This document shows positions 1-50,867 of a stretch of DNA of 50,867 nt, in pieces. The stretch covers positions 289-51,155 of the forward strand of contig WHTT01000045.1 in NCBI GenBank assembly GCA_009377605.1, given 5' to 3'. Within the stretch, counting starts at the first letter, position 1. Every line of letters starts with the position of its first letter. Under the pieces are notes generated by a model. The model ran no database searches, had not been told where the DNA came from, and saw only the letters and a program-made list of their open reading frames with translations. The stretch is from Luteitalea sp. (GTDB lineage: Bacteria; Acidobacteriota; Vicinamibacteria; Vicinamibacterales; Vicinamibacteraceae). The position numbers were made by a program, and so were the translations under genes.

Positions 1-1085
1 CGCTCTCGACGCCAGACGGCCAGACGGCAAGCGTCGACGTCTCGGCGCTGGCGGGCGTGCTCGAGTACCAGCCGCAGGAATGCACGTTCACCGCGGGTGC
101 TGCCACGCCCGTCTCTGAGATCGAGGCGCTCCTCGCCCAGCATGGACAGTACATGCCGTTCGATCCGCCCTTCGGCAGGCGCGGCGCCACGTTGGGTGGG
201 ACGGTTGCGTCCGGCCTCAGTGGGCCGCTCCGCTATCGGTACGGTGGGGTCCGAGACTTTCTGCTCGGCGCGCGCTTTGTCGATGGCGAAGGGCAGATCG
301 TCCGCAGTGGGGGCAAGGTGGTCAAGAACGCCGCCGGCTTCTACTTGCACCATCTCTTGATTGGCACCTGTGGCGTGCTCGGCATCCTGGTCGATCTCAC
401 GTTCAAGGTCTTCCCGGGACCGGAGGCATACGGCACGGTTGTGGCCTCCTACTCGACGTTGGCAGATGGCTTGATGGCTCTGGATGGACTTCGCCGCTCC
501 CCGTTCGAGCCGGCGGCCGTCGAGCTCGTTCCATTGGGTGACGGCGGCAGCTCTTTGTACATTCGGCTCGCTGGCGCCGCCGAGGCGCTGCCTGCCCGCG
601 CCGACCAGTTGGAGCGGCAGGTCAAGGGGGCCACAGAGCGATTGCACGGGGTCGTCGAGGAGAGCTTCTGGCGCGATGCCCGCGATCTCTCCTGGGTGGC
701 GGCCGGCGTCGCACTCGTCAAGGTCCCGGTCACGCCCGGATGCATTGCGAGCCTTGATGAGACGCTGGCGAAGCACGACGCCGGGCGACGCTACGGCGCC
801 GGTGGGGACGTTGCATGGATCGGATGGCCAGGCTCGCTGACCACGCTGCATACCGTGCTCGAGGCGTCCCGATTGTCCGGGCTCGTCATCGCGGATCGGA
901 CTGACGCGCGAGAGCCGCGAGGTGACGTGCTGCTCGGCATACGGTCGGGCGAGCCGTTCCTCGCGCGGGCGCGCCAAGCGTTGGATCCCAATGGACGCTT
1001 CACTGCTCGGCCCGGCCTTGCGCGCGGCACCGACGGACCCGGCGATAACGCTCCGCGGTCAGTCGAGTTGGATGCTGGGTCCTGA
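1..1085 (+). CDS. glcE: glycolate oxidase FAD-binding subunit GlcE (5' truncated by window edge)
   Basis: FAD-binding subunit of the membrane-associated glycolate oxidase GlcDEF, which oxidises glycolate to glyoxylate. The frame is open from base 3, upstream of the first GTG at 57, and the residues before that GTG (TASVDVSALAGVLEYQP) fit the family N-terminus, so the gene starts outside the window. Visible features are the FAD_binding_4 signature (PFDPPFGRRGATLGGTVASGLSGP), a G-rich stretch ending GGKVVKNAAGFYLHHL and a C-terminal SGEPFLARARQALDPNGRF segment typical of GlcE. The next gene is glcF, 22 bp downstream on the same strand, so this is a glc operon; glcD is expected just upstream. 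Family membership is clear; in vivo substrate is inferred from the family. Confidence 0.93.
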   Translation, partial: LSTPDGQTASVDVSALAGVLEYQPQECTFTAGAATPVSEIEALLAQHGQYMPFDPPFGRRGATLGGTVASGLSGPLRYRYGGVRDFLLGARFVDGEGQIVRSGGKVVKNAAGFYLHHLLIGTCGVLGILVDLTFKVFPGPEAYGTVVASYSTLADGLMALDGLRRSPFEPAAVELVPLGDGGSSLYIRLAGAAEALPARADQLERQVKGATERLHGVVEESFWRDARDLSWVAAGVALVKVPVTPGCIASLDETLAKHDAGRRYGAGGDVAWIGWPGSLTTLHTVLEASRLSGLVIADRTDAREPRGDVLLGIRSGEPFLARARQALDPNGRFTARPGLARGTDGPGDNAPRSVELDAGS

Positions 1086-1107
1086 CTTCGGATAACCTGG
1101 TCCGATT

Positions 1108-2382
1108 GTGCTGCACCGTATCGATGTAAGCCAGCTCGGTCCGCAGGGAGACGCCATGGCGCGCGCCGTGGCCACATGCGTCCACTGCGGGTTTTGTCTT
1201 CCAGCGTGCCCGACGTATCGCGTGCTCGGCGAGGAGATGGACTCGCCGCGCGGTCGCATCTTCCTGATGAAAGGCGTCCTCGAGGGCGATGTCGCGCTCA
1301 GCGAGGTCGTGCCGCACGTCGATCGCTGTCTGGGGTGCCTGGCCTGCGTGCCCGCCTGCCCATCGGGCGTCGCCTATGGAGACTTGCTGACGCCGTTTCG
1401 CGCGCACGTCGAGCCCGAGCGCGCGCGAAGCGTCAACGAGCGGCTTCGCCGGGCGCTCGTCCTGGGGACGCTCCCGTACGCGTGGCGCTTTCGGCAGGCC
1501 ATGCGGCTGGGCCGGTTTGCTGGTTGGCTGCGCGCGATCGTGCCTCGTGGTCTGCGGCCGATGCTCGACATGGTCCCGGAACGGCTTCCACCCGCACAGC
1601 CGCTGCCGTCGATGCATCCAGCGCAGGGCACTCGCCGGGCGAGAGTGGCTCTGCTGGCGGGCTGTGCACAGCAGGTGCTGGCGCCCGAGATCGGGTGGGC
1701 GGCACTGCGCGTTCTGGCGCGGGCAGGCGTGGAGGTGGTCGTGCCGCCGAAGCAAGGCTGCTGCGGCGCGCTCGCCATGCACGTGGGAGAGGCGGACCAG
1801 GCGCGGCGCCTGGCACGGCGGAACTTGCGTGCGTTTCCGACCGACGTCGACGCGATCATCACCACCGCGGCGGGCTGCGGTTCAGGGATGCACGAGTACA
1901 GTCTCTTGTTCAAAGGCCTCGCCGAGGAGAGCGACGCCGAGCGGCTGGCCTCCCAGGTCACCGATGTGACAGTCTTCCTGGAACAGCTTGACCTTGGCGA
2001 CCTTCCCCCGCTGCCCGCGCCTCTGCGGGTCGCCTATCATGATGCCTGCCATCTCGTGAACGCACAGGGCGTCAGCGCCGCTCCCCGCGCGCTGCTGGGC
2101 CGCATCCCCAATCTCACGCTGGTCAAGATGCCGGAGCCCGGTATGTGTTGTGGCTCGGCAGGGACGTACAACATCGACCAACCCGAGATCGCTCATGAGC
2201 TTGGTCAGCGCAAGGCAAAGGGGGCTCTCGCGGCGGATGCGCAAGCGGTCGCGACCGGCAATATCGGCTGCGTGATGCAGCTTCGCACGCATCTGGCCGC
2301 GCTGGGCGCGCGCCTGCCTGTCTATCACACAATCGAGATCGTGGATCGAGCTCTCACACAGGGGGTCAGGGGTCAGGATTAG
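1108..2382 (+). CDS. glcF: glycolate oxidase iron-sulfur subunit GlcF
   Basis: Electron-transfer subunit of glycolate oxidase. Two 4Fe-4S ferredoxin motifs lie at the N-terminus ([12 protein letters not shown] and [12 protein letters not shown]), followed by two cysteine-rich CCG domains, seen as GCCGALAMH near residue 215 and [10 protein letters not shown] near residue 348. Length of 424 residues agrees with the family. The start is GTG at 1108; an ATG at 1156 ([12 protein letters not shown]) is a possible alternative. The last residues, GVRGQD, are encoded by a short run of GGGGTCA heptamers that leads into the stop codon, so the natural C-terminus has probably been altered by repeat DNA. 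Cotranscribed with glcE. Confidence 0.95.
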
Positions 2383-2443
2383 TAAGGGCGGGGATCGGGG
2401 CAGGCATTCGGCCCAGGGCACGGGGCACGGGGCACGGGGCACG
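2361..2443. repeat. heptamer repeats at the 3' end of glcF
   Basis: Two GGGGTCA-like units (about 2363-2377) overlap the last codons of glcF, and four perfect GGGCACG units follow at 2416-2443, before hldD. No inverse-complement partner array is visible here, unlike at other loci. Period and position match the wider family of stop-codon-associated arrays in this window. Confidence 0.8.
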
Positions 2444-2469
2444 GAGCAAAGGGGAAGGCGAGAGAGGGC

Positions 2470-3483
2470 ATGGTGATCGTGACCGGAGCTGCCGGGTTCA
2501 TCGGCAGCAACCTTGTCAAGGCGCTGAACGCGCGGGGCGAGACCGACATCATCGCCGTCGATGATCCGGCTCGTGGACCAGCGCCAGTGAACCTGGCGGG
2601 CTGTCGGATCAGCGATTATCTCGACAAGGCGGAGTTCGTCGATCGCTTTGTCCGTGGTCGCGTCGCTGGTGTGCGGGTCCTGTTTCACGAAGGCGCATGC
2701 TCGGACACGATGGAGACCGACCGGCGCTATGTCATGGACAACAACCTGGGCTATAGTCGCCGGTTGCTCGAGGCATGCACGACTCAACGTATCCCGCTGA
2801 TCTATGCTTCGTCTGCTGCCGTTTACGGCCGCTCCGACACGTTTGTCGAATCAGTGGAGCACGAGCGTCCGCTCAACCTGTACGGTGAGTCGAAGCACCT
2901 GTTCGATCAAGTGATCCGCGACGTATTGCGGGAGGCATCGGGAAGGCCTGCCAGCCAGATCGTCGGGCTGCGCTACTTCAACGTGTACGGACCTCGTGAA
3001 GCACACAAGGGCCGGATGGCATCCGTGGCGTTTCACAGCTTCAACCAGTTCCGGGCGGAGGGAAGGGTCAAGCTGTTTGCAGCCTACGGGGGATTCGGTC
3101 CTGGCCAACAGATGCGCGATTTCGTCTCGGTCGACGATGTGGTTGCCGTCAATCTGTATTTCCTGGATCGTCCAGGGCTGTCCGGCATCTTCAATGTGGG
3201 CACTGGTGTGGCGCGACCGTTCAACGACGTCGCGGCGACGGTGGTGAACGCGCTGCGACGCGCAGAGGGCGATCCGCCCATGTCACTCGACGCACTGGTA
3301 CGGGATGGGCTGATTGAATACATTTCGTTTCCAGACGGCTTGCGCGGGACGTACCAGTGCTTCACGCAGGCAGACATCGGCAGGCTACGTGCGGCCGGAT
3401 ATACGGCGCCTTTCGCGGACGTCAAGCAGGGCGTAGGACGTTATTGCGAATGGCTCCTCCAGACGACAATGCATCCGGCGTGA
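2470..3483 (+). CDS. hldD: ADP-L-glycero-D-manno-heptose 6-epimerase
   Basis: Epimerises ADP-D-glycero-beta-D-manno-heptose to the L,D form used for the lipopolysaccharide inner core; cytoplasmic. Extended short-chain dehydrogenase fold with the Rossmann glycine motif [10 protein letters not shown] at residues 5-14, the serine region YASSAAVYG near 112 and the catalytic YxxxK as Y138-GES-K142. The [10 protein letters not shown](A)HKGRMASV segment and the DFVSVDDVV motif are characteristic of HldD rather than of other NAD-dependent epimerases. Length 337 residues is slightly above the usual 310-330. ATG at 2470 follows a purine-rich GAGAGAGGG stretch. With lpxC elsewhere in the window it supports an LPS-bearing envelope. 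Confidence 0.93.
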
Positions 3484-3502
3484 CACTGTGCGCCTTCCGC
3501 GC

Positions 3503-3578
3503 GCCCGACCTGAAGGTCGGGCCTACAAGGTCTGCGAATGTATGCCCGACAGATGTAAGCCCGACCTTTAGGTCGGGC
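3503..3578. repeat. head-to-head REP pair (REPIN), CCGACCT core
   Basis: Two imperfect palindromes with the stem GCCCGACCT/AGGTCGGGC face each other. The first (3503-3526) reads on the minus strand and has the foot GTAG next to the stem; the second (3555-3578) is on the plus strand with a degenerate foot GTAA. Spacing is 28 bp. Foot, hairpin and inverted pairing match the architecture of REPINs. The pair lies in the 145-bp gap between hldD and the rhomboid gene and overlaps the likely upstream part of that promoter. Confidence 0.85.
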
Positions 3579-3598
3579 AACGAGGGCACTCGCTCCGA

Positions 3599-3604
3599 TA
3601 TACT
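3599..3604 (+). promoter_or_regulatory. putative -10 element of the rhomboid gene
   Basis: TATACT lies 24 bp upstream of the ATG at 3629. The same hexamer recurs ahead of rplU, dprA and the amidase/amidohydrolase pair. No convincing -35 is visible because a REP hairpin occupies that position. Confidence 0.45.
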
Positions 3605-3628
3605 CGACACCGACACTGACCACTCCTC

Positions 3629-4489
3629 ATGTTCAAGCGCCAAACTGCCGGATCGGTCGTCTGCATTTCCTGCGGCTCGCTCGTCGGCGTGAACGACGCC
3701 CGTTGCTATACCTGCGGTCAGAGAAATCCGGGGCTCTGGGGCTACGCACCGCTCGTCCGAAATCTCGGCCGCGACGTGGGCTTCACGTCGCTGGTGATTG
3801 GGGCTTCAGTCGCGCTCTACGTGATCAGCTTGCTGTTGTCGGGCCCGAACATCCGCATGGGCGGCATGATGTCGTTTCTCGCGCCGAGCCTCGAGGCGCT
3901 CTTCTTGCTTGGCGCGAGCGGTGCCATGCCGGTCGTGTATGGCGGCGCGTGGTGGACGGTGCTGAGCGCAGGCTGGCTGCACGGCGGCTTGATACACATC
4001 TTGTTCAACGTGCTGTGGATACGGCAGCTCGCGCCGGCCACGGGCGAAGCCTTCGGCCCTGGACGGATGATCATCATCTACGTGGTGGCTGGTGCCTGCG
4101 GGTTCTTCTTGAGCAGCATGGCAGGCTATTACCTGGCGGCCATGCCGCTGTTCTTGGCTGGATCGCAGTTCACGGTGGGCGCCTCCGCTTCCATCTTCGG
4201 TCTCCTCGGTGCGCTGATGTGCTACGGGCGCCGCACGGGCAGCTCGATGATTCACCGTGAGGCCAAGCTGTATGCCGTCATGCTGTTCATCTTCGGCTTG
4301 ATCATGCCGGGTGTGGACAACTACGCACACGCCGGCGGCTTCGTCGGGGGCTACGTCATAGCCGAGATGCTGAAGCCGCTCGAACCGGAGCGGGTGACGC
4401 ACGTGCTGGTCGCGCTTGGGCTGCTGGTGACCACCCTCCTCGCAATCCTCGCCTCGGTGATCACCGGTGTGCAGGTTCTCGGCAGGTAG
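3629..4489 (+). CDS. rhomboid family intramembrane serine protease with N-terminal zinc ribbon
   Basis: Polytopic membrane protease expected to cleave transmembrane segments of substrate proteins. The N-terminus has a treble CxxC zinc ribbon (C12, C15, C26, C29), followed by about six to seven hydrophobic segments. The rhomboid core is recognisable as [13 protein letters not shown] near 115, the catalytic serine S186 in GASASIFG and the histidine H234 in [10 protein letters not shown], giving the Ser-His dyad. Length 286 residues. The stop codon TAG at 4487-4489 is the TAG of the GTAGGG foot of a REP, so the final residues may not be ancestral. Substrate unknown. Confidence 0.9.
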
Positions 4490-4509
4490 GGCGCGTTCGG
4501 CGAACGCCC
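4486..4509 (+). repeat. REP element at the rhomboid stop codon, GGCGCGTTCG core
   Basis: Starts with GTAGGG and continues with the partial palindrome GGGCGTTCG/CGAACGCCC. Its foot supplies the TAG stop of the rhomboid gene, and its 3' edge is fused to a uvrA fragment. A fuller copy with the same core lies at 29673-29697 on the other strand. Confidence 0.8.
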
Positions 4510-4664
4510 TGGATGTGATCAAGACGGCCGACCATGTCATCGACCTGGGGCCAGACGGTGGGCACGGCGGCGGCGAGGTCGTCGCGACCGGCACGCCGGA
4601 GGAGATCGCCGCCTGCCCCGCATCGCACACCGGGGCATTCCTGAAGGCGCACCTCGCCAGATAG
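4507..4664 (+). pseudogene. remnant of a second uvrA gene (C-terminal end only)
   Basis: An open frame encodes about 52 residues that match the extreme C-terminus of Uvr[19 protein letters not shown], then [10 protein letters not shown] and SHTGAFLK, ending at a TAG. The window also has a complete uvrA (22561-25626) with the corresponding [18 protein letters not shown], but the remnant differs in sequence and so derives from a paralogue rather than a recent duplication. The homology begins exactly where the preceding REP hairpin ends. There is no start codon or upstream domain, so it is not functional. Confidence 0.85.
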
Positions 4665-4823
4665 CCCCCTGGCGACGCGGGTGGGCGCTCAGACAACGGA
4701 TCCCAGGGCGGCCTTCATCACAGCCGCCGCCTGAGAAAAGGGACCGAGGACCATTTCGGCAGTGAAAGGTACCCGGCTCGGGAGCTTTTTTCGGCGCTCT
4801 TGTGCGCCCGCCCCCCAATGCTC

Positions 4824-4914
4824 TAGTATTACGGTCGTGGCCGTATACGGTCGTGGCCGTATACGGTCGTGGCCATATACGGTCGTGACCGTATACGGTC
4901 GTGACCGTAATAGT
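4824..4914 (+). repeat. five 16-bp iterons with dyad symmetry upstream of the ATPase gene
   Basis: Five tandem units of ACGGTCGTGGCCGTAT or close variants occupy 4831-4910. Unit junctions form the perfect palindrome CCGTATACGG, and the later units contain GTCGTGAC. The whole block is roughly symmetric: TATTACGGTC on the left, GACCGTAATA on the right. A TAGTAT hexamer at 4824-4829 could be a -10 element, which would put the iterons in the 5' leader. The preceding stretch 4665-4823 holds no gene I can support; it contains one half of the AAAGGTACCCGG repeat at about 4765. Confidence 0.8.
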
Positions 4915-4930
4915 AGGGGAGGGTGCCCTC

Positions 4931-6397
4931 GTGGCCCAGCTCGACGGCCCAATCATGGACCGGGAGGAAGAGGTCCAGCGGCTTCGTGCGCTGCTCACCA
5001 GAAAAGAACCGCAGCTCGTGCTGATGTACGGCCGGCGTCGGGTGGGGAAGACGTACCTTCTGAGTCGAGCCTGGAATGGTGAGAGAATCTCGACTTTCTA
5101 TTTCACGGCTTCCGAGACTACGCCCGCACAGAACCGCCAGGCCTTGCTCGACGCGTTCGCCAGTTGGTCTGGTGAGAACGTTCATGCAGAGGACTATCCA
5201 ACGTGGCGGAGCGTATTCCGGCTCCTGCTCGATCATCGCGCTCGCGAACGTCTCGTCATCACTATCGACGAGTTCCAGTACCTGGGGGAGAGCTCGAGAG
5301 ACCTCAAGGCGGTGGCCTCCGAGCTCAATGCGGCCTGGGAGATGCGGCGCCCGGCTCGACCGATGTTATTCATCATTGCGGGATCCGCGGTCAGGACGCT
5401 CGAGAGCCTGAACGCTGGCGGATCGCCGCTCTACGGTCGCGTTGCCTGGCAAGCGCGGCTTCGCCCCTTCAACTATTGGTACGCCGGGCAGCTCTCTGGC
5501 TTCACGGACCTCCGCGATCGGGCATGCGCATACGGCATCTTCGGCGGTGTCCCCCGCTATCTGGCCCCCGTCGATCCAAGCCGCTCGTTGGCGAAGAACG
5601 TGACGGACCTCGTGCTCGCGCCGTCGGGCGAGGTGCGCGAACTGGTCCAGACGGCACTCCTTCAGGAACAGGGCCTCCGTGAAATCCCGAAGTACGCCGC
5701 CATCCTTCGCGCGATCGGTGCCGGACGCACCGACTTCAACGAGATTGCCCAGGGTACCGGTCTCGCCGCAGACTCCTCGCTCCGCGAGAAGATAGACCGT
5801 CTCATCGCGCTCGACTACGTCCGGTCGGGCCGCAATCTTGGGGCTGGGCCCAGGGAGCCGTATCGCTATCGTGTCTCTGATCCTGCGATGCGCTTCTACT
5901 ACGATCTCGTTGCGCCATTCGAGAGCATGCTCGCCACCCAGAGCCCGGCCGCCGTCTGGCGGCAGCGTATCGTCCGAACGCTGGACACATATATGGGACT
6001 GATCTTCGAAGCCATCGCGGAAGAAGCGTTCTACCGCCTCGCCGAGCCCCTTGGCCTTCCCCTCGTGCGGGAATGGGGACGCTGGGAGGGGCGTGACCGC
6101 GAGCGACAACCGCTGGAGGTGGACATCGCCAGCTCCCTTCTGGATGGGCGGGTCATGACCGGAGCGGTGAAGTGGAATCGGAAGCCCCTGGATGTGGAGG
6201 TGCACACGAAGCATCTCAACATGCTCGATCGTCTCGCGGAAGCGGGGATTGGTTGGGCGCGTGATGCGCGTAAACCGACTGCTCCTCTCTTGTACGTTGC
6301 TGCTGGTGGGTTCACGGACCGCTTCCGCCGTGCAGCCCAGGCCACGAGGGATGAAGTCTATCTCTGGACGCTCGACGACCTGTACCAGACTGCGTAG
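4931..6397 (+). CDS. DUF234-type AAA ATPase (PF01637-like ATPase with C-terminal DUF234)
   Basis: STAND-like P-loop ATPase of unknown physiological role. Counting from GTG 4931, Walker A is GRRRVGKT at 34-41 and Walker B is LVITIDEFQYL near 105. After a winged-helix-like middle region comes the DUF234 portion (YRYRVSDPAMRFYYDLV), and at the end a PD-(D/E)xK-like pattern (LEVDIAS followed by GAVKWN). An earlier GTG at 4901 lies inside the last iteron and lacks a ribosome site; GTG 4931 has GGGGAGG eight bases upstream, and ATG 4955 is a third choice. It is a single-gene unit preceded by an iteron array and followed by a bidirectional terminator-like repeat. Family members are often sporadic in distribution; no partner gene is visible. 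Confidence 0.85.
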   Translation: MAQLDGPIMDREEEVQRLRALLTRKEPQLVLMYGRRRVGKTYLLSRAWNGERISTFYFTASETTPAQNRQALLDAFASWSGENVHAEDYPTWRSVFRLLLDHRARERLVITIDEFQYLGESSRDLKAVASELNAAWEMRRPARPMLFIIAGSAVRTLESLNAGGSPLYGRVAWQARLRPFNYWYAGQLSGFTDLRDRACAYGIFGGVPRYLAPVDPSRSLAKNVTDLVLAPSGEVRELVQTALLQEQGLREIPKYAAILRAIGAGRTDFNEIAQGTGLAADSSLREKIDRLIALDYVRSGRNLGAGPREPYRYRVSDPAMRFYYDLVAPFESMLATQSPAAVWRQRIVRTLDTYMGLIFEAIAEEAFYRLAEPLGLPLVREWGRWEGRDRERQPLEVDIASSLLDGRVMTGAVKWNRKPLDVEVHTKHLNMLDRLAEAGIGWARDARKPTAPLLYVAAGGFTDRFRRAAQATRDEVYLWTLDDLYQTA

Positions 6398-6402
6398 GGA
6401 GA

Positions 6403-6452
6403 AAAAGGAACCGGGTACCTTTTTGGGACGGAAAAGGTACCCGGTTCCTTTT
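6403..6452. terminator. 21-bp perfect inverted repeat between convergent genes
   Basis: Arms at 6403-6423 and 6432-6452 with an 8-base loop; each arm is AAAAGGAACCGGGTACCTTTT or its complement. T-runs at both ends fit a bidirectional intrinsic terminator, and it exactly fills the gap between the stop of the ATPase (6397) and the stop of the amidase on the opposite strand (6453). A near-identical copy is at 9966-10017, so it is also a dispersed repeat. Confidence 0.8.
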
Positions 6453-8162
6453 CTAGGCTGGCGGCCGGCGACGCTTCGTGGCCTGCTCGAACGCGTAGGC
6501 GATCTCGATCAGCTGCGGCTCGCTGCAAGCCATGCCGGTGAAGCTCACACCAAACGGCGAGGGCTTGGCGTCGAAGCCGGTAGGAAACGATGGCGTGGGA
6601 GCGTTGGGCACCATGCCAAACGGGACGATGACCGTCGGATAGCCAGGCTTGGCGGCGATTGCGGCGCCACGCGATGCAGGAAAGAGCAGCGCGTCGAGGC
6701 GATGCGCTTTCATTGCCGCGTCGATACCGCGCGTACCCGTGAGCGCGAGGTCCTTGGCTCGATCCGATTCATAGCGTGCGCGGTCCTTCTCGACGTCCAT
6801 CTCATCGGAGATGTCGAGCTGCGCCTGGCCGTATTTGATCGCCGCCCGTGACGAGTGCTCGAGGTTGAAGATCCGAAGCTCCGTAAGTGTCTTCACGGGC
6901 GCGTCGGTGCCGAGCGTTGCGAGCCACTTGTTAAAGTCGCGCTTCATGCCGTACTTGAAGACGGAGGAGCAGTTGGCGTCGTTCCCCTTGCGATCATCAC
7001 CTGAGCACGTTCCCCACCTCAAGAAATTGCGCTTCGGATCCGGATCCACGATGCTCGGGATGTCGGTGGGATCGACGATGAGCGCGCCCTCACGCTTCAG
7101 CACCTCAATGGCGTCGGCCATCACTGCGGCTTGCTCCCGATTGAGCCCACCCCGGGCCTCCTTCGCGCCAGGCGGCGTGACCTCGTCATAGTAGAAGGCG
7201 CGCGGGATCCCGATCCGCGCGCCCTCGAGCCCTTCCCGCTTCAGATATGGCGTGTAGTCGCGGCCTGGTGGCGGACTGCAGCGCTTCGTGGCCGGATCGT
7301 TGGGATCGGGCGCCGCGCCCTCGAGCACGCCGAGTAGGACGGCGGCGTCGGTGACGGTCTTGGCCATCGGTCCTGCGGTGTCCTGGTCTGCCGTGATGGG
7401 GATGATGCCGTAGCGGCTGATGCGCCCAACGGTGGGCTTGATTCCCACGAGCATGGTTTGGTTCGACGGGCTCAAGATGGAGCCGGATGTCTCGGTGCCG
7501 ACGTTGGCCGCCCAGAAGTTCGCGGCGGTGCCGATACCGGAGCTCGATCCTCCCGTGGAGAGCGCAGGGCGTCCGTCGCCGCTCTCCTCTCGTGGGTCAC
7601 GGCGCGGGTCGTAGGGGTTCAGGCCGTAGCCGGCCAGCGCGCTATAGTTGGCAGGCATCCCGCTGGCCACCCAATTGGCGAGCTCCGTCAGCACAGTCTT
7701 CGCGATGATGATGGCGCCCGCATCCTCGAGATGTTTCGCGAGCGTGGCGTCGTAGGGCGGTGTGAAGCGTTCGAAGGCAACCGCGCCGCCGGTTGTGGGC
7801 ATGCTTGTCGTGTGGATGATGTCTTTGAGCGCGATGGGAATGCCGTGCAGCGGGCCACGCACCTTCCCTTGGGCGCGCTCGCGATCCACCAGCTCCGCCT
7901 GCTCGAGGGCCTTGGGGTTCACCGCGATCGTGGCGTTCAGCGTGTCGTTGTAGAGCGCGATGCGCGTGAGGTACTGAATCACGAGCGCTTGCGCCGTCAC
8001 ACGGCCATCCTCCATCGCCTGACGCATCTCGGGGATGGTGGCTTCGACGACGCTGAACGGTTTCGCGTCGGCGGCGCCACTACGCTCCGTTTCTGACGCC
8101 GGTGAGCATGCGCCGATCGTCACGGCCACGAGTACTCCAAACAGGGTAGCTCGGAATCGCAT
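6453..8162 (-). CDS. amidase signature family lipoprotein
   Basis: Hydrolase of the amidase signature family, likely cleaving amide bonds in the periplasm or at the outer membrane. The open frame extends to 8450, but ATG at 8162 gives a signal peptide with lipobox (ending VTIGAC) and is preferred; 569 residues. The Ser-cisSer-Lys triad is visible: Lys in ALKDIIH, and the GGSSSGIGTAANF and GTETSGSILSPSNQ segments. The sequence is closest to the group of secreted amidases annotated as glutamyl-tRNA amidotransferase A-like. It is transcribed divergently from an amidohydrolase lipoprotein through a shared palindromic promoter, which suggests joint control. Substrate unknown. Confidence 0.9.
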   Translation of the reverse strand: MRFRATLFGVLVAVTIGACSPASETERSGAADAKPFSVVEATIPEMRQAMEDGRVTAQALVIQYLTRIALYNDTLNATIAVNPKALEQAELVDRERAQGKVRGPLHGIPIALKDIIHTTSMPTTGGAVAFERFTPPYDATLAKHLEDAGAIIIAKTVLTELANWVASGMPANYSALAGYGLNPYDPRRDPREESGDGRPALSTGGSSSGIGTAANFWAANVGTETSGSILSPSNQTMLVGIKPTVGRISRYGIIPITADQDTAGPMAKTVTDAAVLLGVLEGAAPDPNDPATKRCSPPPGRDYTPYLKREGLEGARIGIPRAFYYDEVTPPGAKEARGGLNREQAAVMADAIEVLKREGALIVDPTDIPSIVDPDPKRNFLRWGTCSGDDRKGNDANCSSVFKYGMKRDFNKWLATLGTDAPVKTLTELRIFNLEHSSRAAIKYGQAQLDISDEMDVEKDRARYESDRAKDLALTGTRGIDAAMKAHRLDALLFPASRGAAIAAKPGYPTVIVPFGMVPNAPTPSFPTGFDAKPSPFGVSFTGMACSEPQLIEIAYAFEQATKRRRPPA

Positions 8163-8195
8163 CACTGATAGGCTCCACAGGGGCAGGGTGGGCGC

Positions 8196-8203
8196 AGTAT
8201 ACT
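8196..8203. promoter_or_regulatory. palindromic AGTATACT, possible bidirectional -10
   Basis: AGTATACT reads TATACT on both strands. It lies 34 bp from the amidase start (8162, minus) and 49 bp from the amidohydrolase start (8252, plus). A symmetric -10 that serves both directions is a known arrangement; here it is inferred from sequence only. Confidence 0.5.
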
Positions 8204-8251
8204 CGGTCCCGCCCGGAGAAGCTCGACCAGGGGCACCCACGTGAGAAGAAC

Positions 8252-9967
8252 ATGTCCCACACACGGCTCCTAGGGCTCGTTGCGGCGTTGCTTGCGTCAG
8301 GATGCAGCGCCGCCTCGTCGAGCGCCGAAGCAGACCTGGTCCTCCGCAACGGCCGGATTGAAACGATGGACCCGGCAAGGCCAGAGGTGCAGGCGGTTGC
8401 GACGGCGGCAGACAAGATCGTCGCGGTCGGAACGAACGAGGAGGTCGCACGCTTTGTGGGCCCCGACACCGAGGTCGTCGACCTCGGGGGCCGATTGGCG
8501 ATCCCGGGCTTCATCGAGAGCCATGGGCATTTCATGGGTCTCGGTCAGGCAAGAATGACCCTCGATCTCACGAAGGCGCGCACATGGAGCGACATCGTCA
8601 CAATGGTGGCAGCAGCGGCGAGAGAGGCTTCGCCGGGTGAATGGATCACCGGGCGCGGCTGGCATCAGGAACGCTGGCGCGATGTTCCCGAGCCGAACGT
8701 CGATGGCGTGCCGCTGCACGGTGAGCTGTCGCGCGTGAGTCCCAACAACCCGGTCTTGTTGGGGCACGCCAGCGGGCACGCCGCGTTCGCCAATGCGATG
8801 GCGCTCCGGCTGGCGGGCATTACCGCGCGCACGAAGAATCCGCCAGGTGGAGAGATCGTGCGAGACCGTGATGGTCAGCCAACCGGACTCCTGCGCGAGA
8901 CGGCGCAGCGCCCTGTGCGCGCGACCATGGCGAAGGTACAGGCGGCCCGCGATCGTTCCGTCATCGACGCGGAGCAGCGACGTCAGGTCGCGCTTGCCGG
9001 GGAGGAAGCGCTCGCCAAGGGCGTGACGTCGTTCCATGACGCAGGGGCCTCGTTCGACACCATCGACTTCTTCAAGAAGCTTGCAGACGAGGGCAAGCTG
9101 CCGGTCCGGCTCTACGTCATGGTCCGCCATGAGACCAACGACAGCATGGCGGAGAAGCTGCCGCGTTATCGCGTGATTGGCTACGGCAATCAGATGCTCA
9201 CGGTCAGAGCCATCAAGCGGCAGATCGACGGCGCGTTGGGGCCGCACGGCGCATGGCTCCTCGAGCCGTACCTCGATATGCCAGACAGCACCGGGCTGAC
9301 ACTCGAGGATCCTGCCGACATTCGGCGCACGGCATCTCTCGCGGTCCAGCACGGATATCAGCTCAACACGCATGCGATTGGCGACAGAGCCAACCGCGAG
9401 GTCCTCAACATCTACGAAGAGGCGTTCCAGGCAAATCCAGAGAAGAAGGACTTGCGCTGGCGTATCGAGCACGCGCAGCACCTGGATCCTGCCGACATCC
9501 CGCGCTTCGCGCAGTTGGACGTCATCGCCGCCATGCAAGGTATCCATGCGACCTCCGACGGGCCCTGGGTGCTCGAACGTCTGGGACCGGAGCGCGCTCG
9601 ATCAGGCGCCTATCAGTGGCGTGCGCTCCTCGATTCCGGCGTGGTCATTGCCAACGGCACGGACGTGCCCGTTGAGGACATCGATCCGATTGCCAGCGTC
9701 TACGCGTCGGTGACCCGTGAGTTGGAGGACGGCACGGCGTTCTATCCGGGACAGCGCATGACGCGCGAGGAGGCGCTTCGCTCCTACACGCTGCACGCCG
9801 CCCACGCCGCGTACGAGGAGGACATCAAGGGCTCGATCACCACCGGAAAGCTCGCCGACATCGTCGTGCTCTCCAAGGACATCATGCGCGTCCCGGCCGA
9901 CGAGATCCGTTCCGCGCAGGTCGACCTGACGATTCTCGGCGGACGTGTTCGCTGGCGGAGAGAGTAA
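8252..9967 (+). CDS. YtcJ-like metal-dependent amidohydrolase lipoprotein
   Basis: Member of the amidohydrolase_3 (YtcJ-like) group. An N-terminal signal with lipobox (ALLASGC) predicts a lipid-anchored envelope protein. Metal-binding landmarks in order: HGH in FIESHGHF near residue 90, His in NTHAIGD near 373, His in RIEHAQH and the aspartate in NGTDVPVED near 470. The C-terminal ADIVVLSKD and GGRVRWR strands belong to the composite beta domain. Length 571. ATG 8252 follows GAGAAGAA. The stop codon TAA overlaps the first arm of a terminator-like inverted repeat. Substrate not predictable. Confidence 0.9.
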   Translation: MSHTRLLGLVAALLASGCSAASSSAEADLVLRNGRIETMDPARPEVQAVATAADKIVAVGTNEEVARFVGPDTEVVDLGGRLAIPGFIESHGHFMGLGQARMTLDLTKARTWSDIVTMVAAAAREASPGEWITGRGWHQERWRDVPEPNVDGVPLHGELSRVSPNNPVLLGHASGHAAFANAMALRLAGITARTKNPPGGEIVRDRDGQPTGLLRETAQRPVRATMAKVQAARDRSVIDAEQRRQVALAGEEALAKGVTSFHDAGASFDTIDFFKKLADEGKLPVRLYVMVRHETNDSMAEKLPRYRVIGYGNQMLTVRAIKRQIDGALGPHGAWLLEPYLDMPDSTGLTLEDPADIRRTASLAVQHGYQLNTHAIGDRANREVLNIYEEAFQANPEKKDLRWRIEHAQHLDPADIPRFAQLDVIAAMQGIHATSDGPWVLERLGPERARSGAYQWRALLDSGVVIANGTDVPVEDIDPIASVYASVTRELEDGTAFYPGQRMTREEALRSYTLHAAHAAYEEDIKGSITTGKLADIVVLSKDIMRVPADEIRSAQVDLTILGGRVRWRRE

Positions 9968-10017
9968 AAAGGAACCGGGTACCTTTTCGGGAGCGAAAAG
10001 GTACCCGGTTCCTTTTT
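9966..10017 (+). terminator. 23-bp perfect inverted repeat at the amidohydrolase stop
   Basis: Arms 9966-9988 and 9995-10017, loop GGGAGC; same AAAAGGAACCGGGTACCTTTT core as 6403-6452. The terminal T-run supports a Rho-independent terminator for the amidohydrolase; the TAA stop (9965-9967) shares bases with the first arm. Confidence 0.8.
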
Positions 10018-10055
10018 CCGCTTACACTGGTTTCGAGGGGTATCCCGGAGGACGC

Positions 10056-11537
10056 ATGTCTCCGATGCGAACAGTGCAGCACCAGATCAGAGAACGCGTA
10101 TCGGTGCTCGTGGCGACTGCGATGCTGGCCTTGCTCGTGGCGTGCGCGACGAACCCGGTCACCGGTGAGCGCGAGTTCAACCTGATGAGCGAGGCCCAAG
10201 AGATCCAGATTGGCCAAGAGATGGACCCACAGGTCCAGCGCGAGTTCGGCATCTACGACGATGAGAGTCTGCAGAAGTACGTCGAGTCCATTGGCTTGCG
10301 CATGGCAAAGGCGTCGGAGCGACCGGATCTGCCGTGGCACTTCACGGTCGTGGACTCGCCCGCGATCAATGCGTTCGCCCTCCCTGGCGGCTACATCTAC
10401 ATCACCCGCGGCATCCTGGCCTACTTGAACGACGAGGCGGAGCTGGCCGGCGTGCTGGGGCACGAGATCGGCCACGTCACAGCGCGTCATGCCGCGCAGC
10501 AGTACACGCGGGCTACGGGCGCAGGCGCGGGCCTGACGCTCGCGAGCATCTTTCTGCCGGAGGTGCGCCCCTTTGGCCAGGCCGCGGAGGCCAGCCTTGG
10601 CCTGCTTTTCCTGAGACATGGCCGAGACGACGAGTTGCAGGCAGATCAACTCGGGGCGACGTACGCGTCACATGAAGGATGGGATCCGCAGGGCGTGCCT
10701 GGCATGCTGAACACGCTCGGCCGCGTTTCAGAGGAACAGGGCAAGGATGGCACACCCAACTGGCTCCTGACGCATCCTCAGCCGGAGGACCGCGTAGCAA
10801 GGATCCAGGACACGGTTCAGAAGCTCGGTGCCGAGGGTGGGGGACGCTGGACGACGGATCGCCAGGGCTTCCTGAAGCGCGTGGACGGCGTGATCTATGG
10901 TGACAATCCGCGCGAGGGCGTGGTGCGAGGAACGCAGTTCCTTCATCCTTCGCTGAGATTTCGCGTCACCTTCCCTGAAGGTTGGACCGTGCAGAACAGC
11001 CCGACACTGGTCGTGGCGCAGCCAAAGGGCGGGAACGCTGCGATGCAGCTCGATGTCATGGAGAAGGTGGCCGGACGCAACCTCGAGGAAGCCGTCGTGC
11101 AGGATATGCGCCGTGCAGGCTTCAAGCCGGTTGCTGGCGGATCCACCACGATCAACGGTCTATCCGCGGCACAGGGCACATTCCAGGGCCGGCTGCAGAA
11201 CGTCGGGGACGCGGGTGTGCTGGCGACGTATATCCGCCACGCGAGCCGCGTATTCCGCGTGCTGGGCGTCGCACCGGCAAGCGCCTTCGAAACCGTGGGC
11301 GAGACGTTTCGCAAGACTGCGCGGTCCTTCGAGCCAATGAGCGAGGCCGACGCGGAGCGCATCCGTCCGAACGTCGTGCGTCTCCATACCGTGCGTTCCG
11401 GTGACACCTGGGAATCGATTGCCAAGGGGCCAGGCCATGGCATCGTCAACGCATCCACGCTCGCCGTCATGAACGGCACCAGTGCGAGCGAGGGGCCCCG
11501 AGCCGGCGAGGTCGTCAAGATTGTTGAAGAAGGATGA
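10056..11537 (+). CDS. M48 family metalloprotease lipoprotein with C-terminal LysM
   Basis: Zinc metallopeptidase of the M48 family (BepA/YfgC, LoiP-like), expected in the periplasm for outer-membrane quality control. ATG 10056 follows CCCGGAGGA. Signal and lipobox end LLVAC (C30). HEIGH is at residues 136-140, the third ligand is expected in the RDDELQADQLG segment, and the conserved THPQPEDRVARI follows. The C-terminal part holds a domain of unknown function and a LysM-like segment (HTVRSGDTWESIA) that may bind peptidoglycan. A TACACT hexamer at 10023-10028 may be the -10 element. Confidence 0.92.
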   Translation: MSPMRTVQHQIRERVSVLVATAMLALLVACATNPVTGEREFNLMSEAQEIQIGQEMDPQVQREFGIYDDESLQKYVESIGLRMAKASERPDLPWHFTVVDSPAINAFALPGGYIYITRGILAYLNDEAELAGVLGHEIGHVTARHAAQQYTRATGAGAGLTLASIFLPEVRPFGQAAEASLGLLFLRHGRDDELQADQLGATYASHEGWDPQGVPGMLNTLGRVSEEQGKDGTPNWLLTHPQPEDRVARIQDTVQKLGAEGGGRWTTDRQGFLKRVDGVIYGDNPREGVVRGTQFLHPSLRFRVTFPEGWTVQNSPTLVVAQPKGGNAAMQLDVMEKVAGRNLEEAVVQDMRRAGFKPVAGGSTTINGLSAAQGTFQGRLQNVGDAGVLATYIRHASRVFRVLGVAPASAFETVGETFRKTARSFEPMSEADAERIRPNVVRLHTVRSGDTWESIAKGPGHGIVNASTLAVMNGTSASEGPRAGEVVKIVEEG

Positions 11538-11543
11538 GCGGTA

Positions 11544-12950
11544 TCACCACACGATCTCTGGCTTCGCGGTCTCGCTGCTCATGTGCATGGGCAACCGCCA
11601 GACGTGCGTGGCGTCACGGTCCGTGAAGTAGAGCGCGGACTCCGACGGCTCGAGAGGGTTGCCATCGGCCCACAACGCCCAGAACTGCGGGTGCGCGCGA
11701 AGCGGCCTGCGGGCGTAGGAGTGGTTCCGCTTGCCGTGAGTGAGGCGCTTGATCCGAGACCATGTGGCGCCTCGATCGCGCGACTCCCACAGCACGAGGT
11801 CGCCACCTGTTCCCCCCGGGTAGGCGCCTGGATCAGTTGGGGCCAAGAGCCGCCAGCGCCCACCCGGCTCGATGTACAACGACCCATGATCGTAGTTGTG
11901 ATCGGAGGTCGTCACAGGCTGGATCTGCCAGGTCGCCGCCCGCCGATCCCACCGTGCCGTCTGCCACTCCCGCGGACCGCCAACCGGCCCGGGCCGATGA
12001 TCGCGCGCGAGCAGGAATAAGATCACGGGCGAGCCATCCTGGTCCCCTTCCTGGTCCCATGTCACATCCTTCAAGTACACGAGCCGCTGTTCCGCCTGGT
12101 AGTCGTGCACCAGCGCGGGATTGTGCGCCGATCGCAACGGCAGATCGAGCGCCGCGCCGGCCGCCGTTCGCCAGGTCGAGCCCTCGTCTGCGGTCTCGGC
12201 GTAATACAAGTTCGTCCGGCGATTCAGCCCTGCCTCGCGGGCGTCGTCTGGATGCAGGTCGAACGCGGTTGCGACGCGGCGGCCGTTGCTCCAACTCACC
12301 TGATAGCTGCCCTCGCGCATGCGGGCGAAGAGCCGTGGCTTCGTCCAGCTCCGCGCGTCTGGGCTCGTCACGATGTGCAGGCTGCGGCCCCCGCTCTCGT
12401 AGCGCGTATGCAGCAACAGAAAGCCATCCGCGAGATGCCACGGCTGCGAGTACGAGAAGTAGGGCGCGGGCAAACGGTCGAACGCGTCGATCGAGTACGG
12501 CCGGCGGCTGCGATGGATGTAGGTCGGCCGCACCGGGCCGTGGGCGTTGGAGAAAACGTAGAGATAGCCTTCCTCGTCCATGGCCAACGTCGGGTTGTCA
12601 TGTGCGTCGGTGGTGTTCTTGTCCAGCAGTCGCGTTGGACGCGGGACGCGGCCCGTGCGGTGATCGTAGTAGCTGACCATGTGCAGCAGCCGCTGGTCGT
12701 CGTCGGCCGCGCCGCCATAGACGAAGAACGTCTTCTCGGCTGCAGGAGCGTAGATGGCAATAGGCGCATGCTGTTGCGGGTAGGTCGCCATGCCACCGCT
12801 GTACTTGTAGCCATACTGATCACCCGTGGGTTGGTTCGCGTACCAGATGCCGCGGTATCCATCCTCCTTGACTGGCGGTGCCGTCTGTCCATCGGCGGTT
12901 CCCAGAATCGCGAGCATCGCCGCGGCAGTCGACCAGGCCGCACGCCTCAA
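11544..12950 (-). CDS. BNR-repeat secreted protein (sialidase-like propeller)
   Basis: Predicted exported beta-propeller of the BNR_4 kind, often linked to glycan degradation. The N-terminus has a signal peptide (AAMLAILGTADGQ); propeller blades show the repeated pattern with TLAMDEEGYLYVFSN, SYQVSWSNGRRVATAF and SLYIEPGGRWRLLAP. Length 468 from TTG 12950; an internal ATG at MLAILG is an alternative. The TTG start overlaps the TGA of a TonB-receptor remnant (TTGA), pointing to an ancestral receptor-BNR operon with coupled translation. No catalytic residues can be assigned with confidence. Confidence 0.8.
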   Translation of the reverse strand: MRRAAWSTAAAMLAILGTADGQTAPPVKEDGYRGIWYANQPTGDQYGYKYSGGMATYPQQHAPIAIYAPAAEKTFFVYGGAADDDQRLLHMVSYYDHRTGRVPRPTRLLDKNTTDAHDNPTLAMDEEGYLYVFSNAHGPVRPTYIHRSRRPYSIDAFDRLPAPYFSYSQPWHLADGFLLLHTRYESGGRSLHIVTSPDARSWTKPRLFARMREGSYQVSWSNGRRVATAFDLHPDDAREAGLNRRTNLYYAETADEGSTWRTAAGAALDLPLRSAHNPALVHDYQAEQRLVYLKDVTWDQEGDQDGSPVILFLLARDHRPGPVGGPREWQTARWDRRAATWQIQPVTTSDHNYDHGSLYIEPGGRWRLLAPTDPGAYPGGTGGDLVLWESRDRGATWSRIKRLTHGKRNHSYARRPLRAHPQFWALWADGNPLEPSESALYFTDRDATHVWRLPMHMSSETAKPEIVW

Positions 12951-13091
12951 AACTGCACTCCGAGCGACAGCTGAACGACACGCTCGCCGTCAACGCCAAT
13001 GATCCGTCCAGCGAATGAGCCGCCGGCGCTCGTGATCACGCCGAAGTTCGCCCGGTCCAGGTCGGTCCGCGTCACAACCGCGACACTCCGT
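12947..13091 (-). pseudogene. C-terminal remnant of a TonB-dependent receptor
   Basis: On the minus strand the frame ending with TGA at 12947-12949 reads RTDLDRANFGVITSAG, then RIIGVDGERVVQLSLGVQF, a typical last beta-strand of Oar-like TonB receptors ending in phenylalanine. It can be followed back about 48 residues before similarity fades, with an in-frame stop further upstream near 13140. The rest of the receptor is missing. Compare the intact receptor here, which ends RQIQLGLRMTF. The remnant is fused by overlap to the BNR gene. Confidence 0.8.
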
Positions 13092-13184
13092 TCTCCAGGC
13101 GCAGGGGCGGGACGCCTTCGTGTGAGCCACGCATCATGATGCTAGTACGCCTGTGACGATACCATATTCAAGAAGCCGCGTTCC

Positions 13185-14570
13185 TCACCGTGCTTCCATG
13201 AACACGAACGTTACATCGTCGTCGAATCTGCCGGCGCCGCCGGTCCATTGCGTCAGCTCTCCGAGTGCTGCCGCCGCGAATTGCTCGGCGTCCGTGTGCT
13301 CGATGCGTGGCAGCCACTGGGCCACGCGCTCGCCGTCGAAGAACTGCCCGGCGCGATCGCGCGCTTCGGACACGCCATCCGAATAGAGGAGCAGACGATC
13401 CCCAGCCGCGAAGTGATCGACGGAAGCATTCGTGTACTGCGCGTCGGGGAACAAGCCGAGCATCAATCCATGCTCCGCTTGAACGTCCACCGTGGCGGCG
13501 CCGCGTCTGTGTAGCAGTGCCGGGGGGTGGCCTGCGTTGGCGATGGTGACGGCCCGGCGCTCCATGTCGACCACGGCGTAGACGGCCGTCACGTATGAAT
13601 GTTCGAGATGCCGGCAGAGCACGTGATTCATGGAGGTGAGCACCTGCGCCGGATCGTCCGCCCGGTCCGCGTGCACGGAGAACGCAAGCTTGACCATGGA
13701 TGCGACCAGCGCGGCGGGAATGCCGTGTCCCGAAACGTCGGCGACGAGGACGCCGAGACGGGACTCGCCAATCGTCACGACATCGTAAATGTCGCCGGCG
13801 ACAGCGGCGGCGGGCACATACCTGGCGGCGACGTCGACGCCGGCAAGCGTCGGGAGCTGCCGCGGCAGGAGAGACAACTGGATGCGCCTTGCCGTTTCGA
13901 GCTCGCGCTGGACGCTGGCGAGCTCTGCCTGTTCACGAAACACCGATCGCGCAACCACGTATCCGATGCAGACGACGAAAACGAGCCACCCGATGTACTC
14001 GACGTTCGTGCCCGGCACCACGACTTGGCCCAGGTTCTGATTGACGATGAAGATGATGAATATCGCGCCTCCGGCCAATACGATTGGATCCGTCAGCAGA
14101 GTGCGCACCCCGCGGATTCGGTATGCATACCATACGTTTCCGATAGCGAGGGCCAACGCGATCAGTATGAGCGCACTGTTCAGCCTGGTTGCCGCAAAAG
14201 GCTGTTGCCACACGAGCTCCGTGACGATCGCGCCTACCGCGAAGGCCGTCATTATGAGTACGGCCCATCGAATCGAATCTCGCCAGCCGCGGCCGATGAC
14301 GCTCTGCAGAAAAAGCGTGAACGGCACGTTGAGCGCGTACGTCACGACGGCGCTGACCCAGCTTTCGTGAACCTCCGTCATGCCAAGGGCTGCTCGAACC
14401 GGATCCTCGCCTACGAGCAGGCGCACCCCATAGAGTGCGCAGAACAGGCCGAATGTCAGGAGCGTTGTTGCGCCCCGCCAGAGCCACAGCGTGGCGGTGA
14501 ACACCGACGCGGACCCGAGAGTAAGGATCGTCGCACCGATCAGAATCCCCGTGAGCTGCAAGCCGGTCAT
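13185..14570 (-). CDS. membrane PP2C-type (SpoIIE/RsbU-like) phosphatase
   Basis: Predicted serine/threonine phosphatase acting on a phosphorylated STAS anti-sigma-factor antagonist. The first ~220 residues contain about seven hydrophobic segments; a short linker (ELASVQRELETARRIQLSLLP) precedes the SpoIIE domain. Metal-binding motifs visible are AGDIYDV, VADVSGHGIPAAL, NAGHPPALL, SDGVSEARD and the final DDDVTFVFM. Length 461. Family knowledge links such proteins to partner-switching control of sigma factors; a STAS protein is encoded at 27193-27549, but the two loci are 13 kb apart and a link is only inference. Confidence 0.9.
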   Translation of the reverse strand: MTGLQLTGILIGATILTLGSASVFTATLWLWRGATTLLTFGLFCALYGVRLLVGEDPVRAALGMTEVHESWVSAVVTYALNVPFTLFLQSVIGRGWRDSIRWAVLIMTAFAVGAIVTELVWQQPFAATRLNSALILIALALAIGNVWYAYRIRGVRTLLTDPIVLAGGAIFIIFIVNQNLGQVVVPGTNVEYIGWLVFVVCIGYVVARSVFREQAELASVQRELETARRIQLSLLPRQLPTLAGVDVAARYVPAAAVAGDIYDVVTIGESRLGVLVADVSGHGIPAALVASMVKLAFSVHADRADDPAQVLTSMNHVLCRHLEHSYVTAVYAVVDMERRAVTIANAGHPPALLHRRGAATVDVQAEHGLMLGLFPDAQYTNASVDHFAAGDRLLLYSDGVSEARDRAGQFFDGERVAQWLPRIEHTDAEQFAAAALGELTQWTGGAGRFDDDVTFVFMEAR

Positions 14571-14826
14571 GCGGAGAGTATAGATGTGCCAGGCCGCCGG
14601 TGCGGGAGCCGTCGTAGAATGGTCCCGGCTGCGAATCGTACGGCTCTGTGGTTGGTAGGCCTGACCGCCTCCGCCACCGTCGGGTCCCGTCGGGACCCGA
14701 CAAGCCAGTGCTGGCTGGCGGCCCGCATCTCGCGGGCCGCCGTGGCGGTCCGCCGAAGCTTTACGCGAAGGCGGAAGGCCTGCGCTACGGCTGTCAGCCG
14801 TAGTCGCGACTCAGACAACACATCCC
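14571..14826. repeat. palindrome-rich gap between the phosphatase and GDPD genes
   Basis: No gene is supported. Successive hairpins are visible: GTCGGGTCCC/GGGACCCGAC at about 14681-14702, GGCGGCCCGC/GCGGGCCGCC at about 14718-14742, and a double-foot structure GCTACGGCTG/CAGCCGTAG at about 14785-14805 with GTAG feet on both sides. They resemble the REP elements elsewhere in the window. Confidence 0.6.
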
Positions 14827-15741
14827 ATGACCAAGTCGCTTGCTATCTCGATGGTCCTTCTTGCCACCACGCTCACCGCGGCTCGTCCCGCGAAGGTGGT
14901 GATTGCACACCGTGGTGCTTCTGCGTACGCGCCCGAGAACACGCTCGCCGCCTTTCGTCTTGCGGCTGATCAGAAGGCGGACTACGTGGAGATCGACATC
15001 ACCTTCACGCGCGACGGGCATCTCGTCGTCTTGCACGACGACACGCTCGAGCGCACGACCAACGTCGAGGACCTCTTTCCGGATCGCGGCCAGCCGGCCA
15101 ACGCGGGCAGCGATGAGCGGCGCTGGCCGGTCAAGGACTTCACGCTCGAGGAGGTGCGGCGCCTCGATGCGGGCTCGTGGTTCGACCAGCGCTTTGCGGG
15201 CGAGCGCATTCCGACCTTCGAAGGAGCGGTTGATGCGGTGACGCCGCGCACGGGCCTTCTCATCGAGTTGAAGTCGCCCGACAAGCAGCGTGCCGCGGGC
15301 CGAGCGATGGAGCCGCTCGTGGCTGACGTGCTCCGCGCGCGCGATCTGGCCGGTGCGCCGCGCGACGAGGACCGCCCGCCGATCATCGTCCAGTCGTTCG
15401 ACGAGGGTGGCGTGCGTGAGCTGGCGAAGTTGTTGCCAGACGTTCCGCGCGTGCTGCTCTTCTCGCCTCCAGCCGCGCCTCGCTGGACCAGCGCATCCGG
15501 CCTGAAAGAGGTCTCTGGCTTTGCGACCGGTATCGGTCCCAACAAGGACATCCTCGACAAAGACCCCGTGCTCGTGCGCCGCGCACACGAGCTCGGGCTG
15601 TTCGTGTTCGCATGGACGTACCGCGCCGAATCGACGGCCGAGCAGGAGACAGCTCGCGCCGCCATGCAGAGAGGGTTGACCATCCTGGGCCTCGACGGCG
15701 TCATCACGGACAACCCAGATCTCGGAAGATCTGGGGGGTAA
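14827..15741 (+). CDS. glycerophosphodiester phosphodiesterase
   Basis: Hydrolyses glycerophosphodiesters to an alcohol and glycerol 3-phosphate. Short signal peptide (MTKSLAISMVLLATTLTAA) predicts export. The GDPD TIM-barrel motifs are all present: HRGASAYAPENT near residues 28-39, the metal-binding YVEIDITFTRDGHLVVLHDDTLERT split over strands 2 and 3, LLIELKSPD and a terminal GLDGVITDNPD. Length 304. The stop codon is followed eight bases later by an octamer array. Substrate range unknown. Confidence 0.93.
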   Translation: MTKSLAISMVLLATTLTAARPAKVVIAHRGASAYAPENTLAAFRLAADQKADYVEIDITFTRDGHLVVLHDDTLERTTNVEDLFPDRGQPANAGSDERRWPVKDFTLEEVRRLDAGSWFDQRFAGERIPTFEGAVDAVTPRTGLLIELKSPDKQRAAGRAMEPLVADVLRARDLAGAPRDEDRPPIIVQSFDEGGVRELAKLLPDVPRVLLFSPPAAPRWTSASGLKEVSGFATGIGPNKDILDKDPVLVRRAHELGLFVFAWTYRAESTAEQETARAAMQRGLTILGLDGVITDNPDLGRSGG

Positions 15742-15748
15742 GAGCAAA

Positions 15749-15972
15749 GGGGTCAAGGGGTCAAGGGGTCAAGGGACCAAGGGATCAAGGGACCAAGGGA
15801 TCAAGGGGTCAAGGGATCAAGGGATCAAGGGAGGGTGGCTTCGGATCCCCGGTGCTGTTGCGGTTCTCGGCCTCTGACGTACGCGAAAGCCAAGCCCCGG
15901 ACACTCGAGCAACCCTCTCTTCATCCCTTGATCCCTTGACCCCTTGACCCCTTGGTCCCTTGATCCCTTGAC
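15749..15972. repeat. inverted pair of octamer arrays between GDPD and the TonB receptor
   Basis: Left array: ten 8-bp units (GGGGTCAA, GGGATCAA, GGGACCAA) at 15749-15828. Right array: six inverse-complement units (CCCTTGAC, CCCTTGAT, CCCTTGGT) at 15925-15972. The 96-bp interior also begins GAGGGTGGC and ends GCAACCCTC, extending the symmetry. The whole can fold as one long stem. Confidence 0.9.
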
Positions 15973-15976
15973 CCCT

Positions 15977-15992
15977 GTATGCTTGTGCATAC
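15977..15992 (+). promoter_or_regulatory. palindrome GTATGC-TTGT-GCATAC upstream of the TonB receptor
   Basis: A perfect 6-bp dyad with a 4-base loop starts 5 bp after the octamer array and 33 bp before the ATG at 16026. It could be an operator or part of the promoter; no regulator can be named. Confidence 0.35.
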
Positions 15993-16025
15993 CTGCCCGC
16001 CGTAGCCGGAACCGAGGAGAGGACC

Positions 16026-18971
16026 ATGCTGCAGCCCCACAAGTGGTTCGTCTTCGCAGTACCGCTCTTCCTGTGTGCCGCGCTCATGTCTCCCGCGGCC
16101 GCCCAGTCGCAAGCCACCACGGGTGTCATCGAAGGCGTGGTCTCGGACGCCCAGGGAGGCCGTCTGGAGGGCGCCACTGTCGTCTTGCTGAACGCAGGCA
16201 CCAACTTCACCCGTGAGCTCACGACCGACGCCGATGGCCGCTTCCGCGGCCTGCTCCTGCCGCTGGGGACGTATACGCTGACGGTCGCGCTCGATGGCTT
16301 CAGCACCTATGTGCAGGAAGCGGTCGAGCTTGCCGTCGGCCAGACACTCAACGTGCCGATCGTGCTGCAGTTGGCGTCCGTTCGGGAAGCCATCAAGGTG
16401 ACCGGTGAGCCGCCGTTGATCGAGACGACCCGTGCCGAGCAGGCCACGCTCATCAACCAGCAGGCCGTGAGGAGCTTGCCGAACAACGGCCGAAACTTTC
16501 TCGCCTTCATGCAGCTCACGCCGGGCGTCACGATTGTCCAGGGGCCGGACGGTGACGAGATCAGCGTCAACGGCCAGAAGGGCATCAACAACAACATCTC
16601 GGTGGATGGGGCTGATTTCAACAACCCCTTCTTCGGCGAGCAGCGTGGCGGTCAGCGCCCAGCGTTTACGTTCAACCAGGATGCCATTCGCGAGATCGTC
16701 GTCGTCGCAGATGGCGCCGCACCGGAGTTTGGCAGGAGCGGTGGCGGCTTCGTGCAGGTCGTGACCAAGTCCGGCACCAACGATGTGACCGGATCGGCGC
16801 ATCTCTTTGCCAAGCTCGACGAGATCGCCTCGGCCAACTCCGCCGGACAGGAGTTTCCGTTCGATCAGCAGCAGTTCGGGGCGACCGTAGGCGGTCCGCT
16901 GCAGCGCGACCGGCTGTTCTATTTCCTCGCCTATGACGAGCAGCGATTTCGCCAAACCAAGCAGCTCGATCCGGCGCGCATCGAGCCGCGTGTGGTCGAT
17001 CTGTTCGCCGAGCTGGGGAGTCCCGACGAGAACGGTCCCATCGAGCGCACCAACGATGCCCGCGCACTGCTCGGCAAGGTCGATTATCAGCTCAACGCTG
17101 CGAACCTGCTGACCACGCGCTACGCCTATACGTGGAGCCGCCAGGAGAACGGAACGTTCGACGTGGACTCCTGGGGCCGCAGCGCGAACGGCCTCGAGCG
17201 CGACTTTTCGCATGCCGTCTCCGGTGCTCTCCAGTCGACGCTCTCAGGGTCGATGCTGAACGAGTTCCGGTTCCAGTTCGCGCGCGAGGATCGGCCCCGC
17301 CCGTATCCAGGGCCAACGGTCGCGGGCCAGTCCCGCCCGTTTCCGGACACCGCGTTCGACTTCGCGCGCGGCTATCGCTTTGGGATGCCGTTCTTCATTC
17401 CGGTCGAGTACTACGACACGCGCCTGCAGCTCACCAACAACCTCTCGTGGATTCTCGGCCGCCACACGATCAAAGCGGGCGGCGAGCTGACCCGCGTGAG
17501 CTCGGTGCAAACCTTCCTGGGCTTCGCGAATGGTCGGTACATCTTCACCAGCACGGACGGCTTTCTGAACTACGTCCGCTTCGGTCCGCGCTACGTCGAG
17601 TGCTCCGACGGGTCGACCAGCAGGGACGGATCCTGTCCCGCGGGCGCCGCCATCACGGGCCCATTGGACACCTACCTTCAACAGGCGGGCGTTGGGGGCC
17701 TGTCGGTCGAGGACGCGGGCACGCAGGACATCCCTCAGATCGAGCCATCCGTCTTCGTACAGGACACCTGGCAGCCCACCCGGACGCTCACCGTCCAGTA
17801 CGGCCTGCGGTGGGAAGCGCAGCTCCAACCGGATCCAATCACCCCGCCGAGCGAGGTGTTCTACGCGCCGTTCATCGGCCAGCCTGGGTTTCCGTCTGAC
17901 GGCACGATCCCCTCGGATACCGCGATGTGGCAGCCGCGGCTCGGGATCTCCTGGGACGTCCGCGGGAGTGGAAAGGAGGTGGTACGGGCGAACGCGGGCG
18001 TCTTCTACGCCCGTGTGCCGGGACTGTCGGTCGCCAGCTCGCGCTCCACCAACGGGAGCCGGGGGCAGACGCTGTTCCGTTCGAGCGCGCTCAACCAGTT
18101 CGGGATCACGCCGCCCACGTGGCCAGATCTCATTCCTGCATCGGAGATCTCCAATCCGGATCACCCGGACGTGTTCGTCTTCGACGAGGACTTCCAGAAT
18201 CCGCGGACGTATTCGGCCACCATCGGCTACGAGCGTGAGCTGTTCACCAATCTGTCTGCCTTCGTCAGCTTCACGCACGCGAAGACCGTGCACGTCACGC
18301 GCTTCATCAATCGCAACGACCCGGTGTTGGGATCGCCGTGGAGCACGGGGCTGGGTGCCGACGACAGCAACGGCATCGCCGCGCTGACCACGGTCGAGAG
18401 CTCCGCCAAGTCGAAGTACGATGGGCTCACGGTTGGCATGACGAAGCGGTTCGCGAACGGCTATCAGTTTCAATGGAACTACACGCTGTCCCGCGACCTG
18501 TCGGACGATGACAATGAGCGCGACCCATTTTCGTTTCGCTACGCGCGCGCGGACAATCTCGCTGCCGAGTACAACTATTCGGACCGCGATCAGCGGCATC
18601 GCTTCAACGCATGGCTGTTGGCCGTCGTGGCCGGCGTCGAGATCAACACTCGTGTGTCGGCACGATCCGCGCAGCCGCAGTCGGTGGGCGACGTACCCGA
18701 AGATCGGATTCGAGCGGATGGGTCGATCATCAAGCGCAACACGGAGCGGAAGGACAACGAGTTCTTCACCTTGGATCTTCGCGTGACGCGCCCACTGCGG
18801 GTCGCTCGCGGCATCATGCTGGAGCCGATCTTCGAGGTCTTCAACCTCACCAACAGCCGCAACATCAGGCGCCCAGAAGTCACGAACCTCGTCTTCAACT
18901 TCGACGGAACGGTTCAGAGCGGCTTCGGCGATCCTCGGCAGATTCAGCTCGGCCTTCGAATGACCTTCTAA
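16026..18971 (+). CDS. TonB-dependent receptor, Oar-like with carboxypeptidase regulatory-like domain
   Basis: Outer-membrane beta-barrel for uptake or export of large substrates. Signal peptide ends AAAQS; a carboxypeptidase regulatory-like domain follows (IEGVVSDAQGGRLEGATV to residue ~120), then the plug domain (PNNGRNFLAFMQLTPGV, ISVNGQKGINNNISVDG, EFGRSGGGFVQVVTKSGTN) and a ~700-residue barrel ending in phenylalanine (IQLGLRMTF). Length 981. ATG has a GAGGAGAGGACC ribosome site. This class is greatly expanded in Acidobacteriota. The stop codon abuts a heptamer array. Confidence 0.93.
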   Translation: MLQPHKWFVFAVPLFLCAALMSPAAAQSQATTGVIEGVVSDAQGGRLEGATVVLLNAGTNFTRELTTDADGRFRGLLLPLGTYTLTVALDGFSTYVQEAVELAVGQTLNVPIVLQLASVREAIKVTGEPPLIETTRAEQATLINQQAVRSLPNNGRNFLAFMQLTPGVTIVQGPDGDEISVNGQKGINNNISVDGADFNNPFFGEQRGGQRPAFTFNQDAIREIVVVADGAAPEFGRSGGGFVQVVTKSGTNDVTGSAHLFAKLDEIASANSAGQEFPFDQQQFGATVGGPLQRDRLFYFLAYDEQRFRQTKQLDPARIEPRVVDLFAELGSPDENGPIERTNDARALLGKVDYQLNAANLLTTRYAYTWSRQENGTFDVDSWGRSANGLERDFSHAVSGALQSTLSGSMLNEFRFQFAREDRPRPYPGPTVAGQSRPFPDTAFDFARGYRFGMPFFIPVEYYDTRLQLTNNLSWILGRHTIKAGGELTRVSSVQTFLGFANGRYIFTSTDGFLNYVRFGPRYVECSDGSTSRDGSCPAGAAITGPLDTYLQQAGVGGLSVEDAGTQDIPQIEPSVFVQDTWQPTRTLTVQYGLRWEAQLQPDPITPPSEVFYAPFIGQPGFPSDGTIPSDTAMWQPRLGISWDVRGSGKEVVRANAGVFYARVPGLSVASSRSTNGSRGQTLFRSSALNQFGITPPTWPDLIPASEISNPDHPDVFVFDEDFQNPRTYSATIGYERELFTNLSAFVSFTHAKTVHVTRFINRNDPVLGSPWSTGLGADDSNGIAALTTVESSAKSKYDGLTVGMTKRFANGYQFQWNYTLSRDLSDDDNERDPFSFRYARADNLAAEYNYSDRDQRHRFNAWLLAVVAGVEINTRVSARSAQPQSVGDVPEDRIRADGSIIKRNTERKDNEFFTLDLRVTRPLRVARGIMLEPIFEVFNLTNSRNIRRPEVTNLVFNFDGTVQSGFGDPRQIQLGLRMTF

Positions 18972-19134
18972 AGGTTCGAGGTTCAAGGCTTGGGGTTCAA
19001 GTGGGGGAGCGCTAGGGCACTAGACGGCTCTGGCCCGTTAAGAGGCACGGGAGCCTCGAGACGCCACATCAAAACCCGAAGCCCAAGCGTTGGACTCCAT
19101 ACCTTGCACCTCGAACCTCGAACCTCGAACCTCC
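18972..19134. repeat. inverted pair of heptamer arrays at the TonB receptor stop
   Basis: Left: four units of AGGTTCG/AGGTTCA type at 18972-18999, beginning on the base after the TAA. Right: three and a half ACCTCGA units at 19108-19134. The 108-bp interior holds no gene. From 19135 to 19300 I see only a possible promoter, TTGACT (19257-19262) with TACCCT (19279-19284). Confidence 0.85.
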
Positions 19135-19300
19135 CTGTTCGGTCTGGGCGCGGCGAGCGTTGTAGAAGAGGAAGAGCACACTTGTCTCTGGGAACGCCAG
19201 CACCGTGGCTGGCGTCCAATAGCTAAGCGAGTGTGCGAGCTCGATGGGAATTGGACTTGACTCCTGTCGAGCACGATGTACCCTTGGAGAGGATTAGGAC

Positions 19301-20167
19301 ATGGTAGCGTCGGCTGCGTGGTGGGGACCCCGCAGACCGAGCTCGAGCTTCCAGTCCGCCGGTTCAATGCTCAACTATACGGATTGTCTACGTCGCCTAA
19401 TCGGCGATGTCGTTGTTCGTGTGCCGGCGCTCGGTCATATTGATGCCTCGCGCCTCTTGGTGTTTGCCCGTGTCGGGCGCACGGGCGCAGACGGCCCGAT
19501 TGCGACCTGTCACTGCCTGACGTTGCCGGAGAGCGAGCCCGGCTATTACTTCTGGCAGGATGTCGAGACGGGGCGTGTGCTTCGCCGGTCTGTCTGGTTC
19601 GTCGCCAAGACACCGGCTGTCATCATCGGCGGGCACCCGGTCCAGTACATGCTGTCGTTCGCGTTGCCCCGCTTCTGCGATCAGCGGTTGAGCTGCTCTC
19701 GACGCAAGCAGGCGCTCTACGCGGACGCGCCCGATTGGCTCGCCAAGCTCGACACCATCGTGCACGAGCTCTATCACATCGACCCATCCGGCACGGGCCT
19801 CCGACTGATGAACAACGGCAGCGGATGCCGCTATCACTCGCCGGCGTTCCTCGACAACGTCGCGCAGCTCGTGCGAGCGTACCTCGCCTCGGGGCCGGAC
19901 CCCGAGCTCTACCACTTTCTGCGTGGCGACTTCGACCAGCTCGCCGCACGTTACGGCACCATCGTCGGTACGACCTTCCGCACCTCTTACCCGCAGCGCT
20001 ATCTCGAGGTGCTGCCTCAACAGCCTCTGGAGCCGCAAGTCGATGTGGTGCCGCTCAAGGCACCGGCGCGCCGCGCTCAATACACCGACGCGGATCTCGC
20101 CTTACGCAGATTCTCCGTTCTTGGCTGCCGCCGCGTGGCGGCGTCCGACGCGTCACGCGCCGCGTAA
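19301..20167 (+). CDS. putative metallopeptidase-like protein with HExxH motif
   Basis: I do not recognise a named family. The protein has VHELYHID near residue 151, an HExxH zinc motif, with another histidine 25 residues later in CRYHSPAFLD, which fits a phage-type or SprT-like putative metallopeptidase. A cysteine and lysine rich segment (CDQRLSCSRRK) precedes it. There is no signal peptide. ATG 19301 has a strong GGAGAGG site 11 bases upstream; ATG 19367 (MLNYTDCL) is the alternative with a weak site. Length 288 or 266. The next gene converges from the opposite strand. Confidence 0.65.
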   Translation: MVASAAWWGPRRPSSSFQSAGSMLNYTDCLRRLIGDVVVRVPALGHIDASRLLVFARVGRTGADGPIATCHCLTLPESEPGYYFWQDVETGRVLRRSVWFVAKTPAVIIGGHPVQYMLSFALPRFCDQRLSCSRRKQALYADAPDWLAKLDTIVHELYHIDPSGTGLRLMNNGSGCRYHSPAFLDNVAQLVRAYLASGPDPELYHFLRGDFDQLAARYGTIVGTTFRTSYPQRYLEVLPQQPLEPQVDVVPLKAPARRAQYTDADLALRRFSVLGCRRVAASDASRAA

Positions 20168-20173
20168 GCCCGC

Positions 20174-20689
20174 TCATCGCGCCGATGGCAGCCGTCGCGC
20201 ACCAGCGAAGCGACCTGCCCAGTACATGGACGAGAGCTGTTCGATGCGCACGACTCCACTCGACGTGGGAGCGTGAACAAAGCTGCCGTTGCCGTTGGCG
20301 ATGCCGACGTGTGAGATACGGCGGCCGTTCGTGCGGAAGAACACCAGGTCGCCGGCCGCAATCGCATCACGCTCGACGCTGAGGCTTTCCTTGAAGAGAT
20401 CCCGCACCGTACGGGGGACCTCCGACCCGGTCTGGCCGAAGACGTAGTAGACGAGACCACTGCAATCGAAGCCGGCGGGCGTCGCGCCGCCGGACCGGTA
20501 CGGCGTGCCAAGCAGAGTCCGCGCCCGCTCGAAGGCCGTGGCGCCGACGGCCGTGCCGCCCGGCGACGGGACCGGTGCGCTGGGCGCCCGGCGGGCGCCC
20601 GGAAATGGGCTGGGCTCGTACTCCTTACCCGCGCAGGCAGCGAGCAGGATGAGGAGCCCCACGATGGAGGTTAGCCGGCAGGTCCGCAC
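20174..20689 (-). CDS. NlpC/P60 (C40) cell-wall peptidase lipoprotein
   Basis: Predicted gamma-D-glutamyl-diaminopimelate endopeptidase acting on peptidoglycan stem peptides. GTG 20689 gives a signal with lipobox (LLILLAAC, C19). The papain-like catalytic residues are visible: C76 in GFDCSGLV, H127 in ISHVGIANG and H139 in SFVHAPT. Length 171, typical of a single-domain enzyme. The open frame runs further upstream to 21364 but that part is the antisense of the HNH gene. A GATACGAT element ends four bases before the start, so the mRNA may be leaderless. Confidence 0.9.
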   Translation of the reverse strand: MRTCRLTSIVGLLILLAACAGKEYEPSPFPGARRAPSAPVPSPGGTAVGATAFERARTLLGTPYRSGGATPAGFDCSGLVYYVFGQTGSEVPRTVRDLFKESLSVERDAIAAGDLVFFRTNGRRISHVGIANGNGSFVHAPTSSGVVRIEQLSSMYWAGRFAGARRLPSAR

Positions 20690-20851
20690 GACAATCGTAT
20701 CGGCCACATGATGATAATCGACAGAGGGCGAGGGGCCTAAAGGCCGCGCGTCTAGACCGCTCAACCCGTTGTTTGCAGGCGTGTTACGCCTGCCCACTGC
20801 TTGACAGCCGTAGGCTGGTCCGACGACACTATCAATGACGAGCAGGCATCT

Positions 20852-21385
20852 ATGGAGCAAACGCTCCTTCTCAACGCGACCTATGAGCCCCTCAAGGTCG
20901 TCCACTGGCAAAAGGCGATCACCCTCTGGTTTCAGGGGAAGGTCGAGATCGTCGCCGTGTATGACCGCGAGGTCCGGTCGGTCAGCTTCAGCATCAAGCT
21001 GCCCTCGGTCATCCGCCTGCTGCGTCACATCCGTCTGAAACGCAAGTTCGACGAGGTGCCGTTCTCGCGCGCGAATATCTATGCGCGTGACGAGTACTCC
21101 TGCCAGTACTGTGGCCGGCGCTTCCTGCCTGTCGATCTCACCTTCGACCACGTCATCCCCGTCGCTCAAGGTGGTCGCAAGACGTGGGAGAACATCGTCA
21201 CTTCTTGTGTGTCGTGCAACCGTGCGAAGGGGGGACGCACGCCGGCCCAGGCCGGTCTGCACCTCGTCCGCCCGCCTCGGCGGCCGACGCACGCGCCGGC
21301 CTTGCGCATTAGCATTGGGTTGCGTCAGACGCCGGACAGCTGGCGAGACTACCTCTACTGGCATGTGGAGCTCGACGATACGTGA
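20852..21385 (+). CDS. HNH endonuclease family protein
   Basis: Small predicted nuclease. N-terminus MEQTLLLNATYEPLKVVHWQ is typical of the HNH_5-like group common in Acidobacteriota and cyanobacteria; the zinc and catalytic region is CQYCGRRF, then LTFDHVIPVAQGG and NIVTSCVSCNRAKGG. ATG 20852 is chosen because the family starts there; the frame extends to 20801. Length 177. Its TGA overlaps the GTG of the following gene, so the two are translationally coupled. The upstream gap contains a GCAGGCGT/ACGCCTGC hairpin. Confidence 0.88.
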   Translation: MEQTLLLNATYEPLKVVHWQKAITLWFQGKVEIVAVYDREVRSVSFSIKLPSVIRLLRHIRLKRKFDEVPFSRANIYARDEYSCQYCGRRFLPVDLTFDHVIPVAQGGRKTWENIVTSCVSCNRAKGGRTPAQAGLHLVRPPRRPTHAPALRISIGLRQTPDSWRDYLYWHVELDDT

Positions 21386-22380
21386 TCCGCCGTGTCACGC
21401 CGTCGATGGCCATCGAGGGGGGCCGCTTGCGGATCGAGGGCGAGCGGTTGCTCGCCGGCGGCGGGTTGCCGGCGGTCTCGATCGCGGGTCGCCTTGCACG
21501 CCTCGAGCGCGCGTCGCCGACAACCCTGATCGTGACAGTGCCGCCGGGTACCGCTAGCGGCGTGCAACCCATCACGCACGACGGCTACGCGAATCAGGCG
21601 GAGCTCGTGGAAATCGGGGCGCCGTTTGTCAGCGGTATTCACCAGGTCGACAATCCGGTATTCGATCGCCGCGGATGGCTGTACGTGACGTACAGCGGAA
21701 GTCGGGGCCAGTCAGCGCCGGTCTCGATATTTCGCGTGATGCGCGACGGCAGCCGCCAGCCCTTCGTGATCGGGATCACGAATCCGACGTCGCTCGCCGT
21801 GGACGGCGCCGGCCGCTTGCACGTCACGAGCCGCTTCGACGGCACCGTGTATCGGATCAACGAGGAGGGAGGCTTCACGGTGGCGGCGTCGGAGCTCGGC
21901 ATTGCGTGCGGTCTCGCGTTCGACGAGCGCAACGTCATGTACGTCGGGGACCGGACGGGCACGATCTTCCGCATCGAGGAGGGTGGCCGGGCACGGATAT
22001 TCGCGACGCTACCACCAAGCATTGCGGCGTTTCACCTCGCGGTCGCGCCCGATGGCACGCTCGCCGCCACGGGACCGACGCCCGGATCGCGCGATCCCGT
22101 GTACCGCATCGACCGTGACGGACATGTCGATGTCCTCTACGACGGCTTTGGCCGGCCGCAAGGTCTAGCCTTCGACTCGAGCGGCGTGCTCTACGTTACC
22201 GAGGCGCTCGCAGGCCGCAGCGGTATCTACCGGCTCCATGGCATCAATGGTGCCGGCGTCGCCGCCGAGCTGCTCCTCTCCGGTCCGAACCTCATCGGCA
22301 TGGCATTCGACCCCCAAGGTGGCCTCGCCGTTTCGACCAACGATACGGTGTACCGGCTTACGGGCGGGGCCCAGGCCTAA
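21382..22380 (+). CDS. IPT/TIG domain and NHL/SMP-30-like beta-propeller protein
   Basis: No enzyme activity can be assigned. Residues 1-75 look like an IPT/TIG immunoglobulin fold ([34 protein letters not shown]); the rest is a six-bladed propeller with repeated blades such as [33 protein letters not shown] and [16 protein letters not shown], as in SMP-30/gluconolactonase-like proteins. No signal peptide from GTG 21382. Overlaps the HNH gene by four bases, an unexpected pairing. Length 332. Ends at the edge of a decamer repeat. Confidence 0.75.
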
Positions 22381-22480
22381 CGAGAAACCGGGACTGCCCG
22401 GGACTGCCCGGGACTGCCCAGGACTGCCCTCGTTTTCTCATCGTAAGAACGTGGAAACGAGGGCTGTCCCCGTTTCTCGT
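22380..22480. repeat. nested stem with four GGACTGCCCG decamers
   Basis: Outer arms ACGAGAAACC (22380) and GTTTCTCGT (about 22472-22480) enclose four 10-bp units at 22391-22430 and an inner stem GCCCTCGTTTTC/GAAACGAGGGC. It starts on the last base of the propeller gene's TAA. Followed by TACAAT at 22493-22498, a possible -10 for uvrA. Confidence 0.75.
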
Positions 22481-22560
22481 CAGCTACCGTGGTACAATTG
22501 TGCGTTTGAACCGTCGGCGATAGCCTCGACAGAGGGGCTGCGCCGACAGGCCATTCCTGC

Positions 22561-25500
22561 ATGGACGACGAACGCATCGCCATCCGCGGCGCGCGGGTGC
22601 ACAACCTGAAGAACATCGATGTCGATCTCCCGCGCGAGAGGCTCGTGGTTGTCACGGGCCTTTCCGGATCTGGGAAGTCTTCTCTCGCCTTCGACACGCT
22701 CTATGCCGAGGGCCAGCGGCGCTACGTCGAGTCGATGTCCGCCTATGCTCGCCAATTTCTCGAGCAGATGGAGAAGCCGGACGTCGATCTCGTTTCCGGC
22801 CTCTCGCCCGCGATTGCGATCGAGCAGAAGACTACGGCGTCCAATCCACGGTCGACGGTCGGGACCGTCACCGAGATCTACGACTATCTCAGGCTGCTCT
22901 TCGCGAACATTGGTGTTCCGCACTGCCCGCAGTGCGGCCGCGCCATCGCCACACAGTCCGCCGAAGAGATCGTGGATCTCATCATTGCCTACCCGCCCGA
23001 AGAACGCCTGAACGTGCTCGCACCGATCGTCCGTGGGCGCAAGGGTGAGTTCAAGAAGGAGCTCGCGGCCCTTCGGCAGCGCGGGTTCACCCGCGGCCGT
23101 ATCGACGGGCGCCTGCGATCGCTGGAAGAGGAGATCAAGCTCGATCGGCGGCGCAATCACTCGATAGAGGTGCTGGTCGATCGTCTGGTGATCAAGGCCG
23201 GCATCGAGCGGCGACTTACCGAGTCGATCGAGCTCGCCCTCACCCTGGGTGACGGCCTCGTGATCATCAATACGCTGGAGGGGGGCGATCGACTCCACTC
23301 GCGCAAGATGGCCTGTGTCGATTGCGGCATCAGCGTGCCAGAGATGACGCCGCGCGCCTTTTCGTTCAACTCACCGCACGGCGCATGCCCGGCGTGTCAA
23401 GGCCTCGGTTTGGTGCACGACTTCGACCCGGCGCGCGTCGTTCCAGATGACCGCAAATCGCTCGCAGAGGGCGCCATCGCGCCGTGGGTGCACGGAGACC
23501 GGGCGTTCGTGACGCAGGCCCTGACACGGCTGCGGGAGGTCTTTGGGATCGATCCGGACGTCCCGTTTCGGAGCTTGCCGAAGAAGGCGCGGGATGTGCT
23601 CTTCTGGGGCGCTCAGACACACGCCTCCGCGCTTCGCGCTACGGCGGACAAGTCCGCTGCTTCCGCGCTGCGCGCCACGGCGGGCAAGTCGGCGTACAAA
23701 ACAGGACGCCGAGCGCGGGGCGAGGCTGCGGCGAAGTCTTCGCAAACGCGGACAGACCCGTTCGGGCACGCCTTCGAAGGCCTGGTGCCCAACCTTCGTC
23801 GCCGTTACGAGCAGGGCTCCTGGGCCGAGCGTGAGCGACTCGAGATCTACCGGGCCCTTGCGACCTGTCCGGTATGCCAGGGCGGGCGGCTGCGGGCCGA
23901 GAGTCGTGCAGTCCGCGTCAAGGACTACACGTTGCCGGAGATCACCGCACAACCGATCGCGCGTGCGCTGGAGCTGGTCGAGCGGCTGACATTGACGGAG
24001 CGCGAGACGCTCGTTGCCGGCCGCATCCTGCGCGAGATTCGTGAGCGTGTGCGGTTTCTCGTCGACGTCGGTGTGGGCTATCTGACGCTCAGCCGGTCGG
24101 CCGCAACGCTCTCTGGCGGTGAGGGGCAGCGGATTCGGCTCGCAACCCAGATTGGCGCGAGCCTGACCGGTGTGCTGTACGTGCTCGACGAGCCCTCGAT
24201 CGGTCTGCATCACCGTGACAACCATCGGCTGCTGCAAACGCTCGTGAGGCTGCGCGACCTGGGGAACACGGTCGTTGTCGTGGAGCATGACGAGGAAACC
24301 ATCCGGACGGCCGACTGGGTGATCGATCTCGGGCCTGGCGCCGGCGAGCACGGCGGTTACTTGATCTTCCAGGGGCGTCCCGAGGCGCTGACAAATGGCG
24401 CTGCGGACGTGCGCGCAGTGAGCCCGGCAGACTCGCTTGCGGTGAGCAACGTCGAACCGCGTGTGACGAGCGAGGGTGAATCGGGTGCTGCGCGCACCAT
24501 GGCATCTCCTGGGATGAGCGTAGTCGAATCCCTCACTGGCCAGTATCTGCGCGGCGATCGCGTGATTCCCGCGCGGGCCGTTCGGCGGCGGCCCGGCAAG
24601 GCAGCCTTGCGCGTCGTTGGCGCGCGCGCCCATAACCTCAAGAATATCGACGTCGCCTTTCCGCTTGGTCTCTTCCTGGCGGTGACGGGAGTGAGCGGCT
24701 CGGGCAAGTCAACCCTCGTCAACGACATTCTCTACAAGGCGCTTGCGCGCGAGCTTTATCGCGCGGCGGATGAACCGGGCCCACATCGTGCGATCGAGGG
24801 GCTCGACCTCATCGACAAAGTCATTCAGATCGACCAATCCCCGATCGGTCGGACGCCGCGATCGAACCCAGCGACCTACATCGGACTCTTCACGTTCATT
24901 CGGGACCTCTTTGCGATGTTGCCGGAGGCGCGTGCGCGCGGCTACCGGCCGGGTCGCTTCTCGTTCAACGTCAAGGGCGGCCGGTGTGAAGCCTGTCAAG
25001 GCGATGGAGTCATGGCCATCGAGATGCACTTCTTGCCGAATGTCTATGTGACCTGCGAGCAGTGCAAGGGACGACGCTACAACAAAGAGACGCTCGAGGT
25101 GAAGTACCGAGGAAAGTCGATTGCCGATATCCTCGACCTGACCGTCGATCAAGCAGTACCGCTGCTGGAGAGCTTCCCGCCGATTGCCACCAAGCTACGC
25201 ACATTGCAGCAGGTTGGGCTCGGCTACATCGAGCTGGGGCAGTCGGCGACAACGTTGAGCGGAGGCGAGGCGCAACGGGTCAAGCTCGCCAAGGAGCTGT
25301 CGCGCCGCAGCACGGGACGAACCGTCTACATGCTCGACGAGCCCACGACCGGTCTGCATTTCGAGGATATTCGGAAGCTGCTGGAAGTGCTGCACCAACT
25401 GGTCGACCAGGGAAACACGGTCCTCATCATCGAGCACAATCTCGATGTCGTCCGCTCGGCGGACCACATCATCGACCTCGGTCCGGAGGGTGGCGATGGC

Positions 25501-25626
25501 GGCGGGCGCGTCGTGGCCGAGGGCACGCCCGAGCAGGTGATACGGGCTCGTGGGTCGCACACGGGTCGGTGTCTTGCCGATCTCGAAGGTCACCGCCAAA
25601 AGCTCGGCCGTACTGGCACTGCCTGA
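22561..25626 (+). CDS. uvrA: excinuclease ABC subunit A with two in-frame insertions
   Basis: Damage-recognition ATPase of nucleotide excision repair. Two ABC modules are complete: Walker [13 protein letters not shown] near residue 38 and [12 protein letters not shown] near 712, two ABC signatures ([12 protein letters not shown] and [12 protein letters not shown]), Walker [11 protein letters not shown] and [10 protein letters not shown], and zinc fingers CPQCG, CPACQG/CPVCQGG and CEACQGD/CEQCKG. At 1021 residues it is about 60-80 longer than usual. Extra material lies around residues 350-398, with a duplicated 12-residue unit, and around 608-655 between the ATPase halves (from NGAADVRAV to SVVES). 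Both are in variable surface linkers and keep the frame, so the protein is probably active. Confidence 0.95.
23623..23694 (+). repeat. 36-bp tandem duplication inside uvrA
   Basis: Two 36-bp units encode [12 protein letters not shown] and [12 protein letters not shown] (residues 355-378). Third-position differences show the copies have been separate for some time. It lies in a stretch absent from typical UvrA proteins. Confidence 0.85.
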
Positions 25627-25892
25627 GGAGAAGGGAGAGTCTCGGACTCACGTACATCTTGGCGTGCTGTGGTAATTCCGACACAGTGATCCGCCTCTAG
25701 AGCGTGGTCCAACTGCAACAGGCTTTTGGAGCCGACTTAGGCTTTCTTGGATCGTTCCAGCCCGAAGATGTGAAGAATCAGTAGGTTATATCGGGTTGCC
25801 TTGTGCCCGTGATGTTAGGCATCTGTCTTGCTTAAGGGGCATCCGATATTTTGCGGCTTGCCGCCTTTTGTCCTTTTTTGTGACGAGGGGAG
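25627..25892 (+). other. uvrA-lpxC intergenic region, AT-richer, with leader hairpin
   Basis: No gene is supported in these 266 bp. It is visibly less GC-rich than its surroundings. Close to lpxC it contains the hairpin described separately and two T-runs. A promoter is expected here but no -35/-10 pair is convincing. Confidence 0.5.
25853..25868 (+). terminator. terminator-like hairpin in the lpxC leader
   Basis: GCGGC-TT-GCCGC followed by CTTTTG and then CCTTTTTTG, ending about 14 bases before the lpxC start region. The position suggests either the end of an upstream transcript or an attenuator in the lpxC leader. Confidence 0.45.
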
Positions 25893-26819
25893 ATGAATCC
25901 TCAGCGGACTGTTCGTCGAGCCATTCCTTGTGCCGGTATTGGATTGCATTCAGGTAATCGGGTCACATTGACTCTCCGGCCGGCACCCGCCAATCACGGC
26001 ATTCGATTCAAGCGCACGGATCTCGGCGGACTCGAGATTCGCGCGACGGTGGCGAATGTCGCCACCATGCACTACGCAACGGGCCTGGCTCGGGACGAGG
26101 GGAGTGTTGACACGGTTGAGCACTTGCTTGCGGCGCTGGTCAGTCAAGGCATTGACAACGTCAGCGTCGAGCTCAACACTCCCGAGGTCCCGATCATGGA
26201 CGGTAGTGCGGCGCCGTTCGTCTATCTCATCCATGAAGCAGGCCTCAAGAACTCAGGGGCTTCTCGCAAGTATTTGAAGGTGCTGCGGCCAATTTCCCTC
26301 GGTCGCGGCGACAAACAAATCGTGGTCTATCCCGCCGACGACTTCCGGGTGACTTACACGATCAGCTTCGATCATCCGCTGCTGCGGCACCAGGCGCGGT
26401 CGATCCGGGTGACAGCAGAGTCGTTTGCCGAGGATATCGCGCCCGCGCGGACGTTCGGCTTCCTCAAAGAGGTCGAGATGCTGCGGCAGCGAGGCCTCGC
26501 GCTCGGGGGCTCGCTGGACAATGCGGTCGTCCTTGGTGAAACGGGCGTCCTGAACAACACGCTGCGCTTCGCCGACGAGTTCGTCCGGCACAAGATCCTT
26601 GACGTGATTGGCGACCTCGCACTGGTGGGGTACCCGATCGTCGGCCACGTGGTGGCGCAGCGCGGAGGGCACGCGCTCCACACCGCCTTTGCCACCAAGA
26701 TCCTCGCCGAGCGCGACGCGTGGTGCTTGATCGAGGCGCCAGCCGGCGGGCCGGTCGAATCCGTCGTGCCACAGCCAGCGGCCATCGGCCTGCCGGTGCC
26801 CGCCAAGGCCAATGCATGA
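25893..26819 (+). CDS. lpxC: UDP-3-O-acyl-N-acetylglucosamine deacetylase
   Basis: Zinc enzyme for the committed step of lipid A synthesis, cytoplasmic. The family landmarks align well: GIGLHSG near residue 15, zinc ligand H77 in VEHLLAAL, ligands H233 and D237 in HKILDVIGD, and catalytic H260 in RGGHALHTAF. Length 308. ATG 25893 follows GAGGGGAG. Monocistronic: a REP and the convergent STAS operon follow. Presence of lpxC and hldD indicates lipid A based LPS. Confidence 0.96.
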   Translation: MNPQRTVRRAIPCAGIGLHSGNRVTLTLRPAPANHGIRFKRTDLGGLEIRATVANVATMHYATGLARDEGSVDTVEHLLAALVSQGIDNVSVELNTPEVPIMDGSAAPFVYLIHEAGLKNSGASRKYLKVLRPISLGRGDKQIVVYPADDFRVTYTISFDHPLLRHQARSIRVTAESFAEDIAPARTFGFLKEVEMLRQRGLALGGSLDNAVVLGETGVLNNTLRFADEFVRHKILDVIGDLALVGYPIVGHVVAQRGGHALHTAFATKILAERDAWCLIEAPAGGPVESVVPQPAAIGLPVPAKANA

Positions 26820-26824
26820 CGAAG

Positions 26825-26849
26825 GTAGGGCCGCCTCGCCGAGGCGGCC
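26825..26849 (+). repeat. REP element after lpxC, GCCGCCTCG core
   Basis: GTAGGGCCGCCTCG followed by CCGAGGCGGCC; it starts five bases after the lpxC stop. The same core recurs at 29633-29657. Confidence 0.85.
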
Positions 26850-26918
26850 GTTTCGCGCCTCGCCGTGACGGCGCGGGAGGCTGACGCGCGCTACCATTCC
26901 TATCACCCTCTCACCCCG

Positions 26919-27206
26919 TCACGAGGTCCTCGAGTCACCCTCCTGCTGCGCGAGACGCCGCATGAAGGCGCCCAGGCGCTCGTTTTCGTAGGTCACTGTG
27001 TTCAGGAACAAGCTCTCGACCAGATAGCGGCGCTGGTCGTCTGGGTCCATTTGTCCGACCAGATGCGTGACCTCGCGCATCATGTCCTCGAATGTGCGCT
27101 CGAGCTCGTGGCGGAGCGTCACCTCTTGAAACAGCGTTTCGAGGATCGCCAACAAGTCGCCATCGAGGTCGATTTCGACGTCCGATGTCGTCTTAATTTT
27201 GCGCAT
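26919..27206 (-). CDS. small helical protein of unknown function in the sigma-STAS operon
   Basis: 95 residues from ATG 27206 (MRKIKTTSDVEIDLDG). No family recognised. It is predicted mainly alpha-helical, charged, with regular leucines (LLAILETLFQEVTLRHELERTFEDMM and following), suggesting a helical bundle or coiled-coil interaction surface. Its start overlaps the end of the STAS gene by 14 bases, so it is coupled to it. By position it might be the missing regulator of the sigma factor, but this is inference. Confidence 0.65.
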   Translation of the reverse strand: MRKIKTTSDVEIDLDGDLLAILETLFQEVTLRHELERTFEDMMREVTHLVGQMDPDDQRRYLVESLFLNTVTYENERLGAFMRRLAQQEGDSRTS

Positions 27207-27549
27207 GCGGACCCCCGAAGCTCTTGACGGCGCTCGCCTCATCCGTGTGGAGTGGGATGAAGTTCTGCGCACCGGTCATTGTCAGCATCGTCTCCACACG
27301 CCGCTGCACACCGCAGAGCCGCAACGCACCTCCGGCAGCCGTGATCTGCCGGTACAGATCCATCAAGCAACCGATCGTGGCGCTGTCGATGTAGTCGACC
27401 GTGGAGAAGTCGATGAGCACTTTCCGGGCACCGTCGTCCACGAGCGTGGTCACGGCGGCGGAGAAGTCTGCGAGCACCGGATACATCATCCGCGTCTCGC
27501 CGACCCGCACAATAGAGATGCCCTCTCGATCCTCAGTGGTGAGGTTCAT
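27193..27549 (-). CDS. STAS-domain anti-sigma factor antagonist
   Basis: 118-residue single STAS domain of the SpoIIAA/RsbV kind, normally switched by phosphorylation of a serine that binds an anti-sigma kinase. The core reads VLIDFSTVDYIDSATIGCLMDL, where DSATIG corresponds to the phospho-site loop. ATG 27549 overlaps the TGA of the sigma-factor gene (ATGA), so the sigma factor and its putative antagonist are coupled. No HATPase-type anti-sigma kinase is encoded nearby. Confidence 0.85.
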   Translation of the reverse strand: MNLTTEDREGISIVRVGETRMMYPVLADFSAAVTTLVDDGARKVLIDFSTVDYIDSATIGCLMDLYRQITAAGGALRLCGVQRRVETMLTMTGAQNFIPLHTDEASAVKSFGGPHAQN

Positions 27550-28190
27550 TCGCGTGCTCCTGTCTCACGAGCGTTTGCCGCCGCCGCCGCGCGTGCCGCG
27601 GCGTCGGCCTGCAACCGCTTGATCTGTCGCGTCAGCTCCGATCGTCCACGGTTGATGCGCGATTTTACCGTGCCTTCCGGGAGGTCCAGACGCGCCGCGA
27701 TCTCTTGATACGACAGCTCCTGGATGTCGCGCAACAGCACGGCCGAGCGCAGCGTTGGCGCAAGCCGGTCGAGCGCGCGCCGCAGCAGCGCTCGCTGGTC
27801 GTCGTGCTCGAGCTGCGCGTACGGGCCGGCATCCGATGTGGCGGCCGGCATGGTGGAGGCATCGATCTCGCGTGCAATCGTTTCCCGCTCCTTGCGCACG
27901 CTCCGGTAGTGATCGATGCAAAGGTTCCGGGAGACGCTGATGAGCCAGGTCTGGAAGTTCGCGCGCCGGTCGAAGGTTCCCAGCGAGCGGAAGATCTTCA
28001 GAAAGATGTCCTGCGTGAGGTCTTCCGCCTCGTCATGTTTTCCCACGAACTTGTACGCGACGTTGAAGACTTTCCGCCAGTGCTGGCGCACGATCGCTTC
28101 CCACGCCACCTGGTTGCCTTGCAGGCAGCGCTCGATCAGCGCGTTGACAGCCGCCGCGTCAGACGTGGAGAAATCGGGTGACATGGGCAC
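27546..28190 (-). CDS. ECF-type RNA polymerase sigma-70 factor
   Basis: Alternative sigma factor with region 2 (AEDLTQDIFLKIFRSLGTF, FQTWLISVSRNLCIDHYR) and region 4 helix-turn-helix (LSYQEIAARLDLPEGTVKSRINRG). Length 214. Start ATG 28190; an ATG two codons later is equally possible. The alanine-rich tail (ADAAARAAAAANA) is unusual. First gene of a three-gene operon with a STAS antagonist and a small helical protein. The divergent gene is lysA. Confidence 0.9.
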   Translation of the reverse strand: MPMSPDFSTSDAAAVNALIERCLQGNQVAWEAIVRQHWRKVFNVAYKFVGKHDEAEDLTQDIFLKIFRSLGTFDRRANFQTWLISVSRNLCIDHYRSVRKERETIAREIDASTMPAATSDAGPYAQLEHDDQRALLRRALDRLAPTLRSAVLLRDIQELSYQEIAARLDLPEGTVKSRINRGRSELTRQIKRLQADAAARAAAAANARETGARE

Positions 28191-28282
28191 AGGCGCGCTG
28201 AGCGCAAGGGAGGCGGCGGGATGATATCACAGTGGAGCTCGGCGCCCCCAGGCGGCTCGACCGAGGACGGGGCACCCCCGGG

Positions 28283-28312
28283 GCCCCAGCACGCTGCGCC
28301 CCAGCACGCTGC
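28283..28312. repeat. 15-bp tandem duplication upstream of lysA
   Basis: Two perfect copies of GCCCCAGCACGCTGC in the gap between the sigma factor and lysA, followed by a partial third. GATAAGAT at about 28326-28333 may be the lysA -10, which would leave almost no leader. Confidence 0.7.
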
Positions 28313-28342
28313 GCCCCGCCACCCTGATAAGATCCAACGAGC

Positions 28343-29626
28343 ATGGCTGAGGCAGTGACATCACCAAACGCGGCCGCTTCCAGCGCCACGGTCGGCTTTA
28401 CGTATGAAAACGACGTGCTCCGCTGTGACGGTCTGCCGATCGACGACATCGCGAACGAGGTGACAACCCCTTGCTATCTCTACAGTGCCGGCACTATTGG
28501 CCTGCGGTATCGGCTGTTCGCCGCCGCGCTCGCTGACACGCCGCACGCTCTTCATTATGCGTTGAAGGCGAACTCCACGCTGGCGCTCGTCGAGCTGCTG
28601 AGATCGTTGGGCGTCCGGGCGGACGCCAACTCGGTGGGCGAGATCGAGGTGGCGCTCAGGGCGGGGTTCGCGCCCCGCGACATCGTGTTCACTGGCGTCG
28701 GGAAGTCGCGGCACGAGCTCGCACGTGCGGTCGGCCTCGATGTGCAGGCTATCAACGCCGAGTCTGCGGGCGAGCTCGCGCGCATCGACGAGCTCGCCCA
28801 GGCGCAAGGGCGCAGCGCCCGCGTCGCGCTGCGTGTCAATCCTGATGTCGATCCCGAGACGCACCCGCACATCTCGACGGGCCAGAGACACAACAAGTTC
28901 GGGGTCCCGATCGCTGACGTGCCGGCGCTCGTCCGCACCATGCATGCGCGCGCAGGCCTGCACGTCGTTGGACTACACGTGCACCTCGGCTCCCAAATGA
29001 CGAGCCTCGAGCCCATCTCGCGCGCTGTCGCGGCGATCGTGCCGATCGCCCGTGCGCTCAAGGCGGACAATGTGCCGCTGGATCATCTGGATCTCGGTGG
29101 TGGGCTGGGCATCTCGTACGATGAAGCGCCAGTGCCGGACTTCCAGGCTTACGCGGCGATCCTCGAAGCGGCTGCCCGTGATACCGGTCTTTCCCTGGTT
29201 CTCGAGCCGGGCCGCGCGCTCATTGGTCCAGCAGGCGCGCTGGTTGCCCGCGTCGTGGATGTCAAGCCGCACCACGCGGGCCACTTCGTGGTCCTCGATG
29301 CCGGGATGACCGAGCTCTTGCGCCCGGCGCTCTATGGCGCGTTTCACCGCATCGTTCCCGTCGAGCGTCGAGACTCGCCAGTCGCCACCTGCGACATCGT
29401 CGGACCGGTGTGCGAAAGCAGCGACATCCTCGGGCTGGCTCGACGGATCCCTTTGCCGCAGGTGGACGATCTCGTCGCCATTCTCGATGCCGGAGCCTAT
29501 GGCTCCGCCATGGCTTCGAACTACAATCGCCGCCCGTTCCCGGTAGAGGTGCTGGTCCAGGATGGCGCGTGGCGCATCATCCGGCGCCGACAAAGCGTCG
29601 ATGACATGCTCGCCAGCGAGATCTAA
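28343..29626 (+). CDS. lysA: diaminopimelate decarboxylase
   Basis: PLP-dependent fold-type III enzyme that converts meso-diaminopimelate to L-lysine. The PLP lysine is K75 in HYALKANS; the glycine-rich phosphate site is GGGLGISYDE; HVHLGSQ and the active-site CESSDILG near residue 357 mark it as LysA rather than ornithine decarboxylase. YGSAMASNYNRRP is the conserved end. Length 427. Followed seven bases after the stop by a REPIN. Confidence 0.95.
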   Translation: MAEAVTSPNAAASSATVGFTYENDVLRCDGLPIDDIANEVTTPCYLYSAGTIGLRYRLFAAALADTPHALHYALKANSTLALVELLRSLGVRADANSVGEIEVALRAGFAPRDIVFTGVGKSRHELARAVGLDVQAINAESAGELARIDELAQAQGRSARVALRVNPDVDPETHPHISTGQRHNKFGVPIADVPALVRTMHARAGLHVVGLHVHLGSQMTSLEPISRAVAAIVPIARALKADNVPLDHLDLGGGLGISYDEAPVPDFQAYAAILEAAARDTGLSLVLEPGRALIGPAGALVARVVDVKPHHAGHFVVLDAGMTELLRPALYGAFHRIVPVERRDSPVATCDIVGPVCESSDILGLARRIPLPQVDDLVAILDAGAYGSAMASNYNRRPFPVEVLVQDGAWRIIRRRQSVDDMLASEI

Positions 29627-29632
29627 GGTTGG

Positions 29633-29697
29633 GTAGGGCCGCCTCGCCGAGGCGGCCGTTACCTCTCCTGACGGCGCGTTCGGCGAACGCGCCCTAC
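29633..29697. repeat. REPIN between lysA and tmk with two different cores
   Basis: A plus-strand REP at 29633-29657 (GTAGGG foot, GCCGCCTCG core) faces a minus-strand REP at 29673-29697 (GTAGGG foot, GGCGCGTTCG core). The partners share the foot but not the hairpin sequence, which is unusual for a REPIN. A GTTCGGCGAAC fragment of the second core follows at about 29704. Confidence 0.85.
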
Positions 29698-29746
29698 CTT
29701 TGTGTTCGGCGAACGGCGCCCATCGTGTCGTCACTGTGGAGGAGAC

Positions 29747-30367
29747 GTGCTCATTGCCGTTGAGGGGGTCGATCAGAGCGGCAAGCAGACGCAGGTAGAG
29801 GCGCTCGCGCAGCATTTGCGTGAGCGACACCAGCGCGTCGAGACGCTGGAATTCCCCGTCTACACCACGCCCATTGGGCAGGAGATCCGCGCCGCGCTCG
29901 CGAGTGAGCGGAGCTTCCCGCCCGACGTTCTCCAGCTCCTCTTTGTTGCGAATCGTGGAGAGCTACGGCCGCAGATCGAGGCTTGGTTGGCCGATGGCGC
30001 TCACGTCATCTGTGATCGCTACGTCGCCTCATCTGTCGCCTACGGAGAAGCACAAGGCCTCGATCCGAGATGGCTGCGAGACATTCAGCGCTTTCTTCCG
30101 CGGCCAGGCCTGACAGTGCTGCTCGACATCACGCCGTCCGTTGCAGCCCTTCGCAAGCAGCGGGGACGCGATCGATTCGAAGCGGACCTCGCCTTGCTCG
30201 AGCGCGTGCGCGAAAGTTATCTCCGCCAAGCTCGTGAGGGAAAGTGGATCACCGTCGACGCCTCGCAGAAGAAGGAGGAGGTCGCCCTGGCCGTTCGCGC
30301 TGCCCTCGCCCCCCCTGGATCCCTGGATCCCTGGATCCCTGGATCCCTGGATCCCCTGATCCCTTGA
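29747..30367 (+). CDS. tmk: thymidylate kinase
   Basis: Phosphorylates dTMP to dTDP. GTG 29747 has GGAGGAGA just upstream and gives the family N-terminus with P-loop EGVDQSGKQTQ; the DRY motif is CDRYVASSVAYGEA, and the LID region is KQRGRDRFEADLALL. Length 206. The normal sequence ends around AVRAALAPP; the final ~15 residues (SLDPWIPG and SLDPLIP) are encoded by an octamer array and the stop TGA is part of a TGATCCCT unit. Confidence 0.93.
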   Translation: MLIAVEGVDQSGKQTQVEALAQHLRERHQRVETLEFPVYTTPIGQEIRAALASERSFPPDVLQLLFVANRGELRPQIEAWLADGAHVICDRYVASSVAYGEAQGLDPRWLRDIQRFLPRPGLTVLLDITPSVAALRKQRGRDRFEADLALLERVRESYLRQAREGKWITVDASQKKEEVALAVRAALAPPGSLDPWIPGSLDPLIP

Positions 30368-30380
30368 TCCCTTGATCCCT
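30317..30380. repeat. octamer array overlapping the 3' end of tmk
   Basis: Eight contiguous 8-bp units: four GGATCCCT, one GGATCCCC and three TGATCCCT. Eight bases times three gives a 24-base coding cycle, hence the octapeptide SLDPWIPG. The sulfatase stop on the other strand is eight bases away. No inverted partner array is present. Confidence 0.92.
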
Positions 30381-30387
30381 TGCCCCC

Positions 30388-32259
30388 TTACCCCTTGCCG
30401 TCGACTATCGCCTCCACCAAGCGCTGCAAGTAGAAATTCTCACGCTGGTGAATCGATGGGTGCGTGGTCGGGAGCTTTTCGACGGTTTCTTTGACCTCCG
30501 CCGGCAAGGCCTCGACGTGGCACAGAGAATTCAAGGCGAGAACACTTTCATAGAAGCCAGACCGCGTCACGTCGGCCGTTTCGACGAGCACATCGATTGC
30601 ACGGCGTTGCGAGACCTCGGATCCGTACCGCGCCAACACTTCGGCGGCCATGATTCGTGGACCCGGCGCCTCGTCCTCGAGTAGGTCGGTGAGCTCGTCG
30701 GCAGCAGCCGACACGGCGTCACCTTCGCGAATGAGCATGCCCATCGCGGCCCAATACCGCACCGCCGGATCAGCATCCGTCAGCCCTTGTCGAATCACAT
30801 CGAGCGGCACGCGTGCATCCGATGCCTGCATGGCCATCGTCCGCACCCGGTCCAGATCGTAGCGGCGCTCGTCGTGGCCCATCTCGTAGGGCGTGCTCGA
30901 GGCTGCGCGGCGGCGCATTTCGTACTCCGGCAGGAAGCCGACATCGCGAATCGTTGCAGCATGCCCGTCCAGTGCGCGCCGCAGGCGCTCTAGCACCGTG
31001 CGATGAGTGCTCGACGCGGCGAGGTTGTGCACTTCATCCGGATCGGCTGTCAAGTCGTACAGCTCTTCGGGCGGCTTCGTTTCCCAGAAGAAGGTGCGCG
31101 GCGGCTCGAGCTTCCCCTCGTCGTACAAGCGCTTCCAGACCTGTGTCGTAGGCGTCTCGAACATGTACGAGAGATACTGTCCGTAGATGCGATGCGGTAG
31201 GTAGTTTCGGATGTAGATGTAGCGCTGATCTCGAACGGAGCGGACCATGTCATATCGCTCATCCATGCGTCCCCGAACACCGAACGCGAATGCCGGCGCT
31301 GGCTGGTCCAACCGTCCAAAGAAGGCGTGCCCTTGCATCCACGCAGGCACCTCGAGACCCACGACGCTGAGCATCGTGGGTGCGAGATCGACGAAGCCCA
31401 CGAGGCGTGTGCTGGTGCCGCCAGCCTCGTAGCCGTCTGGGGCGAGGTGACGAAACTTCGGCGGCACGTAGGCGAGGAGCGGGACGCGCAGCCCCGAGTT
31501 GTACGGCCACCGCTTCAGGCGCGGCAACCCTGCGCCGTGATCGCCGAAATAGATGACGATGGTGTCGTCGGCCAGGCCGTCGGCCTCTAGCTCCGCCAGG
31601 CGCTCACCAACCACACGGTCCATCTCGGTCATCTTGTCGTGATACTGCGCCCAGTCCTCGCGTACTTCGCGCGTGTCTGGATGATAGGCGGGCAGGGGGG
31701 CCTTGGCGGGATCATGCACCCACGTGTGCGGACGGCTGCGGATCTGGCTCTCGTGCGTGAGGGTGATGTTGAACACCGCGAAGAACGGCTTGCCCTGCGG
31801 CCGGTTGCGCCAATGCGCGGTCTTCGACGAGTCGTCCCAGACCTTGCCGGTCTTCTCGATGTTGTAATCCTCCTTCACGTTGTTCGACGTGTAGTAGCCG
31901 GCCTGACGCAAGAGCTCGGGAAACATGCGCATCGACGCCGGCAGGCGCACCATGCTTCGCATGTGCTCCGATCCGGTGGAGGAGGGATACATCCCCGTGA
32001 TAATTGCCGTACGCGCTGGCGCGCAGACGGGCGCAGTCGACCAGGCGTTCAGATAGCGCAGCCCACGTGACGCGAGCCGGTCGAGATTCGGCGTGGTGGC
32101 GTACGTGTCGCCGTACGCACCGAGATTCGGACCGTTGTCCTCGCTCGTAATCCAGAGGATATTTGGGCGGGCAGCTTGCTGCGCGAGGGCCGGAGGAGCG
32201 GCAATCGCCACGAGGAGACAGGCGGCCGCCATCAGACGAGCGATCGTGATGCGGAGCAT
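30388..32259 (-). CDS. secreted sulfatase with C-terminal HEAT-like domain
   Basis: Formylglycine-dependent sulfatase, probably for sulfated glycans. ATG 32259 gives a signal peptide ending PALAQ. Metal-binding start ILWITSEDNGPNLGAYGD; the formylglycine site is C79-A-P-A-R with TAIITG. VIYFGDHGAG is the second metal site. After about residue 470 there are helical repeats (DADPAVRYWAAMGML, GPRIMAAEVLARYG) resembling HEAT repeats, which are found in some planctomycete and acidobacterial sulfatases. Length 623. Divergent from a GH43 gene only 26 bp away, suggesting a joint saccharide function. Confidence 0.9.
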   Translation of the reverse strand: MLRITIARLMAAACLLVAIAAPPALAQQAARPNILWITSEDNGPNLGAYGDTYATTPNLDRLASRGLRYLNAWSTAPVCAPARTAIITGMYPSSTGSEHMRSMVRLPASMRMFPELLRQAGYYTSNNVKEDYNIEKTGKVWDDSSKTAHWRNRPQGKPFFAVFNITLTHESQIRSRPHTWVHDPAKAPLPAYHPDTREVREDWAQYHDKMTEMDRVVGERLAELEADGLADDTIVIYFGDHGAGLPRLKRWPYNSGLRVPLLAYVPPKFRHLAPDGYEAGGTSTRLVGFVDLAPTMLSVVGLEVPAWMQGHAFFGRLDQPAPAFAFGVRGRMDERYDMVRSVRDQRYIYIRNYLPHRIYGQYLSYMFETPTTQVWKRLYDEGKLEPPRTFFWETKPPEELYDLTADPDEVHNLAASSTHRTVLERLRRALDGHAATIRDVGFLPEYEMRRRAASSTPYEMGHDERRYDLDRVRTMAMQASDARVPLDVIRQGLTDADPAVRYWAAMGMLIREGDAVSAAADELTDLLEDEAPGPRIMAAEVLARYGSEVSQRRAIDVLVETADVTRSGFYESVLALNSLCHVEALPAEVKETVEKLPTTHPSIHQRENFYLQRLVEAIVDGKG

Positions 32260-32272
32260 GGTGCGGTGAGAG

Positions 32273-32279
32273 TAGCATA
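32273..32279. promoter_or_regulatory. overlapping -10-like hexamers between sulfatase and GH43
   Basis: GTAGCATAC reads TAGCAT on the plus and TATGCT on the minus strand. The starts are 8 and 15 bp away, so both mRNAs would be nearly leaderless. Inferred from position in a 26-bp divergent gap. Confidence 0.35.
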
Positions 32280-32285
32280 CAGCCC

Positions 32286-33248
32286 ATGCGACTCGCATCC
32301 GTCTCCCTCATCGTCCTCGCAACTGTGGCCGCTGGTCGGGGAGCGCCGGAGGGGCCTGCCTATCGCAACCCCGTCATTCCCGGTGATCATCCAGACCCGT
32401 CGGTGATTCGTGTCGAAGACACCTATTGGTTGACGCACACGTCGGGCAAGCAGGTGCCGACCTTCCCGCTGTACTCATCGGACGATCTAGTCAACTGGAC
32501 GCGCGTTGGCTACGTGTTCGAGACACCGCCCGCGTGGACGTCTGGCAGCTACTGGGCGCCGGAGATCGCCGAGCACCGCGGCCGCTACTTCATTTACTAC
32601 ACGGCACGGAAGCAGAAAGGCCCCCTTTGCGTGGGGGTGGCGACGGCGCCAGAGCCCGCCGGGCCGTACGTCGATCACGGGCCGCTCGTGTGCCAAGAGC
32701 TGGGATCGATCGACGCCGCACCGGCAACGGACGAACAGGGCAGGCGGTATCTCATCTGGAAGGAGGACGGCAACAGCCAGAAGAAGCCCACGCCGCTTTG
32801 GGCACAGCCGCTCTCTGCGGATGGCACGCGACTAGAGGGGGAGCCGACAGAGATCTTGCGCAACGAAGCGCCGTGGGAGGGACACCTCGTCGAGGGGCCG
32901 TACATACTCCGTCGCGACGGGTGGTTCTATCTCTTTTATTCGGCGCGCGGCTGTTGCGGCGAGCGATGTGATTACCGGCTCGGCGTTGCCCGATCTCGGA
33001 AGCTGCTCGGACCCTGGGAGCGCAACGCCGCCAATCCCATTCTGCCGGCCAACGACCTGTGGCGCTGTCCTGGCCATGGCTCCATTGTTTCCGATGCGCG
33101 CGGGCGTACCTATCTCCTCTATCACGCCTACAAGCCGAACGAATTCAAGACCGGTCGACAAGCCCTGCTCGACGAGGTGGTCTGGGGTGACGATGGCTGG
33201 CCGACGATTAACGAAGGGCAGGGCCCGAGTGACAAGGTGACAAGGTGA
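32286..33248 (+). CDS. glycoside hydrolase family 43 protein
   Basis: Five-bladed propeller hydrolase, likely arabinanase, xylosidase or galactanase-like. Signal peptide (LIVLATVAAGRG). Catalytic landmarks: base Asp in PGDHPDPSVIR near residue 38, the modulating Asp in GSIDAAP and the acid Glu in LVEGPYIL near 207. Length 320. The last residues SDKVTR and the TGA stop are encoded by GTGACAAG octamers, so the C-terminus is truncated or replaced relative to its ancestor. Confidence 0.9.
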   Translation: MRLASVSLIVLATVAAGRGAPEGPAYRNPVIPGDHPDPSVIRVEDTYWLTHTSGKQVPTFPLYSSDDLVNWTRVGYVFETPPAWTSGSYWAPEIAEHRGRYFIYYTARKQKGPLCVGVATAPEPAGPYVDHGPLVCQELGSIDAAPATDEQGRRYLIWKEDGNSQKKPTPLWAQPLSADGTRLEGEPTEILRNEAPWEGHLVEGPYILRRDGWFYLFYSARGCCGERCDYRLGVARSRKLLGPWERNAANPILPANDLWRCPGHGSIVSDARGRTYLLYHAYKPNEFKTGRQALLDEVVWGDDGWPTINEGQGPSDKVTR

Positions 33249-33440
33249 CAAGGTGACAAGGTGACAAGGTGACGGGGTCGTTTGAGCGTCTGTAGCGCGG
33301 GGCCTTCAGGCCCCGCGGCGCAGGGAGTGACAAGGCTCCAACGATGTTAAACCCCTCACCCGGTCACCCCCTTCACCTGGTCCACCCTGTCACCTGGTCA
33401 CCCTGTCACCTGGTCACCCTGTCACCCCTATCACCCTTGC
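33229..33440. repeat. inverted pair of octamer arrays between convergent GH43 and comF, with a REP inside
   Basis: Left: five perfect GTGACAAG units plus a variant (33229-33276), overlapping the GH43 stop. Right: about ten inverse-complement units of CTGGTCAC/CCTGTCAC type (about 33358-33440), overlapping the comF stop. Between them a REP at 33292-33318 starts GTAGCGCGGGGCC and carries a TTCA loop. Both genes end inside their own array. Confidence 0.92.
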
Positions 33441-34284
33441 TCAGCAACGCGCGGGCGACGGTCAACGCCCTCACCTCGCGCGCACCAGCCTGCAGCAGCA
33501 CCCGTGCGCATGCCTCGAGCGTCGCACCCGTCGTACACACATCGTCGACGAGCACCACGACATGGTCTCGGACAACGCGAGAGGCGAGTGTGTCCATGGG
33601 TGACCTGCGTGCAAATCCCAGGAGAGACGTCTTGCGCCGCAGGTCAAACGCCCCGCGCAGGTTTCGCCGTCGCTGCTCGGCGGAGAGACCCGTCTGCGAG
33701 CGAGTCGCAACGACTCGTGCAAGAACATCCATGTGTGGCAATGGGAGTGTCGACGCCAGGTCCGCGGCTTGATTGAAGCCCCGTTCTCTCAGCCGCGCCG
33801 CGTGCAACGGCACCGGCACGACGAGGTGGGCGCCCTCGAGAACGTCGGCGCTGTGTGCCTGGAGCAACGGCCCGAGCCGCGTCGCGAGAGTCCGGCGGCT
33901 GTCGTACTTGAAGGCGTGCAGTATCCGGCGGAGGGTGCCCTCGTACGGGCCGAGCGTGCGCAGGCGCGCGATGTGTGTGAAGAATCTGCCGGCATGACAT
34001 GGACCACAGAGGCGGGCGCGCAACACCGGCAGTCCGCACGATTCGCAGACCGGCGGCGTGAAGACTGCCAGCCGGCACCAACATCGGGGACACACGAGGT
34101 CGGAGCTGGGGTGGTCGAGCAGCTCCTCGCAGACGACGCAGCGCGGCGCGAGGAGGACGGCAAGCAGGCCGTCGATCGCCTCACGACAGGCTGGCGGAAC
34201 GCCCGGCGGCCATTCGGGAGGGCCGTTCGCTGGCGTCGCCCATGTCGAGGCGGACGGCGCTGCCCCAGAGGCGCTCGAGCCCAT
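33406..34284 (-). CDS. comF: ComF family phosphoribosyltransferase-like protein
   Basis: ComF-type protein linked to DNA uptake or repair. N-terminal zinc-binding cysteines (RCVVCEELL, CPRCWCRL, CESCGLP, CGPCHAG) and a C-terminal type I phosphoribosyltransferase core with PVPLHAARLRERGFNQA and the PRPP motif VVVLVDDVCTTGATL. ATG 34284 overlaps rsfS by about 100 bases; a start nearer AIDGLLAVLL is likely but no ATG/GTG/TTG is available there. The tail SKGDRGDRVTR and stop are repeat-encoded. Last gene of the rplU cluster. Confidence 0.85.
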   Translation of the reverse strand: MGSSASGAAPSASTWATPANGPPEWPPGVPPACREAIDGLLAVLLAPRCVVCEELLDHPSSDLVCPRCWCRLAVFTPPVCESCGLPVLRARLCGPCHAGRFFTHIARLRTLGPYEGTLRRILHAFKYDSRRTLATRLGPLLQAHSADVLEGAHLVVPVPLHAARLRERGFNQAADLASTLPLPHMDVLARVVATRSQTGLSAEQRRRNLRGAFDLRRKTSLLGFARRSPMDTLASRVVRDHVVVLVDDVCTTGATLEACARVLLQAGAREVRALTVARALLSKGDRGDRVTR

Positions 34285-34618
34285 AGAATGTCCGTGTCTC
34301 CGCTGTGAAGACATGGACAATGAGATCGAAGCAGTCAATGAGGACCCACTCTGCGCGGTCATAGCCTTCGATGTGAGACGGCCGCACGCCGTGCTGGCGC
34401 AGCCGCTCTTCGATTGAATCCACGATCGCCTTGACCTGCCGTGCACTGGTGCCGGAGCAGAGCACGAAATAGTCGGCAAACGCGCCAGCGTGTCGCAGGT
34501 CGAGGACCGTCACATCGGTGGCCTTCTTGTCGAGGGCCGCTTCGACACAAGCACCGACTGGATCCGGGAAATCGGGCTGAGCGCCCTTCTTCGTGCTGCT
34601 CACCTTAGTCTTGGTCAT
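34181..34618 (-). CDS. rsfS: ribosome silencing factor RsfS
   Basis: Binds uL14 on the large subunit and blocks subunit joining on nutrient limitation. The core motif is VTVLDLRHAGAFADYFVLCSGTSARQV, then EGYDRAEWVLIDCFDLIVHVF. ATG 34618 gives 145 residues; the first ~25 form a lysine-rich extension. It overlaps nadD by 14 bases and comF by up to 104. Downstream of nadD as in most bacteria. Confidence 0.93.
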   Translation of the reverse strand: MTKTKVSSTKKGAQPDFPDPVGACVEAALDKKATDVTVLDLRHAGAFADYFVLCSGTSARQVKAIVDSIEERLRQHGVRPSHIEGYDRAEWVLIDCFDLIVHVFTAETRTFYGLERLWGSAVRLDMGDASERPSRMAAGRSASLS

Positions 34619-35291
34619 GCAAGTCGCCTGCCGAATGCGAAGGGGAGCGATACAGGTCGTGCTGAAGGATGTGCGACGCAACCAGGGGAGGGACCAGACC
34701 GTCCAGCGGCTCACCACGCGCGGCGCGCGTCCGGACGTCGGTCGAGGAGACAGCGGCAGTGGGGACGTCGACGAGCCAAATACGGCAGCGTTCGCCCGCC
34801 GCCCCGACAGATATGTCGCGGCGTGTCCCCCCGACCACGACGCGGTCGGCGGCTTCCGGAAGGGCGTCGGCGAGCGTGCTCGCCGCGACGCCGGGACGTG
34901 CCACTGCCACGAAGTGACACGCGTCGAGGAGGGCTGGATAGCGATGCCAGGTGGCCAATTTCAAGATCGCGTCTACGCCCGTGATGAAGAAAATCTCTGA
35001 TCCATTGTAGCCCAGCGTGTAAAGCTGCTGCAGCGTGTCCCAGGTGTAGGAGGTTCCCTCCCGGTGTAACTCGATATCCGAGACGCGGAAGTGAGGACGA
35101 CCATTGACGGCAAGCGCGGCCATGGCGAATCGGTGCCAGGCTGGCGCGACTGGCAGCTCACGCAGCGGCGGGACGCGCGCCGGCATCATCCAGACCTCAT
35201 CCAGGCCGAGGCTGACGCGTGCTGCCTCTGCCGCGTCGAGGTGTCCGCAGTGAATTGGATCGAACGTGCCACCCAAGATGCCCAACAACAT
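34605..35291 (-). CDS. nadD: nicotinate-nucleotide adenylyltransferase
   Basis: Forms deamido-NAD from nicotinate mononucleotide and ATP. Nucleotidyltransferase signature GGTFDPIHCGH at residues 7-17 and SSTDVRTR near 190. Length 228. ATG 35291 is preceded not by a ribosome site but by a heptamer array; translation may rely on coupling to obgE, whose stop is only 19 bases upstream. Confidence 0.95.
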   Translation of the reverse strand: MLLGILGGTFDPIHCGHLDAAEAARVSLGLDEVWMMPARVPPLRELPVAPAWHRFAMAALAVNGRPHFRVSDIELHREGTSYTWDTLQQLYTLGYNGSEIFFITGVDAILKLATWHRYPALLDACHFVAVARPGVAASTLADALPEAADRVVVGGTRRDISVGAAGERCRIWLVDVPTAAVSSTDVRTRAARGEPLDGLVPPLVASHILQHDLYRSPSHSAGDLHDQD

Positions 35292-35294
35292 CGC

Positions 35295-36664
<1,370 letters not shown>

Positions 36665-36697
36665 TGCTCGTCCTTGGATCCGCCGCCCTGCGTGCCG

Positions 36698-37030
36698 TTA
36701 CTGGTCCGTCACGATCTCTCGAATCGCGACACGCGTCAGGGTGGCGCGGTGCCCAGTCGTTCTGCGGTAGCCCTTGCGTCGCTTCATCTTGAAGACGCGG
36801 ATCTTCGGCCCCCTGACTTCGTTCTCGACGGTGCCTACCACGCGCACATTGGCGACGAACGGGCGGCCGACGACCACCTCACCCTTCGCGTCACTGCCGT
36901 CGGGGCCTACGAGGAGCACGCGCTCGAAGTGCACCTCCTGCCCCGGCTCCGCGGCCAACCGATCGACGGTCACCACGGTCCCTGGGACGACTCTCACCTG
37001 CCGGCCGCCGCTCTGAATGACTGCAAACAC
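36698..37030 (-). CDS. rplU: 50S ribosomal protein bL21
   Basis: FAVIQSGGRQVRV, GPKIRVFKMKRRKGYRRTTGHR and the terminal RIREI-like end identify bL21. GTG 37030 has GGAGGG eight bases upstream and gives 110 residues, the usual length. First gene of the rplU-rpmA-obgE-nadD-rsfS-comF operon. Confidence 0.97.
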   Translation of the reverse strand: MFAVIQSGGRQVRVVPGTVVTVDRLAAEPGQEVHFERVLLVGPDGSDAKGEVVVGRPFVANVRVVGTVENEVRGPKIRVFKMKRRKGYRRTTGHRATLTRVAIREIVTDQ

Positions 37031-37079
37031 GGACGTTACCCTCCGCAGGGGCACACTTTCACCCCAAACCGAAACCAAA

Positions 37080-37085
37080 AGTATA
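37080..37085 (-). promoter_or_regulatory. putative -10 of the rplU operon
   Basis: TATACT on the minus strand, 50 bp upstream of the GTG at 37030. The -35 area is GC-rich and not recognisable. Confidence 0.5.
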
Positions 37086-37146
37086 GCACAGGCCCCGCGG
37101 GCCGGCGGAGGTCGCCAGGCCTAAAAGAGCCTGTGAAGAATTCCTC

Positions 37147-37206
37147 GTAGCGCAGGCCTTTAGGCCTGCCAACGCCGCAATGGGCAGGCCTAAAGGCCTG
37201 CGCTAC
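37147..37206. repeat. REPIN with identical AGGCCTTTAGGCCT cores
   Basis: GTAGCGCAGGCC on the plus strand at 37147 and its exact inverted copy ending at 37206, separated by 11 bases; each arm is itself a hairpin with stem GCAGGCCT. The right copy supplies the TAG stop of the minus-strand lipoprotein gene. Confidence 0.93.
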
Positions 37207-38060
37207 TTCAGGAGAATCCTGACGCCGCGGATTCTCTGCTCGCTCAGGGCGTTGAGGAAGGAGGGGAGAATCGCGTCCATCATCTCGAAGTACGAGGACA
37301 GCGCGGGCACGTTCTGTTGCGGCATGTACAGCCGTTCTTCACGGTGGGCTTCGGTGTAGATCACCGTGCCGGTCCTGCCATCGATGAAGACGAACTTCGG
37401 ACGCAGAATGTAGCCTTTGCGCTCCATGTACACGCGCACCGGCCTGACCACGCGCCGACCAAGTTGATCGAAGTACTCGCGCTCCTGAACGACCGGGCCC
37501 GACCTTTGGTACGGCACGAAGTAGAGCGTGCCGGTCACGATGAGCGGCTGTTGAAACTCCTCGCCGATCTTCTTCCAATAATTGACGTCGGCAAAGATCG
37601 GCTCGTAGGTGGCAAGCTGCTTCTCATTGTGAATGGCCGGCGCCGACTGGCCGTCCGATGACACAGCAGGCGCGCCTCCGTTGCCCGTGGTTGCCGGCGG
37701 TGGCTCGGGTGCGCCGCTCGGCGCCGGCTCGGGAGGATCCTCGGTGGCCGCTTCGGTATTCCCTGGAGCCGCTGCCGGCTCCTGACCGCGCTCGAGGAGC
37801 GGTAACACATCGGCGTCGATCACGCGAAGGTCCGACTTGGTTCGCAGCTGGCTTCGCAGCAGTCGCACTGTTTCGAGGTTCGAATCGACGTCTTCGGAGC
37901 CGCCCGCGACGAAGCCCGCCACGAAGACGCGTTGGAAGGGCGAGACGTCGAGCTTTGGCCGGATCGGTGTTTCCACCGGGATCTCGTAGGCAGACGTACA
38001 CGCCGCACTCACGAGAAGGACGAGCACGCTAGCGAGTCGAGCTGCTGTGCGCGCGGTCAT
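37203..38060 (-). CDS. lipoprotein of unknown function
   Basis: No family recognised. ATG 38060 gives a signal with lipobox (VLLVSAAC). The N-terminal region contains a QRVFVAGFVAG strand reminiscent of CsgG-like or surface lipoproteins; a proline/alanine-rich linker (about residues 95-140) separates it from a C-terminal part with LIVTGTLYFVPY and RPKFVFIDGRTGTVIYTEAH. The stop TAG lies in a REP foot. It overlaps the upstream TPR gene by 32 bases, so the two probably work together in the envelope. Length 285. Confidence 0.8.
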   Translation of the reverse strand: MTARTAARLASVLVLLVSAACTSAYEIPVETPIRPKLDVSPFQRVFVAGFVAGGSEDVDSNLETVRLLRSQLRTKSDLRVIDADVLPLLERGQEPAAAPGNTEAATEDPPEPAPSGAPEPPPATTGNGGAPAVSSDGQSAPAIHNEKQLATYEPIFADVNYWKKIGEEFQQPLIVTGTLYFVPYQRSGPVVQEREYFDQLGRRVVRPVRVYMERKGYILRPKFVFIDGRTGTVIYTEAHREERLYMPQQNVPALSSYFEMMDAILPSFLNALSEQRIRGVRILLK

Positions 38061-38388
38061 TGATCTCTCTGAACAGATCGTAGTTCTGCTCAATCTGGAC
38101 GTTCGTCGGCTCGAGCTCGAGCGCCCGCTCGTACGCTTGCCGCGCTTTGCCGAAGGCGCCTGCGTGCTCATACGCCACAGCGAGGTTGTTGTAAGCCGCG
38201 GCATAGGTGGGATCGATTTGGACGGCCCGCTCCCAGCGATAGAGCGCCTCCTTCCAGAGGCCCTTCTGGGCCATCAGGATCCCGAACTCTACCTGCGCCC
38301 TCGCATCGTCGCGCGGCTCGGCCCGAGCCGGCGCTGGTACCAGGAGCGCCGCAAGCACCAGTGCCGAGAACATGGAACGCATGCCCAT
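38029..38388 (-). CDS. exported TPR-repeat protein
   Basis: 119 residues with a signal peptide (ending PARAEP) and about two tetratricopeptide repeats (ALYRWERAVQIDPTYAAAYNNLAVAYEHAGAF is the clearest, split as helix A and B, then KARQAYERALELEPTN). Predicted periplasmic adaptor. ATG at 38388 or 38382 is likely; TATAGT on the minus strand at 38402-38407 leaves little leader. Overlaps the following lipoprotein gene. Confidence 0.82.
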   Translation of the reverse strand: MGMRSMFSALVLAALLVPAPARAEPRDDARAQVEFGILMAQKGLWKEALYRWERAVQIDPTYAAAYNNLAVAYEHAGAFGKARQAYERALELEPTNVQIEQNYDLFREINDRAHSSSTR

Positions 38389-38444
38389 GAAACCAGCAAC
38401 CACTATAGCGAGCCGGTGCGAGGCCGCGCAAGGAGTTTTCCCCT

Positions 38445-38450
38445 TATACT
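38445..38450 (+). promoter_or_regulatory. putative -10 of the dprA operon
   Basis: TATACT facing dprA, about 250 bp upstream of the likely start codon; the intervening DNA is REP-rich. Confidence 0.45.
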
Positions 38451-38535
38451 GAAGGGCCAGGAGGTCAGGTCCCTCGGGTGATTCCGGGTGCCTGGCCTCT
38501 TCTTTTTTCGCTTTTCGTATACGCCGCCGGCTCGA

Positions 38536-38691
38536 GAGACCTTCAGGTCGAGCCCGTGCTACCTACGGAGCAGGTGGCACGCAGCGTCCAATGTACGAGC
38601 CCAGTGTACGAGCCCGGTGTACGTAGCGAGGGGTCTTCAGACCCCTCGGTCTTGGCCCCTCACCGGCCCGACCCTTGGTCGGGCAAGGGCC
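38536..38691 (+). repeat. cluster of REP-like hairpins in the dprA leader
   Basis: Three palindromes: GACCTTCAGGTC around 38538-38549, GTAGCG-footed GAGGGGTC/GACCCCTC at 38623-38648, and GCCCGACC/GGTCGGGC at about 38666-38684. A 26-bp stretch at 38556-38581 is an inverted, diverged copy of 47226-47251. The reading frame is open through all of this, but translation there is improbable. Confidence 0.8.
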
Positions 38692-38702
38692 CGGAGGGAA
38701 CC

Positions 38703-39809
38703 GTGCCCAACGACCTCGTGGATTCGGTTGCGTTGTCGCTCGCGGGACGCCGTCAGCCCGCCTTGCTGGCACGCTGGTTAGCGGAGCAGGGCCCCGGCCC
38801 GGGGACAGAGGAGGCACGTGTCTCTTTGCCAAGTGCCTCTTTCGAAGTACGAAAGCAGGGCTCCGCTCCCTCGTTTTTGCTGCGCGGCGCGCCGGGGCGA
38901 CCCTGGCCCGAATGGCGAGCGGAGGCAGTGCGGACACTGGATCTGGCGCGGCAGGCGGGCCTGGTGCCGGTGACGCGAGCCGACGCTGCCTATCCGCCTC
39001 GGCTAGCGACGATCGTCGATCCTCCTGTTGTGCTCTGGGTCCGCGGCGATCCAGCGGCGCTGGCGCTACCGATGGTTGCGGTGGTAGGGTCGCGCGCGGC
39101 GACGCCGTACGCGCTCGAGGTGGCGGCCGTGCTGGCCCGAGACCTCGCCGCCGAAGGTCTCGCCGTCGTGAGCGGTCTGGCTCGAGGCGTGGATGCGGCG
39201 GCGCACCGGGCGGCGCTGGAAGCCGGCCGGACGGTTGCCGTGCTCGGGTGTGGCGCTGATGTGACGTATCCTGCGGAGCACAAGGCGCTCGCCCAGCGGA
39301 TCGTGCGGACCGGCGCTCTGGTCAGCGAGCTCCCGCCGGGCACGCCGCCGCGGGCGCATCACTTTCCCCTCCGAAACCGCATCCTCAGCGGTCTGGCGCT
39401 TGCCGTTGTCGTGGTCGAGGCGTCGAATCGGAGCGGGTCGCTGATTACGGCACGCCTCGCGCTCGAACAGGGACGCGATGTCTTGGCGGTGCCGGGCAAC
39501 GTGCTCGCTGAGCACAACCGGGGCGCCCATGCGCTCCTCCGTGATGGCGCACGGTTGGTCGAGAGCGTCGATGACGTGTTGGACGAAATCGGTTGGCGCT
39601 CACAGGCCCGCGGTGGCGGCTCGATGGCGCGCACGGCGAGCGACTGGTTGCTCGCCGTCATGACACCGGGCGACGCGTGCGACGTCGATGCGCTCGTTGC
39701 GCGCACCGGCCGTGAGAGCGCGGCGGTGCTCGAACGACTCCTCGCGCTGGAGCTCGACGGCGTCGTCTCTCGCAGCGCCGGCCGGTTCACGCGCCGGGTG
39801 ACAGGGTGA
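38703..39809 (+). CDS. dprA: DNA-processing protein DprA
   Basis: RecA loader for incoming single-stranded DNA in transformation. Rossmann-type core: VAVVGSRAATPYALEVA, VSGLARGVDAAAHRAAL, TVAVLGCGADVTYP and LRNRILSGLALAVVVVEA. A C-terminal winged helix follows. GTG 38703 is chosen because GGAGGG precedes it and the upstream in-frame part is REP DNA. The N-terminal region has an extra segment (GPGPGTEEARV to SFLLRG). The end RRVTG and TGA are repeat-encoded. First gene of dprA-topA-trmFO-xerC. Length 368. Confidence 0.92.
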   Translation: MPNDLVDSVALSLAGRRQPALLARWLAEQGPGPGTEEARVSLPSASFEVRKQGSAPSFLLRGAPGRPWPEWRAEAVRTLDLARQAGLVPVTRADAAYPPRLATIVDPPVVLWVRGDPAALALPMVAVVGSRAATPYALEVAAVLARDLAAEGLAVVSGLARGVDAAAHRAALEAGRTVAVLGCGADVTYPAEHKALAQRIVRTGALVSELPPGTPPRAHHFPLRNRILSGLALAVVVVEASNRSGSLITARLALEQGRDVLAVPGNVLAEHNRGAHALLRDGARLVESVDDVLDEIGWRSQARGGGSMARTASDWLLAVMTPGDACDVDALVARTGRESAAVLERLLALELDGVVSRSAGRFTRRVTG

Positions 39810-39925
39810 GGGGGTGACTGGGTGAGGGGGTGATTTGGGAAGCGCGGGTTGAACGCCACGCCCACGTACGTTCGGGCAACCGCATTCACCCTTGTCACCT
39901 TGTCACCCCGTCACCTTGTCACGTT
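39796..39925. repeat. inverted pair of octamer arrays between dprA and topA
   Basis: Left: five GGGTGACA/GGGTGAGG-type units at 39796-39835, overlapping the dprA stop. Right: about five GTCACCTT units at 39885-39925. Interior of about 50 bp without a gene. Confidence 0.88.
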
Positions 39926-39974
39926 GTTGCTCCGGAGCCCCGTGCTAACGTAGAGATGCTGGTAGTGGAGGGTC

Positions 39975-42641
39975 ATGGCAAAACCGCTCGTCATCGTTGA
40001 GTCGCCCGCGAAGGCACGCACACTGCGTCGATTTCTCGGCGATCAGTACCGCATCGAGGCCAGCTACGGCCACGTGCGAGATCTGCCGGAGCGCGCCAGC
40101 GATGTGCCGGCCGCCATCAAGAAGAAGCCCTGGGGTCGTCTGGCCGTGGACGTCGATGGTGATTTCACTCCTTACTACGTCATCTCGCCTGACAAGCGGA
40201 AGCGCATCCAGGAGCTGAAGAGTGCACTGAAGGATGCGTCCGAGGTCATCTTGGCGACCGACCCGGACCGCGAGGGCGAGTCGATCAGTTGGCACCTCAG
40301 GGAAATCTTGAAGCCGCGCGTGCCGGTTCGCCGCATTGTCTTTCACGAGATTACCGAAGAGGCCGTGCGGGAAGCGCTCGAGAAGGCGCACGGTGTCGAC
40401 GAGCACCTGGTGCGCGCACAAGAGAGCCGTCGAATCCTCGATCGTCTCTTTGGTTACACGCTGTCGCCAGTGTTGTGGAAGAAAGTGCAGACTGGCCTCA
40501 GTGCCGGTCGTGTCCAGAGCATCGCCGTCCGCCTCATCGTGGAGCGCGAAGAAGAGCGGCGCGCGTTTCAGAGGGCGTCGTATTGGAATCTCGAGGCGGA
40601 CCTTTCGGGCGAAGGCCGTCGGTTTACGGCAACGCTCGGGCGGATCGGCGACCGCCGTGTCGCGACCGGTCGGGACTTCGACGCGTCAGGGACCTTGACG
40701 TCGAGCGACGTGCAGCGGCTCGATGAGGCCGAGGCGCGTCAGCTCAAGGAACGGCTCGAGAGCGGGCTGCCGTGGCGTGTCACGGCCGTCGACGCGAAGC
40801 CGGCGATTCAGCGACCCGCGCCTCCCTTCACAACCTCGACGTTGCAGCAAGAAGCGAATAGGAAGCTCGGGTTCTCCGCCGACCGGACGATGTCGGCGGC
40901 CCAGCGATTGCACGACGAAGGAGTCATCTCGTATCACCGCACGGACTCGACGACCCTCAGCGAGAAAGCGCTGCGCGAGGCGGCACGCGCCATTCGCGAC
41001 CGGTACGGTGACGCGTATTACGACAAGCCGCGGCAATATCAGACGCGCGTACGGAATGCCCAAGAAGCGCACGAGGCGATCCGTCCAACCGACTTCACGC
41101 GCCTTCCGCAGCAGGTCGTGGGAGATATGGACGGGGACGCGGCGCGCGTGTACGAGCTGGTCTGGCAGCGCGCGGTGGCGTCTCAAATGGCCGACGCGCG
41201 GCTCGTGCGCACGACGCTGGAGATCACGGCGCAGGATGATCGTGGCGTTCCGAGCGTGTTCTCCTCGAGCGGCAAGGCGATCGAGTTTGCGGGCTTCCTA
41301 CGCGCCTACGTCGAGGGCAGCGACGATCCGGCAGCGGAGCTCGGCGACCGCGAAACGTTGTTGCCGACCTGTCGCGTGGGTGATCTCGTTGAACGGGCTG
41401 GGCAGGATCGAGGCGGGCTCGAGCTCGGTGCGCTGGAGGCGCGCAGCCATGAGACGCAGCCGCCCGCGCGCTACACCGAAGCTTCCCTGGTCAAGCGGTT
41501 GGAGGAGGAAGGGATCGGCCGTCCTTCGACCTACGCGCCGACGATCGACACGATCATTCGGCGCGGCTACGTCTTTCGGCAGCACAAGGCGCTGGTGCCG
41601 AGCTTCACGGCATTCGCGGTGACGCAGCTCCTCAAGCGACACTTCGACGACTACGTCGACGTTGGATTCACCGCCGAGATGGAGGAGGACCTCGACCAGA
41701 TCTCGAATGGTCAGCGCGACTGGCTCGAGTTCGTCCGTGCCTTCTATCGTGGGGACGGCAAGCATCGAGGCCTCGAACAGCGCGTGCAGGATGACGACAG
41801 CATCAGCTATCCGGCCGTCGATTTGGGCGTCGATCCCGAGAGTGGCGAGGCGGTGCGGGTGCGCATCGGCCGGTACGGCCCATTTGTGCAGCTCGGTGAG
41901 GGTGGCCCCGGCCGGACAGCCTCGATCCCGGACGATGTCGAGCCAGCAGACTACGGCGTGGAGAAGGCGCTCGCCTTGGTCAAGGAGCGAGCGCAGGGGC
42001 CGCGTCAGCTCGGGACCGAGCCGTCGACTGACCTGCCCATTTACGTGATGAGCGGCCGCTTTGGTGCGTATGTCCAATTGGGTGAGGCGCCGGAGAAAGG
42101 ATCGAAGGCGCCAAAGCCAAAGCGGACGTCGCTGCTGCCGGGCATGACCCCGGACACGCTCACCCGCGAGGAGGCGCTGAAGCTCCTCTCACTGCCTCGC
42201 GAGCTGGGGCCGCATCCCGCTGATGGCGAGTTGATTGTCGCCGGGTGGGGACGGTTTGGACCGTACGTGAAGCACGGCAGCGACTTCCGCTCACTCGATC
42301 CGGGTGACGACGTGTTCGCGATCGATCTGGCGCACGCGCTGGAGCTCTTCGAGCGAGAGAAGCGAGGTCGTCGGCGGCAGGCGGCCAAGACGGTGCTGCG
42401 TGAGGTGGGCTCGCATCCGGAGAGTGGCGCGACGATTCAAATGCTCGCCGGCCGCTATGGTCCATACGTCAGCGATGGCGCCGTCAACGCCTCGCTTCCC
42501 AAGGGCGCGGATCCGCAGACGACGACGCTGGACGAGGCCGTTGCGCTGCTCGCGGCGCGCGCCGCGAGCGGGCCATCGCGCACGCGCATGGCGCGACGCA
42601 CCACGGCGCGCGGCGCCTCGAAAAAACGGAAGAGCGCGTAG
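39975..42641 (+). CDS. topA: DNA topoisomerase I (type IA)
   Basis: Relaxes negative supercoils. Toprim domain VIVESPAKARTL and ATDPDREGE; active-site Y320 in VISYHRTDST; GRPSTYAPTI motif near 510. Instead of C-terminal zinc ribbons there are four Topoisom_C-rpt repeats of the form RYGPFVQLGE, RFGAYVQLGE, RFGPYVKHG and RYGPYVSDG, ending in a basic tail (KKRKSA). Length 888. GGAGGG precedes ATG 39975. A heptamer array starts five bases after the stop. Confidence 0.96.
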   Translation: MAKPLVIVESPAKARTLRRFLGDQYRIEASYGHVRDLPERASDVPAAIKKKPWGRLAVDVDGDFTPYYVISPDKRKRIQELKSALKDASEVILATDPDREGESISWHLREILKPRVPVRRIVFHEITEEAVREALEKAHGVDEHLVRAQESRRILDRLFGYTLSPVLWKKVQTGLSAGRVQSIAVRLIVEREEERRAFQRASYWNLEADLSGEGRRFTATLGRIGDRRVATGRDFDASGTLTSSDVQRLDEAEARQLKERLESGLPWRVTAVDAKPAIQRPAPPFTTSTLQQEANRKLGFSADRTMSAAQRLHDEGVISYHRTDSTTLSEKALREAARAIRDRYGDAYYDKPRQYQTRVRNAQEAHEAIRPTDFTRLPQQVVGDMDGDAARVYELVWQRAVASQMADARLVRTTLEITAQDDRGVPSVFSSSGKAIEFAGFLRAYVEGSDDPAAELGDRETLLPTCRVGDLVERAGQDRGGLELGALEARSHETQPPARYTEASLVKRLEEEGIGRPSTYAPTIDTIIRRGYVFRQHKALVPSFTAFAVTQLLKRHFDDYVDVGFTAEMEEDLDQISNGQRDWLEFVRAFYRGDGKHRGLEQRVQDDDSISYPAVDLGVDPESGEAVRVRIGRYGPFVQLGEGGPGRTASIPDDVEPADYGVEKALALVKERAQGPRQLGTEPSTDLPIYVMSGRFGAYVQLGEAPEKGSKAPKPKRTSLLPGMTPDTLTREEALKLLSLPRELGPHPADGELIVAGWGRFGPYVKHGSDFRSLDPGDDVFAIDLAHALELFEREKRGRRRQAAKTVLREVGSHPESGATIQMLAGRYGPYVSDGAVNASLPKGADPQTTTLDEAVALLAARAASGPSRTRMARRTTARGASKKRKSA

Positions 42642-42646
42642 AACGG

Positions 42647-42808
42647 TTCTTAGTCCTTGGTTCTTAGTCCTTGGTTCCTGGTGCGTCGGCGGACGATAGG
42701 GGTCTCTGTCGGGATGGCGGGGCGATTGCGCGAATCCGGAATCAGAACAGCAGGAGCCAGGCACTGAGCACAGCGGACCAAGGACCAAGAACCAAGAACC
42801 AAGGACCA
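42647..42808. repeat. inverted pair of heptamer arrays between topA and trmFO
   Basis: Left: TTCTTAG, TCCTTGG, TTCTTAG, TCCTTGG, TTCCTGG (42647-42681). Right: CCAAGGA, CCAAGAA, CCAAGAA, CCAAGGA, CCA (42778-42808). The last AAGGA lies seven bases before the trmFO ATG and can act as its ribosome site. Confidence 0.92.
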
Positions 42809-42812
42809 GTCG

Positions 42813-44246
42813 ATGATTCGCATTGTCGGGGGCGGTTTGGCGGGATGCGAAGCGGCGTGGCAGGCGGCATCGCGCGGTGTGCCGGTCACGTTGTACGAGA
42901 TGCGCCCTGCGAGGCCGACCCGCGTTCACAAGACGGGCGAGCTTGCCGAGCTCGTGTGCAGCAACTCGTTCCGCGGCGACAAGCTGGACAACGCCGTCGG
43001 CCTGTTGAAAGAGGAGATGCGACGGCTCGGCTCGCTCATCATGCGCTGCGCCGATGCCAGCCGCGTACCCGCCGGCGCCGCTCTCGCCGTGGACCGTGAG
43101 CGGTTCTCGCGCGCCGTGACGGAAGCGGTCACGAGCCATCCTGGCATCGCGATCGAGCGATCTGAGTGCGCCGGGATTCCTGAGCCGCGTGACGGGTCGC
43201 CGGTCATCCTCGCGACTGGTCCACTCACGTCGGACTCGCTGTCCGAGGCGATACGCACCTTCGTTGGCGCTGATCACCTCTATTTCTACGACGCGATCAG
43301 CCCGATTGTCTTGGCCGACACGATCCGCAACGACAAGGTGTTCCGCGCGTCTCGCTGGGGACGAGACTCTCCTGATTCACCAGTACGTAGCGCGGGCCTT
43401 CGCCTCGCCGAAGGCGCGGCTTCGGCCGCGCCAAAGGCGGGCGAAGAAACAGCGCGCGCCTGTAGCGTCGAAGCGGCCGACGGTGATTACCTGAACTGTC
43501 CGCTGGATGCGGAGGAATACGCCCGCTTCTATGACGCGCTGATCCACGCGGAGTCTGCCACGGTGCACGACTTCGACAAGGAACGCTTCTTCGAGGGCTG
43601 TCTCCCAATCGAGGTGATGGCGCATCGCGGCTACCATACCCTGCGATTCGGCCCGATGAAGCCCGTTGGCCTGGTCGACCCACGCACGGAGGCACAGCCC
43701 TACGCCGTGGTGCAACTCCGCCAGGACAACCTGGCCGGCGATCACTACAGCCTCGTTGGCTTCCAAACGCAGCTCAAGTGGGGCGAGCAAGCGCGTGTGC
43801 TGCGGCTGATTCCAGGGCTCGAGGAGGCGGAGTTCGTGCGCTTTGGCATGGTGCACCGCAACACGTACATCAACGCGCCAACCGTGCTGCGCGAGACATG
43901 GCAAACAGACGCGCGCGCAGACCTCTTGTTCGCGGGACAGGTCTCCGGTGTCGAAGGGTACGTGGAATCGGCCGCATCCGGCCTGATTGCTGGGATCAAT
44001 GCCGCGCGCCTCGCGCAAGGGGACGATCCGCTGGCACCGCCCCGAACGACGGCGATCGGCGCGCTCGGCTATTACGTGTCACACGCCGACGCTTCGCGCT
44101 ATCAACCCACGAACATCACGTTCGGGATTATCGCTCCGCTGGATCGGAAACTGCGTGGCCGCCAGGCCAAGAAGCTCGCCCTGGCCGAGCGTGCGCTGAG
44201 CGATCTTGCGTCATGGATGGAGCCGGTGAGCGTCGCGCACGTCTAG
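42813..44246 (+). CDS. trmFO: methylenetetrahydrofolate-tRNA-(uracil-5)-methyltransferase TrmFO, with in-frame insertion
   Basis: Makes ribothymidine 54 in tRNA using folate and FAD. FAD motif GGGLAGCEAAWQAA at the N-terminus, ELVCSNSFR, DYLNCPLDAEEY and GQVSGVEGYVESAASG are typical. At 477 residues it is about 40 longer than usual: residues ~187-222 (from GRDSPDSPV to CSVEAAD) interrupt the normally continuous ASRYG..DYLNCP region. The inserted DNA is REP-like and starts with a GTAGCG foot. As the frame is kept the protein may still work, but the insertion is close to a conserved region. Confidence 0.93.
   Translation: MIRIVGGGLAGCEAAWQAASRGVPVTLYEMRPARPTRVHKTGELAELVCSNSFRGDKLDNAVGLLKEEMRRLGSLIMRCADASRVPAGAALAVDRERFSRAVTEAVTSHPGIAIERSECAGIPEPRDGSPVILATGPLTSDSLSEAIRTFVGADHLYFYDAISPIVLADTIRNDKVFRASRWGRDSPDSPVRSAGLRLAEGAASAAPKAGEETARACSVEAADGDYLNCPLDAEEYARFYDALIHAESATVHDFDKERFFEGCLPIEVMAHRGYHTLRFGPMKPVGLVDPRTEAQPYAVVQLRQDNLAGDHYSLVGFQTQLKWGEQARVLRLIPGLEEAEFVRFGMVHRNTYINAPTVLRETWQTDARADLLFAGQVSGVEGYVESAASGLIAGINAARLAQGDDPLAPPRTTAIGALGYYVSHADASRYQPTNITFGIIAPLDRKLRGRQAKKLALAERALSDLASWMEPVSVAHV
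43387..43420 (+). repeat. REP element inside the trmFO coding sequence
   Basis: GTAGCGCGGGCCTTCGCC followed by a complementary GAAGGCGCGGC; a second stem GGCGCGGC/GCCGCGCC overlaps it, and CTGTAGCG recurs at 43460. About 105 bp of non-TrmFO sequence surround it. Confidence 0.85.
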
Positions 44247-44319
44247 ACCTTCCGTCTTCGCGCTTCGGCGGACGAGTGACGTCGCGCGCACAGCGCACCC
44301 AGGGCCTGCAGCCGACACC

Positions 44320-45372
44320 ATGGGCGTCCACACTCCTCGATCGCCTGAGACGCTGCAGGAACACGTCAAGGCATTCGTCGAGTTCCTCGCCCTGAACCGG
44401 CACGCATCTCCACATACGCTTCGCAATTACGAGAGTGACCTGCGTCAATTCACGTCGTATCTCGCGATAGCGACCGGTTCCAAGCCAGGCAAGGTCCTTC
44501 CCGGCATCATCGATCACACGACCATTCGCGGGTTCCTTGCCGAGTTGCACGCTCGAGGCAACACCCGCGCATCGGCGGCTCGCAAGGCGTCGGCGATCCG
44601 GAGCTTCGTCCGCCATCTCCGGCGCGAAGGCGCCTTTGACGGCAATCCGGGGACGCTCGTCACCAGCCCCATCCTCGAGCAGAAGCTTCCCGCCCATCTG
44701 GCGGTCGACGAGATGGAGGCGCTGCTCTCGACGCCCGATGCCTCAACCCCGCTCGGCTGTCGGGACCGCGCCATGCTCGAGCTCTTCTACGCGTCGGGCC
44801 TCCGACTCAGCGAGCTGGTCGGCCTCGACCTCGACGACGTCAATCTCGGGGGCCGGATGCTGCGGGTCATGGGAAAGGGGCGGAAGGAACGACTCGTGCC
44901 GTTCCACGCGACCGCGGCGGCGGCGCTCGGCCACTGGCTGCGCGAGCGGGAGCGCATTCTCATGAGCGAAGCTGCCTCAACGGCACGTGCGCGGACAGCC
45001 GATCGCGAATCGGCGCGTGTGTCGCGCGGCCTGCCGCCGCGCCGCGACCTGTGGTCCGCCGGACGACGATGGCGCGCGCGCGGTCTGCGAGCGGAGGAGC
45101 CCCTCTTTCTGAACTACCGCGGCGAGCGGCTCGGCCCGCGCAGCGTGCACCGGATCGTCGCGCGGTATGTCGCCCTGTGCAGCTCCCGGTTTGGGATCAG
45201 TCCTCACGCGCTCCGGCATTCGTTTGCCACGCATCTCCTAGAGGCCGGCGCAGATCTCCGCGTGATTCAGGAGCTGCTCGGCCACGTGCGGCTCTCCACC
45301 ACGCAGCGCTATACCCACGTCGATCTCGCGCGGTTGATGGAGGTGTATCGCAAGGCACATCCGAAGGCGTGA
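44320..45372 (+). CDS. xerC: XerC-like tyrosine recombinase, with insertion
   Basis: Site-specific recombinase expected to resolve chromosome dimers at dif. SAM-like N-terminal domain (HASPHTLRNYESDLRQF); catalytic R162 in ASGLRLSELVGL, H296-x-x-R299 in HALRH, GH in LLGHVRLSTTQRYTH and nucleophile Y331. Length 350 versus about 300; extra residues ~215-257 (MSEAASTARART to GLRAEEP) precede the conserved LFLNYRGERLGPRSV. Lies after trmFO as in Firmicutes, but hslVU does not follow. Assignment to XerC rather than XerD rests on synteny. Confidence 0.88.
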   Translation: MGVHTPRSPETLQEHVKAFVEFLALNRHASPHTLRNYESDLRQFTSYLAIATGSKPGKVLPGIIDHTTIRGFLAELHARGNTRASAARKASAIRSFVRHLRREGAFDGNPGTLVTSPILEQKLPAHLAVDEMEALLSTPDASTPLGCRDRAMLELFYASGLRLSELVGLDLDDVNLGGRMLRVMGKGRKERLVPFHATAAAALGHWLRERERILMSEAASTARARTADRESARVSRGLPPRRDLWSAGRRWRARGLRAEEPLFLNYRGERLGPRSVHRIVARYVALCSSRFGISPHALRHSFATHLLEAGADLRVIQELLGHVRLSTTQRYTHVDLARLMEVYRKAHPKA

Positions 45373-45396
45373 GGAAGATCCGCGGAGGTTGCAATT

Positions 45397-45433
45397 ATGA
45401 CCAATATGAACTAACTTATGGTCATTATGGTCA
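45397..45433. promoter_or_regulatory. putative operator of the toxin-antitoxin operon
   Basis: Three TGGTCA(T) half-sites: inverted ATGACCA at 45397-45403, direct at 45419-45425 and 45428-45433. The region is AT-rich and lies just before the antitoxin ATG, as expected for autoregulation by a Phd/VapB antitoxin. Confidence 0.6.
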
Positions 45434-45444
45434 CGAATAGGAGC

Positions 45445-45690
45445 ATGGCACAATGGCAGGTGCACGAGGCGAAGGCTCGGTTCGGCGAGGTGATGGAGCG
45501 GGCGTCCAAGGAAGGGCCGCAGACGATCACGCGACATGGAGCGGCGCGAGTGGTGATGCTCTCGATCGAAGACTATCGGGCGCTGGTGGCGCACAAGCCG
45601 GACTTCAACGCATATCTGCTCGGCGGTCCCAAGGTGGACGACTTCGCGACCGAGCGCGACCGCGATATGGGTCGCAAGATCGTGCTCTGA
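45445..45690 (+). CDS. Phd/YefM-type antitoxin
   Basis: 81 residues from ATG 45445, which has TAGGAG upstream. WQVHEAKARFGEVMERASKEGP and ITRHGAARVVMLSIEDYRAL are the Phd/YefM DNA-binding fold; the C-terminal half would neutralise the toxin. Followed directly by a PIN-domain gene, so a type II system. Confidence 0.92.
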   Translation: MAQWQVHEAKARFGEVMERASKEGPQTITRHGAARVVMLSIEDYRALVAHKPDFNAYLLGGPKVDDFATERDRDMGRKIVL

Positions 45691-46124
45691 ACGGGCGTGG
45701 CCGCTATTTGCTGGACACGATGGTCTTGTCCGAGACGCGCAAGCGCCGCGCGAATGAGCGTGTGATGGCGTTTCTTGCGGCAGCCGAGGCATCGAGTCTG
45801 TTCATCAGCGCGCTGACAGTGGGCGAGCTCCGCAAAGGTGTCGACATGAAGCGCCGCACCGATCCTGACGCGGCCGCTCAGATTGGCAACTGGGTCGACG
45901 GTCTCGAATTGACGTTTGCGGACCGCATTCTCCCGATCGACGCGCCGGCGGCGCGGCGATGGGGAGAGCTCTCGGCTGATCGAAGTCGTCCCGTGATTGA
46001 GACGTTGATCGCTGCCACGGCGCTCGTGCATGATTGCACGCTGGTGACGCGCAACACGAGCGACGTCGAGGATCTGGGTGTGCCGCTTCTCGATCCGTGG
46101 CAGGTCGTCATCCATGGCACGTAG
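45687..46124 (+). CDS. vapC: PIN-domain toxin (VapC/FitB-like ribonuclease)
   Basis: Predicted Mg-dependent RNase toxin. PIN acidic residues visible: Asp in YLLDTMVLSE, Glu in TVGELRKGV, Asp in IDAPAARRW region and the final TLVTRNTSDVEDL. No ATG, GTG or strong TTG precedes the first aspartate: CTG 45687, which overlaps the antitoxin stop, or TTG 45708 are the only choices, while ATG 45720 would remove the catalytic Asp. The stop TAG is the GTAGCG foot of a REP. About 145 residues. Confidence 0.85.
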   Translation: MNGRGRYLLDTMVLSETRKRRANERVMAFLAAAEASSLFISALTVGELRKGVDMKRRTDPDAAAQIGNWVDGLELTFADRILPIDAPAARRWGELSADRSRPVIETLIAATALVHDCTLVTRNTSDVEDLGVPLLDPWQVVIHGT

Positions 46125-46186
46125 CGCAGGCCTATAGACCTGCCGACAGCTTCAGCACGTAGCAGAGGGGCTCGAGTCCCTCGCTC
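46121..46186 (+). repeat. two tandem REP elements after the PIN toxin
   Basis: GTAGCGCAGGCCTATAG with partner ACCTGCC at 46121-46144, and GTAGCAGAGGGGCTCGAG with CCCTCG at 46159-46186; same orientation, different cores. The first supplies the toxin's TAG. Confidence 0.85.
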
Positions 46187-46221
46187 AGCGCAAGATTTCT
46201 TCCGATCACCGATTCCTTGCG

Positions 46222-46659
46222 ATGCCTTCGCTCGAGCACATCTGGATCAAGCGTGTCCGCCTCGGCCCGATGGATTCCGCGACGAGCTGCCGCCTCATCG
46301 CGGGCCGCGGCATCGTTGGCAACGCCAACCAGGGTGGCAAGCGGCAAGTGACCATCCTCTCGCAGGCAGCGTGGGAGACGGTCGTTGAACAGCTTGGACA
46401 CGCCGTCGGCCCGGCAATGCGCCGCGCGAATCTCTTCGTCTCCGGCGTGGATCTCGAGAGCTCCCGTGGCCGGATCCTGCGCGTCGGATCCTGCCGTCTC
46501 CTCGTCCACGGCGAGACGCGTCCCTGTGAGCGCATGGAACAGGCGCATCCAGGGCTCCGTGCGGCGCTCCAACCGAGCTGGCGCGGCGGCGTGTTTGCCG
46601 AGGTCCTGGACGATGGCAAGATCAGCGTTGGCGACTCCGTCGAGTGGGATCAGGGATGA
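46222..46659 (+). CDS. MOSC domain-containing protein
   Basis: 145-residue protein with a MOSC beta-barrel, the C-terminal domain of molybdenum cofactor sulfurases. GIVGNANQGGKRQVTILS, RRANLFVSGVDLESS, GRILRVGSCRLLV and a cysteine in ETRPCERM, proposed in the family to carry sulfur or thiol substrate. Stand-alone MOSC proteins may bind metal-sulfur carriers; function otherwise unknown. The start ATG is supported by family length. Confidence 0.85.
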   Translation: MPSLEHIWIKRVRLGPMDSATSCRLIAGRGIVGNANQGGKRQVTILSQAAWETVVEQLGHAVGPAMRRANLFVSGVDLESSRGRILRVGSCRLLVHGETRPCERMEQAHPGLRAALQPSWRGGVFAEVLDDGKISVGDSVEWDQG

Positions 46660-46668
46660 GGCGAGTCA

Positions 46669-47195
46669 ATGGCCTCGGAAACCGACATCACGCGCTATCT
46701 AATACTCGACCGCGGGGCCTTCGAGGTTGGGCTGCCGGCGGACTGGGAAGTGCAGCGCCAGCCTGACCGGGAGATTGGAGCGATCATCGTCAAGGATGCG
46801 GCCGACTCAATCCAGCTCGATGTTGCCTGCTGGCCCACGGGGCTCCCTGAGCACCAGACCGTCGAGGGGTTCCTGATGGCGGTGATGGCCGACGGTGGGC
46901 TGAGCTCATTCGCGGTCCCGAGACGGGGACGCGGGGGGACTTGCGCTACGCCTGGGTCGAGGATGTTTACGAGACCGCCGACGACGATCGAGGCGGAGAG
47001 GTGCGGAAGGCTCACTGTCGTTGGTGCTTGTGCACCAACGGCCGCGTCACGGGACAGGTGCGCTACTTCTATTGGGACGACGACACCTCCTGGGCGCTGC
47101 GAGCCTGGCAGGCCGTCATCGAGACCGCCCAATTGGGATCTGGAGTCCCGCTCGCCTCACCGTTCCACCACTGGTCGATGAAGACCCCCGACTAA
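46669..47195 (+). pseudogene. frameshifted gene of unknown function
   Basis: Two consecutive frames encode one apparent protein of about 175 residues: MASETDITRYLILDRGAF to SSFAVP in one frame, and then GDLRYAWVEDVYETADDD to the end in another. The switch falls at about 46921-46938, next to a run of six G (CGCGGGGGGACT); loss of one base explains it. The protein is not recognised; W- and Y-rich sheets (RYFYWDDDTSWALRAW) are visible. It could also be a sequencing error. Confidence 0.6.
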
Positions 47196-47225
47196 AGCAA
47201 TAAGGTTCATTCAGGCCCCTCGCTA

Positions 47226-47305
47226 CGTGCTACCTGCTCCGTACGTAGCGCGCAGGCCACGCGTGCGAGAGGCCAAGATGGTAGGGCGCGCTCGCCGAGC
47301 GCGCC
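47226..47305 (+). repeat. REP cluster upstream of padR
   Basis: 47226-47251 pairs GCTAC with GTAGC around a CTGCTCC loop and matches 38556-38581 in inverse orientation; 47281-47305 is a canonical REP (GTAGGGCGCGCTCG then CGAGCGCGCC). Confidence 0.8.
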
Positions 47306-47362
47306 GGGCAGCGAGCCCCCTCGCTGCGGACTGTGGTCAGATCGCGGAAGAGCTATATCTAT

Positions 47363-47390
47363 TTGACACTCTAATAGAATCGTGTATATA
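47363..47390 (+). promoter_or_regulatory. promoter of padR flanked by an inverted repeat
   Basis: TTGACA (47363-47368), 16-bp spacer, TATATA (47385-47390). CTATAT at 47353-47358 and ATATAG at 47386-47391 form an inverted repeat around it that could bind the PadR protein for autoregulation. Confidence 0.6.
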
Positions 47391-47400
47391 GTTCGTTCGG

Positions 47401-47748
47401 ATGCCTAATAAAGAACGCACCAAGACCGACGTCCTGCAGGGCACGCTCGATCTCATGATCCTGCAGACACTCGACACGCTCGGGCCGCTGCACGGCTATA
47501 CGATTGCGGCACGCCTGGAGCAGGTCTCCCGCGGCGCCCTGCAGCTGAATATGGGCACGCTTTATCCCGGGCTCATGCGCCTGGAGCAACGCGGCTTCGT
47601 GCGCGCGAAGTGGGGCGTCACGGAGAACAACCGGAAGGCGCGGTTCTATGAGCTCACGGCGGCGGGCCGACGGCAGCTCACGACCGAGAAGGCCCAGTGG
47701 GATCGCATGGCTGCCATCATGCAGGCGCTTCTGCGCGGTCAGGAATAG
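47401..47748 (+). CDS. PadR family transcriptional regulator
   Basis: 115-residue winged-helix repressor: GTLDLMILQTLDTLGPLHGYTIAARL, LNMGTLYPGLMRLEQRGFV and YELTAAGRRQL. In Acidobacteriota such genes usually precede ADOP-type permeases, as here (15 bp away), and presumably control them. The inducing signal is unknown. Confidence 0.93.
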   Translation: MPNKERTKTDVLQGTLDLMILQTLDTLGPLHGYTIAARLEQVSRGALQLNMGTLYPGLMRLEQRGFVRAKWGVTENNRKARFYELTAAGRRQLTTEKAQWDRMAAIMQALLRGQE

Positions 47749-47762
47749 TGCGGGGGGATCGA

Positions 47763-49122
47763 TGTGGATGCTCCGTGAATGGGCGAGTCGAATCTGGGGC
47801 ACGCTTTCCCGGCGCCGCAGAGATCGTGACCTCAAAGAGGAGCTACAGCTCCATATGGAGCTCACCACGGCGGCGGCGCGGCGGCGCGGCGGCTCGCCCG
47901 ACGATGCACGACGGGCGGCCCGGCGGCGGGCCGGCAGCATCCCGCAGGCGATGGACGCTCTGCGCGACCAGCGCGGGCTGCCTTGGTTGGAAGACCTCTC
48001 GACCGATCTTCGCTACGCCGCCCGCACGTTGCGGAAAGCTCCCGGCTTGGCGTTCGGACGGACGATGTCCTGACCTTTGAGGTGCACCTGCCGGCGGCGC
48101 GCTACGACCCCGAGAATCGTGCGCGCTTCCACGAGGAGTTGGTCCGCCGTCTCGGGCGTTTGCCTGGCGTCCAGAAAGTGGGCGCCGTTTCGAAGCTGCC
48201 TGCGACAGGTTACTACCACGACTGGGGCGCGCAGGCAGTTACCGGTCCGCGCGCCGGCACGGAAGACGAGTCGACGGGAGCTCAGAACCGCGTGGTTGCG
48301 GGCGACTACTTCGGGGCGCTCTCCATCCCCGTCCTGCAGGGGCGAACCTTCGACGCTCGCGACGATGCCGATGCGCCCCAACGGATCGTGGTCAGCCGGG
48401 CACTCGCTGAGCGCCTGTTTCCGGAAACGGATCCCGTCGGGCAGCGTATCCTGATCGCCATCGACGATACCCAGGCGGAGGTCATCGGCGTCGTTGGCGA
48501 CGTGGCGATTGACCCCGAAGGAACGGTTACGCGCGACGTGTTTCATCCGCACCGGCAGTTCGCCGTCGCCGCCAACCGGAACTGGGCTCTGACGTACACG
48601 GTGGCCGCCGCGGTGGCGCCAGAGACGCTCGTCCCGGCCGCTCGGCGCGAGCTCGCCGCGCTCGATCCGCGGCTTGTGCTGTATCAACCGGCGAGCCTAG
48701 CCGCGTCCGTGGGCCGCGGCACGGCCCAGCGACGCTTTACGACCGTCGTGCTCGCCAGCTTCGCCGCGGCGGCGCTGGCACTCGCTGCCCTCGGCCTTTT
48801 CGGCGTGCTTTCCTACTCGGTCAGGCAGCGAAGGCGGGAGCTCGGCGTGCGCATGGCGCTCGGCGCACGCAGGGTCGACGTGCGACGGCTCGTCCTTCGC
48901 GACGGCGCCGCGCTCACGGTCTCCGGCATCGTGATAGGACTGGTCGTGTCCGTCGCGTTGACCTGGCTGCTCGCGAGCCTCCTCTTCGAAGTCAGCCCGC
49001 TCGATCCGGTCGCCTTCGCCGCCGCAGCACTCATCCTTGGCGCGAGCGCGCTTTTGGCCTGCTGGATCCCCGCCCGCCGCGCGGCGGCCGTGGATCCGAT
49101 GGACGGGCTGCGCGAAGAGTAG
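47763..49122 (+). pseudogene. ADOP-type ABC permease with a large internal deletion and frameshift
   Basis: The first 310 bp encode the usual start of an acidobacterial ADOP (MWMLREWASRIWG, DLKEELQLHME, LEDLSTDLRYAARTLRKAPGL); right after PGLAF the sequence jumps, out of frame, to the second half (RTDDVLTFEVHLPAARYD) and continues to the final WIPARRAAAVDPMDGLREE at 49122. Four transmembrane segments and the first MacB-like periplasmic domain, about 350-400 residues by comparison with the usual ~800, are lost at about 48055. The 3' part is intact but has no start signal. Not expected to work as a permease. Confidence 0.85.
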
Positions 49123-49152
49123 ACGACGTCTGCGCCACGGTCCGTCTGGTGT

Positions 49153-49183
49153 GAGCGGGACGCGAGTCCCGCTCGGATACAAT
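49153..49183 (+). promoter_or_regulatory. hairpin and -10 element ahead of the TIGR04255 operon
   Basis: GAGCGGGAC-GCGA-GTCCCGCTC (49153-49174) is followed by TACAAT at 49178-49183, with the ATG at 49194. The hairpin might end ADOP transcription or overlap the -35. The leader would be only a few bases long. Confidence 0.45.
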
Positions 49184-49193
49184 TGTCGGCACG

Positions 49194-49937
49194 ATGGTAG
49201 CTCCGCAGCAACTGGCGAGACCCCCGATCACCGAGGCTTTGGTCGACTTCCGAATCATTGCGGACCAGGCTATCCATCTTGAGCGGCTGCAGCCTCTGCG
49301 CGCCGAGCTGAGCGACTCCTTCCCAAAAGTGGACGAGAAGAAGGGGTTTCAAGCAGAGTTCCGCGTCGAAGCCGGCAACCTGCTGCCACCTGTTGCGCGC
49401 GATCTCGGCTTTCAGGGTGTCTGGCTGACCAGCACCGACGGAAATCGCATCGTGCAGTTCCGCGTCGACGGATTCACGTTCAATAACGTAGGCGCTTACA
49501 TCGGCGGCGAGACCCTTCTGGATGAAGCGCTGCGTCTTTGGACGCGTTTTGCACACATCGTGCGCCCGGCGGCCGTGACGAGACTGGCGCTGCGATATCT
49601 GAACCGCCTGGACCTGCCGCTCAGGGACGGAGAGCAGCTCGATAGATTCCTGACCGCCGCTCCAGAGCTCCCAGAAGGAGCGCCGCAGAGACTGAGTAGC
49701 TTCCTCAGTCGAGTCGTCGCCCACGATGAAACAGATGCCAATGTAGTGGTCACTCAGAAGCTCGACACGACCGGGAAGTTCCCTGTCCCAATCGTCATCG
49801 ATGTTGATGCGTTTTTTGCAAAAGAATTGGATCCGAATGCGCAAAGCCTGCGAGGCATGCTTGAGATTCTGAGAGCTCTGAAGAACCGCGTGTTCTTCTC
49901 CCTGCTGACGCAAGAAGCTGTTAATCTCTATATATGA
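49194..49937 (+). CDS. TIGR04255 family protein
   Basis: 247 residues. ARPPITEALVDFRI at the start and the AVTRLALRYLNRLDLP segment are typical of TIGR04255, a family without known function and patchy distribution. No signal peptide or membrane segments. It overlaps the next gene by ATGA, so the products are made together. GC content and codon choice are less extreme near its 3' end, which may indicate acquisition. Confidence 0.8.
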   Translation: MVAPQQLARPPITEALVDFRIIADQAIHLERLQPLRAELSDSFPKVDEKKGFQAEFRVEAGNLLPPVARDLGFQGVWLTSTDGNRIVQFRVDGFTFNNVGAYIGGETLLDEALRLWTRFAHIVRPAAVTRLALRYLNRLDLPLRDGEQLDRFLTAAPELPEGAPQRLSSFLSRVVAHDETDANVVVTQKLDTTGKFPVPIVIDVDAFFAKELDPNAQSLRGMLEILRALKNRVFFSLLTQEAVNLYI

Positions 49938-50428
49938 GTATCGCCATTTCAGGGTCCGCGATGGGACTGTACTCGCCTGCCCAGGATCATGCAGTCGGTT
50001 CGGTAGGAACGGAGCTGCGCGAATCCATTCGGATAGCCATGGCGCCTCCAAGAGCTACCCGGAGAGCTGAGATGCTGGAAAGGATCGGCTACGCTCTCCA
50101 AAAGGGCAGAGAAGTCGAGCGCACTCTGGTCGGCATCGAGCCGTTCGGCCAGATGATCGACTTACTCGCGATTCTCCCCCCGGAAATTCCGCTTCCGGAA
50201 ATCGTGGTTGAATCCGAGAATCAGATCGGCCTTGACTGGGATGAAGGAAGCCGACGCGTCCTGACCCTTACCGTCGACGACACCCAATACGTGGGGTTCG
50301 CCGCCCTGATCGGGCATGAGCCGCTGTACGGGAGAGTGCCCCTTGCTGGACAGATTCCGGAGACTGTGGCGTATCTTTTCCGGCGGCTCTACCCTTCGTC
50401 GATCCTGTCGGAACCGATTCTCCGTTAG
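49934..50428 (+). CDS. hypothetical protein in the TIGR04255 operon
   Basis: 164 residues; family not recognised. Visible features: an N-terminal polar region, a helix RRAEMLERIGYALQKGREV, and a C-terminal alpha/beta part (LTLTVDDTQYVGFAALIGHE, LFRRLYPSSIL). Soluble. Coupled to the TIGR04255 gene by a 4-base overlap. Confidence 0.7.
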   Translation: MSIAISGSAMGLYSPAQDHAVGSVGTELRESIRIAMAPPRATRRAEMLERIGYALQKGREVERTLVGIEPFGQMIDLLAILPPEIPLPEIVVESENQIGLDWDEGSRRVLTLTVDDTQYVGFAALIGHEPLYGRVPLAGQIPETVAYLFRRLYPSSILSEPILR

Positions 50429-50456
50429 CCATCGCTCGGCGGAAGCCCTCCAACCT

Positions 50457-50867
50457 GTGCAAGCGGCGGTCTCAGTAGTCATTTCGGAGACGGAGCCGCT
50501 TACGCGTTATGTCACCGACCAAGACCACCTGAGGCCGCAGACGGCACACGTGCACTGGCGTGCGTTCAGGCCGAAGCCGGTGGACAACAATCTCTCTATT
50601 GCGCGGATCCGCGACCTTTCAACGGCCGATGTGTGGAGCCTGGGAGATGCGCTGGCTGGAATCCCAAGTGGTCGCACGATCTTCGGGCGCGCGGACTTCC
50701 AGTTGACCGATGTGAGGGCAGCGAGGGTCAACGGATTCGTGCTAGACGCTGTCCCGGATGAGCCTCCACCCCGTCACGCCGCGATTGTCGGCTGGCCCGA
50801 ATCGAACGACGGCGCGCGGAAGGTCTTGGCGATGAGTCTCGCGGCTGAGTCGAGACAGGTCATTAGG
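50457..50867 (+). CDS. hypothetical protein, third gene of the TIGR04255 operon (3' truncated by window edge)
   Basis: An uninterrupted plus-strand frame runs from at least GTG 50457 off the end of the window (137 codons seen). It reads VVISETEPLTRYVTDQ, then AHVHWRAFRPKPVDN, SIARIRDLSTADVWSLG and FVLDAVPDEPPPRHAAIVGW. No family recognised. The start is uncertain: GTG 50457 is the best visible candidate, and the frame stays open a little further upstream. It lies 28 bp after the previous gene. Confidence 0.7.
   Translation, partial: MQAAVSVVISETEPLTRYVTDQDHLRPQTAHVHWRAFRPKPVDNNLSIARIRDLSTADVWSLGDALAGIPSGRTIFGRADFQLTDVRAARVNGFVLDAVPDEPPPRHAAIVGWPESNDGARKVLAMSLAAESRQVIR

Follow-up and report, generated by a model that had tools for sequence, protein, structure and literature searches.

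In-frame repeat-derived DNA in a hypervariable TrmFO loop of Luteitalea, a probable landing site for mobile palindromes across the order

How does an enzyme that modifies tRNA come to carry, between two of its motifs, a stretch of protein that appears to be encoded by a mobile repeat? In the window (the whole stretch of DNA analyzed here, 50,867 nucleotides), a first-pass annotation had proposed that REP-type DNA lies in frame within trmFO and adds about 36 residues between the ASR motif and DYLNCP. The identity of the gene is clear. Its product (Table 1) scores 635 bits against NF003739, the NCBIfam TrmFO equivalog (cut-off, 262), and 602 against TIGR00137 (cut-off, 429), and both catalytic-cysteine positions, residues 49 and 263, are intact; a C stands at each of them in all 147 TrmFO rows aligned. 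We take residue 226 of the Bacillus subtilis enzyme to correspond to residue 223 of the Thermus enzyme. The catalytic cysteines of B. subtilis TrmFO are reported to be Cys53 and Cys226 (PMC4081110), and Cys51 is a catalytic cysteine in Thermus TrmFO (PMC5954106; here and below, a PMC number stands for excerpts of the paper concerned). Judged from its sequence, the window TrmFO is therefore probably an active enzyme. Could the insertion nonetheless be an artefact of assembly or binning, in which repeats were collapsed or misjoined within the gene? The assembly of the window's own genome, G000, does consist of 382 contigs, but the trmFO reading frame is open and the gene complete, and the single-contig genome G002 has a long, 72-aa loop holding a tagged REP of which it carries further copies; we find such an artefact scarcely credible. 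Directly upstream of trmFO, between topA and trmFO, lies a repeat of a different type, a 40-nt inverted repeat (42645-42684 and 42768-42807, 80% complementary) that is partly made of the 14-nt tandem unit GGTTCTTAGTCCTT.

In the window TrmFO, 42 residues separate ASRW from DYLNCP. The same stretch was compared in 66 more distant homologues (L075-L141 minus L107), whose best-segment identity is at most 57% and nearly all of which bear the names of other phyla or classes, with one called "Vicinamibacteria bacterium"; L107, at 69% identity, falls in with the order and was left out. In this set the stretch has 4 to 8 residues in the 55 sequences read by script and 5 or 6 in the other 11, which were read by eye because the script's pattern missed the motif; in three TrmFOs that belong to the same class but to other orders, the linker has 5 residues. 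The window enzyme thus has some 35 to 38 residues extra, in agreement with the earlier estimate, and the alignment shows that the segment is not conserved in the distant TrmFOs. As to whether the insertion might be a surface loop, a point that the first-pass annotation had raised, an AlphaFold model with 39 TrmFOs as input has a mean pLDDT of 83.9 and one long low stretch, residues 184-222, where pLDDT is below 50; the loop is accordingly predicted to be disordered. The phmmer alignment to Thermus TrmFO (3g5q) breaks at the same place, with residue 185 opposite residue 183 of the chain and residue 224 opposite residue 184. Because the whole model superposes poorly on 3g5q (rmsd, 13), a fold search was not used to place the loop in three dimensions, and its exposure is argued from the low pLDDT together with the alignment gap. 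From this we posit a loop that is tolerated and probably exposed. A Cys-containing motif, CGxD, stands ahead of DYLNCP in 64 of the 144 loops of the order (e.g., at 43453-43484 in the window), and some Cys is present in 85 of the 144.

What, then, is the inserted DNA? Compared with its own genome by blastn, the stretch 43371-43480 gives short repeat-like matches, and counts across genomes assign two parts of it to dispersed elements, here called REP A and REP B. The 14-base foot of REP A, GTACGTAGCGCGGG (43383-43396), contains the GTAGCG that the first-pass annotation had placed at the foot of a hairpin; it has 6 copies in its own genome, the trmFO copy included, 18 in the sister species, and none in the 38 other relatives among the 40 genomes searched. 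The reversed foot, used as a control, is absent from the own and sister genomes and has one match in each of two others. Most of the other REP A copies are GTACGTAGCGCGGGGCCTT(C/T)AGGCCCCGCG or near it, and intact copies elsewhere have the form GTAG-CGCGGGGCC-TT(C/T)A-GGCCCCGCG. REP B, counted as the pattern GGCGCGGCTTNNGCCGCGCC with two free loop bases, has 5 copies in its own genome (again with that in trmFO), 74 in the sister species, and one in each of 2 of the 38 other relatives; its reversed control gives 0 in the own and sister genomes and 1 in each of two other genomes. Both are thus dispersed short elements, and the nested inverted repeats expected from the first-pass description are present, with the half of REP A joined to REP B by one of them. 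In the sister species, too, some REP A copies (L265, L274, and L276) run into a second hairpin. What had been described as a single clean REP is, however, a composite of half of REP A and the REP B hairpin, in which the provable repeat-derived DNA comprises 43383-43401 and 43413-43432, about residues 191-197 and 201-207.

The trmFO copy lacks the combination of tag and perfect stem by which a REP is strictly defined (a GT[AG]G tag 0 to 2 nt before a perfect stem of at least 7, with a loop of 2 to 5 nt; PMC6006769), and it is therefore better called REP-derived than a whole REP. Its hairpins alone would not prove a repeat, since the longest perfect arm in the window loop is 8 bp, a length equalled in 155 of 2,600 control windows; it is the genome-wide copies that give the proof. 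The 3' end of the insert had been placed near CTGTAGCG. That string is present, but it is ruled out as an end mark because it encodes part of A-C-S-V, matching the A-C-G-x-D stretch of other loops, and it occurs at chance frequency (2 occurrences in the window versus 1.24 expected). Among the five other REP A copies of the window's genome, no ORF of at least 120 aa runs across those at L264 and L266, and at L262, L268, and L272 ORFs are present with the repeat within no Pfam match; the ORF at L268 is that of an ABC transporter, with REP A ahead of the domain.

Table 1. Features of trmFO and its insert, in positions of the window
Feature	Position	Strand	Basis or remark
trmFO, 477 aa, FAD/folate-dependent tRNA m5U54 methyltransferase	42813..44246	+	ORF; NCBIfam NF003739, TIGR00137; 3g5q relative
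Codon of Cys49, intact	42957..42959	+	Aligned to residue 51 of Thermus TrmFO (3g5q)
Hypervariable loop, residues 183-224, between ASRW and DYLNCP	43359..43484	+	Alignment; pLDDT <50 at residues 184-222
Genus-specific REP A, 5' half: GTACGTAGCGCGGG followed by CCTTC (one G fewer than consensus)	43383..43401	+	14-base foot counts
Imperfect nested hairpin joining REP A half to REP B	43393..43418	+	Inverted repeat I2
REP B hairpin GGCGCGGCTTCGGCCGCGCC	43413..43432	+	Pattern GGCGCGGCTTNNGCCGCGCC counts
CTGTAGCG, host codons of A-C-(G/S)-V stretch	43460..43467	+	Alignment; CGxD in 64/144 loops; chance level
Codon of Cys263, intact	43599..43601	+	Aligned to residue 223 of Thermus chain (3g5q)
VRSAGLRLAEGAASAAPK			Predicted peptide stretch of trmFO insert

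Is the window exceptional, or does the loop behave in this way throughout the order? Of 193 genomes of the class, 154 have a trmFO match with an E value of 1e-100 or lower. Of the 149 loci that were fetched (some class genomes with a trmFO match are not among them), L226 and L256 had no readable loop, which left 147, 144 of them from the order. Loop length in these 144 genes ranges from 6 to 72 residues, and even between the window and the sister species (84% identity) the loop differs, at nearly the same length (42 and 40 residues, respectively). In many of the long loops no mobile element is proven. The trmFO loops of L163, L043, L041, and L152 (the last seen as protein) resemble short tandem repeats more than palindromes, another means by which the loop is filled. 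Might the loop palindromes be under selection, for example as RNA hairpins that tune the translation of trmFO or as a functional element of the protein? The 110-base insert does fold stably as RNA (z of -2.8, with 2 of 200 shuffles equally stable), and an earlier study of intragenic REPs found many REP-tagged genes in DNA synthesis and repair and speculated on altered activity (PMC3733652). Distant species, however, have no loop sequence in common, 8 of the 144 loops of the order have at most 8 residues, and the loop is predicted to be disordered, so that selection of this kind seems to us very improbable.

Long palindromes are also some 30 times as frequent in the loops of the order as in trmFO outside the loop. 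By length, perfect arms of at least 12 bp number 6 in 12.1 kb of loop and 3 in the 190 kb of trmFO that lie outside it; of the neighboring genes, topA (107 genes, 216 kb) has 3 and xerC (139 genes, 130 kb) has 1. When the 130 loops of at least 45 nt were set against same-length windows of the same genes and against shuffles, perfect inverted-repeat arms of at least 15 bp were found in 5 of 130 loops and in 0 of 2,600 windows and 0 of 2,600 shuffles (Fisher 2e-7, a value that, like the one given below, is a guide only because mismatched pairs and control windows reuse the same loci and genes). The five longest loop arms measure 28, 27, 25, 20, and 15 bp and are all of different sequence; at a threshold of 12 bp the counts become 6 loops, 1 control window, and 3 shuffles. 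REPs with the GT[AG]G tag, strictly defined as above, occur in 7 of 129 loops (again of at least 45 nt) versus 8 of 6,450 windows; as sites, there are 9 in the 12.1 kb of loop, 5 in the 190 kb of remaining trmFO, and 3 in the 216 kb of topA, and xerC also has tagged REP-like sites (6 in 130 kb). In one relative, xerC (L188) carries an in-frame perfect palindrome with 15-bp arms.

Could all of this be an ordinary disordered loop of low complexity, whose GC-rich codons (for Ala, Gly, Arg, and Glu) drifted and were expanded by slippage and whose likeness to REPs is compositional? The 8-bp perfect arms of the window loop are short enough to fit such an account, and L163, L043, and L041 resemble plain tandem arrays. 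It would also fit that a general blastn of all loops against 1.69 Mb of pooled DNA did no better with loops than with controls (a match in 56 of 132 loops and 531 of 1,320 control windows, without separation), but short GC-rich matches swamp that search, and palindrome arms, tagged REPs, and whole-genome copies were therefore used instead. On those measures long perfect palindromes and tagged REPs concentrate in the loop, the 14-base foot is confined to this genus among the 40 genomes while its reversed control is absent from the own and sister genomes, and in other genomes the same elements stand on both sides of transposases (see below). Already weakened by the whole-genome copy counts, the low-complexity account is, in our judgment, improbable.

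Do the loop palindromes of other species, like that of the window, recur elsewhere in the genomes that carry them? With five loop palindromes joined into one query, there were at least 82 matches in G038, 87 in G025, 27 in G007, 17 in G141, and 11 in G035, all of them lower bounds (at most 40 candidates were scored per genome) and counted on both strands, so that the number of places is about half; the same query gave 0 matches in G000 and G001. Not all 11 matches of G035 could be traced, and copies beside its RAYT genes were also relied on. A further query, in which eight loop pieces were joined, found additional copies in G075, G079, G154, G002, and G096. Among the matches listed, the L146 element of G072 had no second copy in its genome, and G082 and G149 had few or unattributable matches and were left out of the dispersed count. 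Of 162 genomes of the order, 46 have the tagged REP GTRGNGTCCGGCTTNAGCCGGAC, one of them in as many as 357 copies, and the reversed control of this REP gives 0 in all 162; the REP lies within the loops of G095 (56 genome copies) and G096 (73 genome copies), and G097, with 91 genome copies, has a closely related hairpin in its loop. The loop element is thus dispersed elsewhere in 12 of the 16 genomes tested, the window's included, or in 13 if G097 is admitted through its related hairpin, although neither figure is an order-wide rate, because the genomes were picked for repetitive-looking loops. The first-pass annotation had considered an insertion of this kind rare; these counts do not bear that out, and in-frame REPs had already been reported in 2013 (PMC3733652).

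Does trmFO stand alone as a target? Around the copies of G025 and G038, 20 regions each were fetched, which held 27 and 22 copies, respectively, besides trmFO. A copy was counted as in-gene when a single Pfam match enclosed it or when two matches in one ORF lay on either side of it, and the in-gene counts are lower bounds because, of 68 repeat-and-ORF combinations, 22 spanning ORFs were Pfam-scanned (5 of these 22 had no match: L319, L324, L327 +, L339, and L346). At least 10 of the 27 copies in G025 are in frame within genes, namely, those for an NAD epimerase, DnaE, UvrC, a DEAD helicase with an MZB domain, a glycosyltransferase 9, an amine oxidase (twice), an amidohydrolase, LpxK, and homoserine dehydrogenase, and the palindrome probably lies in MutS2 and at a second LpxK site as well. 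In G038, 3 of 22 copies are in genes (for a GTPase, an ABC transporter, and 2-oxoglutarate dehydrogenase E1), with a further one probably in Obg. Different genes read the G025 element in two frames, as MSSEAIS..EIASELI and as NELGGDF..NRLRAHF, and given this, we speculate that such elements may be adapted to coding DNA.

Two of these core genes were followed across species of one genus, where different palindromes stand in frame at the same site. At one inter-domain site of DnaE (L375-L380), 5 of 6 congeneric species, G025 included, have a perfect palindrome with arms of 12 to 28 bp and of differing sequence, and at one site of UvrC (L387-L392), arms of at least 11 are found in 4 of the 5 readable species sites (L391 was unreadable, and G121 was left out); both sets were measured without a control set and with spacers of up to 40. 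trmFO is therefore one of several recurrent sites. Within a genome the occupants of these sites can be related: the trmFO, DnaE, and UvrC loops of G025 are of one family, and by eye so are the trmFO (L253) and UvrC (L389) loops of G119.

What might move these palindromes? Y1_Tnp (PF01797) is found in 17 of the 20 genomes examined, the window's included. At 6 of 20 Y1 loci (in G025, G038, G007, G141, G035, and G079) the genome's own loop sequence lies within 600 bp on both sides of the RAYT gene, versus 3 of 240 mismatched genome pairs, which all draw on one set of 20 loci and 13 loops and are not independent (Fisher 7e-6). The clearest unit is that of G025, in which a gene for a 223-aa Y1 protein with NHFH (L359, 2043-2714) lies between two copies of the genome's trmFO palindrome (1962-2009 and 2700-2756); the ORF that adjoins it is presumably Rho. 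The window's genome has two Y1_Tnp matches, one with an internal stop, and at L368, the one of the two that was examined, the RAYT is not flanked by loop sequence.

We propose, and hold to be quite likely, that the window's insert is a decayed composite of two mobile palindromes of its own genome, that it landed in a tolerant, disordered loop of TrmFO which serves as a landing site across the order, and that it was mobilized by RAYT-type Y1 transposases. In this model, RAYT-type Y1 (HUH) transposases would move short palindromes around these genomes, and a palindrome that enters coding DNA would survive only if its length is divisible by three and it brings in no stop, a flexible linker being the preferred place. 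The TrmFO insert would have been retained because the frame was kept and the catalytic core left untouched. We infer that a RAYT did the moving and that the insertion in trmFO was neutral. Counting against this model are the features of the insert itself, which falls short of a strict REP, has perfect arms of 8 bp, and matches half of REP A, as well as the unflanked RAYT at L368. One may go further and ask whether the order's coding palindromes are mobile and have a RAYT that can be identified, and whether the TrmFO, DnaE, and UvrC loops are conserved landing pads, each kept from species to species while palindromes of different families replace one another in it, so that core enzymes would be continually re-tagged by whichever selfish element is current; this is possible but, on balance, unlikely.

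With the model of a tolerant landing site, the trmFO loop would amount to a natural, replicated insertion experiment, in which unrelated mobile palindromes have entered the same loop of an RNA-modifying enzyme across an order. Selfish DNA could thereby supply new peptide sequence to core proteins, apparently without functional loss. The tie between coding palindromes and candidate transposases also offers concrete loci for testing the target choice of RAYTs and the tolerance of their targets.

How does this compare with known systems? The palindromic elements of Rickettsia, reportedly described by Ogata in 2000 and 2002, are the classic example, coding palindromes for which we know of no mover. 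Their mode of operation, an in-frame palindrome in unrelated housekeeping genes, is seen in the relatives G025 and G038, whereas in the window's genome it is seen in trmFO alone. Like the elements described here, those of Rickettsia are protein-coding and lie in frame in unrelated genes, but they are about 150 bp long (PMC10969869), whereas here we find repeat-bearing stretches of about 37 to 96 bp, genomes of about 3 to 8 Mb, and a candidate Y1 transposase. RAYT/TIRYT units (REPtrons), among which an Acidobacteria TIRYT group has been described, consist of a Y1 tyrosine transposase with terminal repeats (PMC3733652), and our loci likewise pair a Y1 transposase that has palindromes or inverted repeats on either side with copies dispersed in the genome. 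Most known REPs lie between genes, and RepRanger finds that REPs seldom overlap protein-coding regions (PMC12306157); here, in contrast, in-frame copies also lie in core genes of two sampled genomes. A close precedent is that of the intragenic GTAG/CGTC REPs, short palindromes that are likewise read in frame inside conserved genes, among them dnaE2, uvrA/uvrB, and tRNA pseudouridine synthases (Di Nocera et al. 2013, PMC3733652). The word trmFO is absent from the main text of that paper, and in our literature search we recognized no account of the trmFO loop. The same-site case that it describes, at about the same site of recB in two Xanthomonas, involves two species, whereas here one loop is occupied across an order by many unrelated families, and in six genomes the family found in the loop flanks a RAYT as well. 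In-frame REPs were thus already known; what is new is the order-wide recurrence at the same site and its link to candidate transposases.
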